Below, piece after piece: positions 1 through 64,000 of a DNA stretch of 64,000 nt. A model generated the notes under the pieces. The model was not told the origin of the DNA and searched no databases. It saw nothing but the letters and a program-made list of their open reading frames with translations. A program made the translations under genes and the position numbers. Source of the DNA: Saprospiraceae bacterium. GTDB taxonomy: Bacteria > Bacteroidota > Bacteroidia > Chitinophagales > Saprospiraceae. The stretch spans positions 1 to 64,000 of the forward strand of contig JAJTER010000005.1 of assembly GCA_021299835.1 (NCBI GenBank). Direction: 5' to 3'. Within the stretch, counting starts at the first letter, position 1; each line of letters begins with the position of its first letter.

Positions 1-587
1 ATTCAGATAAAACGCCTTCTGTAAGATGGAAAACGCAGGACGGTATCCTAATGGTGGGTGGTTCAGACGGGTCTGAAACGGGAAATGATATCGTTACAAA
101 AGATAAATACAGTGCTTTTGAACTGGTATTCGATTTTAAGTTGACGGAAGGTGCTAATTCTGGTATCAAATATTTTGTGGATGAATCTTATGATTCCAAT
201 GGAAAATCTGGCGTAGGTCTGGAATTTCAAATTCTGGATGATGCAAAACATCCGGATGCTAAAGAAGGTGTGGTTGGAAACAGAACACTGGGAAGTCTAT
301 ACGATTTGATCCCTTCTATTAAGGTAGAGCCAAGATTTCAAAAGAAAATTGGCGATTGGAATACAGGTAGAGTGATCGTTTATCCCGATAATAAAGTTCA
401 ACATTGGCTAAATGGCTATAAGGTAGTGGAATATGAAAGAAAATCTCCTATCTATAAAGCGTTGGTTGCCCGAAGTAAATACGTTAAATATTCTGGATTT
501 GGTGCTGCCGATGCTGGTCATATCCTTATTCAGGATCATGGAGATAATGTTTCTTTTAAAAACATTAAGATTAGGAAAATAAACTAA
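1..587 (+). CDS. DUF1080 (3-keto-disaccharide hydrolase/LamG-like) protein, 5' end outside the window
   Basis: Frame stays open to the window edge (SDKTPSVRWKTQDGILMVGG...); 'GANSGIKYFVDE' and 'GVGLEFQILDDAKHPDA' are typical of DUF1080 proteins. Confidence 0.85.
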   Translation, partial: SDKTPSVRWKTQDGILMVGGSDGSETGNDIVTKDKYSAFELVFDFKLTEGANSGIKYFVDESYDSNGKSGVGLEFQILDDAKHPDAKEGVVGNRTLGSLYDLIPSIKVEPRFQKKIGDWNTGRVIVYPDNKVQHWLNGYKVVEYERKSPIYKALVARSKYVKYSGFGAADAGHILIQDHGDNVSFKNIKIRKIN

Positions 588-607
588 TAAAGTTTAAATC
601 AATAGCA

Positions 608-1945
608 ATGAAAACAAACAGAAGAGATTTTATTAAAAAATCAGTCTTAGCTGGTGCCGCCATTGGCTTCTCTGCTTCTAGTTATGCACGTATCATCGGT
701 GCCAATGACAGAGTGCGCGTAGCTTGTGTTGGATTTTCAGACCGTTTTAAAAGTTCTCACGTTCCTCCATTTAAAGAATTAATGGGCTCAATGAATTTTG
801 AAATGGTGGGTGTTTCTGATATCTGGAAAAAAAGAAGAGAAGACGGTAAGGCTTTTATCGATAAAGCGCTGGGTTCAAATGTTACTATGTATCGGAATAA
901 CGACGAACTCTACGCATCTAAAAATGTAGATGCCGTTTTTATGAGTACCGCCGATTTTCAACATGCACTCCATACCATTGAAGCAGTGAAAGCCGGATGC
1001 GATATTTATGCTGAAAAACCTCTGGCTGAAACGATGGCCGATAACAGAGCTGTGCTTAAAGCAGTGAAAGAATCAGGTAAAATTGTACAAATTGGTTCTC
1101 AAAGAAGAAGCGGCCAGAATTATCATGCAGCCGCTGATTTTATTAAAAGTGGTAAATTCGGCCCTATCGTTATGGTTGAATTAATGTGGAATGTTAATCA
1201 ACCCGGTCGTTGGAGAAGACCTGAACTGGTTTCTCAACTTAAAGAAGAAGATATCGATTGGAAACGTTATTTGTTAAATAGACCTTTCGAAGCTTTCGAC
1301 CCAAGAAAATATTTGGAATATCGCTTGTTCTGGCCATACTCCTCAGGTATTCCCGGTCAATGGATGAGTCACCAGATCGATACTGTTCACTGGTTCAGTG
1401 GATTAGCTCACCCAAGAAGTGCCGTTGCCAATGGTGGTATTTATCAGTGGAAAGACGGACGTACCAACGCCGATACCTTAACCGTTGTCTTCGATTATGG
1501 TCCTGCCGATGATCTGAAATCAGGGTTCCAGGTTCAATTCACCAGCCGTTTCTCAAATGGTGCAGGGGGTACTAAAGAATTGTACTACTCAAACGGTGGT
1601 ATGATTAATCTCGATACTAATGAAATTTCTTCTGAAGGTGGTATGGGAGAAAGGGAGGCAAAAGCAATGGGTATGCAAGCTAATCTACTACAAAGCTTTA
1701 AACTCGAAGGCGATAAAGTGGAAACTGCTGCCAATACAGGGGGTGACCCGCTTACCTTCAATCATATTAAAAACTGGATGGAATGCGTTCGTTCCAGAAA
1801 GCAACCTAATGCACCTATTGAAGCAGGTTACCAACATTCTATCGCAACCATCATGTCAACCGCTGCCTATAGAACAGGAGCTCGTGTGACTTTTGATGAG
1901 AAAACACAGGAAGTTCTTGCGAATGGAAAACCATTTTTGTATTAA
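608..1945 (+). CDS. Gfo/Idh/MocA-family oxidoreductase with Tat-type signal
   Basis: N-terminal NRRDFIKKSVLAGAAIGFSASSYA twin-arginine signal; VRVACVGFSD NAD-binding start; 'AEKPLAETMADNRAV' EKP motif. Confidence 0.9.
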   Translation: MKTNRRDFIKKSVLAGAAIGFSASSYARIIGANDRVRVACVGFSDRFKSSHVPPFKELMGSMNFEMVGVSDIWKKRREDGKAFIDKALGSNVTMYRNNDELYASKNVDAVFMSTADFQHALHTIEAVKAGCDIYAEKPLAETMADNRAVLKAVKESGKIVQIGSQRRSGQNYHAAADFIKSGKFGPIVMVELMWNVNQPGRWRRPELVSQLKEEDIDWKRYLLNRPFEAFDPRKYLEYRLFWPYSSGIPGQWMSHQIDTVHWFSGLAHPRSAVANGGIYQWKDGRTNADTLTVVFDYGPADDLKSGFQVQFTSRFSNGAGGTKELYYSNGGMINLDTNEISSEGGMGEREAKAMGMQANLLQSFKLEGDKVETAANTGGDPLTFNHIKNWMECVRSRKQPNAPIEAGYQHSIATIMSTAAYRTGARVTFDEKTQEVLANGKPFLY

Positions 1946-1961
1946 ACATTCTTTATAGATA

Positions 1962-1993
1962 AAGGGGCTGTCCATTCTCTTGGACAGCCTTTT
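1962..1993 (+). terminator. Rho-independent-like terminator
   Basis: ggctgtcca-ttctct-tggacagcc, 9-bp perfect stem followed by ttttct, just after the oxidoreductase stop. Confidence 0.75.
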
Positions 1994-2052
1994 CTATGTC
2001 TGATCCTTATCTCTGACTTCGTTATTTTGCCGTTTTTTCTGGGGCTACTAAC

Positions 2053-2466
2053 CTAATATTCATTTTGTGGTAAAATGCAGTCAGTCTTTTTTCCAAACCA
2101 TTTATATCTGTTCTTAGCAATAAAGCGATAAATGGTATTTCGAAAAGAAAGAGGGAGTAAAAACCCTATTCTACCAAGTAGCGTATAAATACCTCCTAAT
2201 TTCTTTAGAACGGCTAAAGAAGCGTCGGAATATAAGAAAATTTGTCCATCCATGACTAATATTACGCTGTCTGATGATAGCATCGAGGGGGCTATCTGCT
2301 TAACAATATTTTGCCCTGCTTCAGATTGCAAATTTTCATACCTGAAAATTTTTCTTTGATCTCTTTTAATAATCCATTGCACTGAAAAGTGACAAAGATT
2401 GCACACCCCATCATAATAAAGAGTGGGTTGTGGATATATTTCAGGTGAAATGTCAATCTTTTTCAT
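2053..2466 (-). CDS. DUF393 / thiol-disulfide oxidoreductase DCC family protein
   Basis: YYDGVCNLCHFSVQWIIKRD motif at the N-terminus (DGxCxxC). Confidence 0.85.
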   Translation of the reverse strand: MKKIDISPEIYPQPTLYYDGVCNLCHFSVQWIIKRDQRKIFRYENLQSEAGQNIVKQIAPSMLSSDSVILVMDGQIFLYSDASLAVLKKLGGIYTLLGRIGFLLPLSFRNTIYRFIAKNRYKWFGKKTDCILPQNEY

Positions 2467-2475
2467 GAAGTTTGA

Positions 2476-3855
2476 TTACGTAAAAAGGACAGTGTATAAT
2501 TCTTCTAATCTTCCAAAAGAGTGAATCTTTATACCGAATCTTTGGGTATCCAGACCTTTCAAATTGTATTTTGAAAGATAAATCGTCTCAAATCCCAGGC
2601 GGTCAGCTTCCTGTATTCTTTGCTCAATCCGATTGACCGCTCTGATTTCTCCAGATAATCCTACTTCCCCAACAAAACAGCTTTTTTGTGGAATGGGAAC
2701 ATCTTCCAGTGAGGAAATGAGGGCGGCAACAATGGCCAGATCAATGCCCGGGTCGTCCACTCTAATACCACCGGCAATATTTAGAAAAACATCCCGCTGC
2801 CCAAAAGGCAATCCCCCTCTTTTTTCTAAAACCGCCAAAAGCATGCTTAATCGCCTCAAATCAAAACCAGTAGCTGATCTTTGAGGGGTGCCATAGACTG
2901 CTTTTGAAACCAAAGCCTGCGTTTCAATCAGCATGGGGCGCATACCTTCCTGGGTAGCAGCAACGGCACTGCCGCTCAGCGTTTCTTCGTGTTGAGAAAG
3001 CAAAAGCTCGGAAGGATTGGAAACCTGACGTAACCCTCCTGCCTGCATTTCATAAATACCCATTTCATCGGTAGAGCCAAATCGGTTCTTCAAGGTCCTG
3101 AGTATCCGATAGGTATATTGTTGTTCTCCCTCAAATTGAAGGACGGTGTCAACGATATGTTCCAGTAATTTTGGTCCAGCTAAGGTTCCATCTTTCGTTA
3201 TATGACCGATAAGAAAAACGGGGATATGAGTACTTTTCGCAAATCGCTGGAACTCCCCCGCACACTCTCTGATTTGAGAGATACTTCCCGGCATGGCATC
3301 TAAATAGGGTACAGAAAGGGTTTGTATGGAATCAGCAATAATCAGGTCTGGTTGAAAATCTAAGGCGATGGTGCAAATCCGGGTGGCATTGGTCTCTGTC
3401 AGAATGTAACATTGAGAAGGATTTCCTCCCAATCGGTCGGCACGCATTTTTATTTGTTCCTCACTTTCTTCCCCAGACACATAGATTACTTTAGCGTTTA
3501 TTTGTAGCGCAAGTTGAAGAAGAAGAGTAGATTTCCCAATGCCTGGTTGTCCTCCAATGAGAACGAGAGAACCTCTGACTATGCCTCCTCCGAGGACTCT
3601 GTTTAGTTCATCGTCACTCGTAACTAATCGAGGGGTATCATTTGATTGAATGTCCGGAAGCGCAATAGGCTGGGGGAGTATCTCATGTGGGGTGCCACTT
3701 TTCCAGGCATTCCTGCCTGGCTCCGCAGAAGTGTCTCGTTGGAGCACTTCCTCCTGATACGTGTTCCACTCTCCACAAGAGGGACATTTTCCGGTCCACT
3801 TAGGCGATTGTGCTCCACAGGAACTACAAATAAATACTTTTCTAACCTTCGACAA
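2476..3855 (-). CDS. radA: DNA repair protein RadA
   Basis: N-terminal zinc motif CSSCGAQSPKWTGKCPSCGEWNT, Walker A GGQPGIGKSTLLLQLA, Lon-like C-terminal domain. Confidence 0.95.
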   Translation of the reverse strand: MSKVRKVFICSSCGAQSPKWTGKCPSCGEWNTYQEEVLQRDTSAEPGRNAWKSGTPHEILPQPIALPDIQSNDTPRLVTSDDELNRVLGGGIVRGSLVLIGGQPGIGKSTLLLQLALQINAKVIYVSGEESEEQIKMRADRLGGNPSQCYILTETNATRICTIALDFQPDLIIADSIQTLSVPYLDAMPGSISQIRECAGEFQRFAKSTHIPVFLIGHITKDGTLAGPKLLEHIVDTVLQFEGEQQYTYRILRTLKNRFGSTDEMGIYEMQAGGLRQVSNPSELLLSQHEETLSGSAVAATQEGMRPMLIETQALVSKAVYGTPQRSATGFDLRRLSMLLAVLEKRGGLPFGQRDVFLNIAGGIRVDDPGIDLAIVAALISSLEDVPIPQKSCFVGEVGLSGEIRAVNRIEQRIQEADRLGFETIYLSKYNLKGLDTQRFGIKIHSFGRLEELYTVLFT

Positions 3856-3865
3856 TTTTTTATAT

Positions 3866-4489
3866 TTAGTTGGGCCTCGCGTAAGGTAAAATCTTCTTAA
3901 ATTCTGTAGTAAAATAAGTATCTAACCCTATTACGCCAGCCGTTTTTTGACCAATAATATCTAAACTTCCATTGGGAAAGATACCATTTTCAGGAACATA
4001 AATCTCCACTACTTTTCCGACAATCAATATATTACCATTACAAGCTAACTTTTGCTCCTCCTCCAGTTCCAGTCCTATTCGAATGTTGGCTTCCTCCACG
4101 TAAGGGGCAATGTGGGATGCTGAAAAATAGGGTGTTAATCCTGTTTTTTCAAATTCTGATACGCCCCAGGGGTAATCAGCAGAGGCTTGGTGGCTAGGGT
4201 CGATAAAGGCTTCCGGAACCAAATTTATGGTAAATTTTTTGCGTTCAATGATATTATGATAAGTGTGCCTGGGCACCGTAAGTGGTCTTATGAAAAATCC
4301 TAATCTTGCCGGTTGTGCTCCAATATGAACCAAGGAGTTAAATAATCCCAGATTGGTTCTGTTTCTCCCGTCCATCGTACCAACTAAGAAAGGTTGTTTA
4401 TATCCAGATAATGAATTTATCAGGTTCATTCTGTAAAATCTATCCATGCCAGCCAGTTGTTCTGGCGTAATTAGATGTGGTTGGTTCAT
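3866..4489 (-). CDS. Flavin reductase family protein
   Basis: GTMDGRNRTNLGLFNSLVHIGAQPARLGFFIRP pattern of FMN-binding flavin reductase-like proteins. Confidence 0.75.
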   Translation of the reverse strand: MNQPHLITPEQLAGMDRFYRMNLINSLSGYKQPFLVGTMDGRNRTNLGLFNSLVHIGAQPARLGFFIRPLTVPRHTYHNIIERKKFTINLVPEAFIDPSHQASADYPWGVSEFEKTGLTPYFSASHIAPYVEEANIRIGLELEEEQKLACNGNILIVGKVVEIYVPENGIFPNGSLDIIGQKTAGVIGLDTYFTTEFKKILPYARPN

Positions 4490-4516
4490 ATTTTTAAATA
4501 TAAATTAGTGGGTGAA

Positions 4517-5359
4517 CTAATTTGAGTGGTCCTTAATATAGGCTTCACAGTGTTTTTCCCATTCAGTCAATAAAAGGGATGCTTTGGGTCCTGGTTTCCC
4601 CTGACCTATCATCATTCCGTCTACATTAACCACAGGAAGAACTCCTTTAGTCGATGAAGTTATGAATATCTCGGATGCTTTGTCTAGATAATTCAGGGGC
4701 ACCTCTATTTCGTTGACCTTAAAATGTTTCGAGGCTATGGTAAGAATGTGTTTTCTTGTTATTCCTTTGAGTATCTTTTGAGCAGGGGTGAAAATTTCAT
4801 CATTAACCACAAAAAAGACATTTGCCCTAACCGTTTCTCTGTAAAACTGACCGTCATGATATAAAATTTCACCGGCACCCGCATTTTTCATCTCTTGTTG
4901 AAGCTTTATCCCTGTTAAATAATTAATGGATTTAACTTCAGGAAGTTCCCGTTGAAATAAATGGGTGATTAATTTTATGCCTGTTACATAGTCTTTTTGG
5001 GGTACCCATGAAATAGGATGTTGTAAAATCAGGTAATTTGGCGTCGATGGGGTATATCCATCTTCAGAATACCCCCCGGTTAGTAATAATCTTATACCAG
5101 CATCAGTCGTATTATTTGCCTCTATCAATGCATAAATCTGCTGGGCCATTTCATCTTTTGTGACAGGAATGGTAAGCCCTAAAATTTGAGCAGATCCGTA
5201 AAACCTGTTAAGATAATCATCTAGGAACATGACGGTTTTTTGTCGAACCAAAAAGTAGTCAAAAATACCGTATCCTCTTAAAATACTTAAATCGCTAACG
5301 GATAGCTTTACTTCTGAGGAGGCAGTTATCTGACCATTAAAATTATAATAAGTTGACAT
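4517..5359 (-). CDS. Class IV aminotransferase (branched-chain/D-amino-acid aminotransferase-like)
   Basis: ORF 4517..5479; probable true start MSTYYNFNG at 5359; contains GIRLLLTGGYSEDGY and ITRKHILTIA motifs. Confidence 0.85.
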   Translation of the reverse strand: MSTYYNFNGQITASSEVKLSVSDLSILRGYGIFDYFLVRQKTVMFLDDYLNRFYGSAQILGLTIPVTKDEMAQQIYALIEANNTTDAGIRLLLTGGYSEDGYTPSTPNYLILQHPISWVPQKDYVTGIKLITHLFQRELPEVKSINYLTGIKLQQEMKNAGAGEILYHDGQFYRETVRANVFFVVNDEIFTPAQKILKGITRKHILTIASKHFKVNEIEVPLNYLDKASEIFITSSTKGVLPVVNVDGMMIGQGKPGPKASLLLTEWEKHCEAYIKDHSN

Positions 5360-5504
5360 ATCTTCGACGTTTAAAAGATGAATGAGCAAAACAAATATAC
5401 TAGGTATTGTCCTTACAGAATCTATAAAAAGAAACATATAAAATAAAAAAGTGTTGCCGCAATGCGACAACACAATCAAACTTATTTAAAGGGGCAATTT
5501 TTGA

Positions 5505-8078
5505 TTAATTACATTCGGAGAAGCCACAACTTTTGCAAATTAAGCATCCTTCCTTAAATATCAGGCCGTTAGGATCAGCACATTCAGGGCATTCTGCTTC
5601 TGAAGCAATGGTTCCGTCCGGGATAAATGCTTTTAAGGATCTTATGACGCCATTTTTCCATGTGTTGATGTAAGATTGTTCTACGGTGAGACCAGAAATT
5701 AAATCTACTACATTTAACAAAGGCATTCCATGTCTTAGGACGCCTGAAATAAGTTTTGCATAGTTCCAGAATTCTTTGTTGAACGAGCGGGACAATCCTT
5801 CAATCGTAATTTTATAGCCGTCCTTGTCCGTGAACTGGAAATCATACCTGCTTTGACCTTTGTCATCTTTTGCCTTGATTACCCAACCTTGTGTAACGTA
5901 ATCCGGGAATTTAAAGATATCGACCGCAGCACCGGTAAAAATTTCATAAGGCCTGTTGTGTAAAAGACCAATGACAGCCATCCACGGTTCGTTATTGTTC
6001 ATAAATCGAACGACTTTTGCATCCAGTATAACAGGTCTTTTCGGAGAGGACGTTTCGGGAAAAGAGGAAGTTGGGAGTTCTGAAGATCCTTCTTTTTTAT
6101 CGGAAATAAGGACCCCGGAACGAGAACCGTCACGGTAAATGGTGCAACCCTTACAACCTTCCTCCCATGCAGTCTGATAAATCTGACGCACCATCTCCAC
6201 AGAAGTCTCTTCCGGCACATTTACAGTCACTGAAATAGAATGATCTACCCATTTTTGAATAGCACCCTGCATTTTTACCTTTTGAACCCAGTCCACATCA
6301 TTTGCGGTTCCCTTATAATAAGGACTCGTGGCAATTATTTTGTCTAATTCGTCGGCAGGTAATTTTTTTACCTTGGCTACATCATAACCATTTATTTGCA
6401 ACCAATCCAAAAATTTATGGTGGAAAACGTGAAATTCTTCCCAGTGATCCCCCACTTCGTCTATAAAGTTAACTTCGACCTCCGGGTCATTAGGATTAAC
6501 CTTACGCCTTCTGGTGTAGGAAATCATAAATACAGGCTCTATTCCCGAAGTGGTCTGGGTCATCAAACTGGTAGTACCCGTAGGAGCAATAGTCAATAAT
6601 GCAATATTGCGTCGGCCATGAACGAGCATTTCCTCATATAAAGTTGGATCAGCTTCGCGTAAACGCTGGATAAATGGGTTGTTTTTTTCCCTTTCAGCGT
6701 CAAATACCGGGAAACTTCCTCTGTCTCTTGCAAGATGAACAGAACTTCTATAGGCATTAATGGCCAGTGTTTTGTGAATTTCAACAGATTTAGCCGTGCC
6801 TTCTTCAGAGCCATATCGCAAGCCGAGGGCAGCCAGCATATCACCTTCTGCAGTGATGCCCACGCCAGTTCTTCGTCCGTTGATACATGTTTTTCTTACC
6901 TTTTCCCAAAGGGTTTTTTCAACCGATTTCATTATGCTGTCTTCTGGATCGCGTTCCACCTTTGCAAGAATACCATCGATTTTCTCAATTTCCAGATCAA
7001 TGATGTCATCCATTAATTTCTGGGCAATCTGCACGTGTTTTGCAAAAAGATCAAAGTCAAAGGAAGATTCAGGGGTGAAAGGATTTTTTACATAATGATA
7101 TAAGTTGATGGCAAGTAAACGACAGCTATCGTAAGGGCAAAGAGGAATTTCTCCGCAAGGGTTCGTCGAAACCGTTTTGTAACCTAAATCTGCATAACAA
7201 TCGGCAACAGATTCCCTGATGATAGTGTCCCAGAAAAGCACGCCAGGTTCAGCAGATTTCCAAGCGTTATAAATGATTTTGTCCCAAATTTTTGATGCAT
7301 CTACCTCCTTGGTGAAGGTTGGATTTTTACTTTCAATGGGATATTGTTGTACATATTTTTTTCCTGAAATAACGGCACGCATAAATTTATCGTCAATTCT
7401 GACGGATACATTCGCGCCGGTAACTTTCCCCTGTTCCAATTTAGCATCTATAAAATCTTCAGCATCAGGGTGTTTACTTGAAACTGATAACATTAAAGCA
7501 CCACGACGGCCATCCTGAGCAACTTCTCGGGTTGAATTGGAATATCTTTCCATAAAAGGAACTATACCTGTAGAAGTTAAGGCAGAGTTCATGACAGGAC
7601 TTCCTTTTGGACGAATATGCGATAAGTCATGCCCAACACCTCCTCTTCTTTTCATTAATTGCACCTGCTCCTCATCGGTTCTGATAATACCGCCGTAGGA
7701 ATCTGCTCCGGTACCAATGACAAAACAGTTACTGAGGGAAGAAACCTGAAAATGGTTGCCAATGCCTGCCATAGGACTTCCCTGAGGGATGATATATTTA
7801 AAATCGGCAAGTAAGTCATATATTTCAGACTCAGTTAATGAGTTGGTATATTTAGCTTCAATTCTTGCCAATTCTTTGGCAATCCTTCTGTGCATGTCAT
7901 CAGGTGATTTTTCGTAAATCTTTCCAAATGAATCTTTTAAGGCATATTTGTTTACCCAAACACTGGCAGCCAGCGTGTCACCCTTAAAGTAGTCTGTAGC
8001 AGCGGCCAGTGCCTCTTCATGAGAGTACGTTTTTTGAAGGTTTTGTTCCGATTTTTTCAACATTAATGAAGTTCCCAT
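5505..8078 (-). CDS. nrdJ: Adenosylcobalamin-dependent (class II) ribonucleotide reductase
   Basis: STNPCGEIPLCPYDSCRL, RRGGVGHDLSHIRPKGS, TAPTGTTSLMTQTTSGIEP and a C-terminal Cys-rich zinc-finger-like tail. Confidence 0.9.
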   Translation of the reverse strand: MGTSLMLKKSEQNLQKTYSHEEALAAATDYFKGDTLAASVWVNKYALKDSFGKIYEKSPDDMHRRIAKELARIEAKYTNSLTESEIYDLLADFKYIIPQGSPMAGIGNHFQVSSLSNCFVIGTGADSYGGIIRTDEEQVQLMKRRGGVGHDLSHIRPKGSPVMNSALTSTGIVPFMERYSNSTREVAQDGRRGALMLSVSSKHPDAEDFIDAKLEQGKVTGANVSVRIDDKFMRAVISGKKYVQQYPIESKNPTFTKEVDASKIWDKIIYNAWKSAEPGVLFWDTIIRESVADCYADLGYKTVSTNPCGEIPLCPYDSCRLLAINLYHYVKNPFTPESSFDFDLFAKHVQIAQKLMDDIIDLEIEKIDGILAKVERDPEDSIMKSVEKTLWEKVRKTCINGRRTGVGITAEGDMLAALGLRYGSEEGTAKSVEIHKTLAINAYRSSVHLARDRGSFPVFDAEREKNNPFIQRLREADPTLYEEMLVHGRRNIALLTIAPTGTTSLMTQTTSGIEPVFMISYTRRRKVNPNDPEVEVNFIDEVGDHWEEFHVFHHKFLDWLQINGYDVAKVKKLPADELDKIIATSPYYKGTANDVDWVQKVKMQGAIQKWVDHSISVTVNVPEETSVEMVRQIYQTAWEEGCKGCTIYRDGSRSGVLISDKKEGSSELPTSSFPETSSPKRPVILDAKVVRFMNNNEPWMAVIGLLHNRPYEIFTGAAVDIFKFPDYVTQGWVIKAKDDKGQSRYDFQFTDKDGYKITIEGLSRSFNKEFWNYAKLISGVLRHGMPLLNVVDLISGLTVEQSYINTWKNGVIRSLKAFIPDGTIASEAECPECADPNGLIFKEGCLICKSCGFSECN

Positions 8079-8266
8079 AGCTCTTTTAATTTCAAATCTT
8101 ATAAAAAATAATAATAAAATAGTGCCCGACCAGATGTCGGTTAAGTAAGGTTTCTCTTTTCCAGGAGTGGGAGTAGTTTGTTTTTAGTGTGATAATGAAA
8201 TCGGGTGCAATTTAATCTACCTATTTCAATTGTACAAATTTTACCGTCAACGTAATTTGAACAGCC

Positions 8267-8447
8267 TGTGGATAACTTTGCAAAAGACAAATTTATCAAG
8301 GAATAATGTAATATAAATATGTTTAATATGTATTGATTGTCAATAATTTGTATAAAATAAAAAAATAATTTGTTTTGTTAGTAAATAATTTGAAACAAAA
8401 TGTTGTTGTGGAAAACACGTATATTTTCCACAACAACATGTTGATAA
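8267..8447. other. oriC?: Candidate chromosomal replication origin (DnaA-box cluster plus AT-rich unwinding region)
   Basis: TGTGGATAA (8267-8275), TGTGGAAAA (8407-8415), TTTTCCACA (8424-8432), TGTTGATAA (8439-8447); 8281-8400 has 18/120 G+C by hand count. Confidence 0.45.
8400..8439. repeat. Perfect 16-bp inverted repeat with 8-nt loop; also possible terminator of the ompH/skp gene on the - strand
   Basis: atgttgttgtggaaaa-cacgtata-ttttccacaacaacat; on the - strand it is followed by ttttgttt. Confidence 0.8.
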
Positions 8448-8449
8448 GT

Positions 8450-9040
8450 CTATTGTTCCTTATTATTCAACAGTTCTACCACGGTAGTAGTTATATCTAA
8501 GTTTCTATCCACCATAAGTACACCTGTACCTGTAGCGTAGTTCAGTATATATTTATACCCTTTCTCTTTTCTGACATCCTCGAGAATGCCTTTTAGTTTA
8601 CCTTGAATAATACCTTGAAGTGCCTGTTGGTCTGCTAAAAGACCTTGACCCAGTCTCTCTTGTTCCGCTGCAAGACTTTGTTGTTTTTGCATTAGCCGCT
8701 GTTCTTCTTCCTGCACCTGTCGCGGTGTTAAGGTACCCGTTTGTACTCTGTTCTGAGCCTGAGCAAACTCTCTTTGTAAAGCCTGTCCTCTGGCTTGAAG
8801 GGAAGCTTCCGCTTCTTTTCCTTTTTGTTCCAACTTTGCTGCTTCTTCTTTAAAGAAACCATAATTTGACAATAAGCTATCTGTGTTTATGTACACGATG
8901 GAACCATCGGGTATATTTGAGTTTGCCGAAGCTGTATTGGTAGCGGTTGAACCTTTGCCTGAACTGATGAATTTATCAACCAGGAGAAAGGCAACTGCTA
9001 AAATCAATAAGATGTTTACGATGGAAAATTCGTTTTTCAT
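8450..9040 (-). CDS. OmpH/Skp-family periplasmic chaperone-like protein
   Basis: ORF 8450..9103, probable start MKNEFSIVNILL at 9040; 'IVYINTDSLLSNYGFFKEEAAKLEQKGKEAEASLQARGQALQREF' coiled-coil OmpH pattern. Confidence 0.85.
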   Translation of the reverse strand: MKNEFSIVNILLILAVAFLLVDKFISSGKGSTATNTASANSNIPDGSIVYINTDSLLSNYGFFKEEAAKLEQKGKEAEASLQARGQALQREFAQAQNRVQTGTLTPRQVQEEEQRLMQKQQSLAAEQERLGQGLLADQQALQGIIQGKLKGILEDVRKEKGYKYILNYATGTGVLMVDRNLDITTTVVELLNNKEQ

Positions 9041-9163
9041 GGTGAGCTTTATAAAAGTTTTAATAATATAATGAACAAAAGTGCTATTTTTTTTCTGCAT
9101 CACAAAGGAAATGTGTACCGTTATTTTCTTACATTGAGTAAAATAAATTTTAAATCGTCTGTT

Positions 9164-10615
9164 ATGCTCTTTCTTTTTCCCTTTTTGTTTTCAATTTTAT
9201 CTATTTCTTTGACAGATATTCTCCCATTTTTCCCTGCCAAAAATACGGATAATCCCAATATTATACTCATTTATATGGATGATCTTGGATACGGTGATCT
9301 TTCATGTAATGGAGCATTGGGATATACTACGCCAGCCCTTGATAAATTAGCAGCTAAAGGTATGCGTTTTACTAATTTTTTAAGCGCTCAAGCTGTTTGC
9401 AGTGCCTCCCGTGCTGCGCTATTGACAGGATGTTACCCAAATAGGATGGGGGTTTCAGGAGCTTATTTCCCGGGTTCAAAAATTGGTCTCAGCCCTGAAG
9501 AAGTTACCATGGCAGAATTGTTAAAACAAAAGAATTATAGGACAGCTGCTGTTGGAAAATGGCATTTAGGCGATCATCCTTCCTTTATGCCTCTGAATCA
9601 AGGTTTTGATTCTTTTTTCGGGTTGCCATATTCCAATGATATGTGGCCTGTCCATTATGATGGTTCTCCCTCAACTGGCTGGAAAAAGTCAATACCAACG
9701 CTTCCATTAATCTTAAATAAAGATACTTTTGCTTTGATAAATACCTTGAAGGAACAAGGTGATTTAACAAAACAATACACTGAAAGAGCCATTTCTTTTG
9801 TGGAATCCAATAAAAAAGCTCCTTTTTTCCTTTATTTGGCTCACTCCATGCCTCACGTGCCTATCGCAGTATCCAACAGGTTCAAAAATTATACGGGGAA
9901 AGGTTTATTTGCCGATCTGATGGCCGAAATTGATTGGTCCGTAGATACCATTGTTAGTACCCTCGATAGGTTAGGGCTTTCAAAAAATACAATGATTATT
10001 TTTACCAGCGATAATGGTCCCTGGCTCAATTATGGTAATCATGCCGGAAGTGCCGGTGGATTCAGAGAGGGAAAGGGAACCACTTTCGAAGGTGGACACC
10101 GTGTGCCCGCAATTATTTGTTGGCCGTCGGTCATTCCCTCTGGTTCAATTTGTAATCAACTTACCTCTACGATAGATATTTTTCCAACCCTCGCCGAATT
10201 ATTAAATTTGCCCTTGCCAAAAGTTCAAATGGACGGCCTTTCGTTCTTACCTTTCTTAAAGGGAAAATTGAACCAGCCAATTAGGAGGGAATTTTTGTAT
10301 TATTATCGCAAAAATGCATTGGAAGCTGTCAGATATGATCACTGGAAACTGGTTTTTCAACATCCAGGAAGGACATACACTCAAAATTTACCCGGAAACG
10401 ATGGGTTTCCAAGCTCCACACCTGAAGATTTCCCTTTTCCCGTTGCACTCTATAACCTGAGTCGTGATCCCACTGAATTATATGATGTTCAGAACGCTCA
10501 TCCTGATATCATGGAAAAATTGACCCAACTCGCAAATAAAGCCAGGGCTGATCTGGGGGATGATCTTACCAGCGCTGCAGGTAGCGGACGACGACCTGTT
10601 GGCACAATACATTGA
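9164..10615 (+). CDS. Sulfatase (arylsulfatase family)
   Basis: ORF 9071..10615, probable start at 9164 before a signal peptide; NIILIYMDDLGYGDLSCNG and formylglycine motif CSASRAALLTG. Confidence 0.9.
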   Translation: MLFLFPFLFSILSISLTDILPFFPAKNTDNPNIILIYMDDLGYGDLSCNGALGYTTPALDKLAAKGMRFTNFLSAQAVCSASRAALLTGCYPNRMGVSGAYFPGSKIGLSPEEVTMAELLKQKNYRTAAVGKWHLGDHPSFMPLNQGFDSFFGLPYSNDMWPVHYDGSPSTGWKKSIPTLPLILNKDTFALINTLKEQGDLTKQYTERAISFVESNKKAPFFLYLAHSMPHVPIAVSNRFKNYTGKGLFADLMAEIDWSVDTIVSTLDRLGLSKNTMIIFTSDNGPWLNYGNHAGSAGGFREGKGTTFEGGHRVPAIICWPSVIPSGSICNQLTSTIDIFPTLAELLNLPLPKVQMDGLSFLPFLKGKLNQPIRREFLYYYRKNALEAVRYDHWKLVFQHPGRTYTQNLPGNDGFPSSTPEDFPFPVALYNLSRDPTELYDVQNAHPDIMEKLTQLANKARADLGDDLTSAAGSGRRPVGTIH

Positions 10616-10637
10616 AAACGGCCAGGTTTTTTAAAAA

Positions 10638-11174
10638 CTAAGTCTTGGGTAACTCTCCTAACCATTCGTTTGCAATTTCTTCATCGGAAAATTCAGGGAT
10701 GGCAGCATTGGGGTCAAATTTTTCCTGCGCTCCCGATTCCTCGATCTGTATTTCATCGAGTTGGGAAACTCTTCTTTGAATGTTTAGCGGAATCAGTGAT
10801 GGTGTGTTTTTAAGATATTCGTATGCCTCCATGCTCACATTGGCTTTGGCAACCAGCGTATGATGTCTTCGGGAATAAAAAGCAGCCTCCAGTTCAATTT
10901 TATTTTGATCGGCAAAAATAGCCCTTATTCCTATCACAATGGTATCTGGAAAGTTTACAGCTGTCTGATATACAATCGTTTGCTGTTTTACCCTGAAGCC
11001 AGGTTCTTCATCATTGTCTATGATGTCAAGTCCTAATCGAATGAAATATTCAACTCTGGCGACCTCAAACCAACTGAAAAAGCGCGTACTGTTTACCTGT
11101 TGAGATATATCCATGTCACTCCACTGTACTTTGATATCAACTTTTACAGCATACAGATTTAATTCTTCCAACAT
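10638..11174 (-). CDS. Acyl-CoA thioesterase (hotdog fold) family protein
   Basis: 'VQWSDMDISQQVNSTRFFSWFEVARVEYF' is a typical 4HBT thioesterase N-terminal motif. Confidence 0.8.
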   Translation of the reverse strand: MLEELNLYAVKVDIKVQWSDMDISQQVNSTRFFSWFEVARVEYFIRLGLDIIDNDEEPGFRVKQQTIVYQTAVNFPDTIVIGIRAIFADQNKIELEAAFYSRRHHTLVAKANVSMEAYEYLKNTPSLIPLNIQRRVSQLDEIQIEESGAQEKFDPNAAIPEFSDEEIANEWLGELPKT

Positions 11175-11239
11175 ACAAAAATTTATTGCATAAAAATCAA
11201 AGCTAAAAGATAAAAGTTTATTTTAACCAAAATAATTAC

Positions 11240-11247
11240 TATTTTTG
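11240..11247 (+). promoter_or_regulatory. Bacteroidota-type -7 element (TATTTTTG) upstream of parA
   Basis: Exact match to TAnnTTTG 45 bp before the parA ATG; -33 element not clear. Confidence 0.45.
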
Positions 11248-11292
11248 TAAAATTACTGCCAGATTCATCTGATACAATCATTCTAACTAATT

Positions 11293-12048
11293 ATGGGACT
11301 AATTATTTCGCTATTAAATCATAAAGGGGGTGTTGGAAAAACGACCAGCGCAATCAATATTGGTGCTGGTTTAGTTGAATTGGGTAAGCGAGTTTGTCTT
11401 TTAGATCTGGATCCGCAGGCTAACTTAACAATTTCTCTTGGTTTACCTAGATTCCCTAACACAATTTACGAGGCCTTAAGAGGGGAAAGCCCACTGGTTC
11501 CCTATCCAGCCAAAGATAATCTGGATGTAATTATCTCTACCCTCGATCTCTCCGGAGCCGAAATGGAACTGATAAATGAGGCTGGAAGAGAATATATTCT
11601 CAAAGAATTATTAGACCAAATTAAGGATAATTATGATTTTATTATCATCGATTGTCCCCCTTCCTTGGGTTTGCTTACGCTGAACTCACTGACAAGTTCC
11701 GATTATGTCCTCATTCCACTGCAAACCGAATTTCTGGCCATGCAGGGTCTCGCTAAAATAAAACAAGTTATTCAAAAGGTTCAACTCAGGTTAAATAAAG
11801 ATTTGCAAATTGCAGGGGTTTTAGCTACTATGTATGACCAAAGAAAAGTGCTAAACAGGGACGTAGTCGATACCATCAGGAAATATTTTGGAGAATTACT
11901 GTTTGAAACCCTAATAAGGGATAACGTAGCTCTCGCAGAAGCGCCCGCTCAGCGAAAAGACATTTTTGCTTACAGTCCATCTAGCCCGGGGTCAGAAGAT
12001 TATTTATCACTTTGTAAAGAATTACTCACCAGAACAGAAGGAGCCTGA
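11293..12048 (+). CDS. parA: ParA-family ATPase
   Basis: Deviant Walker A NHKGGVGKTTSAINIGAGL, LDLDPQANLTISLG, DFIIIDCPPSLGLLTLNSL. Confidence 0.95.
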   Translation: MGLIISLLNHKGGVGKTTSAINIGAGLVELGKRVCLLDLDPQANLTISLGLPRFPNTIYEALRGESPLVPYPAKDNLDVIISTLDLSGAEMELINEAGREYILKELLDQIKDNYDFIIIDCPPSLGLLTLNSLTSSDYVLIPLQTEFLAMQGLAKIKQVIQKVQLRLNKDLQIAGVLATMYDQRKVLNRDVVDTIRKYFGELLFETLIRDNVALAEAPAQRKDIFAYSPSSPGSEDYLSLCKELLTRTEGA

Positions 12049-12080
12049 AAAGGATTTCTGTTTTTTTGATTTAAAATGAA

Positions 12081-12617
12081 ATGAGTAAAAAAAGATTCAC
12101 ATCGGGTATGGAGGACCTCCTTCATGAAGCTAGTCAGACTAGCCCTGTTTTTCATGCTGGAAGTCCAATAAATCAGCAGCCCCTTCTTCCAATGGAAGGA
12201 AATATAAGACCTATAGAAGGGATTTCTCTGCTTGGGGAACAACCCTTAACTCCTCTCAGACGATCTCATGGTAAGAAGTTTAGTGATGATCTTCAAACGT
12301 TTCTTCAAGAGGCGTTCGATGATTCATTTGAAAAATATACCGACCCTAATTATATTCATGATGACACAAGCAATAAGAAACGAACTTTAAAACCCATGGC
12401 TGGTCTCGATGCTATCCTGAGAAGTACCGTTGATACTAAATCTATGAGGCTTGGTCCCGGTAATACCCGCAGATTAACCCTTGTTTTTGATGAGAGTAAG
12501 TTGAATAAACTCAAATCTATAGCCAGAATGGAGCGTTCTTACCTCAAAGATATTATCGATGAAATTGTCGAAGGTTTCATAAAGGAGTACGAAGTTAAAA
12601 AGGGCGTCCTGGAATAA
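12081..12617 (+). CDS. Hypothetical protein with C-terminal ribbon-helix-helix-like segment, next to parA
   Basis: TRRLTLVFDESKLNKLKSIARMERSYLKDIIDEIVEGFIKEY resembles RHH DNA-binding folds; N-terminal ~110 aa low-homology. Confidence 0.6.
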   Translation: MSKKRFTSGMEDLLHEASQTSPVFHAGSPINQQPLLPMEGNIRPIEGISLLGEQPLTPLRRSHGKKFSDDLQTFLQEAFDDSFEKYTDPNYIHDDTSNKKRTLKPMAGLDAILRSTVDTKSMRLGPGNTRRLTLVFDESKLNKLKSIARMERSYLKDIIDEIVEGFIKEYEVKKGVLE

Positions 12618-12679
12618 TTATTTCCTTCCCCCATCTAAACTATTTATTAATTTTTAGCCTTTTTAAGTATAAAATTAAT

Positions 12680-13102
12680 ATGTTGTACGCAAGGTTACTA
12701 CCAGTACTTTTACTTCTAATCCTTTCATGTAAAAATAATGATGTAGAGGTACTTCATAACGAAATTATGGACATTCATGATGAAGTTATGCCCAAAACAA
12801 GCGAAATTTCTTACCTCTATCTTGCATTTAGAAAAAAAGTGGCATCCGATGCAACGATTTCCACAGACCAGAAAATGGAGCTCCTCAAACAAGCAGAAGA
12901 TTTAGAGAAAGCTGAAGATGAAATGATGGTCTGGATGAATGATTATATTCCACCGCATATTATGAAGTCTTCAAAAAATAATAATCAAATAATAGATTAT
13001 CTCCAGGAACAGAAAAAAATAATATCCAATATCAAAGTGCATACCAACGCAAGCCTGGCTTTGGGTAAAAAATGGAAAGAGAAGCTCTCAGTAAATAATT
13101 AA
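12680..13102 (+). CDS. Small putative lipoprotein, function unknown
   Basis: Signal with lipobox-like LLILSCKNN; helical 'MDIHDEVMPKTSEISYLYLAFRKKV'. Confidence 0.65.
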   Translation: MLYARLLPVLLLLILSCKNNDVEVLHNEIMDIHDEVMPKTSEISYLYLAFRKKVASDATISTDQKMELLKQAEDLEKAEDEMMVWMNDYIPPHIMKSSKNNNQIIDYLQEQKKIISNIKVHTNASLALGKKWKEKLSVNN

Positions 13103-13105
13103 TAA

Positions 13106-13744
13106 ATGAATTTTACGAATATATTTTTGATGTTACTCTTCCTTCTATCCTTATCTCTCAGTTGTAATAAGGTCGAATCAGAGGTCCTTCCTATTTTAGG
13201 AAACAGAGAAACCTTAGAAGATGGTACCATAAAATATCATTCCATTCCCACCTTTTCATTTATCGACCAGGACAGTCTGCCTTTTACTGAAAAGTCTGTG
13301 GAGAATAAAATATATGTAGTAGATTTCTTTTTTATAAGCTGCCCAAGCATTTGTCCAATGGTTAGCCGACAAATGCTACGAGTCTATGAACAGTATTTGA
13401 AAGAAGATAAATTAATGTTCGTTTCTTTTTCTATTGATCCCAAGCGGGATACCGTGGAAAGATTAGCAAATTATGCAAGAAATCTTGGCGTAAATACCGA
13501 AAAATGGAAATTTGTAACGGGCAAAAAGGAAGCCATTTTTGATATTGCAAAAGATTATTTTAGTATCGCCATAGAGAATGAAGAGGCACCTGGTGGGTTC
13601 GACCATAGTGGGCGGCTCATATTGGTTGATGACAAAAATCATATTAGAAGTTTCTGCGACGGAACGGATCCCCTATCGGTAGATGGCTTCATTCAAGATA
13701 TTCAAAAATTATTAAAGGAAACAAAAGGAGAGGTAAAAAAGTAG
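13106..13744 (+). CDS. SCO1/SenC-family protein
   Basis: Copper motif FISCPSICPMVS, FSIDPKRDT, FDHSGRLILVD conserved His region. Confidence 0.9.
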   Translation: MNFTNIFLMLLFLLSLSLSCNKVESEVLPILGNRETLEDGTIKYHSIPTFSFIDQDSLPFTEKSVENKIYVVDFFFISCPSICPMVSRQMLRVYEQYLKEDKLMFVSFSIDPKRDTVERLANYARNLGVNTEKWKFVTGKKEAIFDIAKDYFSIAIENEEAPGGFDHSGRLILVDDKNHIRSFCDGTDPLSVDGFIQDIQKLLKETKGEVKK

Positions 13745-13781
13745 ATTCATTCTACGTTTTTTACCTCTCATTCTTATCTAT

Positions 13782-14624
13782 TTAGTTTTGGTTACCCAAA
13801 ATTAAAGGTAAACCGTCTTTGCCGCTGCCAATAATTATTATTTTAGAATTAGGGGAATTAGCCAGTTTTAAGGTAGCTTCAATACCTTTATCCTTTAATA
13901 TTTTGTCTGATAAACTCGCCGTAAGTATTTGGTTAGATTCAGCCTTCGCTTTAGCTTCAATTATTTTACGCTCAGATTCCTGCTTCTCCTGATCAAGGAT
14001 ATATTCAAATTTTAAGGATAATTGCTCAGCTTGTATTTTTTCCTCAATAGCCGTTCTAACCTTTTCAGGTAAACTGATTTCCCGGATCAATGCTGCTCGT
14101 AAAGTAACAAAGTTTTTACTAAGTGTTGATTCCAGGTCTTTTTGAATAAGCGTCTGTACTTCTTCTCGTCGGGTGGAATACAACTCCTCCGGAGTAAACC
14201 GGCCAATTATTTTTCGAACGGAACTCCTTACCTCCGGTCTGATTAAAGATTGGATGAAATCTTTGCCAAAAGTTTCGTGAAGTTCAGGGATTTTGTCAAA
14301 CGATGGGTGTGCTCTAACAGTTACGTCAACTCTAATATTTAACCCATTACTTGATAAAACATCCATCTGCTCCTCCAATTGTTGTTCTCTTACATTGTAA
14401 ATGTACATGGAATTCCATGGTGCATAGACATGAAAACCAGGACTGTAGATTTTTGTCTTTTCCAGTCCTCCCGAAAATCTTTTGAATAAAACACCTCGCT
14501 CACCTGCATCAATGGTGATGAACGTCGCATTTGAAAAAATGATGACTACAATAGCAATTAATAAGATAACCCCTAAGGTCCCAAGAAATTTGCCAGAGGG
14601 AAATCCCAAGTTTGGTTGGCTCAT
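13782..14624 (-). CDS. Prohibitin / SPFH-domain membrane protein
   Basis: ORF 13782..14693, likely start MSQPNLGFPSG at 14624; TM followed by ITIDAGERGVLFKRFSGGLEKTKIYSPGFHVYAPW. Confidence 0.9.
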   Translation of the reverse strand: MSQPNLGFPSGKFLGTLGVILLIAIVVIIFSNATFITIDAGERGVLFKRFSGGLEKTKIYSPGFHVYAPWNSMYIYNVREQQLEEQMDVLSSNGLNIRVDVTVRAHPSFDKIPELHETFGKDFIQSLIRPEVRSSVRKIIGRFTPEELYSTRREEVQTLIQKDLESTLSKNFVTLRAALIREISLPEKVRTAIEEKIQAEQLSLKFEYILDQEKQESERKIIEAKAKAESNQILTASLSDKILKDKGIEATLKLANSPNSKIIIIGSGKDGLPLILGNQN

Positions 14625-14758
14625 AATATTTCGTTTTTTGATTGTTAATGTATAAAGATAAGGGATATTTAGTTCAAAATGGATGACCTTCATTCAAAGG
14701 TCAATTGTTAATGATAAATTAATGACTCGCTCAAGTTTCGTTTTTATTTTTTTTAACC

Positions 14759-14766
14759 TATTTTTG
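14759..14766 (+). promoter_or_regulatory. Bacteroidota-type -7 element (TATTTTTG) upstream of the cytochrome c gene
   Basis: TAnnTTTG match 20 bp before ATG. Confidence 0.4.
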
Positions 14767-14785
14767 GAAACTAAAATCCAAACAC

Positions 14786-15112
14786 ATGAGAATTATTTTA
14801 ATTTTCGCTGCCTTGATTACCTCCATTCTTGTAATGGGTGCTAAAATTTCAGTCAGTGAACCAATGGCAAATACACCTTCAGCGGTGGACGGAAAAAAGA
14901 TTTATAAGCAGTATTGTGTTACCTGCCATGGTATTTATGGGGATATGGGCGCCAGTGGTGCCGCTAATCTTACTATTTCCAAACTTAAATTGAACGAAAG
15001 AATTGAAGTGATTACCAATGGCAGAAAGGCAATGGCCTCTTTTAAAGCTTTACTCGATAAAGAGAAAATTAAGGCTGTTGCTCAATATACAATGACACTC
15101 AAGCCTGAGTAA
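14786..15112 (+). CDS. Small c-type cytochrome
   Basis: Signal peptide then KQYCVTCHGIYGDMG haem-binding CxxCH. Confidence 0.9.
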   Translation: MRIILIFAALITSILVMGAKISVSEPMANTPSAVDGKKIYKQYCVTCHGIYGDMGASGAANLTISKLKLNERIEVITNGRKAMASFKALLDKEKIKAVAQYTMTLKPE

Positions 15113-15144
15113 TTTTCTTATAGCCTCATCATTAATTCCTCACA

Positions 15145-16176
15145 TTGGAAAATAAAAATAAACGGATTCTGATAACTGGCGGAACGGGTTTCCTCGGTTC
15201 TTATCTGTTAAGGTTTTTAATCCATCAAGGTTACACTAATATTCGGGCTATTAAAAGAAAAAATAGTTCCTTCGATTTGGTTCGCGATATAGCCGGCCAA
15301 ATCGATTGGGTAGAAGGGGAATTGACAGATTGGTTTTTTCTCTCCGATTGTTTTGAAGATATCGATTGGGTTTTTCATGTCGCCGCCCTCGTTTCATTCG
15401 ATACCAGAGATTATAAGGAAATGCAGTTGATCAATGTAAAGGTAACTGCTGACTTAGTAAACCTGTCACTTGATAATAACATTCAGAAATTTTGCTTCGT
15501 TAGTTCTATCGCCGCTTTGGGTAGGTCAAAAGTTGGGGAAACATTAGACGAAAACGCTGTTTGGAAACATAGTCCCTACAATTCCCGCTATGGTATGTCT
15601 AAATTCTTAGGCGAACAAGAAGTCTGGAGAGGTATGGCAGAGGGCTTGTCCGCAGTTATTGTAAATCCTGGTATGATCCTTGGCAGCGGTCGTTGGACGG
15701 AAGGCACTTCCCGCTTCTTTTCTCTCATTGATAGTGGATTTCCATTTATTCCCGATGGGGCAGCTACCTGGGTGGACGTAAGAGATGTGGTAAAGGCTAT
15801 GTACCATCTTATGTGTTCAGATGTCCAGTCTCAACGGTTCATTTTAGTAGCTGGCATTCAATCGTATAATGACTTTTTTACGACCGTCGCCGGTGCTTTG
15901 GAAAAAAAGATTAACTGGATTTCAATACCTTCCGGTATTCAATCGCTTATTCTTCCTTTCGCCTGGCTTATGGCCCGATTATCGGGAAAAAGACCATTTA
16001 TTACCAGAGAATCTTTGAGGCTTTCAAAAAATTCATTCTTCTACAAAACAGATAAATCATTGACCATTCCTGGGTTCAATAAGTATTTATCTGTTCATCA
16101 ATCTATCTTAGATACGGTAGGCGCTTATCAACAGCAGAAAAAAAATAACTTTTTCTGCCCATTAAATTTTCAATAA
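15145..16176 (+). CDS. NAD-dependent epimerase/dehydratase (extended SDR); TTG start
   Basis: RILITGGTGFLGSYLLRFL, YNSRYGMSKFLGE (YxxxK). Confidence 0.9.
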   Translation: MENKNKRILITGGTGFLGSYLLRFLIHQGYTNIRAIKRKNSSFDLVRDIAGQIDWVEGELTDWFFLSDCFEDIDWVFHVAALVSFDTRDYKEMQLINVKVTADLVNLSLDNNIQKFCFVSSIAALGRSKVGETLDENAVWKHSPYNSRYGMSKFLGEQEVWRGMAEGLSAVIVNPGMILGSGRWTEGTSRFFSLIDSGFPFIPDGAATWVDVRDVVKAMYHLMCSDVQSQRFILVAGIQSYNDFFTTVAGALEKKINWISIPSGIQSLILPFAWLMARLSGKRPFITRESLRLSKNSFFYKTDKSLTIPGFNKYLSVHQSILDTVGAYQQQKKNNFFCPLNFQ

Positions 16177-16286
16177 ACCAACCATTCCTATTTTTTATAT
16201 CTCTTTTTTATTGTATATTCGTTTTATGTTGATAGTAATACTTTTTCATACAGTTAGTAAGTTGATAAACTAGTGAGTGTAGTCAG

Positions 16287-16318
16287 GATGATCTCTTCTT
16301 TAGGGGTCATCTTTTTTT
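16287..16318 (+). terminator. Terminator-like hairpin downstream of the epimerase gene
   Basis: gatgatc...ggtcatc stem followed by ttttttt. Confidence 0.6.
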
Positions 16319-16410
16319 GTTTTTAATACCCTTATGTAATGGTAGTCACATTATTATTCAGTGCAATGGTCTAATATTGTATATCTTCTGCACTTGATCA
16401 ATGCATTTAT

Positions 16411-18147
16411 ATGTCTTTAAAAACATTTTTTCCCATTCTTGAATTATTGGAATCTTATTCAAAAGATGATTTTAAAAAAGATGTTTATGCTGGATTAATT
16501 GTCGGTATCATTCTTGTTCCTCAAGGGATGGCTTATGCTATGCTGGCCGGGCTGCCTCCCATTCATGGTTTATACGCAGTGACTATTCCCCTTCTCGTTT
16601 ATGCTATTTTAGGAACTTCCAGGCAATTAGCAGTAGGTCCAGTGGCTATGGATTCAATCCTTACAGCCTCAGCTATTCAGGCTTATGCCGTTTTAGGTTC
16701 CCACGCCTATGTGGAAACAGCTTTGACTCTAGCTCTACTTGTCGGAATCATTCAATTTTTAATGGGGGTTTTTAGAATGGGTTTCTTGGTTAACTTCCTG
16801 TCTCAACCTGTTATTAGCGGATTTACTTCTGCTGCTGCTTTGATCATAATGAGTTCGCAGTTAAATCATTTAACTGGTATTGATTTTACCCAAAAGGGAC
16901 ATTTTTTGGTTTCCTTTACGGAATGGTTTCATCGTTTCGGAGAGACCAATTTACCTACCTTCTTTTTGGCCATAGGTGGGGTGTTGTTGTTGATAGCTTT
17001 TAAGGAGTTTCAAATACCTATTCCTGGAGCCCTTGTTTTGTTGTTAGGGGGTATCCTTATTACAAAATGGGGAAACTTAGATGCACTGGGGGTTAAAATA
17101 TTGGGAAAAATTCCCGAAGGCTTGCCGGAACTTTATTTACCAAAATTGAATTGGATCTTGTTTCAGGACTTACTTCCTGCCAGTTTCGCCATTTCTTTGG
17201 TTGGATTTTTAGAAAGTTTTTCTATTGCTAAAACCATGCAAAGAATTCATAATAACTACAAACTGAGAGCTAATCAGGAGTTAATTGCATTGGGTACTGT
17301 AAATATGATGGCCGCTTTCGTTCGGGCATTTCCCATTACCGGCGGGTTCTCCCGCACCGCCGTAAATCATCAGGCAGGGGCAAAATCGGGTGTGGCGTCC
17401 ATCGTTTCTTCCCTATTTATCATTATTACCCTGCTCTTTTTGACACCGTATTTCTATTTTTTACCCAAGGCTATCTTAGCATCCATTATCCTTTTTGCTG
17501 TCTATACATTACTCGATGTTAAAGAACCTAAGTTTTTATGGAAAAGTAATCGACAAGATTTTTTTATGCTGCTGGCAACTTTTTTTAGTACTTTATTTTT
17601 TGGTATTATACTCGGTATTGGTATTGGCGTACTTTTATCGCTCTCCCTCATGATCTTCAGAGCTTCAAAACCTCATTTTGCTATTTTAGGCAGAGTGCCG
17701 GATTCTGATGTTTTTAGGAATGTCAATCGTTTCCAGGGATTGGAAATTATTCCTGAAATTTTAATCGTCCGCTTCGATGCCGATCTTTTCTTTGCTAATA
17801 TCTCTTTCTTCAGAGATAAATTAACAGATTGGATTCTTGAAAAAGGTCCAAAGCTTCAATGGCTTATTTTAAATATGGAAAGTGTAAATTACATTGATAG
17901 CACAGGATTGCAGCAGTTACTGGAACTGGTTAACGATTATAAAAAGAAAAATCTCTGTTTTTGCTTTACTTCAGTGAAAGGTCCCGTCAGAGATTTATTG
18001 ATAAAAGCCAACGTTGTTCCGGATATAGGTGAAAATCATTTCTTCCTTACCGTGACGGAAGCGCAAAATTATGCCCTGCAAAACTTGTCTGGCTTTGAAA
18101 TGAAAAACCCAAACACTTCATTAACTTTGCAGACTAATCATCCTTAA
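16411..18147 (+). CDS. SulP-family anion transporter with C-terminal STAS domain
   Basis: AGLIVGIILVPQGMAYAMLAGLPPIHGLYA and the STAS segment VNYIDSTGLQQLLEL. Confidence 0.95.
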   Translation: MSLKTFFPILELLESYSKDDFKKDVYAGLIVGIILVPQGMAYAMLAGLPPIHGLYAVTIPLLVYAILGTSRQLAVGPVAMDSILTASAIQAYAVLGSHAYVETALTLALLVGIIQFLMGVFRMGFLVNFLSQPVISGFTSAAALIIMSSQLNHLTGIDFTQKGHFLVSFTEWFHRFGETNLPTFFLAIGGVLLLIAFKEFQIPIPGALVLLLGGILITKWGNLDALGVKILGKIPEGLPELYLPKLNWILFQDLLPASFAISLVGFLESFSIAKTMQRIHNNYKLRANQELIALGTVNMMAAFVRAFPITGGFSRTAVNHQAGAKSGVASIVSSLFIIITLLFLTPYFYFLPKAILASIILFAVYTLLDVKEPKFLWKSNRQDFFMLLATFFSTLFFGIILGIGIGVLLSLSLMIFRASKPHFAILGRVPDSDVFRNVNRFQGLEIIPEILIVRFDADLFFANISFFRDKLTDWILEKGPKLQWLILNMESVNYIDSTGLQQLLELVNDYKKKNLCFCFTSVKGPVRDLLIKANVVPDIGENHFFLTVTEAQNYALQNLSGFEMKNPNTSLTLQTNHP

Positions 18148-18156
18148 TTTTTTTCA

Positions 18157-18426
18157 ATGTCTGTATCAAATTTTTTAAAAATGCCGGGTGTTTCCGTCGT
18201 CGATGTACGGGAGCCTTGGGAATTTAGTGAGGGTCACTTTCCGAATTCTTTAAATATTCCATTAGGTGAAGTTCCCTCCAGGTTAGATGAGCTTATGGCT
18301 ATGTCCAAACCGCTGATTTTAGTTTGTCGTTCAGGTAATAGAAGTGGTATGGCAACCACAATGCTTCAGAATAATGGAGCAACAGAAGTCTATAACGGAG
18401 GTTCCTGGGATTCCCTGGAGGCCTAA
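18157..18426 (+). CDS. Single-domain rhodanese-like protein
   Basis: VVDVREPWEFSEGHFPNSLNIPLGEV ... LVCRSGNRSGMA active-site Cys loop. Confidence 0.95.
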   Translation: MSVSNFLKMPGVSVVDVREPWEFSEGHFPNSLNIPLGEVPSRLDELMAMSKPLILVCRSGNRSGMATTMLQNNGATEVYNGGSWDSLEA

Positions 18427-18448
18427 TCGCTAAGCTAATATTCCACAA

Positions 18449-18488
18449 AAACAGGCCAGCATTTTTTTTGTTGGCCTGTTTTTGTTTT
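18449..18488 (+). terminator. Strong Rho-independent terminator
   Basis: aaacaggccagc-attttttt-gttggcctgttt stem (12 positions, one G-T) followed by a T-rich tail. Confidence 0.85.
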
Positions 18489-18521
18489 AAAATACATGCT
18501 TTACATATTCAAAAAAAATAT

Positions 18522-18529
18522 TATATTTG
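18522..18529 (+). promoter_or_regulatory. Bacteroidota-type -7 element (TATATTTG)
   Basis: TAnnTTTG match 77 bp before the giant ORF. Confidence 0.4.
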
Positions 18530-18605
18530 TAGTCTATTTTTAGTTTGTCCGTTTTTTACAATATGGAACAATATTTGAATTCTTACCGTTATTAAAGGTT
18601 AATGA

Positions 18606-21600
18606 ATGCTGATGAGAATACACACTAATTTATTTTTTGTATCATTATTTTGGATAGGCTTGCTAGCCCCTGTAAATGGTTTTGCTAAACAAATAGGGCT
18701 CCTACCGATTACCCATTATCCTCCTGTGCTTGTACAAAAAATGGATTCATGCAAGTTATCTTGTCAGGATATTAAGGTTTATGTAACCAATGATTGTATT
18801 TACGAAATTACCCCGGCAGAAATTCTTGGGGAATGTTTTCCTCTCTTTCAAGGCTATGTTATCGTTTATGACGGTGTTAATATGACGCCCGTTCGAGGTG
18901 GGGTCATTAATCGTTTGGGTATTTTTCCTTTCACTTTATTTAATTCAAAAGGCGGATTAGTTTGCCTCGGACAGGTATTTGTCAGGGATACTATTGGCCC
19001 CGTTTTTAAAGACGATGTGGCTAAAAGAGATTGGGAAAGCAGAGATACCCTTATTCTCTCTGAAAATGATATTCCTTCTGTATTTAATAATAATCTCAAT
19101 TGGGCAACGTCAGATGCTCCCCTGTTTTTAGGCCTCCCCTCAGTGAAAGATGGTTGTAGCCCCAATTTTATTTCGAGAAATGTGAAGGATGAATTAATCT
19201 CCTTTCCCTGTGACACGTTGATAAAATTTAAAAATGGTTCGGTTTTCCCTCACCTTATATCGAAAATTAAACGAACTTTTACCTTTACGGATAATTCTAA
19301 TAATGCCTCTGTCTTTGTTCAGGAAATTTTCTTTAGAAAAATTGGTAATCCCTCTTCCTGTGATGTAACGCCATCCCTTGCTTACGATTATGCTCCGCCA
19401 AGTTTATATTCCTTCGGGCCTTTGGGTGATAATCCTAGAATTAAATCGCACCCGAATTTTCCGTCAGGCAAAATTGATCAGAATACTACCTTTTATAAAT
19501 GTGAAGCACCTGATGATGTAAGATTTGATGTATGCTCCATTTCAGATAGCACGGAATTAGATCGTTTGGTAAAATCTGTGTATAGCGCATTCTATACCTG
19601 GCCAAATGGTTTTAAGGACACTATCAGCCTTTTTGACAAGCAAAATTTATGGAATGTTTCCTATAAATCGAGGGTTTACTCCGCTTGTAATGACGGTAAA
19701 CGGGTTCGAATTATAGTGACTATTGAAGATATTTGCCAAAAGAAAATAATTACAGATACCCTTTGGATTTATTTTTCGCGCACGTCAGGCCCCTCTTTTC
19801 CTGCACTGACGGGTTCCGGGCAAAATGGCGTTTTAGGAAGGGATGCTGCAAATCCAGTGTTTATTCAGCTACCAGGAAATGTATGTAAAAGCAATATTTT
19901 ACTGCCTTTTACGCATGGAACCGATGAACGCGATCTTGGAAAATGGTTCAATTGGACCGTGAAAGATGATTGTACGCCCCGGGCCAATTTGTTGCTTTCT
20001 TATCAGGTGGAATCTAAAGTAATCTCTGTGTCTGGGAAATTCAAAAGTTCTTCCGTTTGGAATAAGGTGAATTATCCTTTGGTTAATACCCCTTTAGGGT
20101 CGTCTATTAATGACTTGCCAGCCGGTGCGCATAGAATTATTGTGGCCGCAACCGCCGGAGAATGTGAAGCAATAAGCTATGATACGCTCTATTTTGTGCT
20201 GCAAGATCAGGTTTTCCCAAGGGTTCGCTGTAAACCGTCTGTAACATTACCTTTATTGTACAGTGCCAATTCAGATTGGTACACTAACGCAAGGACAAAC
20301 AAGGTTTCAGCAAGAATCAGAACCGATATGGTGAACAATGGCTCAACGGATAATTGTTCGCTGGACACGCTCTATCTAAGAAGGGTGGTCTCCTCTTCCT
20401 GCATTTTAGATAACTTTTTGGGGAATCTCGATTATGATAAATATGGAAATAAGGATGGGAAAGTGACTATCGCTGACTTTGAAAGAATTAATGTAGGAAG
20501 AAATGCCGGCCTTTATTATACCCCACGCTTTTTACCTTATATTGAATACTTTTGTTGCGATGCCGGCAAGGAAAATGTGGCTGAACTATGGGCAAGTGAT
20601 ATTGGCTTCGGTAACCTCACAAATAATAGTTATTGTGAATTTCAGGTTATTTTGAAAGATGTCATGAATCCCGTGGTCTTCTCCCCAAATCTAAATCAAG
20701 ATCCGAATAAAAAGGCTAAAAATTGGGTGAGTTGCACCGATACCGCAGCATTGAATGCTTTAAAAGACGAATTTAAGTCTAATGAATTGTTTGGTATGCC
20801 CGCAATTTATGGTTTGGATTGTACCGGAAAGGTTAACTATAGTACCGTTGATTATGTAAAATGCGGATCAGGGCACATTACCAGACACTGGATGGTTGAA
20901 AAATTAGTGGATAATCAAACCGTAATCGTTCGTGATTCTCAAATTATCCTGGTGCGTCCCTCTTATACTTTTACCATCAATATTCCTCCCGATACGACCG
21001 CTTTTTGTGGGTCAGATCCAGCCTTTTCCTTATCTGCCACTTCAAATGCTTGCGATTTATTGGCTATTTCTTTTGTTGACTCCCTTTCCAAGCAGCAGGA
21101 GAAAGGGAGCAATGGGATAACCATTCAAAGAACTTATACCCTGATTAATTGGTGCGATGTTCCCTCTGATTCTCTGTGTAAGGACATTACTTCAAATCCT
21201 GCAAAATTTGCACGAACCATTCCCCGTAAGTTAAACGCAAATGGAAAGGCCATCCCCTTTTATCATTCCCTGGCAAAATTAAATGCAGAGAAGGACAGAT
21301 TACTTAATGAAAATACCCTGGTCACATTCGATCCAACGAGGATGATGTCGGGATCAACACTTTCTACCTTGAGCCCGGTTTCACTGAATGATTATCCTAA
21401 AAATAATTCCTTAACCTGCGATAATGACCAGGTTTTTGCTTGGAATTATACTCAATTCCTAAACCTTACTGACACAATTAAGCCTGTTATTATTGTCCCG
21501 GATTCATCTTTGGTGATACAAACGAATGGTTCCTGTGGATTACCTATGTCTTTGACAGTTAAAGTACTTGAGAATTGCCCCTTTTCCTCTGTTTCACTAG

Positions 21601-23348
21601 ATTCCATAGTTCTTTATGAAAAAAACACAAAAACAAGGATACCATGGGGAGGAAAAAAGGATGACGGGGTTTATAAAAACGGATTTCTTACCGCCAGGGT
21701 GAATGCTATTCAACCAGGAAATTATGACCTGTGGATAGAGGTGTCTGATCATTGGAAGCAGAAATCAAGCGCTGTTTTAGCTATATCGGTAGTCCCTTCA
21801 AGTCTTCAATCCTTAGATTGTGTTCAAAAGCTAACTAAAAACTTTGTGCAGTTATCTAATAGTGAAGGTGGGCTGGTCAAGATAAATACAAGGGATGTTT
21901 TAAACGATAAAGATTTGGTTTCCAAATTATCCACTTGTTATCCCGGCTCATTTTTATCTCTTAAGAAAGTGTCAGATTTATCTGTAAGTTATATTCCGAA
22001 CGATAAAGATTCTGTATTAAGTTTCGATTGTTCAGCCTTTAAAAATATTACTATTCCATTGAGGGTTTTCCTTACCGACTCGAAGGGAATCTCTGTTTCC
22101 TGTGACGTTTCTCTCTATTTATCAGATTCTTTAAATACATGTAGTCCTAAGGTCAAATTAACTGGGGCTATAAAAACGGCTACAGGAAGACCAGTAAATC
22201 AGGTTACAGTCGGTCTCTCTGGTTTCACCACTACTTCTGGCCAGACCAATGAAAATGGATTATTTTCCATTCAGAATATTTCAACGGGAGGTCCTTATAT
22301 TTTAAAACCAGTGAGTCCCAATGATTTTAAAAATGGCGTTTCAACCTTTGATTTAGTGTTGCTTCAAAGACAGCTTCTTCAAGGGCAAACTTTAAAATCA
22401 CCCTTGCAACTTCTTGCTGCTGATATTGATAATTCTGGTAACATTAGCATTAGGGATTTGTTGGAACTGAGGAAATTGGTGATAAATCTTTCGTCCAAAT
22501 TTGAAAAAAATACAAGCTGGCGATTTATTCCCACCCATTTTATATTTCCCGATTCGTCGGATCCCTGGAAAACACCTTTTCCAGAGGAAATTATTTATGC
22601 TGATATTTCTAAAGATACCACAGGTTCCTTTACAGCGGTCAAAATTGGAGATATTTCAGGAGATGCTCCATTAAATCAGGTACCTGGTGTACAGTTCCGA
22701 AAAGAAGTTTCTCCCTGGCCATTATATTATTCCGTTACAGAAAATGCTGTCAATGGAGAGACTCTGGTTTCTTTCTTCTTTAATGAGAAAAATAAACCAG
22801 ATGGATTTCAATCGACCATACAATGGAATCCTCGTTTTTCAAACAATGTATCTTTCATTCCGGGTAGTTTAACGGCTGATTACGTAAATATCGTAGCCGA
22901 AAGAGGTTTATTGAACGTCAGTGCTGAAAAATTAACGGAGGATGGCGTGCTGTTCTCCTTGCTCTTTTCTTCAAATAATCTGCCATTTAATGACCTGTAT
23001 TTAGCTAATAATGTATTGTCACCTGAAGCATATAAGGAAGCTCAAATTTTCCCGTTGAATCTGGTTAAAAGGCCTTTTGAAAAGGAAATATTCAAGGTGT
23101 ACTCTGCTGTACCTAATCCGTTTAATAGCGAAACGGTCATTTCGTTTTATTTGCCGCAATCAACCTTTACGGAAATAATCATTAGTGATTTATCAGGAAG
23201 AATATTGAAAAAGTTGAGTGGTGAGGGTATGAAGGGTTTGAATAACTGGACACTAAATCTTTCCGAACTTACCTCAGATATTATCCTCTTTTGTAAAGTT
23301 AAAGCAGGGAACGACGAAGGATTTCAGCAAATTATAAAAATAAAATAA
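18606..23348 (+). CDS. Giant T9SS type A cargo protein with carboxypeptidase-regulatory-like and dockerin-like modules
   Basis: Signal peptide; C-terminal VYSAVPNPFNSETVISFYLP...IISDLSGRILKKL...QQIIKIK (T9SS type A CTD); LLAADIDNSGNISIRDLLELRKLV dockerin-like repeat; GRPVNQVTVGLSGFTTTSGQTNENGLFSI carboxypeptidase-regulatory-like fold. Confidence 0.85.
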   Translation: MLMRIHTNLFFVSLFWIGLLAPVNGFAKQIGLLPITHYPPVLVQKMDSCKLSCQDIKVYVTNDCIYEITPAEILGECFPLFQGYVIVYDGVNMTPVRGGVINRLGIFPFTLFNSKGGLVCLGQVFVRDTIGPVFKDDVAKRDWESRDTLILSENDIPSVFNNNLNWATSDAPLFLGLPSVKDGCSPNFISRNVKDELISFPCDTLIKFKNGSVFPHLISKIKRTFTFTDNSNNASVFVQEIFFRKIGNPSSCDVTPSLAYDYAPPSLYSFGPLGDNPRIKSHPNFPSGKIDQNTTFYKCEAPDDVRFDVCSISDSTELDRLVKSVYSAFYTWPNGFKDTISLFDKQNLWNVSYKSRVYSACNDGKRVRIIVTIEDICQKKIITDTLWIYFSRTSGPSFPALTGSGQNGVLGRDAANPVFIQLPGNVCKSNILLPFTHGTDERDLGKWFNWTVKDDCTPRANLLLSYQVESKVISVSGKFKSSSVWNKVNYPLVNTPLGSSINDLPAGAHRIIVAATAGECEAISYDTLYFVLQDQVFPRVRCKPSVTLPLLYSANSDWYTNARTNKVSARIRTDMVNNGSTDNCSLDTLYLRRVVSSSCILDNFLGNLDYDKYGNKDGKVTIADFERINVGRNAGLYYTPRFLPYIEYFCCDAGKENVAELWASDIGFGNLTNNSYCEFQVILKDVMNPVVFSPNLNQDPNKKAKNWVSCTDTAALNALKDEFKSNELFGMPAIYGLDCTGKVNYSTVDYVKCGSGHITRHWMVEKLVDNQTVIVRDSQIILVRPSYTFTINIPPDTTAFCGSDPAFSLSATSNACDLLAISFVDSLSKQQEKGSNGITIQRTYTLINWCDVPSDSLCKDITSNPAKFARTIPRKLNANGKAIPFYHSLAKLNAEKDRLLNENTLVTFDPTRMMSGSTLSTLSPVSLNDYPKNNSLTCDNDQVFAWNYTQFLNLTDTIKPVIIVPDSSLVIQTNGSCGLPMSLTVKVLENCPFSSVSLDSIVLYEKNTKTRIPWGGKKDDGVYKNGFLTARVNAIQPGNYDLWIEVSDHWKQKSSAVLAISVVPSSLQSLDCVQKLTKNFVQLSNSEGGLVKINTRDVLNDKDLVSKLSTCYPGSFLSLKKVSDLSVSYIPNDKDSVLSFDCSAFKNITIPLRVFLTDSKGISVSCDVSLYLSDSLNTCSPKVKLTGAIKTATGRPVNQVTVGLSGFTTTSGQTNENGLFSIQNISTGGPYILKPVSPNDFKNGVSTFDLVLLQRQLLQGQTLKSPLQLLAADIDNSGNISIRDLLELRKLVINLSSKFEKNTSWRFIPTHFIFPDSSDPWKTPFPEEIIYADISKDTTGSFTAVKIGDISGDAPLNQVPGVQFRKEVSPWPLYYSVTENAVNGETLVSFFFNEKNKPDGFQSTIQWNPRFSNNVSFIPGSLTADYVNIVAERGLLNVSAEKLTEDGVLFSLLFSSNNLPFNDLYLANNVLSPEAYKEAQIFPLNLVKRPFEKEIFKVYSAVPNPFNSETVISFYLPQSTFTEIIISDLSGRILKKLSGEGMKGLNNWTLNLSELTSDIILFCKVKAGNDEGFQQIIKIK

Positions 23349-23365
23349 CTATTTATTTTATTAAC

Positions 23366-23379
23366 GTGATTCATATCAC
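23366..23379. promoter_or_regulatory. FNR/CRP-family operator-like palindrome GTGAT-N4-ATCAC
   Basis: Perfect inverted repeat gtgat tcat atcac centred about 43 bp upstream of the predicted TSS. Confidence 0.6.
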
Positions 23380-23401
23380 AGCTATGCCTTCCATTTTGAA
23401 T

Positions 23402-23409
23402 TAGTTTTG
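23402..23409 (+). promoter_or_regulatory. Bacteroidota-type -7 element (TAGTTTTG) of the thioredoxin gene
   Basis: TAnnTTTG match 22 bp before ATG. Confidence 0.55.
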
Positions 23410-23430
23410 CCTTACTAAACTAAAACAAAT

Positions 23431-23742
23431 ATGGCAATCAAGAAATCGTTTAATGATCTAATTCATTCAGAAATTCCCGTTTTAATTGATTTTTCAGCGG
23501 AATGGTGCGGTCCTTGCAAAGCTATGGCTCCTATTTTAAAGGAAGTAGCTGTAAGTGTGGGTGAGCATGCGAAAATCATTAAAATTGATATTGATAGGAA
23601 TCCTGAAATAGCCCAGCAATTAAATATAACAGGGGTTCCAACGCTGGCTATTTATAAAAATGGAGAATTGAAATGGAGGGTTTCCGGCATGCAATCAGCA
23701 TTTTCTTTGGTTTCACAACTAGAATTGTACAAAAATTCTTAA
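23431..23742 (+). CDS. trxA: Thioredoxin
   Basis: [31 protein letters not shown]. Confidence 0.95.
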
Positions 23743-23766
23743 AGTAAATGTATTTTTGGGTAAAAA

Positions 23767-24336
23767 ATGCTCGACGATTTAATTTACCCTTCCTGGCATT
23801 GGTCAATTTCCGGATTAGCCATTGCCTTTATTCTTTTTTTACTTACCATGGCAGGCCGGTCTTTCGGGGTTTCCACCACTTTCAAGAATATTTGTGGGTT
23901 AGCAGGCGCGGGTAAGAAAAATGAGTTTTTTAAATTTGACTACAAAGAAGATAGTTGGAGATTATTCTTTATCGGAGGAGCCATAGTAGGCGGATTTATT
24001 GCCGGGGTTATTTTCCCAAATCCTTTCGCCGTAAGCCTCGATTCGGATACCATATTTGCCTTAGAGAAACTTGGCATCGTTTATCCTACAGCTGATTCTT
24101 TAGGTCATGGCTTCTTTCCTGATGCATATTTTCGCTGGGATAGTCTCAACGCCTGGATTATTGCGCTCGCAGGTGGTTTTCTTGTCGGTTTTGGATCCCG
24201 CTATGCCGACGGTTGTACTAGTGGTCATGCCATCACCGGACTTTCTCATTTTCAACTACCTTCTTTGTTAACCGTTATAGGTTTCTTTATCGGAGGCCTC
24301 CTAATGACTCATTTTTTATTACCTTATATCCTATAA
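23767..24336 (+). CDS. YeeE/YedE-family (DUF395) thiosulfate-type transporter, first half
   Basis: GGFLVGFGSRYADGCTSGHAITGLS motif. Confidence 0.9.
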   Translation: MLDDLIYPSWHWSISGLAIAFILFLLTMAGRSFGVSTTFKNICGLAGAGKKNEFFKFDYKEDSWRLFFIGGAIVGGFIAGVIFPNPFAVSLDSDTIFALEKLGIVYPTADSLGHGFFPDAYFRWDSLNAWIIALAGGFLVGFGSRYADGCTSGHAITGLSHFQLPSLLTVIGFFIGGLLMTHFLLPYIL

Positions 24337-24348
24337 ACTCTATCTAAC

Positions 24349-24762
24349 ATGAAAGGAATTATTTTTTTTCTCATAGGTATCTTTTTTGGCATTACTATGA
24401 CCAAATCAGAAGCTATTTCCTGGTTTCGGATTTATGAAATGTTTAGATTCGAAAGTTTTCACATGTATGGTATTATTGGCACCGCGGTGGTAATTGGTGC
24501 AATTTCTATGACGCTGCTGAAGATTTTTAAAGTGAAAGTTGCCGGCGGAGGCTTAGTAACATATACGCCCCTTCCTCTTAATATAAAAAGACATTTAATC
24601 TCCGGAACCATTTTCGGATTAGGTTGGGCTTTAGTGGGTGCTTGTCCCGGTCCTATGTTCGTTTTGGCTGGGAATGGTTATTTTTTTATTATTGTCGTTA
24701 TCGCAGGTGCAGTATTTGGAACCTATGCCTACGGGATGGTTAGAGATAAATTGCCTCACTAA
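24349..24762 (+). CDS. YeeE/YedE-family (DUF395) thiosulfate-type transporter, second half
   Basis: ISGTIFGLGWALVGACPGPMFVLAGNG motif; directly follows the first half. Confidence 0.9.
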   Translation: MKGIIFFLIGIFFGITMTKSEAISWFRIYEMFRFESFHMYGIIGTAVVIGAISMTLLKIFKVKVAGGGLVTYTPLPLNIKRHLISGTIFGLGWALVGACPGPMFVLAGNGYFFIIVVIAGAVFGTYAYGMVRDKLPH

Positions 24763-24813
24763 TTTTTTTTATGTCTTCATGCTTAATGCAATAATTATAT
24801 TTAACGATAAGCT

Positions 24814-25362
24814 TCATCGTGCGCTACCTCTATCTCGCGCTCTCTTATAGGCTTTCGTTGCTGCAAACAGGGTTATGCCAAAAAGTATAATGCCTCCCAA
24901 CGACATTAAGAAATCAAGACTGTTTTTATAAACAGCTAATAATGAAATAGCTACTAAAAATACAGTTGGAACCTCGTTTAACAATCTAAATTGAAAGGAG
25001 CTGATACCTAAGGTGCGTTTCTCCAGTTTTGGTATTAACGCTCCACACCAAAAATGGTAAAATGTAAGACCAACCAGGAAAAATAGCTTGATAAACATCC
25101 AGCTGTTGGCAGATAACCAGGCTAAACCATTTAGCCAAAGCATTCCCAAACCAAAAGTCCAGGTGATATACAAGGCAGGCTTACAAATAATAGTGTATAC
25201 CCTATGAGCCATCAGATCAAATTGATGACTTAATATGCTTCTGTCAGGTTCGCTTTTTTCCCAGGATTCAACCTGATAGACAAAAACTCTAACTAAATAA
25301 AACAGACCGGCAAACCATGAAACGAATCCGATAATATGTAATGATTTGAAGAGAAAATACAT
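24814..25362 (-). CDS. hemJ: HemJ-type protoporphyrinogen oxidase / CopD-like membrane protein
   Basis: KSLHIIGFVSWFAGLFYLVRVFVYQVE, FWCGALIPKLEKR, RLLNEVPTVFLVAISLLAVYK. Confidence 0.85.
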   Translation of the reverse strand: MYFLFKSLHIIGFVSWFAGLFYLVRVFVYQVESWEKSEPDRSILSHQFDLMAHRVYTIICKPALYITWTFGLGMLWLNGLAWLSANSWMFIKLFFLVGLTFYHFWCGALIPKLEKRTLGISSFQFRLLNEVPTVFLVAISLLAVYKNSLDFLMSLGGIILFGITLFAATKAYKRARDRGSAR

Positions 25363-25528
25363 GGTGTCCTTGGTATATAGTTAAAAAATAGATGGGCGAA
25401 AAGTAGGTAGATTTATGCCATGTTCCAAGAGAATAATATTTTAGTTCTGAAAAACTAACCTATTTTCAAATAAAATGTCTTACTTTCCATTGTTTTAAAC
25501 CAGTTTATTTTTTTTAAATGTTGAAATT

Positions 25529-26884
25529 ATGCAAACAACACCTACTTCTGCCAAATTTTCATTTATTATACTTACCGTCTTATTTTTCATTTGGGGACTT
25601 TTAACTTCCCTAAATGATATTTTAGTTCCTCATTTGAAAGCAGTATTTGATTTAAAGCATTGGCAAGCCCAATTAATTCAATTTTTCTTTTTTGGCGCAT
25701 ACTTTTTAATGAGTATCCCCGCAGGTTATTTGATTAAAAAACTAGGTTATAAAGGTGGGATTGTTTTAGGACTTACCTTAATGGGTTTTGGTTGCCTTAC
25801 CTTTTATCCGGCATCAATTATTCAGGAATATGCAGTTTTCTTATTGGGATTATTTATTTTGGCTAGTGGTATAACTATTCTACAAGTTGCGGCAAATCCG
25901 TATGTTGCTATTTTAGGGCCAGAAAATACTGCCGCTAGCCGTCTAAATTTAGCACAGGGTTTTAATTCCCTTGGACACACTATAGCGCCTTTATTAGGGG
26001 CATTACTTATTTTGCAAAATACCGATAAAGTAGATGTGTCCACCGTTCGTCTGCCTTACGTTGTTATGTCAATCATACTATTTATAATCGCCTTTATTTT
26101 TAGCAGACTGTCTTTACCTTCCATTCAGTTAGAGGAATCAAATAATAAAAAGGATTTTAGTATATGGCAATACCCGCAATTGTATCTGGGAGCAATAGCT
26201 ATTTTCTGCTATGTTGGTTCAGAAATAGCGGTGGGAAGTTTTATGGTTGAATACCTTAAGCAAGATAGTTTACTCAATTTAGAAATGAAAACCGCTGGTT
26301 CCTATGTCGCATTTTATTGGGGCGGTGCCATGGTGGGTCGATTTATGGGCGCTGTTTCTTTATCAAAACAAGGGGATAAAAATAAATTGGGCCTCATGAT
26401 CCTTTTTCCACTGATTGCTTTCGGTGTCTCCTGGATTGCCTCTACTTCTTATGGAGCTGATCCAATGCTTTCCTTTGGATTTTTAGCCGTTATGATCCTT
26501 AATTTTGTTGCTTTTCAATTTGGAAAAGGCATTCCATCCCGATTACTTTCTGTCTTTGCTCTCATGAATATCATCCTATTGGTAGTAACCATGAATACAC
26601 AAGGTCAAGTAGCTCTTTGGTCTATTTTAGGTGTCGGTCTCTTTAATTCCATTATGTGGTCAAATATTTTCACCCTTGCTATTGAAAAATTAGGCGCTTA
26701 TACGAGTGTCGGTTCTTCTGTTTTGATAATGATGATTGCAGGGGGAGCCATTATTCCACCATTACAAGGTTTATTTGCTGATATTCCCAGTGTTGGGGTA
26801 AAGTATTCTTTCCTTATTCCGGCTATCGCTTATGCATATCTAGTTTTTTATGGAATAAGAATGAGGAAGTTGGGAGAGAATTAA
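25529..26884 (+). CDS. FucP-like sugar MFS transporter
   Basis: FFIWGLLTSLNDILVPHLKAVFDL and FFGAYFLMSIPAGYLIKKLGYKGGI. Confidence 0.9.
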   Translation: MQTTPTSAKFSFIILTVLFFIWGLLTSLNDILVPHLKAVFDLKHWQAQLIQFFFFGAYFLMSIPAGYLIKKLGYKGGIVLGLTLMGFGCLTFYPASIIQEYAVFLLGLFILASGITILQVAANPYVAILGPENTAASRLNLAQGFNSLGHTIAPLLGALLILQNTDKVDVSTVRLPYVVMSIILFIIAFIFSRLSLPSIQLEESNNKKDFSIWQYPQLYLGAIAIFCYVGSEIAVGSFMVEYLKQDSLLNLEMKTAGSYVAFYWGGAMVGRFMGAVSLSKQGDKNKLGLMILFPLIAFGVSWIASTSYGADPMLSFGFLAVMILNFVAFQFGKGIPSRLLSVFALMNIILLVVTMNTQGQVALWSILGVGLFNSIMWSNIFTLAIEKLGAYTSVGSSVLIMMIAGGAIIPPLQGLFADIPSVGVKYSFLIPAIAYAYLVFYGIRMRKLGEN

Positions 26885-26934
26885 GATTTATCTACTGAAG
26901 TGTCGTTTTATTTCTGTTAACGGAAACATAATAC

Positions 26935-26965
26935 TTGAATTTTTCGTTCTGCTTTATTATATTTG
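26935..26965 (+). promoter_or_regulatory. Bacteroidota-type promoter of the arginine operon (TTG-N20-TATATTTG)
   Basis: TTG at 26935-26937 and TATATTTG at 26958-26965; predicted TSS about 26970-26972. Confidence 0.6.
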
Positions 26966-26973
26966 CATCCATT

Positions 26974-27039
26974 ATGAAAAAAACAAGGGAAGTTCAGGTT
27001 ATTTTTCCATGTCGCGTCCGCAACTTGCCTCGCCCCTAA
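26974..27039 (+). CDS. Candidate arginine leader peptide, 21 aa: MKKTREVQVIFPCRVRNLPRP
   Basis: ATG a few nt after the predicted TSS; four Arg codons (AGG, CGC, CGC, CGC), three in the last eight codons; directly precedes arginine biosynthesis genes. Confidence 0.55.
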   Translation: MKKTREVQVIFPCRVRNLPRP

Positions 27040-27044
27040 GGGCG
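27031..27044 (+). promoter_or_regulatory. GC-rich hairpin with the leader stop codon in the loop
   Basis: cgccc-ctaa-gggcg, perfect 5-bp stem, UAA at 27037-27039 in the loop. Confidence 0.5.
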
Positions 27045-27134
27045 TATTATATTAACTTCCACCCCAGGCAGTGTATTTCTGCCCATTCCCTAACCAAGGT
27101 ATTAATACTATTTTTTAAAACTTAATCTCCTGAC

Positions 27135-27716
27135 ATGGATTTAAAGGTTTTAGTGTCTTCGGCAGATCATGTGCAATATGCAGAAAATGTTTGCCTCTTA
27201 ATAGCAGAATCAGCAAAAGCAAGAGGAACAGGTATCGCAGCTCGTAAACCAGAGTATATTCGCGCCAAAATGGAAGCGGGTAATGCAGTAGTTGCTTTTG
27301 ATGGCGACGTGCTGGTAGGTTTCTGTTACGTGGAAATTTGGAGTCATAATAGATATGTTGTTAATTCAGGCCTTGTCGTACATCCGGATTATAGAAAATC
27401 GGGACTTGCCAGAGAAATCAAACGTAAAGTTTTTAATCTTGCCAGAGATAAATTTCCCGAAGCTAAAGTCTTTGGTATCACCACGAGCCTGGCTGTAATG
27501 AAAATTAATACGGAATTGGGCTATAAACCCGTTACTTTTTCCGAACTAACTCAGGATGATGCGTTTTGGGCAGGTTGTAAAAGTTGTCCAAATTATGATA
27601 TTCTGGAAAGAAATGAGAGAAGAATGTGCTTGTGTACCGCTATGTTAGCGCCCTCAAAGGTGGAAGAAGAGCAGATGACGCTCAATTTAACACATCTAAT
27701 CGTCGAAAATAAATGA
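27135..27716 (+). CDS. GNAT N-acyltransferase, probable first enzyme of arginine biosynthesis
   Basis: GLVVHPDYRKSGLAREIKRKV acyl-CoA loop; first gene of the arg operon, overlaps argG. Confidence 0.8.
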   Translation: MDLKVLVSSADHVQYAENVCLLIAESAKARGTGIAARKPEYIRAKMEAGNAVVAFDGDVLVGFCYVEIWSHNRYVVNSGLVVHPDYRKSGLAREIKRKVFNLARDKFPEAKVFGITTSLAVMKINTELGYKPVTFSELTQDDAFWAGCKSCPNYDILERNERRMCLCTAMLAPSKVEEEQMTLNLTHLIVENK

Positions 27717-28921
27717 GTAAAAAAAAGGTCGTTTTAGCCTATAGTGGTGGTTTGGATACTTCTTTCTGTATTCCATGGCTAACAAGAGAAAATAATTGTG
27801 AGGTGCATGCCATTACAGTCAATACCGGCGGATTTACCGCCGATGACGCTGTTCGCTTAGAAGAGAGAGCTTTTCAGTTGGGGGCAGCTTCGTTTAAGAT
27901 AGTAGATGCTCAGCAGGATTTTTATTATCAATGTATTCGATATCTCGTTTTTGGAAATGTATTGAGAAATAATACTTATCCGCTGTCAGTAAGTGCTGAA
28001 AGAATGTTTCAAGCCATTGAAACAGCAAAATATGCCACTGAAATAAACGCTCAGGCGGTCGCTCATGGTTCAACAGGCGCCGGAAATGATCAGGTGCGCT
28101 TTGATATTGCCTTTCAAATTCTGGGTCATGATCTTGAAATCATTACGCCCATTAGGGATATGAAATTGGCAAGGCAAACCGAAATTGATAAATTAATTGC
28201 CTGGGGTTTTAATTGGAATTGGGAAAAGGCCAAATACTCCGTTAATAAAGGTCTCTGGGGTACCAGTGTCGGTGGGGTCGAAACACTAACCTCTCATAAG
28301 GGCTTACCCGAGGAGGCTTATCCCTCTCCGCTAACCGCTTCCAATCCTGTTACTGTCACCTTGCAATTTGCTAAAGGTGAATTGGTTGGCGTCGATGGTA
28401 AGGTTTTTGACGCTCCTCTCGAAGCTATTCATGCCCTGCAAATCATCGCAGAACCTTTTGCTATCGGAAGGGATATTCACGTCGGTGATACCATCATTGG
28501 TATAAAAGGTCGCGTTGGCTTTGAAGCAGCCGCTCCACTTATCATTTTGAAAAGTCATCACCTGCTGGAAAAACATACCCTCACTAAATGGCAGCAATAC
28601 TGGAAGGAACAATTGGCAAATTGGTACGGTATGCTCCTGCATGAAGGTCAGTTTTTAGATCCCGTTATGAGAAATATTGAACACTTCCTCGAAGATACAC
28701 AGTCCCATGTTTCCGGTACCGTAACCCTTACTCTTTACCCTTATCGCTTCGTGCTCGAAGGCATTCATTCCGATTTTGATCTGATGAACCCTGAATTTGG
28801 ACACTATGGTGAAATGAATAAAGGTTGGTCCGGCGAAGATGTAAAGGGCTTTACCAAAATTGCAGGTAATCAGTCAAGGATTTTTTTCGAGGTGCTCTCA
28901 AAACAACAAAAGCTTTCCTAA
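27713..28921 (+). CDS. argG: Argininosuccinate synthase
   Basis: KKVVLAYSGGLDTSFCIPWL, AHGSTGAGNDQVRFD. Confidence 0.97.
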   Translation: MSKKKVVLAYSGGLDTSFCIPWLTRENNCEVHAITVNTGGFTADDAVRLEERAFQLGAASFKIVDAQQDFYYQCIRYLVFGNVLRNNTYPLSVSAERMFQAIETAKYATEINAQAVAHGSTGAGNDQVRFDIAFQILGHDLEIITPIRDMKLARQTEIDKLIAWGFNWNWEKAKYSVNKGLWGTSVGGVETLTSHKGLPEEAYPSPLTASNPVTVTLQFAKGELVGVDGKVFDAPLEAIHALQIIAEPFAIGRDIHVGDTIIGIKGRVGFEAAAPLIILKSHHLLEKHTLTKWQQYWKEQLANWYGMLLHEGQFLDPVMRNIEHFLEDTQSHVSGTVTLTLYPYRFVLEGIHSDFDLMNPEFGHYGEMNKGWSGEDVKGFTKIAGNQSRIFFEVLSKQQKLS

Positions 28922-28924
28922 ATT

Positions 28925-29881
28925 ATGATTAAAGTTGGTGTTATTGGTGCAGGCGGTTATACAGGTGGTGAGTTGTTGCGATTGCTCGCTTTTCATCCTA
29001 AAGTGGTCATTGCCTTTGCACAAAGTAATTCCCAGTCAGGTAAATCAGTAGCTTCCGTTCATGACGATCTCTTTCAACTGAAAGACCTGTATTTTTTATC
29101 CAATCCCCCGCTATTGGCCGACGTCATTTTCTTATGCATGGGGCATGGCAAATCGTCCATATTTATGAAGGAAAATGTGATTCCCAATGGCGTAAAATGT
29201 ATCGATTTGGGAAATGATTTCAGATTGGATTCCTCTTTTATTTACGGTTTACCAGAGCTGAATCATGAACATATTAGAACGGCTGAAAGAATCGCTAATC
29301 CCGGTTGTTTTGCCTCCGCTATTCAACTCGCTTTACTGCCTTTTGCTGAAAATCATCTCCTGAATAATTCCATACATATTCATGCCATTACTGGCTCTAC
29401 CGGTGCCGGTCAGGCGCTCAGTGATACCACCCATTTTAGTTGGCGTTCTTCAAATATTTCGGTTTATAAGGCCTTCGATCATCAACATATTCCAGAAATA
29501 GTAAGAAGCCTCAGGCAATTACAACCCGATTTTAATCAGGATCTGCATTTTATTCCCATGAGAGGTGATTTTACCAGAGGTATACTCGCTTCTATTTACT
29601 TCGAATCAGATGTATCGCAAGCAGATTTGAATGATCTGTTTTCCTCCTATTATAAAAACCAACCCTTCACAAAGGTTACTGATCTTAATCCTCACCTAAA
29701 AATGGTCGTTAACACCAATAATTGTGTGGTTCAGGTAAAAAAACAAGGTAAATGTGTTCATATTATCTCCGTTCTTGATAATTTACTCAAAGGTGCCTCA
29801 GGCCAGGCAGTGCAAAATATGAATCTTATGTTCGGTTATCCTGAAAATGAAGGCCTGAACCTTAAATCTACCGCCTTTTAA
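28925..29881 (+). CDS. argC: N-acyl-gamma-glutamyl-phosphate reductase
   Basis: VGVIGAGGYTGGELLRLL, IANPGCFASAIQLALLP. Confidence 0.95.
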   Translation: MIKVGVIGAGGYTGGELLRLLAFHPKVVIAFAQSNSQSGKSVASVHDDLFQLKDLYFLSNPPLLADVIFLCMGHGKSSIFMKENVIPNGVKCIDLGNDFRLDSSFIYGLPELNHEHIRTAERIANPGCFASAIQLALLPFAENHLLNNSIHIHAITGSTGAGQALSDTTHFSWRSSNISVYKAFDHQHIPEIVRSLRQLQPDFNQDLHFIPMRGDFTRGILASIYFESDVSQADLNDLFSSYYKNQPFTKVTDLNPHLKMVVNTNNCVVQVKKQGKCVHIISVLDNLLKGASGQAVQNMNLMFGYPENEGLNLKSTAF

Positions 29882-29899
29882 ATCCTTTAATTTTTTGAT

Positions 29900-31057
29900 A
29901 TGAAATTATTCGATGTTTATCCTCTCTATGATATTTGCCCGGTAAAAGGTCTTGGATCTTATGTTTGGGATGAAAAAGGAACTAAATATCTCGATTTCTA
30001 TGGCGGTCATGCCGTCATTTCTATCGGTCATTCCCATCCGCATTATATCTCAAAAATTGCCGAACAACTCAATGCCATTGCTTTTTATTCGAATTCTATC
30101 CTAAATCCTTTGCAAAATGAGTTGGCTGAGCTCCTGGGCGATATAAGTGGATGCCACGATTATCATCTGTTTTTATGTAATTCTGGCGCCGAGGCGAATG
30201 AAAATGCTCTGAAAATGGCCTCTTTCGAAAATGGAAGAAAAAAAATCGTCGCTTTTAAAAAGGCTTTCCATGGCAGAACGTCTGCAGCTGTAAATGTAAC
30301 GGATAGTAAAGGTATTCAGGCACCTATAAACAGTACCTTTGAGGTGGTTTATCTGCCGTTAAATGATTTTGACGCGATCGACAATGCGTTTTTAGATAAT
30401 GATGTCGCCGCCGTTATCATCGAGGGCATTCAAGGGATTGGCGGAATTCATATTCCTGACGTCGCTTTCTTACAAAAAATATCAACGCTTTGTCAGGCTT
30501 CAAATACTATACTTATCCTCGATGAAATACAATCGGGTTATGGTAGAAGTGGTTCTTTCTTCGCTTTCCAAAAATCGGGTATTCAACCCGATATCATAAG
30601 TATGGCAAAAGGCATGGGAAATGGTTTTCCTATCGGAGGTATATTGTTACACCCCCGTTTTAAAGCAAAACATGGCCTTTTAGGCACTACCTTTGGTGGA
30701 AGCCACCTGGCTTGCGCCGCTGGGATTGCTGTTCTTGAAGTTATTCGCGATGAACAATTGATGGAAAATGCAGCCGTTTCTGGTCAGTTATTATTAAACG
30801 AATTGAAGAATAGTGCGCTACCCGGTGTTGTTGAGGTGCGTGGTGAGGGTCTCATGATTGGTATCGAATTCGATTATAATACCGCGGCGCTAAGGAAGAA
30901 ATTACTGATGGAAAATCATATTTTTACAGGATCTTCCTCTGACCCGAATACCATACGACTTCTGCCTTCTTTGTCGGTTGGCGAAAATGAAATAGATCAA
31001 TTATTAGACGGATTTAAATCTGTTTTGTATTCTGCCCCCCAATCTGTTCCCGTATGA
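29900..31057 (+). CDS. argD: Acylornithine aminotransferase (class III)
   Basis: YLDFYGGHAVISIGHSHP, LILDEIQSGYGRSGSFFAFQ, SMAKGMGNGFPIGG. Confidence 0.92.
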   Translation: MKLFDVYPLYDICPVKGLGSYVWDEKGTKYLDFYGGHAVISIGHSHPHYISKIAEQLNAIAFYSNSILNPLQNELAELLGDISGCHDYHLFLCNSGAEANENALKMASFENGRKKIVAFKKAFHGRTSAAVNVTDSKGIQAPINSTFEVVYLPLNDFDAIDNAFLDNDVAAVIIEGIQGIGGIHIPDVAFLQKISTLCQASNTILILDEIQSGYGRSGSFFAFQKSGIQPDIISMAKGMGNGFPIGGILLHPRFKAKHGLLGTTFGGSHLACAAGIAVLEVIRDEQLMENAAVSGQLLLNELKNSALPGVVEVRGEGLMIGIEFDYNTAALRKKLLMENHIFTGSSSDPNTIRLLPSLSVGENEIDQLLDGFKSVLYSAPQSVPV

Positions 31058-31995
31058 AGTCATTTATAGCCGCACCAGAGGTCAACGAAATTATTCGATT
31101 ATTGGCTTTGGCAAAAGATATCAAGGGATCACCTGAAAACTATAGACAATTCGGAGTCAATAAAACACTGGTCCTCCTTTTTTTTAATCCCAGTTTGAGA
31201 ACCCGCCTTAGTACAGAAAAAGCTGGCCTTAATCTTGGCATGCAGGTGATTAGCATGAATGCCGACAATGGATGGAAAATTGAGTTCGAGGAAGGTGCTA
31301 TTATGGACGGAAACAGTGCAGAACATGTAAAAGAAGCCGCTGCTGTCGTAAGTCAGTACGCATCTGTCATTGGCATTCGCAGTTTTCCTTCCCTGGTTCA
31401 ACGCGATAAAGATTATCAGGAGGAAGTGATTTCTGCCTTCGTAAAATATGCAACGGTTCCTGTAGTTAGTTTGGAATCAGCTACCCGTCATCCCCTTCAG
31501 TCGTTTGCCGATTTGCTAACGATAGAGGAATTTAAACAAAAAGACAGGCCTAAGGTAGTCCTTTCCTGGGCTCCCCATCCCCGCGCTTTGCCGCAGGCCG
31601 TTCCCAATTCTTTTGTGGAATGGATGAACCGCGCAAACGTAGATTTAGTCGTCACCCATCCTGAAGGGTATCATCTTTCACCCGATTTTATGGGCGATGC
31701 TTATGTTACGACTAACCAAAATGAGGCCTTCGATGGTGCCAATTTTATTTATGCAAAAAACTGGTCCTCATTTGAAAACTATGGCGCTATTCTGTCAAAA
31801 GATCCTTCTTGGACCATCACTGCCGAAAAAATGGCTCTCACTTCTAAGGCAAAATTTATGCACTGCCTTCCCGTTAGAAGAAATGTTATCGTCGCCGACG
31901 AAGTAATCGATGGTCCCGATTCCATCGTTATCGCTCAGGCAAATAATAGAACCTGGGCTGCACAAGCCGTTTTATACGATTTATTAAAAGGTTAA
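31054..31995 (+). CDS. argF': N-acyl(acetyl/succinyl)ornithine carbamoyltransferase
   Basis: FFNPSLRTRLSTEKAG, ATRHPLQSFADL, FMHCLPVRRNVIVADEVID. Confidence 0.9.
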   Translation: MKSFIAAPEVNEIIRLLALAKDIKGSPENYRQFGVNKTLVLLFFNPSLRTRLSTEKAGLNLGMQVISMNADNGWKIEFEEGAIMDGNSAEHVKEAAAVVSQYASVIGIRSFPSLVQRDKDYQEEVISAFVKYATVPVVSLESATRHPLQSFADLLTIEEFKQKDRPKVVLSWAPHPRALPQAVPNSFVEWMNRANVDLVVTHPEGYHLSPDFMGDAYVTTNQNEAFDGANFIYAKNWSSFENYGAILSKDPSWTITAEKMALTSKAKFMHCLPVRRNVIVADEVIDGPDSIVIAQANNRTWAAQAVLYDLLKG

Positions 31996-32007
31996 ACCTC
32001 TTGCCCA

Positions 32008-32781
32008 ATGAAGGAAGTGCTCCATATTCTTAAAATAGGTGGTAATGTATTAAGCAATGACCTTGTCCTGGCCTCGGTTTTAAGCGCATTTTCAGAAAAA
32101 GAGGGAAGAAAAATAATCGTTCACGGAGGAGGCAAAAAAGCAACCGTTCTTGCTGAAAAATTGGGTATTCCCTCCGTTTTTGTTGACGGAAGACGAATTA
32201 CTGATACCGATTCCCTGGAAATTGCCGTGATGACTTATGCAGGATGGTATAATAAAAAAATAGTGGCACATTGTCATTCGATAGGTTTATCCGCGCTCGG
32301 ATTATCCGGGGCAGATGCCAATGCCATTCTTTCGGTAAAGCGACCCGTAAAAGAGGTAGATTTTGGTTGGGTAGGGGATCCGGTAATGGTAAATGTTCAA
32401 ACCTTGTCCCATTTCATGAATATTGATTTGATCCTGGTCTTTTGTGCCGTTACGCACGATGGTAAAGGGCAATTGCTAAATACCAACGCAGATACCATCG
32501 CTTCTACCCTGGCTACCGCTCTTTCCAATATCTATTCGGTAAACCTCACCTATTGTCTGGAATTACCTGGCGTCCTTAAAGATGTTTCTGACCCTAATAC
32601 CGTCATCTCCTCTCTTAATCGTTCCGCTTTCATCGAGGGACGGGAAAAGGGCTATTTTCATGCTGGAATGATTCCAAAATTGGAAAATGCCTTCAATGCC
32701 ATTGAAAATGGTGTGACAAAGGTCGTTATTTGTGGTCCTGATTCTTTTCTTACCAACGGCGGTACTCATATTTGTAAATAA
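32008..32781 (+). CDS. argB: Acetylglutamate kinase-family enzyme
   Basis: IVHGGGKKATVLAEKLGI, NTNADTIASTLATAL, GMIPKLENAFNAIENGV. Confidence 0.93.
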   Translation: MKEVLHILKIGGNVLSNDLVLASVLSAFSEKEGRKIIVHGGGKKATVLAEKLGIPSVFVDGRRITDTDSLEIAVMTYAGWYNKKIVAHCHSIGLSALGLSGADANAILSVKRPVKEVDFGWVGDPVMVNVQTLSHFMNIDLILVFCAVTHDGKGQLLNTNADTIASTLATALSNIYSVNLTYCLELPGVLKDVSDPNTVISSLNRSAFIEGREKGYFHAGMIPKLENAFNAIENGVTKVVICGPDSFLTNGGTHICK

Positions 32782-33860
32782 TGAATAGCTCCAAGGCTGA
32801 TTTGCTTGAAAATGCAGTAAAATGGTTGTCGGAAATCATTCAAATTCCCTCCTTTTCAAAAGAGGAAGATCAGACCGCTCAATGGTTTTTTGATTGCCTT
32901 GAAAATCAGGGAGCTAAGCCATTTCGTTCAGGGAATAATGTTTGGGCTATTTCATCGGTTTGGGACCCAAATAAACCTACGCTCCTACTCAATTCTCATC
33001 ATGATACCGTTAAACCTGTGTCCGGCTGGACTTTTTCTCCCTTTGAAGCAACGAGGGTTGATGATAATATTTTTGGATTAGGTAGTAATGACGCGGGCGC
33101 TTCACTGATATGCCTGCTTTGCACTTTCCTGCAGTTGAGGACTTCAGAACAGTTAGAGGTTAATCTCGTTTTTGCAGCCACGGCGGAAGAAGAAATTTCA
33201 GGAAGTGGGGGCATCGCCTCTATTTTACCCCTGCTACCTCCCATCAACATGGCCATCGTGGGGGAACCCACTACTATGCAGTTGGCCGTGGCAGAAAAAG
33301 GCCTCATGGTGGTCGATGCAATGTCAAAAGGAATATCTGGACATGCAGCAAGAAATGAAGGGGTCAATGCCATCTATGAAGCGATGAAGGATATTGAATC
33401 TATTCGTTCTTTCGCTTTCCCTAAAATTTCTGCCTTCTTAGGGCCCGTTAAATTGTCCGTTACCCAAATAAATGCTGGTACCCAACATAATGTGGTGCCT
33501 GACCAATGTTCTTTTGTCATAGATATTCGAACGAACGAACTTTATACAAATGAGGAGGTATTTGAAATACTGAAACATCAAGTGAAAGCAGATTTGAAGG
33601 CACGTTCCTTCAGACTCAAATCTTCCGGCATTTCCTTAGATCATCCTTTGGTATTGTCTGGGCTGCATTTAAACTTGATTCCTTTTGGATCACCAACCCT
33701 TTCCGACCAGGCTTTGATGACTTTTCCGTCTTTAAAACTGGGCGTAGGTGATTCAGCCCGATCTCATACGGCCGATGAGTTTATTAAAATAAATGAAATA
33801 GAGAATGGCCTCTCTCTTTATCATGCCATCATTACCGGCATTCATATACCTAAAAACTGA
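32781..33860 (+). CDS. argE: M20-family N-acylornithine deacylase
   Basis: LLLNSHHDTVKPVSGWTFSPF, AATAEEEISGSGG, start overlaps the argB stop. Confidence 0.9.
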   Translation: MNSSKADLLENAVKWLSEIIQIPSFSKEEDQTAQWFFDCLENQGAKPFRSGNNVWAISSVWDPNKPTLLLNSHHDTVKPVSGWTFSPFEATRVDDNIFGLGSNDAGASLICLLCTFLQLRTSEQLEVNLVFAATAEEEISGSGGIASILPLLPPINMAIVGEPTTMQLAVAEKGLMVVDAMSKGISGHAARNEGVNAIYEAMKDIESIRSFAFPKISAFLGPVKLSVTQINAGTQHNVVPDQCSFVIDIRTNELYTNEEVFEILKHQVKADLKARSFRLKSSGISLDHPLVLSGLHLNLIPFGSPTLSDQALMTFPSLKLGVGDSARSHTADEFIKINEIENGLSLYHAIITGIHIPKN

Positions 33861-33863
33861 AGG

Positions 33864-35201
33864 ATGAAACTTTGGGAAAAAGACTTCTTAGTTCAACCGC
33901 AAATTGATGCCTTTACCGTAGGAAAGGATAGAGAGATGGATCTGCTTTTGGCAAAATATGACGTTCTTGGCTCTTTAGCTCACATCCAGATGCTGGAATC
34001 TATTCAGCTGATTTCAAAAAATGAATTGGAGGTACTCTCCGCGTCATTGAAAAATATTTATCAGGACATTGAGAAGGGGCTCTTCAAAATGGATGACGAC
34101 GTAGAGGATGTCCATTCTCAAATTGAGTTGTTGCTCACTAAATCTTTGGGCGATATTGGAAAAAAAATACACAGTGGCAGATCAAGGAACGATCAGGTAC
34201 TGGTGGATTTAAGACTTTTCTTTCGCGCTGAATTACAAGAAATAGTGCGTCTGATGGAACTCATTTTTCATGGATTTCAAGAGCAAAGCGAACAACATAA
34301 GGATGTACTAATGCCTGGTTATACCCATTTTCAGGTAGCTATGGTATCTTCTTTTGGTCTTTGGTTTGGAGCTTATGCTGAATCGTTAACTGAAGATTTG
34401 TCTTTACTGGAAAGTGTTTTTAATATCGTCAACCATAATCCCCTTGGTTCTGCCGCAGGATATGGTTCTTCCTTTCCCCTGAACAGAAAAATGACAACGG
34501 AATTGCTGGGTTTTGAAGACCTTAGCTATAATGTGATTCATGCCCAGATGGGAAGAGGTAAATCGGAATTATTTATAGCCTTTGCATTGGCTTCTCTCGC
34601 CACTACCTTAGGTAAATTTTCAATGGATGTCGTGCTTTATTCAAGCCAAAATTATCATTTTCTTACCCTTCCAAAAGAATATACCACAGGCTCAAGTATT
34701 ATGCCGCACAAAAAAAATCCAGACGTATTTGAATTGTTAAGAGGTAAATGTAATCTTTTACAGGCATTGCCGGGGCAAGTTAGCCTGTTGATTAATAATC
34801 TTCCCGCTGGCTATCACCGGGATTTTCAATTATTAAAGGAGGTTATTTTTCCTGCTATTCATAACATGAAGGAATGCCTGGAAATGATTGCTTTTGTTTT
34901 GCCAAAGTTGAAAATTCACGATAATCTAATGGATGATCCTAAATATGCTTATCTATTTACAGTTGAAAAAGTTAATGAGCTCGTTTTAGAGGGGGTTCCA
35001 TTTAGAGATGCCTATAAACAGGTAGGTGAAATGGTGGAGAAAAATGAGTTTGTGCCAGGGAATAAAATTTCTCATGTTCATGAAGGTTCAATCGGACAAC
35101 TTTGTAATAAAGAGATTTTTCAGAAATGGAAGATGATTAAAGATAGATTTCCATTTGGAAAAATCGAAGAAAAGTGTAGCGTCCTTACACGTATTCGCTA
35201 A
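33864..35201 (+). CDS. argH: Argininosuccinate lyase
   Basis: KIHSGRSRNDQVLVDLRLF, TTGSSIMPHKKNPDVFEL. Confidence 0.97.
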   Translation: MKLWEKDFLVQPQIDAFTVGKDREMDLLLAKYDVLGSLAHIQMLESIQLISKNELEVLSASLKNIYQDIEKGLFKMDDDVEDVHSQIELLLTKSLGDIGKKIHSGRSRNDQVLVDLRLFFRAELQEIVRLMELIFHGFQEQSEQHKDVLMPGYTHFQVAMVSSFGLWFGAYAESLTEDLSLLESVFNIVNHNPLGSAAGYGSSFPLNRKMTTELLGFEDLSYNVIHAQMGRGKSELFIAFALASLATTLGKFSMDVVLYSSQNYHFLTLPKEYTTGSSIMPHKKNPDVFELLRGKCNLLQALPGQVSLLINNLPAGYHRDFQLLKEVIFPAIHNMKECLEMIAFVLPKLKIHDNLMDDPKYAYLFTVEKVNELVLEGVPFRDAYKQVGEMVEKNEFVPGNKISHVHEGSIGQLCNKEIFQKWKMIKDRFPFGKIEEKCSVLTRIR

Positions 35202-35219
35202 TTTTTAAATCATATCATT

Positions 35220-35624
35220 ATGCAAAAATCGTGGACTGAAAAACTCAATGTGAAGAAGGAACCTAAAGTGGTGAAGCTTCAGGAAGCATTTTCTGATATT
35301 CCCGCCGATAGCCTGATGTTGGTCGCTACACCTAAATTGGTGGACGATTATATGAAACAAGTGCCTAAAGGAAATCTTGTGGATATGAAAACGCTGCGAA
35401 AAGATTTGGCATCCGATTTTCATGCCGATAATTCCTGTCCTTTAAGTACTGCAATCTTCGTTAGAGTAGCTGCTGAAGCTGCTTTCGAACAATATAAGTT
35501 GGGTAAAAACCTTTCGGAAATTACCCCTTTCTGGAGAGTTATCGCTCCTGGATCCAAAATGGCAGCAAGGTTAACCTTTGGGGAGGATTTTTTGAAAGAA
35601 CAAATAAAAGCTGAAATGGCTTAA
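35220..35624 (+). CDS. Small hypothetical protein, possibly MGMT-like fold without the PCHR motif
   Basis: CPLSTAIFVRVAAEAAFE...EITPFWRVIAPGSKMAARLTFG; conserved-looking ORF with good codon structure. Confidence 0.55.
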   Translation: MQKSWTEKLNVKKEPKVVKLQEAFSDIPADSLMLVATPKLVDDYMKQVPKGNLVDMKTLRKDLASDFHADNSCPLSTAIFVRVAAEAAFEQYKLGKNLSEITPFWRVIAPGSKMAARLTFGEDFLKEQIKAEMA

Positions 35625-35661
35625 CTTTGATATTTTTCGGTTGGAATTTTAAAATAGCTGA

Positions 35662-36783
35662 ATGATTGCCATTTATATTCATGTCCCTTTTTGCAAACAG
35701 GCTTGCCATTATTGTAATTTTCATTTTTCAACCAATCAGTCTGGGAAACCTCTTTTTGTAAAGGCGCTCATGAAGGAAATGAGTTTAAGAAAAGACGAAT
35801 TTCAAAATCAACCCGTCGCATCCGTTTATTTCGGTGGGGGAACCCCTTCCTTGTTGAATAAATCTGAGTTAGAGGAAATATTTTACCACCTGAAAACTAC
35901 TTTCGATATTTCTCCCTCGGCAGAAATCACCCTGGAAGCTAATCCAGATGATATAAATTCCAGTTTGTTACAGGTGTGGCGAAGTTTATCTATTAATAGA
36001 ATTAGTCTGGGTATTCAGTCTTTTCAACCGCATGCACTTACCTGGATGAATAGGGCGCATAATAATCAGGATGCTTTAAATGCTTTGCGTTTGATTTCAG
36101 AAGCTGGTTTCGATAATATGACGGCCGATCTCATTTATGGTGTGCCTGGCGTTTCTGACGATCAATGGATAAGTGATATTCTTGCATTGACAGATCGAAA
36201 AATACCGCATATTTCTGCCTATTGTCTGACCGTGGAAGACCAGACTGCCCTCGCTCATTTTGTAAAAAAAGGGACCTCTCCTCCCGTTCAGGAGGAACAG
36301 GCCAATAGACAGTTTGACCTGCTGATTCAATTATTAACGGAAAAAGGGTATCAACATTACGAAATTTCAAACTTTGCATTGCCGGGTATGGAGGCAAACC
36401 ACAATAGTTCCTATTGGTTAGGGCGGCATTATATGGGCCTTGGGCCTTCAGCCCATTCATATAATGGCAGCTCCAGATATTGGAATGTGGCAAATAATAA
36501 AAAATATACAGAGGCTTTAAATGCAGGAATTTTGCCTCCAAAGGAAATAGAAATACTATCGGAAACACAAAAATTTAATGAATATATCCTGACAAGGCTT
36601 AGAACACATTGGGGAGTTAATCCCAATGATATGTCAGATCCATTCAAATCTACCTTTTTAGAGGAAGTAAAAGAATTTGTACCCGATATGATTTTTGAAT
36701 CAGACGGCACTTATTTCTTAACAACGCAAGGGAAAATGTGGGCCGATCAAATATCCAGCCAATTATTTGCCTCTGAAGAATAA
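35662..36783 (+). CDS. hemW: Radical SAM protein HemW (coproporphyrinogen oxidase-like)
   Basis: YIHVPFCKQACHYCNFHFS radical SAM CxxxCxxC; VYFGGGTPSLL. Confidence 0.93.
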   Translation: MIAIYIHVPFCKQACHYCNFHFSTNQSGKPLFVKALMKEMSLRKDEFQNQPVASVYFGGGTPSLLNKSELEEIFYHLKTTFDISPSAEITLEANPDDINSSLLQVWRSLSINRISLGIQSFQPHALTWMNRAHNNQDALNALRLISEAGFDNMTADLIYGVPGVSDDQWISDILALTDRKIPHISAYCLTVEDQTALAHFVKKGTSPPVQEEQANRQFDLLIQLLTEKGYQHYEISNFALPGMEANHNSSYWLGRHYMGLGPSAHSYNGSSRYWNVANNKKYTEALNAGILPPKEIEILSETQKFNEYILTRLRTHWGVNPNDMSDPFKSTFLEEVKEFVPDMIFESDGTYFLTTQGKMWADQISSQLFASEE

Positions 36784-36785
36784 AG

Positions 36786-36819
36786 AAGCCAGGTATTTTA
36801 TGTAAATACCTGGCTTTTA
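36786..36819. terminator. Bidirectional terminator between hemW and sucA
   Basis: aagccaggtattt-tatgt-aaatacctggctt, perfect 13-bp stem between convergent genes. Confidence 0.85.
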
Positions 36820-36824
36820 TCCAT

Positions 36825-39569
36825 TTATTTTTTATCGAAGGCTACAGAAATGATGATTTCCTGTTCTTCATCATGTCTTTTCTTAAATCCTGTGGCAGGT
36901 GATGCTGCTCTTCTTCTTGATATTAATCGGAAAGGGATATCAGGTAAAGAGAAGGAGACGTGTCTCCAGGCTCCCATGTTTACTGGTTCCTCCTGAACCC
37001 AGCAAATTTCCATGGCTCCAGTATATTTTTTCTCCAAAAGTTCGCGAATCTGTTTTTCAGGAAGAGGATAGAGCTGCTCTAATCGTATAATAGCTATGTC
37101 GTCTCTTTTTTCCTCTTTCTTCCTTGCAGCTAAATCGTAGTAAATTTTTCCAGAACAAAATAATACCCTAAATACCTTTTTACCATTTTTTGCGGAGATT
37201 TCAGGGTCATCAATCAATTCTTTGAACTTCGTTGCTCCTACAAAATCTTTGAGTGGGGAAACACATTCAGGATGTCTTAGCATCGATTTAGGTGACATAA
37301 CCACTAAAGGCTTACGGAAAGGAAAGGCTAATTGCCTTCTAAGTAAGTGGAAAAAATTGGCAGGCTGAGTTACATTGGCAATAATCCAATTCATCTCGGC
37401 ACAGTTTTGAAGAAAACGCTCCAATCTGGCACTGGAATGCTCAGGACCTTGTCCTTCATAACCATGGGGTAATAAAAGTACGAGTCCACTTTGTCTGTTC
37501 CATTTACTCTCGGCAGACATAATATATTGATCAATAATAGTTTGTGCGCCATTATAGAAATCACCAAATTGTGCTTCCCAGATGTTTAATGCGTGGGGCG
37601 TTGCCAGTGAAAAGCCATATTCGAAGCCTAAAACAGCAAATTCTGATAACAAGGAATTGAAAATTCTGAAAGTGCCTTGTTCGTTCGATAACTTGCTAAG
37701 TCTGTTATATTGAGCATTCGTCTCGGAGTCAAAAAGAACGGCGTGTCTATGGGAAAAAGTACCCCTTTTCACATCCTGCCCACTCATTCTAACATCTTTT
37801 CCTTCATTAAGGATCGAGCCATAAGCAAGTAATTCTCCAATAGACCAGTCCAATTTATCCGCTTCAACCAACTTGATTTTATCCTCAATCAGACGCTTCA
37901 TTTTTGGTAGCGGCTTGAAGGAAGAAGGAATTTCATGCATTTTGTCCAAAAGATCCTGGAGAACGCTTTTATCCAGACCAGTTACCGGGGTATTTTCAAA
38001 ATTAGCATACGTTGAGCGAATCATTTCCTTCCATGCTTGCTCAGGCTCCTGCATAATATAAGGCAGATTGTGTTCTTTCACCTCATTGAGCCTTTCTTGC
38101 AACATATTCCAAAAGTCTGCTTCTAATTCATCGGCAATCTTTTTCTCGAGTTCTCCTCTTTCTACCAGTCTTTTCAAATAAATCTCCCGGGGATTTGGAT
38201 GATTATTTATGATGGAATACATGTCGGGTTGGGTAAATTTTGGGTCGTCCCCTTCATTGTGCCCGTGGCGGCGATAACAAACCATGTCTATAAACACATC
38301 TTCATGGAAAGTCTGCCGATATTCTGTTGCTAGCTCAGCTGCAAATACAATAGCTTCAGGATCGTCACCATTTACGTGAAATACTGGGGCACCAATGGCA
38401 TTGGCCGCTGCCGTACAATAGGTGGAGGAGCGGGCCTCTTCCCAGTCGGTGGTAAATCCAACCTGGTTATTTATAACAAAATGTAAAGTTCCTCCCGTGT
38501 AATATCCAGGAAGTTTACTCATTTGAACAGTTTCATAAACAACGCCTTGTCCGGCCACAGCGGCATCGCCATGTATCAATAGTGGCAAAATACAATCGTA
38601 ATCTTCTTTATAAAGGACATTGGCCTTCGCTCTTGCAAAACCTTCAACCACAGGGTTTACCGATTCTAAATGTGATGGATTCGGCGCTAATTCAAGATGA
38701 ACGGTAATGCCATCAGGTGTTTTTACCTGAGAAGAATAGCCTAAATGATATTTTACGTCGCCATCACCAAAACTTTGATCAGGAATAGCAATGCCTTCAA
38801 ATTCATTAAAAATATGTGTATAAGTCTTACCTAAAATATTGGCAAGCACATTTAATCTTCCTCTATGGGCCATACCCATGATGACCTCCTTGGTGCCGTG
38901 GGAGGCTGCATAGTTAATGATGGCATCTAAAGCGGCAATCGTGGCTTCACCTCCCTCCAGGGAAAAACGCTTTTGTCCAATATATTTGGTGTGAAGGAAT
39001 TTTTCAAAAATGACAGCGCCATTCAATTTTTCTAATATCCTTTTCTTTTTTTCAATGGATAGTCCATATTGATTTTCAGGACGGTGGTTTTCAATCCTAT
39101 CCCGTAACCATCTGCGTTTGTCGCGGTCCTGAATATGCTGGAATTCAAAACCAATATGACCGCAGTAAATTCTATTCAGGTGTGATATAATTTCTGACAA
39201 AGTAGCCTGTGCAGGTAATCCACATTCTGTTCCTGCTGCAAAGGAGGTAGAAAGATCGCTTTCTGATAAATTGAAATCCTCTATTTGTAATTTTGGATGA
39301 CGATCTCTTCGCTGCTTGATGGGATTGGTCGTGGAAAGAAGATGTCCACGAGATCTGTAAGCGTTAATTAACGCAACTACCTGAAATTCTTTTGTTGAAA
39401 AATTCGTTCCGGAGGTTCTCTTTTCTATGGTCGAAGATTCTGCAAATTCAAAACCTTTGAAAAAATGATACCATTCAGGATCTATCGATGTAGGATTTTC
39501 TAAAAATCGTACATACATCGATTCAATGTAGGCTGGATGGGCATTGCTTATAAATGAAAAATCACTCAT
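36825..39569 (-). CDS. sucA: 2-oxoglutarate dehydrogenase E1 component
   Basis: VIMGMAHRGRLNVLANILGK, HGDAAVAGQGVVYET, WEAQFGDFYNGAQTIIDQYI. Confidence 0.97.
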   Translation of the reverse strand: MSDFSFISNAHPAYIESMYVRFLENPTSIDPEWYHFFKGFEFAESSTIEKRTSGTNFSTKEFQVVALINAYRSRGHLLSTTNPIKQRRDRHPKLQIEDFNLSESDLSTSFAAGTECGLPAQATLSEIISHLNRIYCGHIGFEFQHIQDRDKRRWLRDRIENHRPENQYGLSIEKKKRILEKLNGAVIFEKFLHTKYIGQKRFSLEGGEATIAALDAIINYAASHGTKEVIMGMAHRGRLNVLANILGKTYTHIFNEFEGIAIPDQSFGDGDVKYHLGYSSQVKTPDGITVHLELAPNPSHLESVNPVVEGFARAKANVLYKEDYDCILPLLIHGDAAVAGQGVVYETVQMSKLPGYYTGGTLHFVINNQVGFTTDWEEARSSTYCTAAANAIGAPVFHVNGDDPEAIVFAAELATEYRQTFHEDVFIDMVCYRRHGHNEGDDPKFTQPDMYSIINNHPNPREIYLKRLVERGELEKKIADELEADFWNMLQERLNEVKEHNLPYIMQEPEQAWKEMIRSTYANFENTPVTGLDKSVLQDLLDKMHEIPSSFKPLPKMKRLIEDKIKLVEADKLDWSIGELLAYGSILNEGKDVRMSGQDVKRGTFSHRHAVLFDSETNAQYNRLSKLSNEQGTFRIFNSLLSEFAVLGFEYGFSLATPHALNIWEAQFGDFYNGAQTIIDQYIMSAESKWNRQSGLVLLLPHGYEGQGPEHSSARLERFLQNCAEMNWIIANVTQPANFFHLLRRQLAFPFRKPLVVMSPKSMLRHPECVSPLKDFVGATKFKELIDDPEISAKNGKKVFRVLFCSGKIYYDLAARKKEEKRDDIAIIRLEQLYPLPEKQIRELLEKKYTGAMEICWVQEEPVNMGAWRHVSFSLPDIPFRLISRRRAASPATGFKKRHDEEQEIIISVAFDKK

Positions 39570-39707
39570 TTTATATTCGCACTTTAAACGTTTTTAATCA
39601 TCATGCAAATAAAAGGTACTTTCAGACAAATATCAACTTTTCAAGCATATATAATTGGGGTTTATTTTTCTTTTGCTCAAACTTTTTTGGTGTTATTATT
39701 TTTATTA

Positions 39708-39739
39708 TTTGGATTTATTAAGTGTTTTGTTTACTTTTG
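39708..39739 (+). promoter_or_regulatory. Bacteroidota-type promoter of rpsT (TTTG-N20-TACTTTTG)
   Basis: TTTG 39708-39711, TAnnTTTG match 39732-39739, 33 bp before ATG. Confidence 0.6.
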
Positions 39740-39771
39740 CCCTTCGATTAAAATGTTAAAAAAATATAGCC

Positions 39772-40029
39772 ATGGCAAATCATAAATCTGCTGCAAAACG
39801 CATACGTCAAAATGCTAAGCGCCGTTTACAAAACAGGTACTATAAGAAGTCCGCTCGTTCTGCTATAAAGAAGCTTCGTCACATGTCTGAATCAGCTGAG
39901 GCTGGCTCTTTCTTAGTCAAAGTGGTGCAGATGATTGATAAATTATCAAAATCAAACACCTGGCACAAAAATAAAGCGGCGAACCTTAAAGGTAAGTTAA
40001 CTCGTTTCGTTAACGGTTTAGCTAAATAG
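39772..40029 (+). CDS. rpsT: 30S ribosomal protein S20
   Basis: MANHKSAAKRIRQNAKRRLQNRYYKKSARSAIKKL. Confidence 0.97.
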   Translation: MANHKSAAKRIRQNAKRRLQNRYYKKSARSAIKKLRHMSESAEAGSFLVKVVQMIDKLSKSNTWHKNKAANLKGKLTRFVNGLAK

Positions 40030-40052
40030 TATTTTAGTTTTTTAGAGTGAAT

Positions 40053-40090
40053 AAAAAAGTTCTGATATCAAGTTATATCAGAACTTTTTT
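40053..40090 (+). terminator. Rho-independent terminator of rpsT
   Basis: aaaaaagttctgatat-caagtt-atatcagaactttttt perfect 16-bp stem plus T-tract. Confidence 0.9.
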
Positions 40091-40209
40091 TCATTTTTTA
40101 CCATTTTATATGAATTAAATAGGCAATATTGACCCTGGGCCTTTCGTTAAATCATTACTTTTTTTAACTTAGCACTGCCTAAGAATTATCAATCTTTAAA
40201 AATATATTA

Positions 40210-41343
40210 ATGGCCATAAATTCAGCAAACTCTGGGGTGCAGAGATATATCCGCGGAGTGGTTGTAGTTGTGTTGTGCTTAGTGGTGTTTAACCTTAATA
40301 GTCAGGATATTCACTTCTCTCAGTTCTATATGTCCCCTCTGAATTTGAATCCTGCCATGACTGGTGTCATGAATGGCAATGTTCGACTTACAGGAAATTA
40401 TAGGAATCAGTGGGCCAGTGTTTTAAGAGATAAATCGTTTCGTACTTATTCTGTTTCTTATGATCAGCGATTTGCCGTTGGACGAAATGATTTCTTTGGC
40501 GTGGGTGGTACCGTTTGGGGAGATAAGGCGGGAGATGCCGGCTTCGCTACCCAAACAGGTAAGCTATCCTTTTCCTACAGTAAAAAAATTGGAGGTTATC
40601 GCGATAAAGCAAGTTATGTGGTGGTAGGTGCAGAAGGTGGTGCAGCTCAACGAAGTATAGATTTCTTGAATCTGCGTTGGGGAACCCAGCACAATGGTTC
40701 CGGTGGTTTTGATCCGACAATAAGTTCAAACGAAACCGGGTTCAATATAGATAATTTTATATTCGCTGACATGGCCGCTGGTCTCCTTTGGTTTAATGTT
40801 TTAAATAAAAATACAAATTATTATATCGGCGGAGCTTACCACCATTTAAATCGACCAAATCAGGCATTTTCAAGCACTAATGTTGCAGGTGTTAATGTTA
40901 GAAATACCGATTTGATTTTTACCAGAATTACAGTTCACGCAGGAGGAGAATTTCCCGTTGCTCAAAATTTAGGGGTTCTTCCAGGTATTATTTACATGAA
41001 ACAAGGTCCCGCTTTTCAAGTGAATGGGGGTAATAGTTTTCGCTTTACCCTAAATGATAATCCCGGAGAATATCAGGCTTTTCAATTGGGTGTATGGGCT
41101 CGTATCTCTTCCAAAGATAATGGAACAAACGGTACTGTTGCCACAGAGAACGGAGGTGTACTCGTCGATGCAGCCATTCTCTCTGCACGATTCGATTTCA
41201 ATGATATGAGTCTTGGATTCAGTTATGATATTAACGTCTCACCTCTAAGAGCTGCTTCAAATGGTCAGGGTGCCTTTGAATTTAGCCTGCAATACAAAAT
41301 ACTCGGAAATACTAAAAAATCTGTGTATTGTCCCGATTTCTAA
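40210..41343 (+). CDS. PorP/SprF-family T9SS outer-membrane protein
   Basis: DIHFSQFYMSPLNLNPAMTGVMNGNVRLTGNYRNQW signature. Confidence 0.95.
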   Translation: MAINSANSGVQRYIRGVVVVVLCLVVFNLNSQDIHFSQFYMSPLNLNPAMTGVMNGNVRLTGNYRNQWASVLRDKSFRTYSVSYDQRFAVGRNDFFGVGGTVWGDKAGDAGFATQTGKLSFSYSKKIGGYRDKASYVVVGAEGGAAQRSIDFLNLRWGTQHNGSGGFDPTISSNETGFNIDNFIFADMAAGLLWFNVLNKNTNYYIGGAYHHLNRPNQAFSSTNVAGVNVRNTDLIFTRITVHAGGEFPVAQNLGVLPGIIYMKQGPAFQVNGGNSFRFTLNDNPGEYQAFQLGVWARISSKDNGTNGTVATENGGVLVDAAILSARFDFNDMSLGFSYDINVSPLRAASNGQGAFEFSLQYKILGNTKKSVYCPDF

Positions 41344-41362
41344 TCTCTAAAATCTACTTATC

Positions 41363-41740
41363 GTGTTCTCATCAAAAAACAAAACAGAAGAAAAATCTAA
41401 CATCTCCGCTATTCCTTCTCCGAATGCTTTTAATACACTCGCAGTAGGTACCGTAATTGACGGAAATGTTAGTTCTGCCAGCGATATTCGGGTAGATGGT
41501 TCGATTTTTGGAAATTTAACCTGTGATTCTAAAGTAATTATTGGTCCAAGTGGTATTATTGAAGGCGATGTAACCTGTGCCAGCGCACATATAGAAGGTA
41601 AATACAAAGGAAAATTAACCGTCGGTGATGTATTGAATATCAGAGAAAATGCCGTGGTTACAGGGGATATAATTACCCAAAAATTAATCGTACAAGCCGG
41701 GGCTTCTTTTAATGGTTCCTGTGTCATGAAAAATAAATAG
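41363..41740 (+). CDS. Bactofilin-family polymer-forming protein (GTG start)
   Basis: NTLAVGTVIDGNVSSASDIRVDGSIFGNLTCDSKVIIGPSGIIEGDV. Confidence 0.93.
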   Translation: MFSSKNKTEEKSNISAIPSPNAFNTLAVGTVIDGNVSSASDIRVDGSIFGNLTCDSKVIIGPSGIIEGDVTCASAHIEGKYKGKLTVGDVLNIRENAVVTGDIITQKLIVQAGASFNGSCVMKNK

Positions 41741-41754
41741 GGTTCAACCAAAAA

Positions 41755-41970
41755 ATGAAAAAATCATCTAGTACTCATTTTATGAAATACGCCGGAATGG
41801 CTTTTCAAATGGGTGCTATTATTTTATTCTCCGTGCTCTTAGGGCAGTATCTGGATAAGGTCTTAATTCTTTCCTTTCCCTTGTTTACCCTCATATTCGT
41901 TCTATTCGGAACCTTCGCCTCTCTTTATCTGTCGCTAAAAGACTTCATTACGCCCAAAAAAGGTAAATAG
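41755..41970 (+). CDS. AtpZ/AtpI-family small membrane protein
   Basis: YAGMAFQMGAIILFSVLLGQYLDK two-TM pattern. Confidence 0.85.
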   Translation: MKKSSSTHFMKYAGMAFQMGAIILFSVLLGQYLDKVLILSFPLFTLIFVLFGTFASLYLSLKDFITPKKGK

Positions 41971-41973
41971 ACT

Positions 41974-42363
41974 ATGACACGTCAATACCGTGATGCTTAT
42001 TCTTCCTTTATTGTACTGTTTGTGGTCGCCCAGCTTACTGTCTGCTCTCTTATTCTCTTCTTTTCAAAACATTATATTCCAAATTCGAACGTCGGATGGG
42101 TCGCTAACGCTTACTTTTCTCTATTTTCTATCGTTATTTATTTGTCAGCACTGAAAAATCTTTCCCTCTCCGCTGGTAATGCTTTTATTAGAATCGTTAT
42201 GGGTGGAAGTGGGATTAAAATTGGCGGCGCTATCTTAGTTCTCCTCTTAGTACATCTGTTATTACAACCCCTCGAAAATCCCGAGATTATTTTGTTCCTT
42301 ATTATCTACGTTCTTTTTGCTATATTTGAAACCTACACTTTGACGAAGTTGAATAATCATTAA
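41974..42363 (+). CDS. AtpI-like hypothetical four-TM membrane protein
   Basis: Hydrophobic helices; position following atpZ. Confidence 0.6.
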   Translation: MTRQYRDAYSSFIVLFVVAQLTVCSLILFFSKHYIPNSNVGWVANAYFSLFSIVIYLSALKNLSLSAGNAFIRIVMGGSGIKIGGAILVLLLVHLLLQPLENPEIILFLIIYVLFAIFETYTLTKLNNH

Positions 42364-42373
42364 ATTTTTATTT

Positions 42374-42862
42374 ATGGTCAATAACCAACCTTTTTTATTA
42401 GATGTTAATGCCGGCCAATATACCTTTCAACTCACTGATGTAGATAATATTACGTTAAATGATTCCGATGTAATTAATCAAATTATTCTGGATAATAATA
42501 AATCAAAGTTAGTCTCTGTAAAGGAGGTAAACCATGAGCTCAAAAGATATCAAATTCAAATAGATGGACGTACCTACCAGGTTCAAATATCAGATGCTGT
42601 GGACCAGCAAATATTAAAAATGAACCTGAAATCTAAAAAATCAAATCAATTAAAAGAATTAAGAGCACCTATGCCCGGATTGGTCAGGCAAGTTAATGTC
42701 CAGGTGGGTGATCAGGTAGATTCAGGTGATGCCTTATTTATTCTGGAGGCTATGAAAATGGAAAATGTATTGAAATCTCCGGTAAATGGTATTGTTTCTG
42801 ACCTATTCGTAAAACCGGGAGAATCCGTTGAAAAAAACCAGATTCTCCTCAGTTTTAGTTAA
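42374..42862 (+). CDS. Biotin carboxyl carrier domain protein (acyl-CoA carboxylase type)
   Basis: Biotinylation motif LFILEAMKMENVLKSPVNG. Confidence 0.9.
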   Translation: MVNNQPFLLDVNAGQYTFQLTDVDNITLNDSDVINQIILDNNKSKLVSVKEVNHELKRYQIQIDGRTYQVQISDAVDQQILKMNLKSKKSNQLKELRAPMPGLVRQVNVQVGDQVDSGDALFILEAMKMENVLKSPVNGIVSDLFVKPGESVEKNQILLSFS

Positions 42863-42871
42863 AATTTTTTC

Positions 42872-44944
42872 CTATTTCTTATTTTGTACCTTGCTGAACG
42901 CGTCTAATCCGCAACGTAGAAAGTTCGCGTACGTCTCCACATCAGGAGTGTATGCCGCAGGTTTATTTAACAGCTCTCCCGATGGAGAAAGTAAAGCGTA
43001 GTAAGGCTGACTATTTGTGTTGAAGTAGCTTGTTTGTAGATTAGACCACTTGTTTCCAACAGTCCTCAATTTTCTGGTGCTTCCACTCGCTTGTGTTACC
43101 GTTATTTGCTCATCCTCAGGTAACAATGTTTTATCGTCGACATATAAGGAAATAATAACATATTTATCGTTAAGTAAAGAATATACATTGGGGTCTGGCC
43201 ATACATGTTCTTCCATTTTCCTACAGTTCACACAAGCGTACCCTGTGAAATCAATCATTACGGGTTTATTTACTGATTTTGCAAAAGCTAAGCCAGCTTC
43301 TAAATCCTTAAAGCAATTTAAATTATGTGGGCAGTCACAATCATACACCAAACTGTAACAGGTAGGTGGCGCCATTCCACTTAAAGCAGTCAAAGATTTA
43401 TAAGTTCCGGCACGTTCGTCAAATCGAAAACCAGACACTAAATACGCTACAAATAATATACTCGCAAAACCTAAAATTTTATGTGTAAGGCTTCTTTTAT
43501 CCTTTTTTGATTCGTGGCCAATGCGGATAACACCAAATAAATAAAGAGAGAGGGCACTAAAAATGATAATCCAAAGGCCTAGAAAAATTTCGATTTTCAC
43601 CAATCCCCAGTGTTTTACCAAGTCTGCATTCGAAAGGAATTTGAGGGCAAGCGCTAATTCTAAAAATCCTAAAACGACCTTCACGCTGTTCATCCAGCCG
43701 CCTGATTTTGGTAGTCTGTTCAATAGGCCAGGGAATGCTGCGAATAGTCCAAAGGGTAAGGCTAACGCTAATCCAAATCCTCCCATTCCTACGGTTAATT
43801 GCATGGCTCCAGATGATGATGACATCGTTCCCGCCAAAAGAGAACCTAATATAGGGCCTGTACAGGAAAAGGATACCAAAGCCAGGGTCAGGGCCATGAA
43901 AAATATACCTATTATTCCTCCAACGCCTTCGGCTGAACTCGCTTTATTGGTCCATGATTCCGGTAGGGCTAACTCGAAATAGCCAAAAAATGAAATAGCA
44001 AATACGATGAATATAACAAAAAAGAATACGTTTAGTCCAACATTCGTGGAAATATCATTGAGTATGTCAGGTTGTATGCTGTCCATTAAATGAAATGGAA
44101 TACTTAGCAAAACATAAACCATGAAAATGAAAAAGCCATAAAGAAATGCATTGATTATACCTTTCTTTCTATCTCCTGATCCTTTGGTAAAATAACTTAC
44201 CGTGAGCGGAATCATAGGGAAGACACAGGGAGTCAACAAGGCTAATAATCCTCCTAAAAAGCCCAGAAAAAAAATATTGAAATAAGAATCTGTTTCAGAT
44301 GATACCGTGGTTTCATCCGTTGAACATTCATTTATGGGTTTTCCTGGCTTTGTTATGGAGAAAATACCTGTTTTTTCAACTTGAGTGGGCGCTTGATCTG
44401 TTTCTGTTATAGACGGAACGACCGATGTTTCGCTCTCCTCAGTTTCTGAACTTGTTTTTTTTTCCTCACTGTCAATGGATTCTTCCTTCGAAGCCGTTAC
44501 CTGAAATGAAAAGTTAGCTTCCCCCGGTGGAAGGCATCGCTCTTTATCACAGGCCATAAATTCTACATACCCGGTGATTGGTTTTGTTGGATCTGTTACC
44601 CTTATTTTTTGTTTGAAAATGATTTTACCGGATAACTTTATTACGTTCATTCCGAAAATATCATCGAAACCCTTATATATGTTCCCTTCCTCCAGTGCTT
44701 TACCAACTAAGGTGTAATGGGGACCTTTGTCCCAAATGATGCTCGTCCGTATTGGGCCATCATCACTTTCCAAATATTGGGAATAAATGTTCCACCCTTC
44801 ATCTATCTGAGCGATAAATTGAAGCTCATACTCATTTTTAGCTGTGTTCTTCCATTGGTAATTCCAACTTACAGGATTGAATATTTGTCCATGTAAGTTA
44901 ATGATCAAACCTAAAAAAAAAGCTAAGGATATAGATAGTTTCAT
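42872..44944 (-). CDS. DsbD-type thiol:disulfide interchange protein
   Basis: ORF 42872..45052, probable start [10 protein letters not shown] at 44944; [35 protein letters not shown]. Confidence 0.93.
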
Positions 44945-45073
44945 TGAACGAATAAATTTTAAAATGATTGATTGGTAAGTTTGATAACGCAAAATTACAA
45001 AACAAATTATTAGCTTAAAGTAACCTCTGTTACATTCAATAATATGAAACAAACGTTTTTAAAACCTAAAATG

Positions 45074-45781
45074 TTAAGAAAATACTTTGGAACTTGTTAG
45101 CAGTGATTCAAATAACTTAAGTCCATCAGTGTTGCCTACCATGTCATTTGCCGCCCGTTCAGGGTGTGGCATCATGCCAAATACGTTTCGTCCGATATTA
45201 CATATTCCAGCTATATTATCAACAGATCCATTTGGATTGGATGGTGCATCTACATTTCCTGAAGCATCACAGTAGCGAAATAAAATCTGGTCATTTTGTT
45301 TCAAACCTGCTAAGGTAGCTTCATCAGCAAAATAACGACCCTCTGCATGGGCAATAGGAATTTTTAAAGCCACATTAGGCGTAAGTTGTGCGGTAATTAC
45401 ACTTTGATTGCTTGAGGGTACAATGTGAACATTCTTACAAATAAATTGCTGATTTTCATTTCTGAGGAGGGCGCCTGGCAATAAACCAGCCTCACATAAT
45501 ATCTGAAAACCATTACATATCCCCCAAACTAATCCTCCCTTTTCTGCAAAAGAAATAACGGACTTCATTATAGGCGAAAATCGGGCAATAGCGCCTGATC
45601 TTAAATAATCCCCGTAAGAAAATCCTCCAGGTAAAATAATACAATCCCCCAGTTCAAGTCCTTTTAAATCTTCATCTTTATGCCACAATTTGATGGTTTC
45701 CATACCAAGATAGCTGGAAAAAACCTCAAAAACGTCCTCGTCACAATTGGAACCAGGAAAAACAACAACGCCAAATTTCAT
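45074..45781 (-). CDS. purQ: Phosphoribosylformylglycinamidine synthase subunit PurQ
   Basis: [45 protein letters not shown]. Confidence 0.96.
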
Positions 45782-45798
45782 ACAGATAAGAGTTGATT

Positions 45799-46782
45799 TT
45801 ATAAAAATAATCCTACATAATGGCTAACCAATAACCCCAGAATCAATACAAAATGAAAAATTTCAGCCAATTTAGGCTTCATAGATATAAATCCTAAAGA
45901 GGTTAATAGTCCTAATGGTAAGGAAAGTAACAGATAAACATCTTTACCTTGCTTTGGTAGCATAAATAATACAATAAAGGTAATACCTAAAATCCAATAC
46001 ATTATGTTTATTCGTTTCCTCGATTGTATAATTTTTCGATACGCAATATTATTGTAGGAAAAAATTAAAAATATAACAAGACAAATAAAAACAAAGTAAA
46101 GTAACAGATTTATATAATCGAAAGGGGTTACGAGAAAGTTGGGCGTTTTGAAAATTGCAGTAAACTGAAGTTTATAGAATAAGTCAAAGCTGTTTTGCCA
46201 GTAATAATAAACGCCAGCAAAAAATGGAGGCACTATAAAACCGCATATTACCATAATCCTTTCTTTGATACTGTAAGTTCTTAAAATGCTTAATGCTATG
46301 TATATGAACAAAATAAGATAAATCGATGGTGGAAAGAATAAAAAGGAAATACCCGATAAGAGCCCTGCATTGAAAATATGATCAGCAGCTTTAGGCTGAT
46401 TGTAGGTGCCAAGTAGAATATATAAAATAAGTATTATTAATGTATTAACAAAATGGAAGGTGGATAAAAATAAAAAATAGGGGGAATAACAACTGAGTAA
46501 AATAATAAATAGGCCAGGAAAAACGGTTGATGCATCGGCTAATCTATATTTATTTACTATCTGATTTCCCAGCGCAACCTGTATAGCCAGCAACAATAAT
46601 ACAGTAATTCTTGCCCCAATGCCCGAGTGACCGATTAGATGGCTTATTTCGTTCATTAAAATGCCGCTCTGGCTGGGTTCCCAAACGGGAACATGCATGT
46701 ATATACTGGAATGCCAAATAAATGCAAAGGAAAATCCTAAGATACTTGCTAATATTTGGTTGGTTCTAAAAAGTTGCAGCAC
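45799..46782 (-). CDS. Polytopic membrane protein (DUF6427-like)
   Basis: Multi-TM, '[19 protein letters not shown]' start pattern; family assignment tentative. Confidence 0.6.
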
Positions 46783-46861
46783 TGCAAATGTTTTAAGTTA
46801 TTTTAAGTTCGCGAAATATAAGAAATTTATAGCTCATTCACCCAAAAACATAGCAGCTTTC

Positions 46862-47999
46862 CTATGAAAGCGTCTTTTCTTTTGGGTTACTTGCATAGCA
46901 AAGGTAATATTTTTCAATGCCTCCAGGCGGTAGAGGATAATCAACACAGTCCGACATTGGCTTGACAACCCCCTCCTTAGTTAGAATTTTAATTTCCTCC
47001 TGCGCATAGGAATATGCCCGATTGCTCTCCTTTCCACTAAATAGTAAAAAGGATATTTCTTCGTCAGCACCTTTCCACCAGCTTTTCAGGTTAGATTCTT
47101 CTATCAATAATCTTTCTTTTGAAATGGGAACATCAGAAAATTTTAATTTGAATAATTCTCTGTTCAAAAGAGATTTACATATAAAAGAAAGCAAAAGGTC
47201 TTTCTCATTTTGCCATTCTTTTATGGCAGAAAAGAGGTCAATATCATCTAATGCCGCAAATTTATCTAATAAAAATAAAGTGTTTTCCGATAAATGCTCT
47301 TCCGTAATTTCATTGTCCATAAAATATTTTAAGGAAGACGGAATATATTGTAACTGATTTCTTTTATGTAAAATTCGAGCTCTTTCTATGATCTTTATTA
47401 ACATATTTTCAGCAGCTAACACGGTCTTATGTAAATAAACCTGCCAGTACATTAATCTTCTGGCAATAAGGAATTTTTCTAAACTATAAATACCTTTTTC
47501 CTCCACAACTAACGCTCCATCTGAAACTGAAAGCATTTTTATAATCCTGCTATACCCGACAACCCCTTCCGTAACTCCCGTAAAGAAGCTATCTCTGCTT
47601 AAATAATCCAGCCTGTCTACATCGAATTGTCCGGAAACAAGTTGTGAAAGAAAATATTTAGGATGGGTACGCCGGAATATCGAAATGGCTTCTGTTAACT
47701 TTCCTTCAAAGGTTATATTCAAAGCTTCCATAAAGGCAATAGACAGCTTTTCATGGGAAACTTTAATTAAGGTGTTTTCTAAGGTATGTGAAAATGGACC
47801 ATGCCCAATGTCATGCAATAAAATGGCAATGCAAGCAGACGGTGTGATGTGCGCCTGGATAAACATAATGAGCCAGGCTTACCTGTTTTATTCGGGATAA
47901 CCTTTGGAAATAGGGGTGGTTTATCAAATCAAGCAGAATACCTTCGGGTATTTGGATGAACCCGTAAACAGGATCATTGATTATTTTTGACTTTTGCAT
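46862..47999 (-). pseudogene. HD-domain phosphohydrolase gene, interrupted (internal deletion plus frameshift)
   Basis: N-terminal fragment 47811..47999 (IINDPVYGFIQIPEGILLDLINHPYFQRLSRIKQVSLAHYVYPGAHHT) and C-terminal fragment 46862..47866 (SACIAILLHDIGHGPFSHTLE...) lie in different frames with the usual linker and first HD-motif histidine segment missing. Confidence 0.8.
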
Positions 48000-48115
48000 A
48001 AGTCGATGAAATTTTTTAAAGCAATATTTAATCGCCCATGGCCGTTTTAATCCGTATTTTAACGGGAAATTACTTATAATTGTTTCATTCTTATTATTTA
48101 CTTACTTTAGCTATT

Positions 48116-49675
48116 ATGGATAAAATTAGAATTCTTTGGGCAGACGATGAAATTGATTTGTTGAAACCTCAGGTTATGTTTCTTGAATCAAAAGGTTATG
48201 AGGTGGTTATGGTCACAAATGGCCATGATGCCGTCGATGAATGTGCCACAGGAAATGAGTTTGATGTGGTCTTTCTGGACGAAAGTATGCCAGGAATCAA
48301 TGGACTGGAAACCCTGGCCCGTATTAAACAGATCAATCCTAATCTGCCGATAGTGATGATTACTAAAAATGAGGCGGAAACCGTTATGGAAGAGGCCCTG
48401 GGTTCCCAAATTACCGACTATTTGATTAAACCCGTTAATCCAAATCAAATTTGGTTGACCCTGAAGAAAATTTTAGATAATAAACGATTGGTTCGGGAAA
48501 AAACATCGTCTGATTACCAACAGGAGTTTAGACAAATTTTCATGCAACTCCAAAGCGGCATGGATTATATAGAATGGGCTGAAATTTATCAAAAAATTAT
48601 TTCCTGGGAACTCAAAATAGATCATTCTAATTCTAATGAAATGGCTGATATTTTGTCTCAACAGAAAAAAGAGGCAAATGCTGCATTTTGTAAATATATA
48701 TCGGGTATTTATCCGCATTGGATGAAAAATCCGTCGGAAGGTCCGGTAAAATCATTTAATCTTCTCAGGGAAAAGGTTTTTTCACACATTCAACCAGAAT
48801 GTCCAACTATTTTACTCGTCCTGGATAATCTTAGATTTGATCAATGGAAAGTGATCGAGCCTATTTTATTGGAAAGATTCAAATTGCAAAATGAAGATTA
48901 TTTCTTTAGTATTTTGCCAACCGCTACGCAGTACAGCAGAAATGCTATTTTTGCCGGTATGATGCCCGCAGATATTGAAAAGCAATTTCCACAGTATTGG
49001 GTCGGTGACATTGAAGAAGGGGGTAAAAATAATTTTGAAGCCGAATTGTTGGCCGCTCAAATAAAAAAGGTGTTCAGAAGGGATATTAAACACGAGTATT
49101 TTAAAATTACGCAAGTCCAGGCCGCAAGACAACTTCAGGACAATATCTTTAATTGTTTGAATAATGACCTCACCGTTATTGTTTATAATTTTATAGATAT
49201 GCTCTCCCATGCAAGGACTGAAATGGAGGTTTTAAAAGAATTGGCGGGTGATGAAAAGGCTTATCGGTCTCTTACCAGATCGTGGTTCGCTAATTCTCCG
49301 CTCTGGGCTGCATTAGAACGGGTGTCCGAGAAAGATGTGAAGCTCATTATCACCACCGACCATGGAACCATTCGGGTAAATACGCCTGTCAAAGTGGTGG
49401 GTGACAGAGAAACTACCAGTAATCTGAGATATAAAGTTGGAAAGAACCTTCAATATGATAAAAAGAACGTCCTGGAACTAAAGGATCCCGGTCAGGCTGG
49501 TTTACCTCGCCCTAATGTTAGTTCCACTTACATTTTTGCCAAGGAAGATGGCTTCTTTTTATACCCAAATAATTATAATCACTATTTGAATTATTATAAG
49601 AACACGTTTCAACACGGTGGAATATCCCTGGAGGAAATGATTTGTCCTATTATGCACCTACGCTCTAAGGCTTAA
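48116..49675 (+). CDS. porX: PorX: response-regulator receiver fused to PglZ/alkaline-phosphatase-like domain (T9SS regulator)
   Basis: ORF 48080..49675, probable start MDKIRILWADDE at 48116; receiver VVFLDESMPGINGLE, ...YLIKPVNPNQI; PglZ domain LLVLDNLRFDQW, IITTDHGTI. Confidence 0.95.
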   Translation: MDKIRILWADDEIDLLKPQVMFLESKGYEVVMVTNGHDAVDECATGNEFDVVFLDESMPGINGLETLARIKQINPNLPIVMITKNEAETVMEEALGSQITDYLIKPVNPNQIWLTLKKILDNKRLVREKTSSDYQQEFRQIFMQLQSGMDYIEWAEIYQKIISWELKIDHSNSNEMADILSQQKKEANAAFCKYISGIYPHWMKNPSEGPVKSFNLLREKVFSHIQPECPTILLVLDNLRFDQWKVIEPILLERFKLQNEDYFFSILPTATQYSRNAIFAGMMPADIEKQFPQYWVGDIEEGGKNNFEAELLAAQIKKVFRRDIKHEYFKITQVQAARQLQDNIFNCLNNDLTVIVYNFIDMLSHARTEMEVLKELAGDEKAYRSLTRSWFANSPLWAALERVSEKDVKLIITTDHGTIRVNTPVKVVGDRETTSNLRYKVGKNLQYDKKNVLELKDPGQAGLPRPNVSSTYIFAKEDGFFLYPNNYNHYLNYYKNTFQHGGISLEEMICPIMHLRSKA

Positions 49676-49687
49676 GGCTTAAGGCTT
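49667..49687. repeat. Three tandem 7-bp repeats (aaggctt) spanning the convergent stop codons of porX and the next gene
   Basis: aaggctt aaggctt aaggctt, followed by tagcc. Confidence 0.9.
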
Positions 49688-50116
49688 TAGCCATTCAGGA
49701 TAGGCATCGTGAAGTTGGTCTATGACCTTCTTCTTTCCTAAAAATAGAATTTTCTGCCCAAATATTCCCTTAGCATGAAGGTGAAAAATGCCAAGGGACA
49801 GACCAAACCATCGGCGCCATTCCAGGTAGGATATGGCGTCGATGGGATATCTTGCGGTCTTGAAATAATTAGTTATGTATAGGGAATCTGCGGTCATTTC
49901 AACTCTTCTTAAACGTAGAAAAGTAAAATAAATAACAGCTAAACCAGTTGAATAGAAAAATAAGGTGGCCCACCTGAAGGAGGCATAAGGTAAAAATCCA
50001 AAATAAATTTCATCGGCCAAAAAGACACCTAAAGTAAAAGCTCCAAAAAATACACTCCAGAAAACAGGAAGGAATATGTTCAGAAACAAGGTGGCATTTG
50101 ATGATAATCTTTCCAT
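49679..50116 (-). CDS. Hypothetical membrane protein with PH-like C-terminal domain
   Basis: Two TM helices then RRVEMTADSLYITNYFKTARYPIDAISYLEWRRW. Confidence 0.6.
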   Translation of the reverse strand: MERLSSNATLFLNIFLPVFWSVFFGAFTLGVFLADEIYFGFLPYASFRWATLFFYSTGLAVIYFTFLRLRRVEMTADSLYITNYFKTARYPIDAISYLEWRRWFGLSLGIFHLHAKGIFGQKILFLGKKKVIDQLHDAYPEWLKP

Positions 50117-50127
50117 GAATAAACAGA

Positions 50128-51000
50128 TTACGAGTTCATTTCTTTTCGATCAGCTTCTTCTTCCTCTAATTCCTTCTTTTCCTTTCTGGCAGTTACTCTT
50201 GCAGCAACTAATATGCTGACTTCGTAAAGACCGTATAAAGGAATAGCAATAAGACACTGACTTACCGCGTCTGGTGGGGTGATAACGGCCGCAACAATAA
50301 GTACGACAACAAAGGCATGTCGTCTGAAATCACGCATTGATTGTGGACCCAAAATACCTAAATGGGCTAAAAAATAAGCAACAACAGGCAGCTCAAATAC
50401 CAATCCTGTAGGTAAAGTGAACATAATGATATAGTTCAGATAGGAATCGAGCGTAGGTGTATTTTCAACGCCAGGTATCGTAAATCCAGTCAGGAAATTT
50501 ACGGCAAATGGCGCGATAACAAAATAGCCAAAACTTACTCCCAATAAAAATAAAAAAGAGCAAATAAAAACAACACCCCGTGCTGCATTCTTTTCATGTT
50601 TGTACAAACCGGGACTTATAAATCGCCAGAATTCCCAAAAAACGTAGGGAAAGGCTACAATAAAGCCAGCAATAAATGATACAGATATGCTTGTTGTAAA
50701 TGCTTCTGCAAAACCAATAGCCTGCTTTTTAATGTATGGTGGGGAAAAACAAATGCTATCTCCTAATCCAATCGCATTTCCCATATCGCAAAACCAACGG
50801 TAAGATATAAACGAGGGTTTTGTAGGTCCAAATAAAACAACATCAAAAAACCAGGCATTATTGATAAATAAGACAATTCCTATGGTTAGTATTACGACTA
50901 ATGACCTTATAATATGCCACCTTAACTCTTCAAGATGGTCGAAAAAAGACATGTCTTTCTCTTCTTGTTTTTTTTTCACTGTGGTATTTTTGTTTCTCAA
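50128..51000 (-). CDS. tatC: Twin-arginine translocase subunit TatC
   Basis: MSFFDHLEELRWHIIRSL, FWRFISPGLYKHEKNAAR, ITPPDAVSQCLIAIPLYGLYE. Confidence 0.96.
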   Translation of the reverse strand: MRNKNTTVKKKQEEKDMSFFDHLEELRWHIIRSLVVILTIGIVLFINNAWFFDVVLFGPTKPSFISYRWFCDMGNAIGLGDSICFSPPYIKKQAIGFAEAFTTSISVSFIAGFIVAFPYVFWEFWRFISPGLYKHEKNAARGVVFICSFLFLLGVSFGYFVIAPFAVNFLTGFTIPGVENTPTLDSYLNYIIMFTLPTGLVFELPVVAYFLAHLGILGPQSMRDFRRHAFVVVLIVAAVITPPDAVSQCLIAIPLYGLYEVSILVAARVTARKEKKELEEEEADRKEMNS

Positions 51001-51161
51001 TCACAAATCTATTAAAATTTGCCCTAAAGTTTCACATTAATTAGGTTGATTACATTAAAATTGAAATAACTTCGTTTAACATTTATGCAGTAGCATTCCA
51101 AAATGGTTGATGGTTGACCTTAATTACTGTACATTGTGGTTATTATTAAATAAAACAAATT

Positions 51162-51467
51162 ATGTCAAAGCTAATATTCGATGAGATGATGGAGGTTCAG
51201 CAGTCTGTACTTGAAAATTTAAGTAACATTGCGATCGTAGCCATCTCCGACAATCAGATGATTGAAGTCTCTGCCGATGGAAATAGGAATATAACAAACA
51301 TTCACATCAATGAGGAAATGATGAAGGAGGCGTCACTATCAGAACTCGAAAGCCTTTTAACCCTGACGGTAAATAAGGCACTCGAAATGTCTATGGAGGC
51401 AGAGGAAAGAGAAACCACCCGAATGATGGATGCTTTCTCGCCTGCCCTTTTTGATTCCCTAAAATAA
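51162..51467 (+). CDS. YbaB/EbfC-family nucleoid-associated protein
   Basis: Size and central 'VEVSADGNRNITNIHINEEMM'-like beta region; acidic variant. Confidence 0.75.
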   Translation: MSKLIFDEMMEVQQSVLENLSNIAIVAISDNQMIEVSADGNRNITNIHINEEMMKEASLSELESLLTLTVNKALEMSMEAEERETTRMMDAFSPALFDSLK

Positions 51468-51492
51468 TTGTCAATCAGTAACGATATCTTCT

Positions 51493-52716
51493 ATGCGTCT
51501 TTTTATAGGCTTGCTAGCGCTATGTTTCTATACTAATATGTCAGCCCAAACTAAAGCTGGACTGGTCGCTTATTATCCGTTTAATAAAAACCTGAAAGAT
51601 GATACAGGTAATCTTTCAAATGATGCTATTGGAAATAATGGCGTCGATTATGTCTGCGGTCCGCTCAATGAGGCCATTCGCTTTTCGGGAAATGCCAGTC
51701 TCGTAAATATTATTGGAGCGGTAAATTCTGAATTCGATACAGAGGATTTTACCGTTAGTTTTTATTTTAAAGTGGGGAATGATAAGGGTATTCAATACCT
51801 CTTGTCAAAAAAACGCAAGGACTGCTTGGTGGATAATTCTCTGGTGGTTCGTTTTAGACCGCTTACCGGAAATCTTAATGTCGCTCTAACCGAAGGGATC
51901 AATAAACAGGTGAATATCATTTATGAATTACCTAAAGGACAATGCTGGCATCATATCACTATTGCTAGAAATGCTTCAAAAATAAGACTCTATTATAATG
52001 GCGTTTTGGTGTCAGAACAAACCTCTGCCTCTCGGGTGAATGTCCTAAATAATGGTAATTTAGTCGTAGGCGGAAGTACTTGTTACGGTGCCAATGAAAT
52101 TGGTTTCAATGGCCTTATGGACGATTTACGCTTCTATAACCGAGCACTCCTGGAATCAGAAATTGGAAAATTATATCAACCCGTTGATAATATTGTTAAC
52201 GATAATGAGATTGTCTATGTGGGAGACAACGTAATGACTCAGCTATTCCCAACTTGTGCTACTGATTTTACCTGGTCCCCCAGTTTCTGGGTGAGTAACC
52301 CCGCCATTAAAGAACCTGTCATTTCGCCCCTTGCAGCGGGGAATTATACCTACAAACTGGAACTTAAAGATGCCTCAACGCCATGTATTGCCACCGACTC
52401 TTTTAGAATAGTGGTCATCGATCCAAATGATTTGAAATGTGATGAAGCATTTTTACCCAAAGCTTTTACCCCAAACGGGGACGGACTGAATGATGTCTTT
52501 GGTTTAAGTAATCCAAGAATTATTACGTCACTGATCTCTTTTGAAATTTGGGATAGATGGGGGAATAAAATTTTTACTACCAATAATTCAAGTGATAAAT
52601 GGGACGGTACGTATAACGGACAGACCGTTCAGGCCGGAGTATATCGTGTACTGGTCCTCCATCAGTGCAAAGGGGACACAATAACCAAGTCAACCACGGT
52701 GCTGGTCATGAACTAA
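51493..52716 (+). CDS. LamG-domain surface protein with T9SS type B (gliding motility-associated) C-terminal domain
   Basis: GLVAYYPFNKNLKDDTGN LamG; AFTPNGDGLNDVFGLSNPRI...EIWDRWGNKIFTTNN...WDGTYNGQTVQAGVYRVLV. Confidence 0.93.
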   Translation: MRLFIGLLALCFYTNMSAQTKAGLVAYYPFNKNLKDDTGNLSNDAIGNNGVDYVCGPLNEAIRFSGNASLVNIIGAVNSEFDTEDFTVSFYFKVGNDKGIQYLLSKKRKDCLVDNSLVVRFRPLTGNLNVALTEGINKQVNIIYELPKGQCWHHITIARNASKIRLYYNGVLVSEQTSASRVNVLNNGNLVVGGSTCYGANEIGFNGLMDDLRFYNRALLESEIGKLYQPVDNIVNDNEIVYVGDNVMTQLFPTCATDFTWSPSFWVSNPAIKEPVISPLAAGNYTYKLELKDASTPCIATDSFRIVVIDPNDLKCDEAFLPKAFTPNGDGLNDVFGLSNPRIITSLISFEIWDRWGNKIFTTNNSSDKWDGTYNGQTVQAGVYRVLVLHQCKGDTITKSTTVLVMN

Positions 52717-52802
52717 GGTTAAACTTTTAAATACCTGAAATTTTGGAGTTAAGTAGTAATATTTAAAGGGTCAAAACATTACATTTATTTTGGGCAAGTC
52801 CT

Positions 52803-53258
52803 TAATATTGAAACCGCCAACAGCGAATAAACGCTGCAATATTATGGATGCAGCTGAATAAAATCAACTTGTATTGGGCCTTATAAACTGGCCTATTCGG
52901 GGAAGAATAATAGGTTTTAGATTGAACAGTAAAATAACACATTTCCGTGAAAATAATTATTTCTATGAAGTGGGAACAGATTACTATTTAATGGCAGCAG
53001 AACCGGAATAAAAATAATAGAGAATATTACCTGGTATCTCAGCTTCAACGCTTAAACAAAATTAATTACAATGACTTTGCAGCAGTACGCTTGAAATCAA
53101 AGGTTAAATTTGGAAATCATCTTTGAATAATTGCTGGATTCAAGTAATTATTGAACCGGGTTATTCTTTTGTCAACGAACGATCGATTTCCCATGAAGGA
53201 ATCGCTCTGAAAAGCAAAATGGAGCGTTGAAACACATGTATCGTTCCAACGCTCCATT
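52803..53258. ncRNA. Candidate structured RNA locus (unassigned)
   Basis: ORF-free; compound hairpin 52803-52844, GGCC hairpin ~52877-52894, hairpins ~53124-53154 and ~53184-53204, terminator-like hairpin 53218-53258. Confidence 0.3.
53218..53258. terminator. Terminator-like hairpin between convergent genes
   Basis: aatggagcgttg ... caacgctccatt, perfect 12-bp stem; T-rich flank on both strands. Confidence 0.75.
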
Positions 53259-53289
53259 CTATTTCTTATTCACGGAAAATGCCAGCGTA

Positions 53290-56200
53290 TTATTTTATGA
53301 TAACGAAGTCGCCGGAATAAGGGCGCCTATAGCCATCAAGAAATAATACTTCGAAGGTATAAACGTAACTACCCACATTGGCCGCTCTCGTTGTATAACT
53401 TCCGTCCCATAATATAGTCCCTCCTTCACAATCAATGGGCACCGTATTTAGCGACTTTATCAGGTTCCCCCAACGGTCAAATATCCTGAAATTGGTTACT
53501 TCTTTGACGCCCAAACAAGAATGTATTCTCAACTCATCATTAATACCATCCCCGTTAGGTGAAAAAACATTGGGTATGAATACAGAATAATTCCGATCTA
53601 CTAATACCTGAATGTTCCCATTGCTCTTGCAACCATTTATATCAGTAACTTCCAGATTAAATTTTTGATCCCCATATAACTCCCGAATGGTTGGATTGGC
53701 TATGCTTGAGGAAGATAATCCCGCACTTGGCGTCCATTTATAGGTTCTTATGGGGTTGGAGGTTTGAATGACAGGCTTTAGTTGTGTTGCAGTATCACCC
53801 AATGGAATATTTATACTGCCTGGGTTAAATTCTACGAGTAAGGGTAGGGGGGAACTCACATCAATGGTTTCCGTATAAGCACATCCAAGGTAGTCCTCAA
53901 CTTGTATAATAGTCCTGCCAGCAAAAATTTGTATTTTTTGGTCCACAGGAAAGCTAATGCCACTATTGTTTACACTAAATACGTAATCTGATAATTTTAA
54001 GCCGTTACCACCACTAACGCCCTTTACCGATAGGGTAGTTGTGGTACCATAGCATAAAGGAGGATTCACCGGATTGAAAAAAGCAATGATCGGATCTGGT
54101 GTGGTAAATATGTGTTGGGTTTGATCTTGACAGCCTTTACTGTCTGTTACCGTAATTCGATATGTGCCAGCAGGCAATTTATCCTTACTGTTACTGGAAC
54201 TGGCTACTCCCGCGTCGGTTGACCATTGGTAGGGAGTGGCGCCTAAAGGATTAATTCCCGTTTCATTGGTTAACTTAAACACTAAAACGCCATCTGATAA
54301 GCCAGGGCAACTTACGTTTTTTGTATTTTTAGTGTCTAAAGTAATTAATAGTTGAGCTGGTTCAGTAATGGTTACCGTTTCCTGTATCGTACATTTATTT
54401 CCGTCAGTAATGGTTACCGTATAAGCACCATTTTTCATGTTATTGATGGATGATGAAGTCGATCCCGTATTCCACACAAAAGTAAATGTACCTCTTCCTC
54501 CTGTTGGAGCCAGATCTACGGCACCATCACCCAAACCAAAACAAGTTACTGGTTTAACGGTCGCATTAGCAACAATGACTGGAGGTAAGGGAATATTTAC
54601 GCTTTCAATTTTTTTACACAAATTGTTATCTGTTACCGTAAAGGTATTAAGATTCGATCTTAATTTTATAGCCGTGCTGATGGTTGAGGCCGCCTGACTT
54701 TCTCCACTACTCCATTCAAAATCGAAGGTGCCTACTTTCCCGTCGCTGTACCTAGCTGTAGCAGTTGCTTTTCCGTCTTGCGTTCCTGTGTAACAACTAA
54801 CTTCCGTTAAACCGCTCATAGTAATGAGAATCTCAGGGGCATCGACTAATACAATATTCTGACTAAACGTAGGACAGTTGTTAGCATCGACGAGATTAAA
54901 GCGATAGGTTCCCTTACTTGTTTGAGTGCTATTTTCCCACGTTATTTTGTATGGTGCCGTTCCGCCAACTGGTGATATAACGATGCGGCCGTCTGCCTTG
55001 CCTACACAGGTTGGTTCAAAAGTTTTAGTGTCTGATAGCTTGAATGGATCAGGATTTAAAACCTGAACGGAACTATCTACAGAACATCCGTCAGTGCCTG
55101 TTACAGTAACTTTATAAGTTCCAACAGACAATGCATTAAGAAATTGACCACTCACTCCATTACTCCAGGTATAGGTGCTTATGGGTGAGTCGCCGGCCGT
55201 GGCCTTTATCGATAATTTTCCATCCGTATTTCCAATACAACTGACAAAAGACTTGTTCAATTCAGTGATTTTAGGCGGAGTGCGGGAAGTTATGTCAAAT
55301 GCAAAGGGAACTTCACATCCCGCACCGTCTTTTACGGTGACGGTGTAGGTTCCTTTGGTCAAATTCACCACGGCAGAACTATCCGATAAATTACTGGTCG
55401 TCGCACTCCCCCAATTATAGGCATAAGGACTTACACCACCCTTTGCCGCTACTTTAATTTTTCCATCCTTACCACCACCTGCAGTGCAGGATTCTTGTGT
55501 ATAGGTTATCGTATCAATTTTTAATAAAGCAGGATCGGTAATGATCACCGTTTTTTCAAAAGAACATTGTTTCCCCGCTTCAGAACTCAACATCGTGACT
55601 GTATAACTGCCTGAACATAAGCCAGAAAATTGGTAGTTGATACCACTACCAGTTGGAACACTTAATCCTGAACTGATATTAAATGAAGGGATACCCGTAG
55701 CAGACTGTGCAACTACAATAATGGCCTTTCCATCGCATTTTCCTAAGCAACTGGCATCCACACCTGTGATGTCAAAGTCTAGTTTTTTATCGGCATCAAC
55801 GATAACGGGATACGATTTTTTACAACCCCTTGCATCTACTACAGAAATAGAATAAGTACCTGGTAAGAGATTAGGTCTTAGCGATGAGGTTCCTTGAAAA
55901 GAGGCCACTTGATCTTCCCATTTTAAGGTGTATCCTGAAGGTGATTTAATACCACCATTTACTGAGATGGTTACTTCCCCGTCTGCTACACCAGAACAGG
56001 TAGCTTTTACAAGGGATACTTGGGTGAAAGTAATTTTACTGGGATTAGTCAAATTTTCAGAAGCTTGTGCCAAACAACCAAAATTATCCTTAACAGTAAC
56101 GCTATATGCGCTGGATGACGCGGTTAAATCTTGTTGAAAATTAGTTTTTATAGTAGGATCATTGCTCCAGGTAAAATCAAAATTAGTTAAATCATTTTCC

Positions 56201-57930
56201 TCTTGTGCATCAATCAGTACGGTTGCTTTAAGCTCTCCATTGCTATCATTATTACAAATGATGTCTTTGATAATATCCAACCGGACAACAAAATTTCTCG
56301 ATGGTGGAATTTCTCTTTCCTTGGTTGAAGAGTTTACCTTAGTATCGGAATCTGTGATGGTTAAAAGATAATTTCCCGCATCTAAACCTGGAATAATGGT
56401 TTTGCCATCCAAGCTGTTTATATTGACAGATCCCGTGCTATTATCATCTTTGTTTAGCCAGGTTACCTTATAGGGCATTGTCCCTCCCGTTACCGTTACC
56501 TCGAAACCTCCTGTATTATTTCCCACATTCTGACAAGGAATACTATCTACTTTAACATCAACAAATAAAATCTCATTAGTAACATTTACCTGTCCGTTTG
56601 AAAATTGAAAACCCATAGGCTTGCCGCAATCATCTTCCAATGGTGAGGGTGCAGTGCCTAAATTAGTAAAGGTCAATGGACTCGATTTTCCGTCTGCTCC
56701 AATAACTTCAAGGCATACATTAAATAATAAGTCACCATCATTCAAGGTGAATGGTGCTCCTCCCGATTTAAAATACGATATTTTAATGTCGTTAGATATT
56801 GGACTGTAACTTATGTCACTTGTTCCAATACCTGTTAGCTTAGTATTATTCGTATTTAAGCTCTTAAATTTTAAAACGGTGTTGTCCCAGGTAACCCCTA
56901 AAGTTAATGAAACAGCATCCGTGACTTTGGAAGCAGTGACAGGAAAACAAATTTCATCACCAAACTTTGCATTTTGTTTGGGCAGGGTGAAGGTAGTCGA
57001 TGGACAGGCATTAATATTTAAGGTAATATTTCCATTACAGCTGTATTCGTCTGAAACATTGATAATGTATTCTCCTGGTGTAGGAACAAAAATTTCAAAG
57101 GTATCATTGTGCTTATATAAATTGGTACTTATTATTTTACCTTTTATATTGGCATCGTTTTTATTAATTATTGAAATTTTAGTGTAAGAGCTACTATTAA
57201 ATTCAGGTAATCCACCCTTTACAACAATCCTACTGACACAATTATTGATTAAACAATTTTTAGTAACCTCTTCTACCACAATCGGATTAAGATAAGTAAC
57301 TTGTATAGCTTCCGTTATATTTACATTTACACAAGCTCCAGCCACGGTTGAACCAGTCGCTGTCTCATACTTCTTTCCATCAAAATCGTCCAAAGTAGCC
57401 GGTGCAAACCAATAGCTTACAGGCCCTCCTGAATTAAAAGAAGACTGAAGTTGACCTTGATTGAAAAAAGTCAGGTCTCCGTTTATTTTTTCCTTGACCA
57501 TCCAAAGTCCTTCGGTTTTGGAGGTAAAGGTGCCACCGACGGCTGCTTTATCAAGCAAACATAAATCTGTCAGAATGTTTGATAAGGCTGGTCCAGTAGG
57601 TCCTTTAGGTAAACATTTATACATAATATACCCAATACCAGGCAGTGTAGCGGGTTTTGGATCACCTGTAAGTTTGAAATCACCATTATGTATAATGGAA
57701 ACAGAGTCGTTTTTACATAGATAAATATGCTTTCTGTCCGAAGTAGCCGTGCTTTTATTGGTCGGCGCACTATTTCCTAAACGAAAGGTACCAGCAAAAT
57801 TGTCGCAGGCCATTCGTAAACCAGAAATACTACTTTGTGATTTGTTAATGTCAACAGGCAGAAAGGTAGGTGATTGACCTAGAAGGATTATTGGCAGGGC
57901 AATCAAAAGTAAAATGGAAGTAATGCGCAT
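53290..57930 (-). CDS. Giant SprB-repeat surface protein with cohesin-like module and T9SS type B C-terminal domain
   Basis: ORF 53290..58017, probable start MRITSILLLIALPIILLGQ at 57930; about 11 SprB-type repeats (TCxGxxDG...GTYxVTVTDxxGC); FIPNVFSPNGDGINDELRIHSC...FRIFDRWGNLIKSL. Confidence 0.9.
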   Translation of the reverse strand: MRITSILLLIALPIILLGQSPTFLPVDINKSQSSISGLRMACDNFAGTFRLGNSAPTNKSTATSDRKHIYLCKNDSVSIIHNGDFKLTGDPKPATLPGIGYIMYKCLPKGPTGPALSNILTDLCLLDKAAVGGTFTSKTEGLWMVKEKINGDLTFFNQGQLQSSFNSGGPVSYWFAPATLDDFDGKKYETATGSTVAGACVNVNITEAIQVTYLNPIVVEEVTKNCLINNCVSRIVVKGGLPEFNSSSYTKISIINKNDANIKGKIISTNLYKHNDTFEIFVPTPGEYIINVSDEYSCNGNITLNINACPSTTFTLPKQNAKFGDEICFPVTASKVTDAVSLTLGVTWDNTVLKFKSLNTNNTKLTGIGTSDISYSPISNDIKISYFKSGGAPFTLNDGDLLFNVCLEVIGADGKSSPLTFTNLGTAPSPLEDDCGKPMGFQFSNGQVNVTNEILFVDVKVDSIPCQNVGNNTGGFEVTVTGGTMPYKVTWLNKDDNSTGSVNINSLDGKTIIPGLDAGNYLLTITDSDTKVNSSTKEREIPPSRNFVVRLDIIKDIICNNDSNGELKATVLIDAQEENDLTNFDFTWSNDPTIKTNFQQDLTASSSAYSVTVKDNFGCLAQASENLTNPSKITFTQVSLVKATCSGVADGEVTISVNGGIKSPSGYTLKWEDQVASFQGTSSLRPNLLPGTYSISVVDARGCKKSYPVIVDADKKLDFDITGVDASCLGKCDGKAIIVVAQSATGIPSFNISSGLSVPTGSGINYQFSGLCSGSYTVTMLSSEAGKQCSFEKTVIITDPALLKIDTITYTQESCTAGGGKDGKIKVAAKGGVSPYAYNWGSATTSNLSDSSAVVNLTKGTYTVTVKDGAGCEVPFAFDITSRTPPKITELNKSFVSCIGNTDGKLSIKATAGDSPISTYTWSNGVSGQFLNALSVGTYKVTVTGTDGCSVDSSVQVLNPDPFKLSDTKTFEPTCVGKADGRIVISPVGGTAPYKITWENSTQTSKGTYRFNLVDANNCPTFSQNIVLVDAPEILITMSGLTEVSCYTGTQDGKATATARYSDGKVGTFDFEWSSGESQAASTISTAIKLRSNLNTFTVTDNNLCKKIESVNIPLPPVIVANATVKPVTCFGLGDGAVDLAPTGGRGTFTFVWNTGSTSSSINNMKNGAYTVTITDGNKCTIQETVTITEPAQLLITLDTKNTKNVSCPGLSDGVLVFKLTNETGINPLGATPYQWSTDAGVASSSNSKDKLPAGTYRITVTDSKGCQDQTQHIFTTPDPIIAFFNPVNPPLCYGTTTTLSVKGVSGGNGLKLSDYVFSVNNSGISFPVDQKIQIFAGRTIIQVEDYLGCAYTETIDVSSPLPLLVEFNPGSINIPLGDTATQLKPVIQTSNPIRTYKWTPSAGLSSSSIANPTIRELYGDQKFNLEVTDINGCKSNGNIQVLVDRNYSVFIPNVFSPNGDGINDELRIHSCLGVKEVTNFRIFDRWGNLIKSLNTVPIDCEGGTILWDGSYTTRAANVGSYVYTFEVLFLDGYRRPYSGDFVIIK

Positions 57931-58066
57931 GGATTCAATTTTCCTGATTAAGCCTTTTTGCTTAATTTGGTTTTGTGAAATGAATGAATGTATTTGAAAC
58001 GCTGATTTAAGGGGCAAAAGTACGTCATAACTTAGCTTTTTAGCAATTATGATTGTTTTTTTGACT

Positions 58067-58831
58067 TCATAATTTTATTATCTCTCCATTAATATTTAAC
58101 ATCCTAAGTTTTGGTAAATAGGCTCTCGCTTCTTCCATAGATGAAAAATTTCTAACAATAATCTGATACTGTTTAATTTCTTTAGTTATTTCCTTTTCTG
58201 TTACGATTACTTTTTTTTCTACCTGCCTCTGAAATTGTTGCATATATTGAAGCGCTTGGTCGTGTTGATGGAAATATTTTATGATTATGCCATAATAAAT
58301 GTTCTCACTATTTTCTGATATATTGGGTTGATTAGGCAGTAACGGAGGCCTGTTTAAATGCTGTAAGCTTGGATTTGCACTTTTGTTACTCACATTTCCT
58401 GTTTGTGACTGTTTGTTTTCATTTAAATTCCAGGTGTTTAGTATCGACAACAGTTTAGAGGCATTCATGGCCTCCGATATACGTACAAGCTGGTTTCCCG
58501 CTGCATCAAATAAAATCATCGTTGGCAGCATATTTACATTGTAAAATTGTTTTTCAGCATTACCTGTCGATGTTTCTATATTGAGTTCAAGAAATAAGGC
58601 ATTTTCTTTTAAAAACTGTGATAAATCCGGATCTGTAAAAGTCGTTGTTTTCATCCATTGACAAAGTTGTACCCATTCAGCATGGAAATATATAAATAAT
58701 AATTTCCCTTCTGAACTACTCTGTTTCATAGCGTCGTCCACGGTTATGCCGCTGTTTAACACAGGAATTTTAACCTGTCCTGAGACAAAATAGGATGACA
58801 GTAAAAAAACAAGGAAAATTAATCGGCGCAT
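58067..58831 (-). CDS. Exported thioredoxin-fold protein lacking the first CxxC cysteine, with SPOR-like C-terminus
   Basis: FIYFHAEWVQLCQWMKTTTFTD (WxxxC instead of WCxxC), VNMLPTMILFDAAG cis-Pro loop; C-terminal KQYQIIVRNFSSMEEARAYLPKLR SPOR-like. Confidence 0.75.
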   Translation of the reverse strand: MRRLIFLVFLLSSYFVSGQVKIPVLNSGITVDDAMKQSSSEGKLLFIYFHAEWVQLCQWMKTTTFTDPDLSQFLKENALFLELNIETSTGNAEKQFYNVNMLPTMILFDAAGNQLVRISEAMNASKLLSILNTWNLNENKQSQTGNVSNKSANPSLQHLNRPPLLPNQPNISENSENIYYGIIIKYFHQHDQALQYMQQFQRQVEKKVIVTEKEITKEIKQYQIIVRNFSSMEEARAYLPKLRMLNINGEIIKL

Positions 58832-58885
58832 AATAGATATGGAAAAATATGTAATGTTAAAGTGTAAAAAAGGGATTTTTTTTGA

Positions 58886-60028
58886 TTAAGGTCTGATAAT
58901 AATCAGTGATTGAGGTTTGAACTTATTACCTGAAGCATCAGACAATTCATACCAGTAATAACCTCTTTTCAAGGCTGTTAAATCAATCTTGTCCATAAAA
59001 TATCTATCTTTTATTACATAAGATTTTCTGAATTGTTCCCCGCCTAATTGATTCCAAATAATGAGTTTGTAGTTTCCAGGTGGTAATGAAATAAAATCAA
59101 ATCGCACCATGCCTAAGGTAGGATTTGGCGCTGGATAAGCATTAGGCTTTATTTGTCCCATAGGAAAAATATTTCTTTCGGGAGATGGCGTTCTGAAACT
59201 TATTTTTTCAGCTTTCAGATTATTTTCATTGGGGTCCATTTTAACTATAACCACCGTCTCACGGTATTCAGGACTATGAAAATGATAGGAAATACGTTGC
59301 GTACTTTTCAATGGGATATTAAGAATTTGCCAAGATCGTCGGCCTATTTTTGTTTCAATACGTACAGGGATGTATTTGTCTACTCTTTTTTCCCGAAGTA
59401 CATCTATTATTTCACCGGGCAGCACCATTTTGCCGTAACCATCCAAAATAGTTTGCCGTTCTATGGTATATTTTATGCGAATGGAATCGGGCTGTAGCGT
59501 AAATAGCTTTAAAAAAGCGGCATCTGCATTCAGTTTTGAAAAGGTAACAAAACAAGTGCCTTCATCGTAAAAACCACTTCCATATTTTGTATTGGTCTTT
59601 TTTTCAACCAGTGGGTCAGTGAAAACCCATTGAGAAAATTTAGCATACCCAAGGAAATCTGGCCCATTACCAGCCAGCCAGAGTAGTTCTGACTTATCTC
59701 TGGTAAAAAATCCTTCTATATTTTCTTCTACCTGAACTTTAAGTATGGCACCAGCTGCCTGCCAGTTAACTTTTTGCGTAACAGGGGAAAGCAAAGAACT
59801 GAAATCCCATCTTTTATTGGTACCTCCCTCCCAGTTTAATATAGCAGGGGATTTTTCAACCTCATAATGGAACACATCTCCTGCCTCGGGTAGCATCACA
59901 GGCGTACTTAAATTACTCTGTGCCAAGGCCTCCATCTGGAAAAGGACAAATATTAAAACATATATCTTAACGAATTTTTCAATAGCAGGCATAGAAAAAA
60001 AAAGATTGTTTGTAATGTTCATAGGCAC
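58886..60028 (-). CDS. T9SS type A sorting-domain protein of unknown function
   Basis: Signal region, C-terminal AYPAPNPTLGMVRFDFISLPPGNYKLIIWNQLGGEQFRKS...QSLIIIRP; start may be internal (59992), since the ORF start overlaps the upstream gene. Confidence 0.75.
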   Translation of the reverse strand: MPMNITNNLFFSMPAIEKFVKIYVLIFVLFQMEALAQSNLSTPVMLPEAGDVFHYEVEKSPAILNWEGGTNKRWDFSSLLSPVTQKVNWQAAGAILKVQVEENIEGFFTRDKSELLWLAGNGPDFLGYAKFSQWVFTDPLVEKKTNTKYGSGFYDEGTCFVTFSKLNADAAFLKLFTLQPDSIRIKYTIERQTILDGYGKMVLPGEIIDVLREKRVDKYIPVRIETKIGRRSWQILNIPLKSTQRISYHFHSPEYRETVVIVKMDPNENNLKAEKISFRTPSPERNIFPMGQIKPNAYPAPNPTLGMVRFDFISLPPGNYKLIIWNQLGGEQFRKSYVIKDRYFMDKIDLTALKRGYYWYELSDASGNKFKPQSLIIIRP

Positions 60029-61806
60029 ACTTTTTCGAAAAGGGAATTTGGTGATCCTTGTTCAATAATTTTTCCTTCTTGTATAACTAAAATTTCGTCA
60101 ACGTGTTGTATCGAATTAGACCTATGTGCAATAATTAAGAGCGTTTTGTTTTCAAGATAGGGGAAAATGTCAGTTTGAATAGCGTTTTCCGCTTTGGTGT
60201 CCACCGCAGAGGTAGCCTCGTCCATTATCATGATGGGTGCATTTCTTAACAAAGCTCTTGCTAAGGCAAGTCGTTGTCTTTGCCCCCCGCTTAACATCAA
60301 TCCCCGGTCTCCAATGTGCGTATTATAACCATCCTGCGTGTCCATTATAAATTCGTGCGCCTGTGCTATGCGCGCCGCTTCGATAACTTCTTCTATAGGT
60401 ATATCCTCTCTCCCTAAAGTTATATTCCCTAAAATAGTATCGTAAAACAAGGTGGTTTCCTGACTTATGACGGAAAATGCAGAGCGAAGATCTAACAGGG
60501 ATATATTTTTTATGTCTATTCCATCTATCATTATTCTTCCTTCTGTAACATCATAGAACCGCGCCAGTAATTCACAAATAGTCGTTTTACCTGCGCCAGA
60601 CGGGCCTATTAAGGCTATTTTTTTTCCTTTAGGTAAACTAAAGGAAACATTATCCAAAACCTTTTGCGTTGTACCCGGATAATGAAAACTTACCCTATCA
60701 AAAGTTATTTCCTTCTCAAAAGCGGTAAATGGAATAGGATGAGAAGGGGGAATGACCTCTGAGGTATAATGCAGTATTTCTTCTACCCGTGACAAGGCTG
60801 CCATACCTTTTCGTATATCAAAATAAGCCCGCGAAAATGATTTTGCTGGATCTATTACATTGAAAAAAGCAAATAAAAACGCAAAAAAAGTGCCGGCTTC
60901 TATTTGTTTTTCAAAAACCTGCTGAGCACCTATCCATAGAAGGACCGTAATAACTGAAATACCTAAAAATTCTGCCAGAGGGGAGGAGAGGTCTCTCCGT
61001 TGTAACATCCGTATGGTTTTTATTCGGTAAAAGTTATTCTCTACGTCAAATTGTTGCTCCTTATATCGTTCAGCATTAAAGGATTGTATCGTTTTAATAC
61101 CACCTAATGATTCCTCCCACCGGGATAAAATGATGCCGAGGGCCTGTTGAACCTCCTGAGAACTTTGTTTCAATTTTATACCTATTCCCCCTATGACAAA
61201 AGTAGTAAACGCAAGCATGAGTAAAACAATACCTGTTAAAGGTGGACTAATGTAAATCATCAATCCAATACTCAGCAGAATAATAAGGGGTTCTCGAAAA
61301 ATGGTTTCCAGGACCTGCAAAATACTGGTCTCAATTTCTTGAACATCGGTACTCACCCTGGCAATGAGATCTCCTTTTCTTTCTCTGGTATAAAAAGAAG
61401 GGGAAAAGGATAAGGCTTTGGTAAATAGTTTATTCCTAATATCTTTTACCACTCCATTTCTCACTGGGGCCATAAAAAAGAGGGCAAAATATCTACTTAC
61501 GTTTTTAAGTAAAAATACACCCAGTATAGCAAAACAGACATACTGTAAAGCCTTCATTTTGCCATTTTGGGCAATGAATAGCAATAATTGTTGCTTGAAC
61601 CACTTTTCCTGGTGAAGCAATGCACCCTCTGCATAATTAGACGCCTGGGAAGAATCTAAGAATAAAATATCTAAAAAAGGGCTTATTAATGGCGCACTCA
61701 ATACCGTGAAAATAGCGGTAAGTATATTGAACAAAATAGCAAGAGTTACCTCTTTTTTATAATTAAAGAGGTAACTCATTAAGCGCCAAAAAGGATTATT
61801 ATTCAT
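60019..61806 (-). CDS. MsbA-type ABC exporter (permease-ATPase)
   Basis: Walker A IGPSGAGKTTICELLARFYD, signature LSGGQRQRLALARALL, TM domain at N-terminus. Confidence 0.95.
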   Translation of the reverse strand: MNNNPFWRLMSYLFNYKKEVTLAILFNILTAIFTVLSAPLISPFLDILFLDSSQASNYAEGALLHQEKWFKQQLLLFIAQNGKMKALQYVCFAILGVFLLKNVSRYFALFFMAPVRNGVVKDIRNKLFTKALSFSPSFYTRERKGDLIARVSTDVQEIETSILQVLETIFREPLIILLSIGLMIYISPPLTGIVLLMLAFTTFVIGGIGIKLKQSSQEVQQALGIILSRWEESLGGIKTIQSFNAERYKEQQFDVENNFYRIKTIRMLQRRDLSSPLAEFLGISVITVLLWIGAQQVFEKQIEAGTFFAFLFAFFNVIDPAKSFSRAYFDIRKGMAALSRVEEILHYTSEVIPPSHPIPFTAFEKEITFDRVSFHYPGTTQKVLDNVSFSLPKGKKIALIGPSGAGKTTICELLARFYDVTEGRIMIDGIDIKNISLLDLRSAFSVISQETTLFYDTILGNITLGREDIPIEEVIEAARIAQAHEFIMDTQDGYNTHIGDRGLMLSGGQRQRLALARALLRNAPIMIMDEATSAVDTKAENAIQTDIFPYLENKTLLIIAHRSNSIQHVDEILVIQEGKIIEQGSPNSLFEKVCL

Positions 61807-61824
61807 CCGGTATTTTTCCGGTTA

Positions 61825-63165
61825 CTATTCGGTCATCTTGAAATCATTCAGGAATCCGGTATGGAAATTACCACTTCGGAAATCTTCGTTCTTCATTAAC
61901 TTTTGGTGAAAGGGAACCGTTGTTTTTACCCCTTCTATGATGAACTCATCCAGAGCTCGCTCCATTTTTAATATACATTCTTCCCGCGTATGTGCCCTGC
62001 ATATTAGTTTGGCTATCATGGAATCATAATATGGAGGAATGCCATATCCCGCGTAAACATGCGTGTCAACCCTTACTCCGTGTCCTTTTGAACTATGGAA
62101 AGAGGAAATACGACCCGGGCTTGGGCGGAAATTGTTGTAAACATCTTCCGCATTTATCCTGCACTCCATTGCATGAGCCTGTGGATATTGATTTTCCATG
62201 GTTAAAGGATAACCAGCCGCTACTCTAATTTGCTCTTTAATTAAGTCGTGGTCAATAACCTCTTCAGTTACAGGATGTTCTACCTGAATACGGGTATTCA
62301 TCTCCATAAAATAAAAGTTACGATATTTATCTACCAAAAATTCAATAGTACCTACTCCCTCGTAATTTATGGCTTCTGCCGCTTTTATTGCTGCATTACC
62401 CATAGCCTCACGAAGGGCGTCAGTCATAAAAGGGGAGGGACTTTCTTCCACTAATTTTTGATGACGTCGTTGTATTGAACAATCTCTTTCTGATAAGTGT
62501 ATGACTTTTCCAAATTGATCACCTATTATTTGAAATTCAATATGTCGGGGATCTTCAATGTATTTTTCTATGTAAATTCCATCGTTTCCAAAAGAAGCTT
62601 TCGCCTCTTTCCTCGCCGCATCCCAGGATGAATCAAAATCTTTTTCATCCCATATAACCCGCATACCCTTACCACCACCACCAGCAGTGGCTTTAATAAT
62701 TACAGGGTACCCAATAGATGCTGAAACCAGCTTTCCCTCGTCAGTGTCTTGTATCAACCCTTCAGAACCAGGAATAACAGGAACGCCAGAGGCTATCATA
62801 GTCTCCTTCGCTGTTATTTTGTCACCCATCTTCCTGATTTGATTAGGTTTAGGACCAATGAACTTAATGCCGTATTCAGCGCACACTTCAGCAAAATCGG
62901 CATTCTCAGCTAAAAAACCATAACCAGGATGAATGGCATCGGCATTGGTTATTTCAACAGCAGCCATAATTCTGGGCACACTTAAGTATGACTCAGAAGA
63001 TTGAGGTGGTCCAATACAAACTGCTTCGTCGGCGAAACGGACATGCAAACTCTCTCTGTCTGCCGTGGAATAAACAGCTACCGTTTTGATACCCATCTCC
63101 CTACAAGTGCGTATTACCCGAAGGGCAATTTCTCCACGATTTGCAATTAATATTTTACTAAACAT
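61825..63165 (-). CDS. accC: Acetyl-CoA carboxylase biotin carboxylase subunit
   Basis: [53 protein letters not shown]. Confidence 0.97.
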
Positions 63166-63167
63166 AA

Positions 63168-63686
63168 TTAACCCTTCGGATTGAGTAGAAAAAGCACCTG
63201 ATCGTATTCAACAGGTTGAGCATCTTCTACAAGAATTTTTTCAATGGTACCAGAAAATTCGCTTTCTATTTCATTGAAGAGTTTCATCGCTTCAACAACA
63301 CAAACAACGTCGCCGGCAGAAATAGTGTCTCCTACCTTCACAAATGCTGGCTTATCAGGTGATGAAGATCTGTAAAACGTACCAACAATAGGTGATTTAA
63401 CAGCGATGAGGTGATCATTAGCTTTTTCTGATGTATTACCAGAAACAGGTGCGGCAGTGGTTAAAGTTCCCGCAGCAGACGGTGCAGCTGAAGGAATGGA
63501 AGCAACAGGTGCTGCTTGAGGAGCTGAGTAAGTTTCATGTGAAACTCCCTGATAACCTTGATTTCTGCCCCTTTCGTAATTCTTCGTTCTTATAGATAAC
63601 TCAAATTCGCCATCTTTCATTTTGAACTCGGAAAGGTCCAATCTATTTATGAGTTTTAACAACTCCTGTATTTCTTTGAAATCCAT
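63168..63686 (-). CDS. accB: Acetyl-CoA carboxylase biotin carboxyl carrier protein
   Basis: [19 protein letters not shown], Ala/Pro-rich linker, adjacent to accC. Confidence 0.97.
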
Positions 63687-63690
63687 ATAG

Positions 63691-64000
63691 TTATTGTTTT
63701 ACACGTTCCATGTATGCGCCAGAGGCCGTATCAATCTTTATAAAATCTCCTTCCCCAACAAATAAAGGTACTCTAACCTCTGCACCCGATTCTACGGTAG
63801 CAGGTTTTAAGGTATTCGTTGCTGTATCACCACGCAAACCAGGTTCAGTGTAGGTGATTTGCATAACAACATACTGTGGCATTTCCAGCGTCAAAGGAGT
63901 TTCCTTTTCAGCATGAAAAAGGATATCTACTTCCATACCTTCTTTCAACAACTTGGGACTGGCAATTAATTTCTCATCAATGGAAACCTGGTCAAAAGTA
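63691..64000 (-). CDS. efp: Elongation factor P, N-terminus outside the window
   Basis: Open through the window end ([28 protein letters not shown]...); [40 protein letters not shown]. Confidence 0.95.

Follow-up and report, generated by a model that had tools for sequence, protein, structure and literature searches.

The window, that is the whole stretch of 64,000 nucleotides that was analysed, comes from a Saprospiraceae genome and contains an arginine biosynthesis operon. Its gene order, given as GNAT-argG-C-D-F'-B-E-H in a first-pass annotation made from the letters alone, was confirmed by NCBIfam and Pfam profiles, which also identify argF' as the N-acetylornithine carbamoyltransferase type and argE as an argE/dapE-type deacylase. 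The genes from argG to argH are tightly packed or overlapping, and the GNAT acetyltransferase at the head of the operon is a possible short N-acetylglutamate synthase. In one other locus GNAT and ArgG are fused in a single 582-residue frame (L024:1450-3195), and long frames of this kind also occur in L182, L196 and L198; such a fusion suggests a functional link between GNAT and argininosuccinate synthase. The intergenic gap ahead of the operon, read from the sequence, is indeed 250 nt long (26885-27134), as the annotation had it. The features of this region are as follows, in window coordinates.

26935..26965, + strand: Bacteroidota-type promoter, with TTG at 26935-26937, N20, and TATATTTG at 26958-26965
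26974..27039, + strand: leader mini-ORF MKKTREVQVIFPCRVRNLPRP-UAA, 21 codons, 4 of them Arg, read from the sequence and kept in relatives
26988..26994, + strand: strand A, GGAAGTT, pairing with 27054-27060 over 7 bp in the lowest-energy fold of 26984-27064
27031..27044, + strand: P1 hairpin, CGCCC-CTAA-GGGCG, predicted fold -8.5 kcal/mol, z -2.6
27045..27134, + strand: C-rich, G-poor stretch, possible Rho-loading region, 23 C and 8 G in 90 nt
27054..27060, + strand: strand Z, AACTTCC, partner of strand A (26988-26994)
27067..27083, + strand: P3 hairpin, GGCAG-TGTATTT-CTGCC, -7.5 kcal/mol for 27060-27090, z -2.7
27135..27716, + strand: GNAT acetyltransferase, first gene of the operon (Pfam PF00583/PF13508)
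27713..35201, + strand: argG, argC, argD, argF', argB, argE/dapE, argH (NCBIfam/Pfam)

The promoter (TTG-N20-TATATTTG) lies ahead of the 21-codon ORF exactly as first described, and 8 nt separate its end from the ATG at 26974. Transcription is predicted to start at about 26968-26972, which would leave the mini-ORF nearly leaderless. Its four Arg codons, AGG (codon 5) and CGC (codons 14, 16 and 20), also match the earlier description, with three CGC among the last eight codons before a UAA that ends at 27039, and a further 95 nt lead from there to the GNAT start. The Arg codons are few and none are adjacent: no stretch of 8 residues holds more than 3 Arg, and these occur in the contexts R-V-R and P-R-P, where most relatives have RRR runs instead. 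The leader as a whole folds no better than its shuffled versions (z -0.02), and a search of the whole window against Rfam returned no family match at the gathering score. In two sister genomes (L003 and L047) the peptide is identical to that of the window, and in a third (L046) it reads MKKIKEVQVIFTRRVRNLPRP, again with 4 Arg. The window leader is a weak, partly degenerate member of its family, with four Arg and an unclear second hairpin pair; by itself it is modest evidence, and it is the relatives that carry the case.

Conservation of the arginine codons

I compared the window with 25 other genomes of its family, the Saprospiraceae, all of which possess the GNAT gene. About 20 of the 25 have a short ORF at the same place that ends in an Arg run, typically ...RRRxxRRRP-stop, for example MKKAHLHRISFCSPINRIRFRRRPLGRL, MAKKVYYFNLPSAFRRRRIPRRRP and MKIRTTSRRTRQRRRRRRS. 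For the phylum, loci were gathered with a GNAT profile, from a set of named loci and a draw of 258 phylum genomes; once redundant entries and those with less than 60 nt ahead of GNAT had been removed, 179 remained. Of these 179 homologous loci, 93 have a mini-ORF that opens with ATG and holds 4 or more Arg within 8 residues, against about 2 in shuffled sequences (0-5 in each of 20 dinucleotide-shuffled sets), and the runner-up amino acid under the same run criterion, Ala, reaches 17 of 179. The window copy itself falls under this threshold, so the count is conservative; by the same criterion, around half of the GNAT loci are without an Arg leader.

The Arg-run leaders span Saprospiraceae, Balneolaceae, Flavobacteriaceae and Sphingobacteriaceae, and include MQSIVAHSIDFLPVFRIPRRR in Balneolaceae and MNLQSLNKPAIRATFAPAAAALVSTVFLCCPPRRRPYMPRV in Mucilaginibacter. 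Peptides of different clades show no relationship apart from this run. Tenacibaculum has two tandem leaders, MHTNNKTNQITVRRRPNGRR and MQTNNHSFLPYSFSILNDSITRVRRFFPRPLGL; two successive Arg-rich leader ORFs with differing downstream RNA precede one operon in L124, L176, L177 and L195, at about -300 and at -115 to -230 relative to GNAT.

The leaders draw on all six Arg codons (CGC 163, CGT 108, CGG 104, CGA 82, AGG 69, AGA 50), and these exchange synonymously, AGR to CGN included, which indicates that the amino acid is conserved and not one RNA sequence. Arg positions peak at 2-3 and at 6-9 codons before the stop. On the sequences compared, this pattern is what selection on arginine codons, not on a peptide or an RNA motif, leaves behind. 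The refuting condition set in the first-pass annotation, loss of the mini-ORF or its Arg codons in relatives, is not borne out: the Arg run persists across the phylum as the other residues change around it.

The position of the mini-ORF is likewise retained. In nearly all Saprospiraceae leaders the promoter motif stands at a fixed distance before the leader ATG, and the nearly leaderless layout is thus conserved. Of 100 leaders, 47 have TAnnTTTG no more than 25 nt before their in-frame ATG, mostly at distances of 4-8 nt; the same distance test applied to the GNAT start codon gives 1 of 100.

To examine the specificity of the element, a covariance model (R1) representing the Saprospiraceae P1-P3 region was searched in 199 whole genomes of the family. 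It gave 43 matches in 42 of the 199, essentially one per genome, and located the window element at its exact position (27024-27095, E 4e-6), the window sequence being in the training set. All 30 of the matches that were fetched immediately precede GNAT-argG, in the same orientation. Among the matches inspected, the RNA element serves the GNAT-argG operon only; carA in the window's own genome, checked for an Arg leader, has none.

RNA structure around and beyond the leader stop

In the window, the loop of P1 holds the stop codon and its 5' arm the last Arg codon. The Saprospiraceae form, CGCCC-YTAN-GGGGCG, is built from the last Arg codon, Pro and the stop, and was found in 29 aligned leaders of the family. 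A hairpin across the leader stop occurs in 57 of 100 leaders phylum-wide and folds modestly better than shuffles (mean z -0.58); with that count it was dropped as a universal feature. The most structured stretch over 99-100 leaders lies 8-58 nt past the stop (mean z -1.38).

In Saprospiraceae, P1 is followed by a spacer and a conserved CATATNANCC, and then by two hairpins, P2 and P3, which are mutually exclusive since they have one strand in common. P2 reads, for example, UUACCC/GGGUAG in relatives of the window, and P3 GGUAGG/CCUACC, with the variants GGUAAG/CUUACC, GCGGGAAA/UUUCCCGC, GGUGGGGA/UUUCCCACC and GGCAGGC/GCCUGCC. The window P3 is the equivalent of this covarying hairpin, and P2, clear in most relatives, is degenerate in the window. 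I assessed covariation by swapping strands between sequences in 5000 permutations. With shared ancestry left in the test, the swapped strands matched the true pairing in 0 of 5000 permutations for P2 and likewise for P3, and in 2729 of 5000 for a control segment pair. The covarying hairpins that the first-pass annotation proposed to look for in relatives are found in P2 and P3. RNAalifold on a MAFFT alignment of the leaders returned essentially no consensus structure. Because loop lengths vary, this approach and whole-leader folding were uninformative; pairwise stem analysis with strand-swap permutation succeeded where both gave nothing.

Some Saprospiraceae leaders (e.g. L008, L036 and L056) contain a CATATYANCC-like sequence twice, early in the mini-ORF, where its reading frame varies, and a second time some 10 nt beyond P1. 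A search for a sequence with which it might pair found none.

A longer-range pairing joins the start of the ORF to RNA downstream of it. The predicted pairing of strands A and Z in the window can enclose the Arg codons, and both strands are invariant in the sister genomes. Balneolaceae and the first Flavobacteriaceae leader show covariation in the corresponding pairing (0 of 5000 permutations, ancestry again uncorrected), with clear compensatory changes in both. It was accepted for the first Flavobacteriaceae leader (z -2.98) and, by permutation, for Balneolaceae, and rejected as a general feature for Saprospiraceae (mean z -0.43), Chitinophagaceae-like and Sphingobacteriaceae leaders.

Flavobacteriaceae have a hairpin of their own, with a covarying stem and an invariant loop, AGGUGAGUCC (AGGUGUGUCC in L195, one change). 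It is present in L149, L153, L161, L162, L169, L138, L173, L176, L177, L124 and L094, about 57-68 nt before GNAT and about 20-25 nt past the Arg leader, and its loop resembles the complement of the 3' end of 16S rRNA. Assignment to Flavo-1 or another Rfam family was rejected, as 11 related Flavobacteriaceae loci gave no Rfam match up to E=1. The conserved loop is an RNA motif in a clear genomic context.

Termination signals and the arginine repressor

An attenuator of the his/trp type is expected to end in a G+C hairpin followed by a U-tract. Between the end of the leader and GNAT, a hairpin with a U-rich tail was found in 11 of 99 loci, several of them marginal, and no intrinsic terminator was found after P3 in the leader loci or in the window. 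The absence of an evident intrinsic terminator implies that read-through here probably departs from the textbook mechanism. The RNA after the leader contains more C than G in 96 of 99 leader-bearing loci (composition of this stretch C 0.247, G 0.141), compared with 57 of 99 just upstream of the promoter, and the window's genome possesses a rho gene. Judged by composition and gene content, C-rich RNA after the leader together with rho is compatible with Rho-dependent attenuation of the tnaC and speF type, although C-richness is a weak predictor of Rho action.

Accounts of how bacteria control arginine synthesis usually centre on the repressor ArgR. A profile search for ArgR (PF02863) found it in 0 of 61 genomes of the family, the window's own included, and in 8 of 14 control genomes, a Bacteroides among these. 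In the draw of 258 phylum genomes, GNAT is present in 108, ArgR in 97 and both in only 3, one of which is a marginal match containing a stop codon; this pattern is confounded with phylogeny and is taken as supporting evidence. In the other two genomes that have both, L231 and L232, ArgR stands directly upstream of GNAT, where other genomes carry the leader. A large part of the phylum seems to be without ArgR and to have a conserved Arg-codon leader at the head of the operon instead. This matters, as these bacteria appear to do without the usual arginine repressor, and the Arg-codon leader probably lets a stalled ribosome turn synthesis on under arginine shortage.

Proposed mechanism, alternatives and known systems

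Very probably, the region is a ribosome-mediated attenuator: its leader would sense charged arginyl-tRNA, and the entire arginine operon would be under its control. The first-pass annotation had proposed ribosome-mediated arginine attenuation, and this part of its reading stands on the conserved Arg run, the synonymous exchanges, the covariation and the linkage to the operon; the textbook intrinsic terminator of such a system is not evident. The mini-ORF, being nearly leaderless, would be translated at once as the RNA emerges. With plentiful arginine, the ribosome would pass the Arg codons, reach the stop within P1 and depart, and the downstream RNA would then favour premature termination before GNAT, the off state. 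If Arg-tRNA is scarce, the ribosome would wait on the Arg codons 2-3 or 6-9 before the stop, hinder the normal formation of P1, stay near RNA polymerase and bias the choice between P2 and P3, such that transcription would run on into the operon. Stalling at the Arg codons would be the sensor, and P1, P2 and P3 the decision element. I infer the direction of this response, and which hairpin would represent the off state. The 5' strand of P2/P3 lies about 17-20 nt past the leader stop, and ribosome geometry by itself does not account for the way in which a ribosome halted at the Arg codons would select one of the two hairpins. That the termination step would be of the Rho type I regard as an evenly balanced proposition.

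Classical intrinsic attenuation would dispense with Rho: P1 or another hairpin would act as a weak terminator or pause site, and a stalled ribosome would mask its 5' arm, which holds the Arg codons, and let transcription read through. A simple scan rates P1 plus TATTATATTA as terminator-like, and hairpins across the stop are as frequent as reported above; the his leader of the same genome, described below, ends in a real U-tract terminator. P1 in the window is nevertheless the only candidate from that scan, its tail weak and mixed and its stem of 5 bp, and in most relatives the tail is mixed A/T or includes C/G. The scarcity of U-rich tails over the loci and the modest advantage of P1 over shuffles also count against this explanation, which I consider unlikely. 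Pausing at the Arg codons could instead act post-transcriptionally, altering the folding or decay of the mRNA or the translation of GNAT, as is partly the case for the closest tested Arg-codon leaders, speF orf34 (PMC6386406) and rbfL (PMC13009471). The GNAT start, however, is about 30-150 nt downstream of the conserved hairpins, no conserved pairing with it turned up, and it would be unusual for eight genes to be controlled solely at the start codon of the first; such a leader is quite improbable here.

Free arginine might also be sensed by the nascent chain inside the ribosome tunnel, in the style of TnaC or the fungal AAP, with arrest at ...RP-stop. Many leaders do finish in R-R-R-P-stop, and TnaC likewise ends in Arg-Pro-stop. 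Yet from clade to clade nothing of the peptide but the Arg run stays the same, in some leaders (L011, L012 and L014) the last residue is Arg or Val or the frame overruns the usual stop, and the Pro codon belongs to the stem of P1. A biosynthetic operon would moreover need the opposite response to an arrest at high arginine, unless that arrest triggered repression, and I give this reading very little weight. The last alternative is a mini-ORF that arose by chance in the regulatory gap and has no function. Taken by itself, the window copy is unremarkable, with 4 Arg in 21 codons and a leader that folds like shuffled sequence, but conservation far above shuffles, exclusive linkage to the operon and covariation already refute this alternative for the leader family, and its probability is negligible.

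The attenuator proposed here has its nearest tested counterpart in the speF leader of Salmonella and E. coli, where a long leader carries, close to its 5' end, the short Arg-codon ORF orf34 (speFL), an arrangement like that in the window. Ribosome pausing at these codons under low arginine alters folding; a hairpin downstream of the orf34 stop forms only when ribosomes pause there, and Rho termination is combined with RNase G-sensitive alternative folds (PMC6386406). The speF leader, however, controls ornithine decarboxylase, whereas the leader described here precedes an arginine synthesis operon. Its peptide is a conserved gammaproteobacterial one (DUF2618) with two mid-peptide Arg codons, in contrast to the C-terminal Arg run found here, outside which the peptide is not conserved. 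The DUF2618 core, HIRR..HIM, was sought in the leader peptides and is absent, and these leaders precede GNAT-argG, not speF. In Staphylococcus aureus, the rbfL leader peptide also senses arginine through Arg codons and blocks the downstream ribosome binding site of a biofilm regulator; it differs in having two rare Arg codons, in its target and in repressing at low arginine (PMC13009471).

With Yanofsky-type his and trp leaders the region shares a mini-ORF that immediately precedes the operon and is rich in end-product codons, and mutually exclusive hairpins; unlike them it has no U-tract terminator in the expected place, starts nearly leaderless and senses arginine. In the Bacteroidetes, Bacteroid-trp RNA is linked to trp genes. 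It is listed as a probable cis-regulatory RNA of this group (RF01692; Weinberg 2010, PMC2864571), and neither this family, T-box nor any other in Rfam matches the window or the 11 Flavobacteriaceae loci. From the same phylum, the main text of a study on F. psychrophilum (PMC9723704) makes a general statement on leader peptides before amino-acid operons, the same proposed principle; that main text names no arginine leader, and overlap in individual operons is conceivable. In the main texts of the open-access literature, my search met no description of a ribosome-mediated attenuator for an arginine biosynthesis operon; Arg-sensing leaders appear there for other genes only (speF and rbfL), and Rfam has no model for an Arg leader. 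The first-pass annotation likewise named no characterised arginine attenuator of this kind in Bacteroidota.

A wider reading is plausible but tentative. It would see in these leaders a phylum-wide class of terminator-less arginine attenuators, in which a nearly leaderless Arg-rich ORF and a P2/P3 switch would control the access of Rho and replace ArgR in most Bacteroidota. Individual clades would have rebuilt the downstream RNA (A-Z pairing, tandem leaders, the AGGUGAGUCC-loop hairpin) and kept only the Arg codons.

The window's own genome also encodes a His-rich leader, MINIAFHIGHHHYMLLCSVG, upstream of hisG and just after a tRNA gene (L233:1211-1273, contig C41). It is followed by a strong terminator hairpin, GAGGTTTACCCACTCGTGGTTAAACCTC, with a T10 tail, and has the appearance of a classical his attenuator, suggesting that related leader attenuation is at home in this organism. 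A his leader with a terminator beside an Arg leader with none evident offers a direct test of whether Rho acts in leader attenuation in Bacteroidota.
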